Below are positions 1 through 11,370 of a DNA stretch of 11,370 nucleotides, one piece after another. The notes beneath the pieces were generated by a model. It saw only the letters and a program-made list of their open reading frames with translations. It ran no database searches and was not told the DNA's origin. How positions within the stretch are numbered: the first letter of the stretch is position 1; every line of letters starts with the position of its first letter. The stretch covers positions 4,094-15,463 of the forward strand of contig PLSJ01000311.1 in NCBI GenBank assembly GCA_003165115.1, in the 5' to 3' direction. The position numbers and the translations under genes are program-made. This DNA comes from Syntrophaceae bacterium. Its GTDB lineage: Bacteria; Desulfobacterota; Syntrophorhabdia; Syntrophorhabdales; WCHB1-27.

Positions 1-101
1 ACATGATCGTGAAAGACCATGGGGGGGACATACAGGTCCAGAGCGAGGGGGGGAAGGGCACCACGTTCGTGATCACCTTACCATCCAAAAAGGGGCCGTG
101 A
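1..101 (+). CDS. Sensor histidine kinase, C-terminal end only (partial)
   Basis: Only the last ~32 residues are in the window. They end in IVKDHGGDIQVQSE, then GKGTTFVITLP and the TGA at 99-101. This is the typical end of a HATPase_c domain: a G-x-GTTF turn that helps close the ATP lid, followed by the last strand (F-x-I-x-LP). The gene stops one base before the start of the sigma54 response regulator at 103, the usual layout of a two-component pair, so this kinase most likely phosphorylates that regulator. The stimulus it senses cannot be seen, because the sensor part lies outside the window. Confidence 0.85.
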   Translation, partial: MIVKDHGGDIQVQSEGGKGTTFVITLPSKKGP

Positions 102-102
102 T

Positions 103-1455
103 ATGGAAAGAATGGGTATTTTGATCGTTGAAGACGAAGACACCCAGCGGGACCTGCTGGAGGGCCTGCTGAACAAGGAAGGCTACGCCGCCACGGGCGC
201 AGGCAACGGGGAGAGCGCGCTCCAGCTCGTGAAGGACCACACCTTCGAAATAGTGCTCCTCGACTATAAGCTGCCCGACACGGACGGGCTGACCGTGCTC
301 AAAAAGCTCAAGGAAATGAACCCGGAGATACAGGTCATCATGATCACCGCCTTCGGCAGCATCGAGAACGCGGTCGAGGCCCTCAAGGCAGGCGCCTTCG
401 AATACCTGACCAAGCCGATAGATCTCGACGACCTCTTCTTCAAGATAAAGAAAGTGGAGGAGCGTCTCCACCTCATCCATGAAAACCTGGTGCTGAAGGA
501 AGCACTGAAAGACAGGATGAAGTCGGAAAACATGGTCTACGCCAGCGAAAAGATGCACGAGATCGTGAGTCTCATCGTGAGGGTGGCGAAAACGGATTCG
601 ACGTGCATGGTGAGCGGCGAAAGCGGCGTCGGCAAAGAGATCGTGGCCAACCTGATCCACGAATTGAGCGAGAGGAAGAACCAGGCCCTCGTGAAGGTCA
701 ACTGCTCCGCCATTCCCGAAACGCTCCTCGAAAGCGAGCTTTTCGGCTATGAGCGGGGCGCGTTCACAGGGGCATACCAGAAGAAGCTGGGGAAGTTCGA
801 GCTGGCCACCAAGGGGACCATCTTCCTCGACGAGATCGGTGACGTGCCCCTTTCCCTGCAGCCCAAGCTGCTCCGCGTGCTCCAGGAGAGGGAGATAGAA
901 AGGCTCGGCGGCCTCTATCCCATAAAGGTCGATGTCCGCATAGTGGCGGCGACCAACAGGAACCTCGATGAAGAGGTAAAGCAGGGCCGGTTCAGGGAAG
1001 ACCTCTTCTACCGCCTGAACATCGTGCAGATAGAGATCCCGCCCCTGAGGGAGAGAAAGGAAGATATCCCTCTTTTTCTCGATTTCTTCCTGAAGAAATT
1101 TAACCAGAGACACAGGAAGAACGTGAAGGGATACGCGAGGGAGGCACGTGACGCCCTCATCAAGCATGACTATCCCGGAAACGTGAGAGAGCTCGAGAAC
1201 ATCGTGGAACGCGCCATCGTCCTGGCAAGGGGAGAATACATCACGCGGGAAGACCTCTCCATGTTCAACACGACGGAGCCGCTGTCCGCCGACGGCAGCA
1301 TGAAGCAGGTGGTCGAATCGATGGAGAAGAGGATGATCACCGAAGCCCTCGTCTCCGCCAACTGGGTGCAGACAAAAGCCGCGGAAGCGATCGGCATCAG
1401 CGAAAGGATGTTAAGATATAAGATGAAGAAGTTAGGCGTCGCGAAAGACGAGTGA
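103..1455 (+). CDS. Sigma54-dependent NtrC-family response regulator
   Basis: This 450-residue protein has the full NtrC layout. The receiver domain (about 1-120) has the acidic pair at 11-13 (DED), the phospho-acceptor Asp54 in LLDYKLP, Thr82 in MITAFG and Lys104 in LTKP. The AAA+ sigma54-interaction domain (about 145-385) has Walker A GESGVGKE (172-179), the sigma54-contacting GAFTGA loop (219-224), Walker B IFLDEIG (240-246), sensor-I AATNRNL and the arginine region GRFREDLFYRLN. A C-terminal Fis-type helix-turn-helix (about 420-447) reads TKAAEAIGISERMLRYKMKKLG. It should bind an upstream enhancer and drive sigma54 open-complex formation after phosphorylation by the kinase encoded just upstream. 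All catalytic residues are present. The ATG at 103 lies one base after the kinase stop, so the two genes are probably translationally coupled. The target genes are not evident from this window. Confidence 0.95.
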   Translation: MERMGILIVEDEDTQRDLLEGLLNKEGYAATGAGNGESALQLVKDHTFEIVLLDYKLPDTDGLTVLKKLKEMNPEIQVIMITAFGSIENAVEALKAGAFEYLTKPIDLDDLFFKIKKVEERLHLIHENLVLKEALKDRMKSENMVYASEKMHEIVSLIVRVAKTDSTCMVSGESGVGKEIVANLIHELSERKNQALVKVNCSAIPETLLESELFGYERGAFTGAYQKKLGKFELATKGTIFLDEIGDVPLSLQPKLLRVLQEREIERLGGLYPIKVDVRIVAATNRNLDEEVKQGRFREDLFYRLNIVQIEIPPLRERKEDIPLFLDFFLKKFNQRHRKNVKGYAREARDALIKHDYPGNVRELENIVERAIVLARGEYITREDLSMFNTTEPLSADGSMKQVVESMEKRMITEALVSANWVQTKAAEAIGISERMLRYKMKKLGVAKDE

Positions 1456-1457
1456 AG

Positions 1458-1476
1458 GCGGGCGTTCGTCGCCCGC
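1458..1476 (+). terminator. Short GC hairpin after the response regulator
   Basis: A perfect 7-bp inverted repeat, GCGGGCG (1458-1464) and CGCCCGC (1470-1476), has a TTCGT loop and starts 3 nt after the regulator stop codon. No T-run follows, so it is not a standard intrinsic terminator. It may weaken read-through or protect the mRNA 3' end ahead of the separate promoter that begins at 1478. Confidence 0.4.
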
Positions 1477-1477
1477 G

Positions 1478-1506
1478 TTGACAGCACACGCTCACGGACT
1501 TATATT
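1478..1506 (+). promoter_or_regulatory. Sigma70-type promoter for the DedA/PEBP pair
   Basis: TTGACA at 1478-1483 is an exact -35 consensus. It is followed by a 17-nt spacer and TATATT at 1501-1506 (5 of 6 to TATAAT). Transcription would be expected to begin near 1513. This matters for start choice: the TTG that opens the longest reading frame here (1478) is the first three bases of the -35 box and so is unlikely to be the start codon. Confidence 0.65.
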
Positions 1507-1516
1507 CGTCACGTTC

Positions 1517-2206
1517 ATGTCCATCGACGCGATTATCGCACAGTACGGCTATCTTGCGTTGTTCGTGGGGGTCTTCTTCGAGGGGGAGACGATCCTGATC
1601 GTCGCGTCGTTTGCCGCGCATCAAGGGTACCTGAAACTGGAATGGGTCATCCTGACCGCCTTCCTGGGATCGATGGCGGGCGACGAGTTCTACTTCTTCC
1701 TGGGACGGCTGAAGGGCAGGGCCTACCTGCGGAAGCGCCCGCTGTGGCAGTTGCGGGCCAAGAGGGTGCAGGGACTCCTTGAGCGCCATCACCGGCTGAT
1801 CATCGTCGGCTTTCGCTTCCTGAGCGGCCTTCGTACCGTCATCCCTCTCAGCCTGGGGATGAGCGACATAAAAGTCTCACAGTTTATCTTTTTCAATACC
1901 ATAGGGGCTTTTGCCTGGTCGGTCGTGATCGGGCTGTCCGGTTTCCTCTTCGGCGCCGCCCTCGACGTGCTGCTGGCCAACATCAGGAGGTACGAATGGC
2001 ACATCATGGCAGCCATTCTGGCCATCGGCGTGCTCGTCTGGATCATACTTTACGTGAAGAAGCGGAAGCTGAAAAGGATAGCGCTCGCCCGTCTGGCCGG
2101 GGAAAGGGGGACATCACCGGAGGCCACGTTCGCTGACGTGGAAGGTCTCCGCCAGGGCGAACAGGGCGCACCGCCGGCGCCGCATGCGAACAGGAGGGGA
2201 ACATGA
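1517..2206 (+). CDS. DedA-family (SNARE-associated) inner-membrane protein
   Basis: From ATG 1517 the protein is 229 residues and begins MSIDAIIAQYGYLALFVGVFFEGETILI, a normal DedA N-terminus with its conserved acidic residue in the first re-entrant or membrane segment. The family motif FRFLSGLRTVIPLSLG is present in the middle. Two hydrophobic helices follow (around FIFFNTIGAFAWSVVIGLSGFLFG and HIMAAILAIGVLVWIILYV), then a basic, probably cytoplasmic tail. DedA proteins are polytopic inner-membrane proteins; several family members have been linked to undecaprenyl-phosphate or phospholipid translocation and to membrane-potential or drug-tolerance phenotypes. The substrate here is unknown. The reading frame extends back to a TTG at 1478, but that codon lies in the -35 box, and there is no clear Shine-Dalgarno before 1517. 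The stop overlaps the next start (ATGA at 2203-2206). Confidence 0.88.
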   Translation: MSIDAIIAQYGYLALFVGVFFEGETILIVASFAAHQGYLKLEWVILTAFLGSMAGDEFYFFLGRLKGRAYLRKRPLWQLRAKRVQGLLERHHRLIIVGFRFLSGLRTVIPLSLGMSDIKVSQFIFFNTIGAFAWSVVIGLSGFLFGAALDVLLANIRRYEWHIMAAILAIGVLVWIILYVKKRKLKRIALARLAGERGTSPEATFADVEGLRQGEQGAPPAPHANRRGT

Positions 2207-2718
2207 AGCGGGGCATGATCGCACTACTCGTCTCGATATCTTTTTGTCTTCTTTCTTTTCATGTTTCGGCCAAGGAGGGACCGATGAACATATCCAGTCC
2301 GGCTTTCGCGGAAAACGGCAAGATCCCGAAGGGCTTCACCTGCGACGGAGAAGACACGAGTCCGCCCCTGACCATCAGCGATGTCCCCGAAGGCACGGCG
2401 TCTCTCGCGCTGATCGTCGACGACCCCGACGCGCCGGGGGGCACGTGGGTCCATTGGGTCGTGTGGCACATCGACCCAGGCGCGCGGGAGATAAAAGCCG
2501 GCTCGGCGCCCACGGGCGCGGTGCAGGGCGTCAACAGCTTCAGAAAAAACAATTACGGCGGGCCCTGTCCCCCGTCCGGCAGCCACCGGTACTTCTTCAA
2601 GCTGTACGCCCTGGACGCGGCCCCAAGCCTCGACCCGAAGGCGACAAAGGCGGACCTGGAAAAGGCGATGAAGGGACACGTGCTGGCCGAGGCAAAAACG
2701 ATGGGCAGATACAGATAG
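2203..2718 (+). CDS. Periplasmic PEBP/YbhB-like (Raf kinase inhibitor-like) protein
   Basis: This 171-residue protein has a clear signal peptide: MKRG, a hydrophobic core IALLVSISFCLLSF, and likely cleavage after HVSA (about residue 23). The mature part is a phosphatidylethanolamine-binding-protein fold of the bacterial YbhB/YbcL type. Hallmarks are FTCDGEDTSPPLTISDVPEGT, the ligand-pocket strand LALIVDDPDAPGGTWVHWVVW, and GPCPPSGSHRYFFKLYALD. The pocket Asp, His and Pro residues are all present. No enzymatic role is established for bacterial homologues; anion or lipid-headgroup binding in the envelope is inferred. A strong AGGAGG lies just upstream of ATG 2203, and the 4-nt overlap with the DedA gene indicates coupled expression, so both products may act at the membrane. 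Confidence 0.9.
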   Translation: MKRGMIALLVSISFCLLSFHVSAKEGPMNISSPAFAENGKIPKGFTCDGEDTSPPLTISDVPEGTASLALIVDDPDAPGGTWVHWVVWHIDPGAREIKAGSAPTGAVQGVNSFRKNNYGGPCPPSGSHRYFFKLYALDAAPSLDPKATKADLEKAMKGHVLAEAKTMGRYR

Positions 2719-2721
2719 GGG

Positions 2722-2757
2722 AGGAAGCGTCCGGGCCGTCCCCGGGATGCGCTTCTT
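2722..2757. terminator. Terminator-like hairpin between convergent genes
   Basis: GAAGCG (2724-2729) pairs with CGCTTC (2750-2755), extended inward by TCC/GGA and GGG/CCC with two small bulges and a CCGTC loop. It sits in the 55-bp gap between the convergent PEBP gene and the zinc-ribbon regulator, where a bidirectional terminator is expected. No clear U-tract is seen on either strand, so efficiency is uncertain. Confidence 0.4.
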
Positions 2758-2773
2758 GCCGGTGCCCGTCCCG

Positions 2774-3118
2774 CTATGTCTTGCCCTGGCTTTCGACGGA
2801 GAAGACAGGCTCTTCCACGGATTCGCTCCTGCACATGGGGCATCTGCCCGGCTTTTTCAGCCTGCCCCTCTTGCGGAAGACAAAGCCGCACCTCGTGCAT
2901 CGGGCCGGCACCACGACGAGCCTGTAGAAGCCCTTGTTCATGGTTTTGCGGATGTGCTCCAGGTGTTCGTAGACGTCCTTTTCCGGGATCCTCAGCTCGT
3001 TCGACAGCTCCCTGCCCATGAGCGGCCCTTCTTTCAGGAGCGTGACTATCCTTCGCCGGAGCGTCTCATACCTCTCCGCGGGGACAACGGGTTCCTTTCT
3101 TCTGTTGAGCCTGACCAT
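2774..3118 (-). CDS. HTH plus zinc-ribbon transcriptional regulator (COG3357-like)
   Basis: The product is 114 residues from the ATG at 3118. The N-terminal half (about 15-62) is a winged-helix-like HTH: TLRRRIVTLLKEGPLMGRELSNEL, then IPEKDVYEHLEHIRKTM. The C-terminal half is a zinc ribbon with Cys74/Cys77 (CTRC) and Cys93/Cys96 (CPMC) separated by the basic linker GFVFRKRGRLKKPGR. This matches predicted regulators with HTH fused to a Zn-ribbon (COG3357), best known to me from archaea. DNA binding is inferred and targets are unknown. The frame stays open to an ATG at 3187 (137 residues), but the added stretch crosses AT-rich, promoter-like sequence and does not resemble the family; neither start has a strong Shine-Dalgarno. 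It is transcribed away from the selenoprotein gene, so autoregulation or control of that neighbour is possible. Confidence 0.8.
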   Translation of the reverse strand: MVRLNRRKEPVVPAERYETLRRRIVTLLKEGPLMGRELSNELRIPEKDVYEHLEHIRKTMNKGFYRLVVVPARCTRCGFVFRKRGRLKKPGRCPMCRSESVEEPVFSVESQGKT

Positions 3119-3162
3119 CAGCCTCTCGTCGCGATGCCATAAGACATTACCATAAATTGTAA

Positions 3163-3175
3163 GGGCTGACAGCCC
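3163..3175. promoter_or_regulatory. Operator-like palindrome upstream of the zinc-ribbon regulator
   Basis: GGGCTG-A-CAGCCC is a perfect 13-bp dyad in the spacer between the divergent regulator and selenoprotein genes. It adjoins an AT-rich block (about 3140-3162) that probably carries the - strand promoter. Its position suits a binding site for the regulator itself or another dimeric factor, but this is inferred from position and symmetry only. Confidence 0.3.
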
Positions 3176-3235
3176 GACATTCACCATCCCGGACCCATAC
3201 GGGAGCGGGGGTACTTTGGCTTACGGGGCAGGCCC

Positions 3236-3264
3236 TTGCGGCCGTCCGGCACCGACCTTATATT
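3236..3264 (+). promoter_or_regulatory. Candidate sigma70 promoter of the selenoprotein gene
   Basis: TTGCGG (3236-3241), a 17-nt spacer and TATATT (3259-3264; 5 of 6 to consensus) lie ahead of the thioredoxin-like gene. The -35 is poor (3 of 6). Transcription starting near 3271 would give a leader of about 42 nt. That leader holds a small dyad, ACCGAT-CCCGC-ATCGGT (3278-3294), and then the Shine-Dalgarno AAGGAGG (3301-3307). Confidence 0.45.
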
Positions 3265-3312
3265 AGACAACAACGTTACCGATCCCGCATCGGTCCACGG
3301 AAGGAGGAAGAT

Positions 3313-3879
3313 ATGGCAGAAGTCAAATGGCTCAGGGACATGGAGGCCGCTCTCTCCCTCGCTCAATCGGAAGGGAAGCCCATACTGCTCGATTTCTTTA
3401 ACCCAAACTGAATAGGCTGCAAGCAGATGGGTGCGGTTACGTACCCTGACAGCCGCGTCGCGGAGTTCATCAATAACCGCATGATACCGGTCCAAATGTT
3501 GTATGACGCCCAGCCTTACGCGTCGGATTACAACGTCAAGTGGACTCCCACCATTATCACCCTCGACCAGAACGGAAAGGAACACCATCGGATCGTGGGC
3601 TTCCTGCCGCCCGACGAGTTTATCCCCGGATTGCTGCTCGGGACGGCCAAGATGAATTTCGACCGGGATGAGCTCGATGACGCCATGGCCGATCTCGAAA
3701 AGATCGTCAACAACTATCCGAAAAGCGCTGCAACGCCCGAGGCCGTGTATCTCCGGGGTGTCACCCAGTATAAGAACACGCACAGTCCCGAGCCCCTCAA
3801 GGAGGCATTCGAGCAACTGAGGCGCGAATACCCGTCGAGCGAATGGGCGAAGAGGGCCACGCCCTACAGCCTGCTTTAG
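3313..3879 (+). CDS. Thioredoxin-like UxxC selenoprotein, TGA (3409) read as Sec
   Basis: Read through the TGA at 3409-3411, this is one continuous 188-residue frame starting at ATG 3313, 5 nt after a strong AAGGAGG. Residues 1-110 are a thioredoxin fold: strand KPILLDFF, then NPN-U33-I-G-C36-KQM, a YPD-containing helix, and the cis-Pro strand WTPTIITLDQNGKE (Pro79). U33 occupies the first, nucleophilic cysteine of CxxC; close relatives I remember have Cys there (FFNPECIGCKQM). Residues about 115-185 look like a TPR-type helical tail (DLEKIVNNYPKS, then FEQLRREYPSSEWAKRA). There is no signal peptide, so a cytosolic thiol/selenol oxidoreductase is likely; its substrate is unknown. A SECIS-like hairpin follows the TGA, and the rest of the gene shows no decay. 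A simple nonsense mutation is the alternative. Ordinary gene calling would start at 3427 and remove the active site. Confidence 0.85.
3415..3454 (+). promoter_or_regulatory. Bacterial SECIS-like hairpin just after the TGA
   Basis: The outer stem GGCTG (3415-3419) pairs with CAGCC (3450-3454). The inner stem GGGTGC (3429-3434) pairs with GTACCC (3441-3446), including one G-U pair, and closes a six-base loop GGTTAC (3435-3440). Bacterial SECIS elements known to me have a small apical loop with a G in its first two bases, placed about 16-37 nt after the UGA. Here the loop starts with GG, 23 nt after it. It lies inside the coding region, as bacterial SelB requires. Confidence 0.7.
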
Positions 3880-3904
3880 AGAAAGCCCGCGAAAGAGACG
3901 AGAC

Positions 3905-3952
3905 AGGCGGCCCCTTCCGGGGAATGGAAACCATCCCCGTAAAGGGCCGCCT
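3905..3952 (+). terminator. Long hairpin downstream of the selenoprotein gene
   Basis: AGGCGGCCC (3905-3913) pairs perfectly with GGGCCGCCT (3944-3952). Inside lies a second stem, GGGG-A-ATGG (3919-3927) with CCAT-CCCC (3931-3938), which has a one-base bulge and an AAA loop. It starts 25 nt after the stop codon. There is no U-tract (CCTTGTCG follows), so it may be a weak terminator or an mRNA 3'-stabilising structure. Confidence 0.5.
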
Positions 3953-3969
3953 CCTTGTCGCGGCCGGCC

Positions 3970-3999
3970 TTTACTTTGCCCCCCTGAAGCCCGTATAAC
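3970..3999 (+). promoter_or_regulatory. Relic promoter of the exonuclease pseudogene
   Basis: TTTACT (3970-3975), an 18-nt spacer and TATAAC (3994-3999) precede the decayed exonuclease gene. A weak AGGA at 4010-4013 lies 9 nt before its ATG. If still active, the promoter would transcribe the pseudogene remnant towards the metallo-hydrolase gene. Confidence 0.4.
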
Positions 4000-4022
4000 T
4001 AAGGCGCCCAGGAATTGTCCCG

Positions 4023-4411
4023 ATGAACGACCTGGAGCTTGCCATCATCGATATGGAAACAACAGGAATCAGCGCCGTCCGCGACCGGATCATAGAGGTG
4101 GCGGTCCTGCGGATAAGCGGAGGGGAGTTGGCCGAGTAGTCTTCGACGCTCGTCAACCCGGAGAGGACCATCCCCCGTTACATAGAGCGCCTGACCGGCA
4201 TCACGAACGAGGAGCTCCGCGACGCGCCTGCTTTTGTTATCGCAGGCGCAACCTGGACAGCATTATCACGCGGTTCGACCTGGGATGCGCGAATCGCCAC
4301 CGCGCGATCGGCGACGCCCTGGCGTTGTGGTAATTCCTGCGGATCGTCAGGACAACGACGGAGGCGAAAAGGCTGAGTGAGGCGTTGACTAATTGCCGCC
4401 TTTCACTATAA
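4023..4411 (+). pseudogene. Decayed DnaQ-like (DEDDh) 3'-5' exonuclease
   Basis: The N-terminus is clear: MNDLELAIIDMETTGIS carries ExoI (D-x-E), followed by RDRIIEVAVLRISGGELAE. A TAG at 4137-4139 then interrupts the frame, which continues in phase as STLVNPERTIPRYIERLTGITNEELRDAPAF, typical of the family. Around 4235-4250 the frame breaks and the ExoII region (the usual VAHNxxFD block, roughly 60 residues) is missing. A shifted frame picks up NLDSIITRFDLGCANRHRAIGDALALW, which is ExoIII (HxAxxD). A TAA at 4331-4333 sits where homologues usually have Gln (WQFL), and the final stop is at 4409-4411. Two different stops plus a deletion/frameshift mean loss of function. The intact ancestor probably belonged to the DNA polymerase III epsilon-like exonucleases. 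Confidence 0.88.
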
Positions 4412-4412
4412 T
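4385..4412 (+). promoter_or_regulatory. Strong sigma70 promoter for the metallo-hydrolase/hpt pair
   Basis: TTGACT (4385-4390; 5 of 6), a 16-nt spacer and a perfect TATAAT (4407-4412) form the best -10 element I found in the window. Transcription would begin near 4419, about 35 nt before the hydrolase start. The promoter lies within the dead 3' end of the exonuclease pseudogene. Confidence 0.7.
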
Positions 4413-4454
4413 TAGGAGTATCGAGCCGTCAGACATTCCAGGAGGGGTATGCAT

Positions 4455-5111
4455 ATGCAGATAAGATGGTACGGACACGCGGCGTTCAGGATCACCACCG
4501 CACCCGGTGTGCGCATTATTATCGACCCGTATGAATCGGGCGGCTTTGACGGCGCCGTCTCGTATGCACCCATCACGGACCCGGCCGACATCGTGCTCGT
4601 CAGTCACGACCACGGCGATCACAACTATACGGCCGCACTCGCCGGCACCTATACCGAGGTGCGCAAGGAGGGCGCCTACGATATCCGCGGCGTCCGGATA
4701 AGGGCCATACCGACCTTCCACGACACGTCCCAGGGCAGCGAAAGGGGGCGAAACCTGATATTCGTCATAGAGGCGGACGGGTTGAGACTGGTCCACCTCG
4801 GCGACCTCGGCCACCTGCTCGACCGGGACCTGCTCACGCAGATAGGAAAGACGGACGTGCTCATGCTCCCCGTGGGAGGGTACTTCACCATCGACGCGGA
4901 AGCGGCGACACGGATCGTGAACGACATAAGACCCGTCATCGTCATCCCCATGCACTTCAAGACGGAAAAGGTCGGGTTCCCCATCGCGGAGATAGGCGAG
5001 TTCACGAAGGGCAAGGAGCGAGTCAGGTCTATCGACGGCCACGACATCGAGGTAACGAAGGAAAGCCTGCCGGGAAAGCCGGAGATCGTTCTGCTCAGGC
5101 ACGCCAGGTAG
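4455..5111 (+). CDS. Metal-dependent hydrolase, UlaG/UPF0173-type metallo-beta-lactamase fold
   Basis: This protein of about 218 residues has the metallo-beta-lactamase fold of the short UlaG-like group. Landmarks, numbered from the upstream ATG 4449, are WYGHAAFRI (7-15), the metal motif HDHGDH (53-58), His91 in PTFHD, Asp119 in GDLGH and His169 in PMHFKT. These would bind two divalent metals and activate water. The physiological substrate of this group is generally unknown; phosphodiester, lactone or N-acyl substrates are possible. Two starts compete. ATG 4455 lies 9 nt after AGGAGG (4440-4445), while ATG 4449 lies only 3 nt after it, so 4455 is preferred. The stop is one base before the hpt start, so the two are co-transcribed and probably translationally coupled, which hints at a link to nucleotide metabolism. 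Confidence 0.9.
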   Translation: MQIRWYGHAAFRITTAPGVRIIIDPYESGGFDGAVSYAPITDPADIVLVSHDHGDHNYTAALAGTYTEVRKEGAYDIRGVRIRAIPTFHDTSQGSERGRNLIFVIEADGLRLVHLGDLGHLLDRDLLTQIGKTDVLMLPVGGYFTIDAEAATRIVNDIRPVIVIPMHFKTEKVGFPIAEIGEFTKGKERVRSIDGHDIEVTKESLPGKPEIVLLRHAR

Positions 5112-5112
5112 C

Positions 5113-5637
5113 ATGGCCGAGAAACTGCGGGTGCTCTTCGACGAAACGGATATCCGGGAGGCCGTGAAAAGGCTCGCGGCGGCCATCTCGAAAGACTTCG
5201 ACGGCGAGGAGATCGTCTTCGTGCCGATCCTGAAGGGCTCCTTCATATTCGCCTCCGACCTCGTGCGGCAGATAGAAGGCCCCGTTATCATAGACTTCGT
5301 CAGGGCCGCTTCCTACGGCTGCCGCACCACCACGTGCGGAGAGGTAACCCTGACCAAGGACCTGGAAACGGACATCAGCGGCAGGAACGTCATTATCGTC
5401 GAGGATATAATCGATTCGGGGCTTACCCTCCGTTCGATCCGCGATATCTTCCTCGCGAGGAATCCGCGGTCGCTCAAGATCTGCGCCCTCGTGGACAAGA
5501 GGGCACGAAGGGAAATCGAGATCGAGGGTGATTACGTCGGTTTCACCATCGACGACGGCTTCATCGTGGGATACGGCATCGATTACGCGGAGCTTTACCG
5601 GAACCTCCCCGCGATCTTCGTGAGGGAAGAAGAGTAG
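5113..5637 (+). CDS. hpt: Hypoxanthine phosphoribosyltransferase
   Basis: The enzyme transfers the phosphoribosyl group of PRPP to hypoxanthine or guanine, making IMP or GMP in cytosolic purine salvage. At 174 residues it is the usual bacterial size. The PRPP-binding motif is VIIVEDIIDSGLT (93-105), with the acidic pair Glu97/Asp98. The first diphosphate loop is at LKGSFIFASDL (40-50), the flexible loop at SYGCRTTTCGEV (67-78), and the purine-contacting Lys at LVDKR (129). The C-terminus DYVGFTIDDGFIVGYGIDYAELYRNLP is characteristic and carries the metal and base contacts. The start follows the hydrolase stop after one base with no strong separate Shine-Dalgarno, so translation probably relies on coupling. 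Confidence 0.95.
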   Translation: MAEKLRVLFDETDIREAVKRLAAAISKDFDGEEIVFVPILKGSFIFASDLVRQIEGPVIIDFVRAASYGCRTTTCGEVTLTKDLETDISGRNVIIVEDIIDSGLTLRSIRDIFLARNPRSLKICALVDKRARREIEIEGDYVGFTIDDGFIVGYGIDYAELYRNLPAIFVREEE

Positions 5638-5683
5638 GGCCCATTTTTCGGCCGAGGCGATTTTTGACGCAGAGCGCGAAATC

Positions 5684-5739
5684 CGCGTTCGGCCCGCACC
5701 GGAGCGTACCGTGGTACGTGAGGATGCGGGGCGCGCGCG
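5684..5739. repeat. 56-bp imperfect dyad between hpt and ilvE
   Basis: The dyad is centred on 5711/5712. CGTACC (5705-5710) pairs with GGTACG (5713-5718), CCCGCA (5693-5698) with TGCGGG (5725-5730), CG (5690-5691) with CG (5732-5733), and CGCG (5684-5687) with CGCG (5736-5739). Equal-sized 6x6 internal loops preserve exact symmetry. GGGGCGC (5728-5734) can alternatively pair with GCGCCCC (5762-5768), which is incompatible with part of the first fold. The 213-bp spacer otherwise holds only a weak candidate promoter before ilvE. The element could be a terminator lacking a U-tract, a cruciform or protein-binding site, or a leader attenuator. Confidence 0.5.
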
Positions 5740-5793
5740 ATGACAAAGCTATGCGCAAAAAGCGCCCCGGCCGCGCCTCTTTCGGATTCATCG

Positions 5794-5822
5794 TTGAAAT
5801 GCACTGCCACTTGTTCTAAGCT
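5794..5822 (+). promoter_or_regulatory. Weak candidate promoter for ilvE
   Basis: TTGAAA (5794-5799), a 17-nt spacer and TAAGCT (5817-5822) lie 29-57 nt before the ilvE start. The -10 matches only 3 of 6, so this is the best candidate in a spacer that should contain a promoter rather than a firm call. The AAGGAGGT at 5835-5842 is a strong ribosome binding site. Confidence 0.3.
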
Positions 5823-5850
5823 ATGAGGAATACGAAGGAGGTAGCTTGGC

Positions 5851-6912
5851 ATGGAGATCGTGCACACGTCGCAGAGCAGGTTGGAGCAGGTGGATTTTGA
5901 TGACCTTGGCTTCGGCCGCTTCTTCTCGGACCATATGTTCATGGCCGATTATCGGAACGGGGCCTGGCTTTCTCCCAGGATAGTACCCTTCGGGAACATC
6001 GAGGTCCCGCCCAGCCTCTGCTCTCTTCATTACGGACAGGCAATTTTCGAGGGACTCAAGGCCTTTCGGTCCACAGCCGGGGAGATCGCCCTTTTCCGTC
6101 CGGAGAAACACCAGGAGCGGTTCAACCGGTCCGGCAACAGGCTCTGTATTCCACCCCTGAGCAAAGAGCTCTTTATGGACGCGGTCGTGGAGCTGTGCCG
6201 GGTCGACAGGGAGTGGGTACCGAGGAAGCAGGGATCATCCCTCTACATCCGGCCGTTCATTTTTGCTTCCGACAGCTTTCTGGGCGTCCACGCGGCCGAG
6301 ACCTATCTCTTCATGGTCATCACTTCGCCGGTGGCCGCCTACTACAAGGAAGGGCTCAACCCCGTGAAGCTCCTCACTTCCGGTGAATACGCGCGGGCCG
6401 TGAGAGGCGGCCTGGGGGAAGCCAAGACACCCGCGAATTATGCGGCGTCGCTCCTGCCCGCGGAAAGGGCCCAGCAGCAAGGGTTTACTCAGGTGCTCTG
6501 GCTCGACGCCATCGAAAGGAAGTACATCGAGGAAGTGGGGACCATGAACATCATGTTCCTCATCGACGGAGAGCTCGTCACCCCGCCGCTGGACGGCTCC
6601 ATCCTGGGCGGCATCACCCGCTACACCGTGTTGGAGCTGGCCGCGCATTGGGGGGTACCGGTAAAGGAAAAGAGGATCACCATCGACGAAGTGCTGGCGA
6701 AGGCCAAAAGCGGCGGTCTCCAGGAAGCTTTCGGGACGGGCACGGCGGCGGTTATTTCCCCCGTCGGGTGGATCCGTCACGGAGACGACCTGGTCACCAT
6801 AAATGAAGGCCGCATAGGGTCGTTCTCTCAAAAACTCTACGACGAGATCACCGGGATACAATACGGGGAGAGACCCGACACCTTCGGATGGCGCTATCCC
6901 GTGCCGGCATAG
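5851..6912 (+). CDS. ilvE: Branched-chain amino acid aminotransferase (class IV)
   Basis: This PLP enzyme interconverts Leu, Ile and Val with their 2-oxo acids using glutamate/2-oxoglutarate, the last step of branched-chain amino acid synthesis. At 353 residues it fits the longer BCAT form (about 350-360) rather than the ~300-residue form. Motifs are LHYGQAIFEGLKAFR (59-73), RPEKHQERFNRSGNRL (83-98), the arginine strand LYIRPFIFAS, the Schiff-base Lys192 in GEAKTPANYAAS, the cofactor region EVGTMNIMFLIDGELVTPPLDGSILGGITR, and GTGTAAVISPV near the end, which binds the PLP phosphate. Homologues usually have KTGGNYA where this one has KTPANYA, a small change beside the catalytic Lys. A strong AAGGAGG sits 9 nt before the ATG. 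The 66-residue protein gene follows after 43 nt and is probably co-transcribed. Confidence 0.95.
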   Translation: MEIVHTSQSRLEQVDFDDLGFGRFFSDHMFMADYRNGAWLSPRIVPFGNIEVPPSLCSLHYGQAIFEGLKAFRSTAGEIALFRPEKHQERFNRSGNRLCIPPLSKELFMDAVVELCRVDREWVPRKQGSSLYIRPFIFASDSFLGVHAAETYLFMVITSPVAAYYKEGLNPVKLLTSGEYARAVRGGLGEAKTPANYAASLLPAERAQQQGFTQVLWLDAIERKYIEEVGTMNIMFLIDGELVTPPLDGSILGGITRYTVLELAAHWGVPVKEKRITIDEVLAKAKSGGLQEAFGTGTAAVISPVGWIRHGDDLVTINEGRIGSFSQKLYDEITGIQYGERPDTFGWRYPVPA

Positions 6913-6955
6913 GGACTCGACAAAAAGAAACGCGCATACAGCGAAAGGAGACGAC

Positions 6956-7156
6956 ATGGAAGACAGGGAACGGCTGAGGGTTGTACTGAAGCACCTCATC
7001 GAGCACAACGAGGGCCATGCAGAGGATTACAAAAGATGGATCGACCTCGCGAAGAACGCGGGGATGGATACCGTGGCGGGGCTCATCGGGGAAGCGAACG
7101 ACCACGCGGAAAAGGCGAGCGGGGCCCTCAGGAAGGCCCTCGACCTTACCGACTGA
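6956..7156 (+). CDS. Small helical protein of unknown function (66 aa)
   Basis: I do not recognise a functional family. The 66-residue protein is highly charged and looks like two or three amphipathic helices: an N-terminal helix RLRVVLKHLIEHNEGHAEDYKRWIDLAKNAG and, after a short turn, VAGLIGEANDHAEKASGALRKALDLTD. The spacing of H13, E16, H17, H21 and E23 resembles metal-binding helical hairpins and could bind a metal, but this is inference. There is no signal peptide or membrane helix, so it should be cytosolic. Evidence that it is real: a good AAAGGAG 7 nt before ATG 6956, codon usage like its neighbours, and a compact fit between ilvE and the convergent SAM hydrolase gene. I recall similar short proteins in anaerobic deltaproteobacteria, unconfirmed here. 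Confidence 0.72.
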   Translation: MEDRERLRVVLKHLIEHNEGHAEDYKRWIDLAKNAGMDTVAGLIGEANDHAEKASGALRKALDLTD

Positions 7157-7168
7157 AAGGACCTGCTC

Positions 7169-7948
7169 TTAAGGGAGGTGGCGCCTCACCGTCACCTTCT
7201 CGCCCTTATCTATGCCCAGGTCACGGGCCAGGCTCCCCTTGAAAAGACCGAACTCCAGGTATCCCGAGCTGCCCACGAGACACGTATGCCTGGCCTCGTA
7301 ATAGCTGCGGCTCAAGGCATCGAACGCAAGGGTTGACATCTCGATCGTGAATAAGCGACCGGCCACGAAATCGTTGAACACATCGAAAGAAATAGTGGAA
7401 ATCGCGTTACCGAAACGGTCGAAGCGGACGATCCTGCCCTCCATCGTCTCATGGTCTATGATGGGGAAGAGGCCGTCAAGCACCACGGGCCGGGCGTATA
7501 CGGGACCGAACTCCGACGGGCCGGTCCCGGCCGACAGGTGCGCCGCCGCCGGGGCGAAGACGTCGCGGCCGTGGAACGTGCCGCTCAATGACGCCCCCAT
7601 AAACCTTTTGTTCGCGATCTCGTAGGCCCTTGCCTCCCCGCCTGCGAAAAGCAGGCTGAAAATCCCGTTGTCGGGTCCGACGAACAGGTGGCCGTCTTTT
7701 GTCACGATCAACGCCTTTCGCGCGCTTCCCACCGTCGGGTCCACCACGCAGAGATGGACGGTACCTTTGGGGAAGTGGGGGAAGTATTCACCGATGAGGA
7801 AAGAGGCCTCTTCCACGTCCTGCGGGCCTACCTCGTGCGTGATGTCGACGATGTGCAGATGCGGGTTGATGCCGAGCATGACCCCTTTCATCACGCCCAC
7901 GTAGGGGTCGCGGCCGCCGAAATCAGTGAGAACCGTTATGATGTTCAC
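7169..7948 (-). CDS. SAM hydrolase / SAM hydroxide adenosyltransferase (DUF62)
   Basis: This is a 259-residue member of the DUF62 family, relatives of fluorinase and chlorinase that use water (hydroxide) to split S-adenosylmethionine into adenosine and methionine. Motifs are VLTDFGGRDPYVGVMKGVM (6-24), VVDPTVGSARKAL, FVGPDNGIFSLL, the active-site segment GTFHGRDVFAPAAAHL, and DRFGNAISTIS in the C-terminal domain; GSSGYLEFGL replaces the more usual N-S-x-G-x-x-E form. The start is GTG at 7948, inside the last 26 bases of mtnA, with only a weak ribosome binding site, so translation is probably coupled to mtnA. Following mtnA suggests a role in controlling SAM or recycling methionine and adenosine. 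The hydrolase role of DUF62 is established for some homologues; substrate choice here is inferred. Confidence 0.9.
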   Translation of the reverse strand: MNIITVLTDFGGRDPYVGVMKGVMLGINPHLHIVDITHEVGPQDVEEASFLIGEYFPHFPKGTVHLCVVDPTVGSARKALIVTKDGHLFVGPDNGIFSLLFAGGEARAYEIANKRFMGASLSGTFHGRDVFAPAAAHLSAGTGPSEFGPVYARPVVLDGLFPIIDHETMEGRIVRFDRFGNAISTISFDVFNDFVAGRLFTIEMSTLAFDALSRSYYEARHTCLVGSSGYLEFGLFKGSLARDLGIDKGEKVTVRRHLP

Positions 7949-8984
7949 GCTTGCCGGGAGCGAAGAGCATTTTTATATACTTGCCGAAGGGTTTTTCCAG
8001 TACCCCTTTTTCGGTGATGATGTAGGTGATCAGCCGCGCCGGGGTGATATCGAAGCCGTAATACTTGGCCGTCACGTCCGCGGAGGTGACGAGCCGCCCG
8101 TTCACGTACTTCACCTCTTTGCCGTCGCGTTCTTCGATGCTGATCTCGTCCCCGTTCTTGATGCTCTCGTCAAAAGAGGACAGCGGGGCCGCCACGTAAA
8201 AGGGGACCTCGTTGTCGTGGGCCGCCAGCGCGATCATGTACGTACCCACCTTGTTCGCCACGTCGCCGTTCCGCGCCACCCGGTCCGCCCCCACGATGAC
8301 CCGGTCGACTATGCCCTGCTGGCACAAGAGGCCGGCATGGTTATCGGGAACGAGGGTGACGTCTATCCCCTGCTCCCTCAGCTCCCATACCGTGAGGCGG
8401 GCGCCCTGGAAATAGGGCCTTGTCTCGGTGGCGATCACCTGGAGCGACTTCCCCGTTTCCCACGCGGCCTTTATCACGCCAAGGGCCGTGCCGTAGCCTC
8501 CCGTGGCAAGGGCGCCGGCATTGCAATGGGTAAGAATGGTGTCGCCGTCGTCGATGAGCTCGGCCCCGTAGTGGGAGAGCTGGCGATTATGCTCCACGTC
8601 CTCGACGTGCATATCGATCGCGCCTTGCAGCATGGCCTCCAGGAGTCCGTCCTGCCCCTCGAACTCTTTGTACGTGTTCCTCATCCTCCTGAGCGCCCAA
8701 AACAGGTTGACGGCAGTGGGCCTCGTCTCTTTGAGGCGGCGGCAGATCCTCTCCATATCGCTCTCTTTCACGCGGCCCCGTGATTTCATTATCTCCTGCA
8801 GACCCACCACCATGCCGTAGGCCGCGACGAGGCCGATCAGGGGGGCGCCTCTCACCGCCATGTCCTTTATCGCCTTTGCCACGTCCTTCACGGTCGCGCA
8901 CCGTATGTAGGTTTCCTTGAACGGCAGGAGCCGCTGGTCGAGCACGTACAGGGCGTCGTCTTTCCAGTAGATGTGTTCGCTCAT
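7923..8984 (-). CDS. mtnA: Methylthioribose-1-phosphate isomerase
   Basis: MtnA converts 5-methylthioribose 1-phosphate to 5-methylthioribulose 1-phosphate in salvage of methylthioadenosine; in some bacteria it also serves a 5'-deoxyadenosine (DHAP) shunt. At 353 residues it is full length. Motifs are AVRGAPLIG (43-51), LTHCNAGALATGGYGTALGV with catalytic Cys154, ATETRPYFQGARLT (185-198), and VGADRVARNGDVANKVGTY with catalytic Asp234. The fold is shared with eIF2B-alpha, but the Cys and Asp motifs mark a true isomerase. The start codon shares one base with the gatB stop and the end overlaps the SAM hydrolase start by 26 nt, so the three are almost certainly one transcript. No mtnK, mtnP or downstream salvage genes are seen here. 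Confidence 0.95.
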   Translation of the reverse strand: MSEHIYWKDDALYVLDQRLLPFKETYIRCATVKDVAKAIKDMAVRGAPLIGLVAAYGMVVGLQEIMKSRGRVKESDMERICRRLKETRPTAVNLFWALRRMRNTYKEFEGQDGLLEAMLQGAIDMHVEDVEHNRQLSHYGAELIDDGDTILTHCNAGALATGGYGTALGVIKAAWETGKSLQVIATETRPYFQGARLTVWELREQGIDVTLVPDNHAGLLCQQGIVDRVIVGADRVARNGDVANKVGTYMIALAAHDNEVPFYVAAPLSSFDESIKNGDEISIEERDGKEVKYVNGRLVTSADVTAKYYGFDITPARLITYIITEKGVLEKPFGKYIKMLFAPGKREHHNGSH

Positions 8985-10429
8985 CAGCGTTTCAGCCTGT
9001 CGGCCAGGAGCTCGTTCAGCAGCTTCGGGTTGGCCTTGCCTTTGGTCTCTTTCATGACCTGGCCGACAAAAAAGCCGAGCAGCCGCTCTTTGCCGCCCCT
9101 GAATTCCCCGACCTCTTTCGGAAAGCGGGCGACAACGCCGTCGATCGTCTCCTTGAGCGCGTCGGCGTCCGTAATCTGCACCAGCCCCCTCTCCCTGATA
9201 TACACACCCGGCGCCGCCCCCAGCCGGTAGACCTCGGGGAAGATTTCCTTGCCTATCTTGCCGCTGATCACCTCGTCTTTTATGAGCGTCAACAGCTCGG
9301 CGAGATGCGCCGGCCGGAAAGGAGACTGCGACGGCGACGTGTTGCTGTTGTTCAATTCCCTCAAAAGCTCGCTCATGATCCAGTTGCTTACCGCCTTCGG
9401 CTCAGGGTACAGTGCGACGGTCTCTTCGAAGTATGAGGCCAGCGCCCTGTCGCCCGTCAGGATTTCCACGTCATACCGGGGAAGGCCGTACTCGCTCAAA
9501 AAGCGGTCCATTTTTTGTACGGGCAGCTCGGGCAGCTCCCTTCTTATCTGTTCTTCCCACGCTTCGTCGACGATCAGGGGCACGAGGTCGGGCTCCGGAA
9601 AATACCGGTAATCGTGCGCCTCTTCCTTGCCCCTCATCGAGTATGTCACTCCTTCATCCACGTTGAAGAGCCTCGTCTCCTGGACCACCTCGCCCCCGCT
9701 CGCGATCACCTCGGTCTGCCTCTCGATCTCGTAGGCGAGGGCCCTTTCGATAGACCGGAAGGAATTGAGGTTTTTCAGCTCCGACCTGGTGCCGAGCTTC
9801 TCGTCGCCCACTTTCCTGACCGATACGTTCGCATCGCACCGGAAGCTTCCCTCCTCCATATTGCCGTCGCAGATATCGAGGTAAATGAGCACGTCCCTCA
9901 GCATCTTCAGGTAGGAAACCGCCTCTTCGGGGCTGGCCAGGTCCGGCTCGCTCACGATTTCGAGGAGCGGCACGCTCGACCTGTTGAAGTCGACAAGGCT
10001 GTACGTACTCGTCTCTATCGCCCCTTCATGGACCAGTTTCCCGGCATCCTCTTCCATGTGGATCCTTTTTATCCTGATCTGTTTTTTCTGTCCCTTCGGG
10101 AAGATGTCCAGGTACCCTTCCTCGCACAGGGGCTCCTCGTATTGAGAAATCTGGTAACCCTTGGGCAGGTCGGGATAGTAATAGTTCTTGCGGGCAAAAA
10201 TACTTTTTCGCTTCACCGTGCAGTTTGTCGCGAGGCCCGCCCTTATCGCAAAATCGACCACCTTCTTGTTGAGCACGGGCAGCGCCCCCGGCAGGCCCAT
10301 GCAGACCGGGCACGTGTGGCTGTTCGGCTCCGCGCCGAATTCGGTCGAGCTGCTGCAGAAGATCTTGCTTCTTGTGAGGAGGTGAGCGTGCACCTCAAGT
10401 CCGATCACTCCTTCGAACGTATCCGGCAT
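8984..10429 (-). CDS. gatB: Asp-tRNA(Asn)/Glu-tRNA(Gln) amidotransferase subunit B
   Basis: GatB binds the misacylated Glu-tRNA(Gln) or Asp-tRNA(Asn) and activates it for amidation with ammonia delivered by GatA in the GatCAB complex. From ATG 10429 it is 481 residues, the normal length. The N-terminus [21 protein letters not shown] and [15 protein letters not shown], the lid/[20 protein letters not shown] block (here [18 protein letters not shown]), and the signature [17 protein letters not shown] are all present. The C-terminal YqeY-like tail ends [20 protein letters not shown]. The frame opens further back to a GTG at 10513, but those 28 residues are not family-like, overlap promoter-like sequence, and AAGGAG lies just before ATG 10429. 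gatA and gatC are not adjacent, so the complex is encoded at dispersed sites. Confidence 0.96.
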
Positions 10430-10503
10430 AAGGCTCCTTTTCTCACCGGGGACCCCCGGTGTCTCGCGCGTAAGCGTTCTTTCGCGTCCTTCTCTCTGTA
10501 TCC

Positions 10504-10532
10504 ATTTTGCCACAACTTACGGGGTTTCGCAA
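10504..10532 (-). promoter_or_regulatory. Candidate promoter for the gatB-mtnA-SAM hydrolase operon
   Basis: Read on the - strand, TTGCGA (10532-10527), a 17-nt spacer and CAAAAT (10509-10504; 4 of 6) lie upstream of gatB, giving a leader of roughly 65-70 nt. It is a moderate match, but it sits downstream of the ssb terminator, where a new promoter is needed. The far-upstream GTG (10513) overlaps it. Confidence 0.4.
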
Positions 10533-10616
10533 GGGTATCCGGAAAGAATCAGGGACAAAAGCACGTGGAAACCGCTCTTTGGGTGAGACCCTACGGCACC
10601 CTTCCCGGAGAACGAA

Positions 10617-10648
10617 AATGCCGGAAGCGAGAAAACGCTTCCGGCATT
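10617..10648 (-). terminator. Intrinsic terminator of ssb
   Basis: The arms AATGCCGGAAGCG (10617-10629) and CGCTTCCGGCATT (10636-10648) form a perfect 13-bp stem with a six-base loop. On the - strand it starts 25 nt after the ssb stop and runs into TTTTCGTT, a short U-tract. This is the clearest Rho-independent terminator in the window and separates ssb from the gatB operon. Confidence 0.88.
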
Positions 10649-10673
10649 CAAAGTTCGATCCTCATGCTGTGTG

Positions 10674-11099
10674 CTAAAGAGGGATGTCCTCGTCTCCGCC
10701 CTCGGGCACAAAATCATCGTCCGGGCGTCCCTGGGATGCGCCGCTTCTCCTCTCGTCACCGGGAGAACCGGAGCCTCCGAGCATCTGCATGCTCGTTGCC
10801 ACTATCTCAAAGGTCTTTCTCTTTATCCCGTCCCTTCCCTCGTATTCCCTGCTCTGGATCTTTCCCTCCACGTAAACGAGCTTGCCTTTTTTCAGGTATT
10901 CGCCCGATATCTCTCCAAGCTTGCGCCATGCCACTATGCGGTGCCATTCCGTCTGCTCGGCCTTGCTGCCGTCTTTGTTCTTCCATGTTTCCGTGGTCGC
11001 GATCCTGAACGTCGCAACCGGCGTTCCGTCCGCGGTATACCGCATCTCCGGGTCTGCGCCGAGCCTCCCGATAAGGATCACCTTATTCACATAGGACAT
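10674..11099 (-). CDS. ssb: Single-stranded DNA-binding protein
   Basis: The protein binds and protects single-stranded DNA as a tetramer in replication, repair and recombination. The OB fold (about 1-110) begins MSYVNKVILIGRLGADPEMRYTADGTPVATFRIAT and includes TEWHRIVAWRKLGEISGEYLKKGKLVYVEGKIQSREYEGRDG and KRKTFEIVATSMQML. A short flexible Gly/Ser/Arg/Asp linker (111-132) leads to the acidic tip DEDIPL, equivalent to the DDDIPF tail that recruits partner proteins; the final Leu instead of Phe is a conservative change. At 141 residues it is on the short side for bacterial SSB because of the compact linker. GGAGG lies 8 nt before the ATG at 11099. Confidence 0.97.
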   Translation of the reverse strand: MSYVNKVILIGRLGADPEMRYTADGTPVATFRIATTETWKNKDGSKAEQTEWHRIVAWRKLGEISGEYLKKGKLVYVEGKIQSREYEGRDGIKRKTFEIVATSMQMLGGSGSPGDERRSGASQGRPDDDFVPEGGDEDIPL

Positions 11100-11194
11100 C
11101 TTCTTCCTCCACTTGATAGGGGACCCGCTTCACTCCCCCTTCTTGTTCCTCACCCGTGACGGCGGCCCCGATACCTCCGGGAAACCATGATCAC

Positions 11195-11223
11195 ATGCTA
11201 ACGTATGCCATGAGAAAAGTCAA
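11195..11223 (-). promoter_or_regulatory. Candidate sigma70 promoter of ssb
   Basis: Read on the - strand, TTGACT (11223-11218; 5 of 6), a 17-nt spacer and TAGCAT (11200-11195; 4 of 6) would start transcription near 11188. The ssb leader would be about 89 nt. Nothing else in that leader looks like a gene or a known riboswitch. Confidence 0.55.
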
Positions 11224-11370
11224 TTCAGGGCAAACGCATTTGGACTATACACCGTCACTGGACGGAACCTTCAAGTATCTTGCCGAGATAGTCAATATCC
11301 CACCCGGCCCTGAGACGTTTGGTCTTGATGCTCCTTCTTTTTGAGTTCTCTTGTCTCAAGAGATTAAGCG
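11224..11370. other. Window end: no convincing gene, one small hairpin
   Basis: Upstream of the ssb promoter the sequence becomes noticeably more AT-rich. A short + strand frame (11156-11344, 62 codons) ends here but overlaps the ssb promoter and has no recognisable domain. TCTCTTG-TCT-CAAGAGA (11347-11363) is a perfect 7-bp hairpin that could be part of a terminator or operator belonging to a gene beyond the window edge. Confidence 0.3.

Follow-up and report, generated by a model that had tools for sequence, protein, structure and literature searches.

A conserved in-frame TGA in a thioredoxin-like gene with a TPR-like tail points to a widespread bacterial selenoprotein family

Results

The locus and its reading frame

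The window, a stretch of 11,370 nucleotides from a Syntrophaceae bacterium draft genome, carries on its forward strand a complete coding sequence at 3313..3879, which encodes 188 residues with a predicted selenocysteine (Sec) at residue 33 and ends with a TAG stop at 3877-3879. As read from the sequence, the frame opens at 3313 (GGAAGGAGGAAGAT-ATG), behind a Shine-Dalgarno region, GAAGGAGGAAGA, at 3300..3311. The closest in-frame stop upstream of 3313 is a TAA at 3160, and no further in-frame ATG, GTG or TTG lies between the two. The sole internal stop of 3313-3879 is a TGA at 3409..3411 (codon 33), the predicted Sec33 of a UIGC active site; the TGC at 3418..3420 supplies Cys36, the cysteine of the UxxC motif, with a putative resolving role. 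Ordinary gene calling would start at the ATG of Met39 (3427..3429) and yield a 150-residue product from the open reading frame 3427-3879. The earlier sequence-only reading, which had described a strong Shine-Dalgarno sequence with ATG at 3313, a TGA at codon 33 and a frame continuing to 3879, was exact in its coordinates. A promoter scan found no sigma-70-like site, an Rfam search of the window gave no fitting match, and a terminator scan returned two sites only, both on the opposite strand (chance mean 1.2). Elsewhere in the window, at 4023-4330 on the forward strand, a stretch resembling by eye the beginning of a DnaQ-type exonuclease is broken by a TAG in the same frame and looks decayed.

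Conservation of the TGA codon

A protein search with residue 33 treated as Cys recovered 1186 relatives, of which the best 120 were examined. Among these, 101 have Met39, six codons past the TGA, as their first residue, in line with the expectation that ordinary gene calling truncates the protein. The other 19, full-length, protein records carry Cys (9), Trp (9) or Ser (1) at position 33. One protein record, P0003, is 78% identical to the window protein and has Ser at this position with the rest of the sequence intact.

To read the codon directly from DNA we used 110 loci: 80 from named genomes (80 of 91 confirmed relatives kept) and 30 from relatives of the source genome, the latter being the best 30 matches in 99 such genomes. 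Matches with at least 141 aligned residues were counted, one per locus, and all 110 loci qualified. At this codon, 109 of them have TGA and the remaining one has TGC (Cys); after removal of eight pairs that are duplicates between the two locus sets, TGA occupies the site in 101 of 102 distinct sequences. The search was not biased toward TGA, since the site was C, W or S in the alignment used, and one of the two peptide patterns asked for C or W there, the other leaving the site uncovered. The position of the TGA is thus not a matter of chance, and its conservation across phyla speaks against a sequencing error. It had been suggested from the sequence alone that homologues would show TGA or Cys at this site and that an unrelated residue would count against the Sec reading: Cys is indeed the only alternative to TGA in the DNA, and it is the protein records that add Trp and Ser to their nine Cys.

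Clustering at 95% left 97 TGA representatives. The 28 codons preceding the TGA contain no other stop in any of the 97, and they differ mainly at third positions: the differences by codon position are 0.28/0.21/0.61 for codons -14 to -1 and 0.45/0.37/0.60 for codons -28 to -15. A tree of 108 rows holds 97 Sec rows, with 10 Cys rows dispersed among them, and one Ser row, which is the sister of the window protein. Explaining the Cys rows takes 7 changes, and starred branches force no fewer than 5 of these. This scatter fits repeated loss of Sec to Cys; the tree has only a midpoint root and its bootstrap is not settled, so the direction of the change between Sec and Cys is not settled by it.

A conserved hairpin downstream of the TGA

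In bacteria, the consensus SECIS element is a hairpin shortly 3' of the UGA with a G early in its apical loop. The window contains such a SECIS-like hairpin at 3429..3446 on the forward strand, with a stem of 7 bp formed by 3429-3435 and 3440-3446 and the loop GUUA at 3436-3439. Both the short distance from the UGA (17 nt to the stem, 24 nt to the loop) and the loop itself follow the bacterial rules. Taken alone, the window hairpin is not striking (z -1.86; 10 of 200 shuffles are as good).

Across the 97 representatives, all six core pairs are present in 85 sequences, with at least one missing in the other 12, against a mean of 5.3 and a maximum of 11 in 200 synonymous resamplings. The RNAalifold energy of the 97 representatives is -7.06, compared with 0 in all 200 synonymous resamplings. 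At position +10, Thr is encoded by ACG in 72 of 74 cases, whereas ACG makes up 21% of the Thr codons elsewhere in the same genes. Covariation was assessed in 66 of the 97 sequences: 20 cells with double changes were found against 4.5 in shuffles, none of 500 shuffles reaching as high, and 95.7% of cells are paired against at most 65.9% for registers slid along the alignment. Weaker measures of covariation give 3 pairs with a double change versus 1.8 (39 of 500 shuffles as high) and 8 further pair types versus 6.8 (69 of 500). The conservation of pairing beyond synonymous resampling, together with the covariation, shows that selection acts on RNA structure in addition to the encoded protein, and a hairpin placed 3' of the TGA fits a bacterial SECIS element. 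The hairpin, which the sequence-only reading had not noted, is independent support for the Sec reading, which is thus backed by the conserved TGA/Cys site and by a conserved, covarying hairpin.

Domains and predicted structure

Pfam assigns residues 17-104 to Thioredoxin_2 (PF13098; 57.6 bits, cut-off 27), and places TPR_6 at 108-138 and YfiO at 110-182, both over their cut-offs; the proposed succession of a thioredoxin domain and a TPR-like tail is borne out. The AlphaFold2 model (pLDDT 97.6, pTM 0.92) predicts the strand-helix order of a thioredoxin fold followed by helices to the end; the fold was named from Pfam, secondary structure and sequence relatives. Residue 33 directly precedes helix 34-43 in the model. 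The C-terminal TPR-like tail, residues 100-188 (3610..3876, forward strand), is predicted to consist of helices 100-117, 121-134, 141-156, 160-172, 177-181 and 183-187, and is present in the aligned full-length homologues. The segment Trp77-Thr78-Pro79 (3541..3549, forward strand), which we take from the thioredoxin fold family to be the cis-Pro loop, is found in all 97 TGA representatives, so the cis-Pro segment named from the sequence alone is conserved. U33, C36, T78 and P79, that is, the UxxC motif and the Thr-Pro pair, are likewise present in 97 of 97, and the residues invariant outside UxxC are W6, F28, G35, W77-T78-P79, D85, R93, G96 and W178. The window protein has no Cys besides the UxxC site. 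Its highest 19-residue Kyte-Doolittle mean is 1.16, and it has no long hydrophobic segment, from which we infer a cytosolic location.

No NCBIfam model (June 2026) scored over its cut-off for the three family members tested. TsoB ranks first (NF045694; 50.9 bits for the window protein, cut-off 805) and DsbD second (48.3 bits, cut-off 330). The scores for the thioredoxin equivalog TIGR01068 (31.3 bits, cut-off 96.8) and for BamD TIGR03302 (35.5 bits, cut-off 81.4) are also below their thresholds.

Selenocysteine machinery in the source genome and its relatives

The source draft genome (3.9 Mb, 521 contigs) is 75.4% complete. It contains the first part of a selB gene, over cut-off, at a contig end, and a selA gene in two pieces at contig ends, scoring 223.4 and 181.1 bits, neither of which alone reaches the cut-off of 267.9. 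Two selD genes exceed the cut-off (L009 on G000:C459 and L010 on G000:C102); one of them has an in-frame TGA (GGGUASK) at a site where the other has Cys (GGCGAK), and is thus likely a second selenoprotein gene in the source genome. A selC gene was not found in this 75.4%-complete draft: we scored 150 of 448 first-look candidates and none was over the cut-off, four weak matches proved by ARAGORN to be tRNA-Ser (3) and tRNA-Trp (1), and a search of the draft with a relative's sequence also gave nothing. Of the four sel genes whose presence had been proposed as a check, the draft therefore yields selB, selD and, in pieces, selA, with selC missing.

A genome of the same family (G001) has a tRNA-Sec match of 71 bits, with a TCA anticodon recognized by eye; ARAGORN does not call this 92-base match. 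Among the 99 relatives, tRNA-Sec is over the cut-off in 83 and SelB in 85; the tRNA-Sec cut-off is not fully specific, as 5 of 14 control genomes also pass it. SelB and tRNA-Sec are each over the cut-off in 24 of the 29 genomes in this set that carry the TGA form, the source genome included. Two genomes of 96-97% completeness (G039 and G041) carry the TGA form with neither SelB nor tRNA-Sec over the cut-off. For 40 of the 80 named loci, SelB was over the cut-off in 34 of the 39 underlying genomes and not in the other 5. Since most relatives carry the machinery anyway, its co-occurrence with the TGA form is weak evidence.

Distribution, annotation and neighbourhood

According to record titles, the family occurs in Deltaproteobacteria/Thermodesulfobacteriota, Nitrospirae, Nitrospinota, Planctomycetota, Acidobacteria, Armatimonadetes and Bacillota, although single labels of metagenome-assembled genomes may be misbinned. 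The Planctomycetota members are Brocadia, one from a complete genome, and further records come from Geobacteraceae and Syntrophaceae. Named strains with the gene include Geobacter argillaceus and Trichlorobacter thiogenes, whose public proteins are 150 and 152 residues long, are called 'hypothetical protein' and match with 100% identity over 80% of the query. The distribution is patchy in the family of the G. argillaceus genome, where 3 of 13 genomes have the gene at E <= 1e-25, all with TGA. A divergent member with the motif FDGULGC (L158, G141:C58) occurs in a genome of that family.

Many database entries hold only the tail because the TGA is read as a stop: the 101 truncated records among the 120 closest listed retain only the C-terminal 80%, and some are named as TPR protein or BamD. 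A Geobacter pickeringii protein record is labelled BamD, and four 150-residue relatives (P0172, P0179, P0182 and P0183) are labelled outer membrane protein assembly factor BamD, apparently a consequence of their sequences starting downstream of the active site. With corrected gene models, many anaerobes would gain a conserved selenoenzyme.

We compared gene neighbourhoods at 98 representative loci using rough calling of open reading frames in flanks of up to 4 kb (1.5 kb for some loci). There is no conserved neighbour, the commonest family occurring in 8 loci, and thus no hint of an operon.

Discussion

Interpretation and alternatives

We conclude with high confidence that the gene encodes a selenoprotein in which Sec is inserted at UGA 33 of a probably cytosolic UxxC thioredoxin domain followed by a TPR-like tail. 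At the level of sequence evidence, Sec insertion itself almost certainly takes place. SelB with Sec-tRNA would bind the hairpin directly 3' of UGA 33, leading to the insertion of selenocysteine, and the product would be a soluble cytosolic protein combining the UxxC thioredoxin domain with the TPR-like helical tail. The protein is most likely a Sec/Cys thiol-disulfide oxidoreductase, a prediction that extends to its redox chemistry: the selenolate would attack a disulfide or similar substrate, and Cys36 would resolve the mixed selenenylsulfide, by analogy with other UxxC oxidoreductases. The tail probably serves to dock a partner or substrate.

The large share of database proteins that begin at Met39 (3427), together with an ATG at codon 39 in 94 of the 97 representatives, could be taken to mean that the upstream ATG frame is a relic and that the real gene encodes a 150-residue TPR/BamD-like protein. 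We regard this as very unlikely. The codons before the TGA show the substitution pattern of coding DNA and are free of other stops, codon 39 is CTG (2) or TTG (1) in the other three representatives, and the Met39 product would, in the model, lack the first strand and the active site and start partway through the first active-site helix; the BamD model, as noted, scores far below its cut-off. The comparison of Shine-Dalgarno sequences favours the full-length gene by design, since it takes the best of several candidate starts there and one for Met39, and we used the Met39 side alone: a Shine-Dalgarno-like run before codon 39 is absent in 90 of 97. More improbable still is that the TGA stands for tryptophan, as in code 4, or is passed by general readthrough. 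Nine of the 19 listed full-length records do have Trp at position 33, but these are likely products of gene callers set to code 4. Among the 12 other main genes of the window, five use TGA as their stop codon and 10 have TGG codons. The tRNA-Trp observed in the source genome has the anticodon CCA, Cys is the only sense codon met in DNA at the site, and reading the TGA as tryptophan would leave the conserved hairpin without a reason. A random nonsense mutation, a pseudogene or a sequencing error has nothing beyond the stop itself in its favour, and with the same codon shared by nearly all loci and distinct sequences we give this next to no credence. We reject code 4, a pseudogene and an internal Met39 start.

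A further alternative refines the selenoprotein reading and is compatible with it: the protein might serve a single partner as its dedicated reductant or sensor, for instance a tail-bound client related to peroxide or metals. The invariance of residues outside UxxC in all 97 representatives and the persistence of the tail in aligned full-length homologues argue for this, but no conserved neighbour gene hints at a client, and we consider it conceivable, though somewhat improbable. A broader proposal is that of an unnamed family, spread through anaerobes of several phyla, in which Sec would represent the ancestral condition or the default, repeated loss would have given Cys (and once Ser), and the TPR-like tail would mark a reductant that depends on selenium and is dedicated to one specific client. 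We advance it tentatively and lean against it; elsewhere, the commoner direction of change is from Cys to Sec. With Sec in most members and Cys in scattered ones, the family lends itself to the question of why selenium is kept.

Relation to known selenoproteins

The family belongs to a known kind of selenoprotein, and is real and widespread. The available text of the reviews PMC9312934 (2022) and PMC13188914 (2026) lists a UxxC 'thiol:disulfide interchange protein' with PF13098 (WP_011366075.1), credited there to Kryukov and Gladyshev 2004, and the available text of PMC1794560 places that selenoprotein in Geobacter metallireducens, G. uraniumreducens and Syntrophus aciditrophicus. PF13098 and UxxC are shared with the window protein, and the hosts overlap in Geobacteraceae and Syntrophaceae. 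Our family is probably this selenoprotein, matched by description, domain and motif rather than by sequence; the same protein is, judging from the available text of PMC2398784, probably its 'Trx-like 2' (cd02953). Further protein searches, in which the best 120 of 401 and the best 120 of 374 matches were examined, listed no match under the name G. metallireducens. The suggestion that a Sec-containing UxxC domain joined to a helical tail is little described thus seems to hold for the tail and not for the domain, which has probably been listed already. 'TPR' and 'tetratricopeptide' have no occurrence in the available text of PMC9312934 and PMC13188914, the available parts of PMC1088965 and PMC2398784 contain no description of such a protein, and PMC5029168 and PMC12013277 gave zero counts for the terms and no such protein. 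In the open-licence literature we found no description of the TPR-like tail, of how strongly Sec predominates, of an occurrence across several phyla or of the systematic truncation.

Among the best PDB sequence matches are DsbD gamma (2fwe and 1uc7; profile positions 4-106) and the putative disulphide-isomerase 2kuc (profile positions 8-113). Unlike DsbD, the window protein stands alone, has Sec in place of the first Cys, and carries a helical tail where DsbD has a membrane domain. TsoB (NF045694), VPGUxxT (NF041382 and NF041383) and Trx7/PDZ (NF041199) show local likeness over the thioredoxin domain, but the window protein is far under the cut-offs of these models, which have other Sec motifs or architectures.

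A TrxC-like thioredoxin with an in-frame TGA (UPHC or UGHC) is also of the UxxC type and also occurs in Geobacteraceae. It differs in its zinc-ribbon-like N-terminal CxxC pairs, its motif and its lack of a TPR tail, and we treat it as a separate family, named by eye. Six other TGA-bearing PF13098 matches in Geobacteraceae that we looked at proved to be TrxC-like. At one locus (L156, G011:C119; 829-1338 and 1789-2385), a TrxC-like TGA frame (UGHC) precedes a family member on the same strand by about 450 bases, placing two thioredoxin selenoprotein genes side by side.
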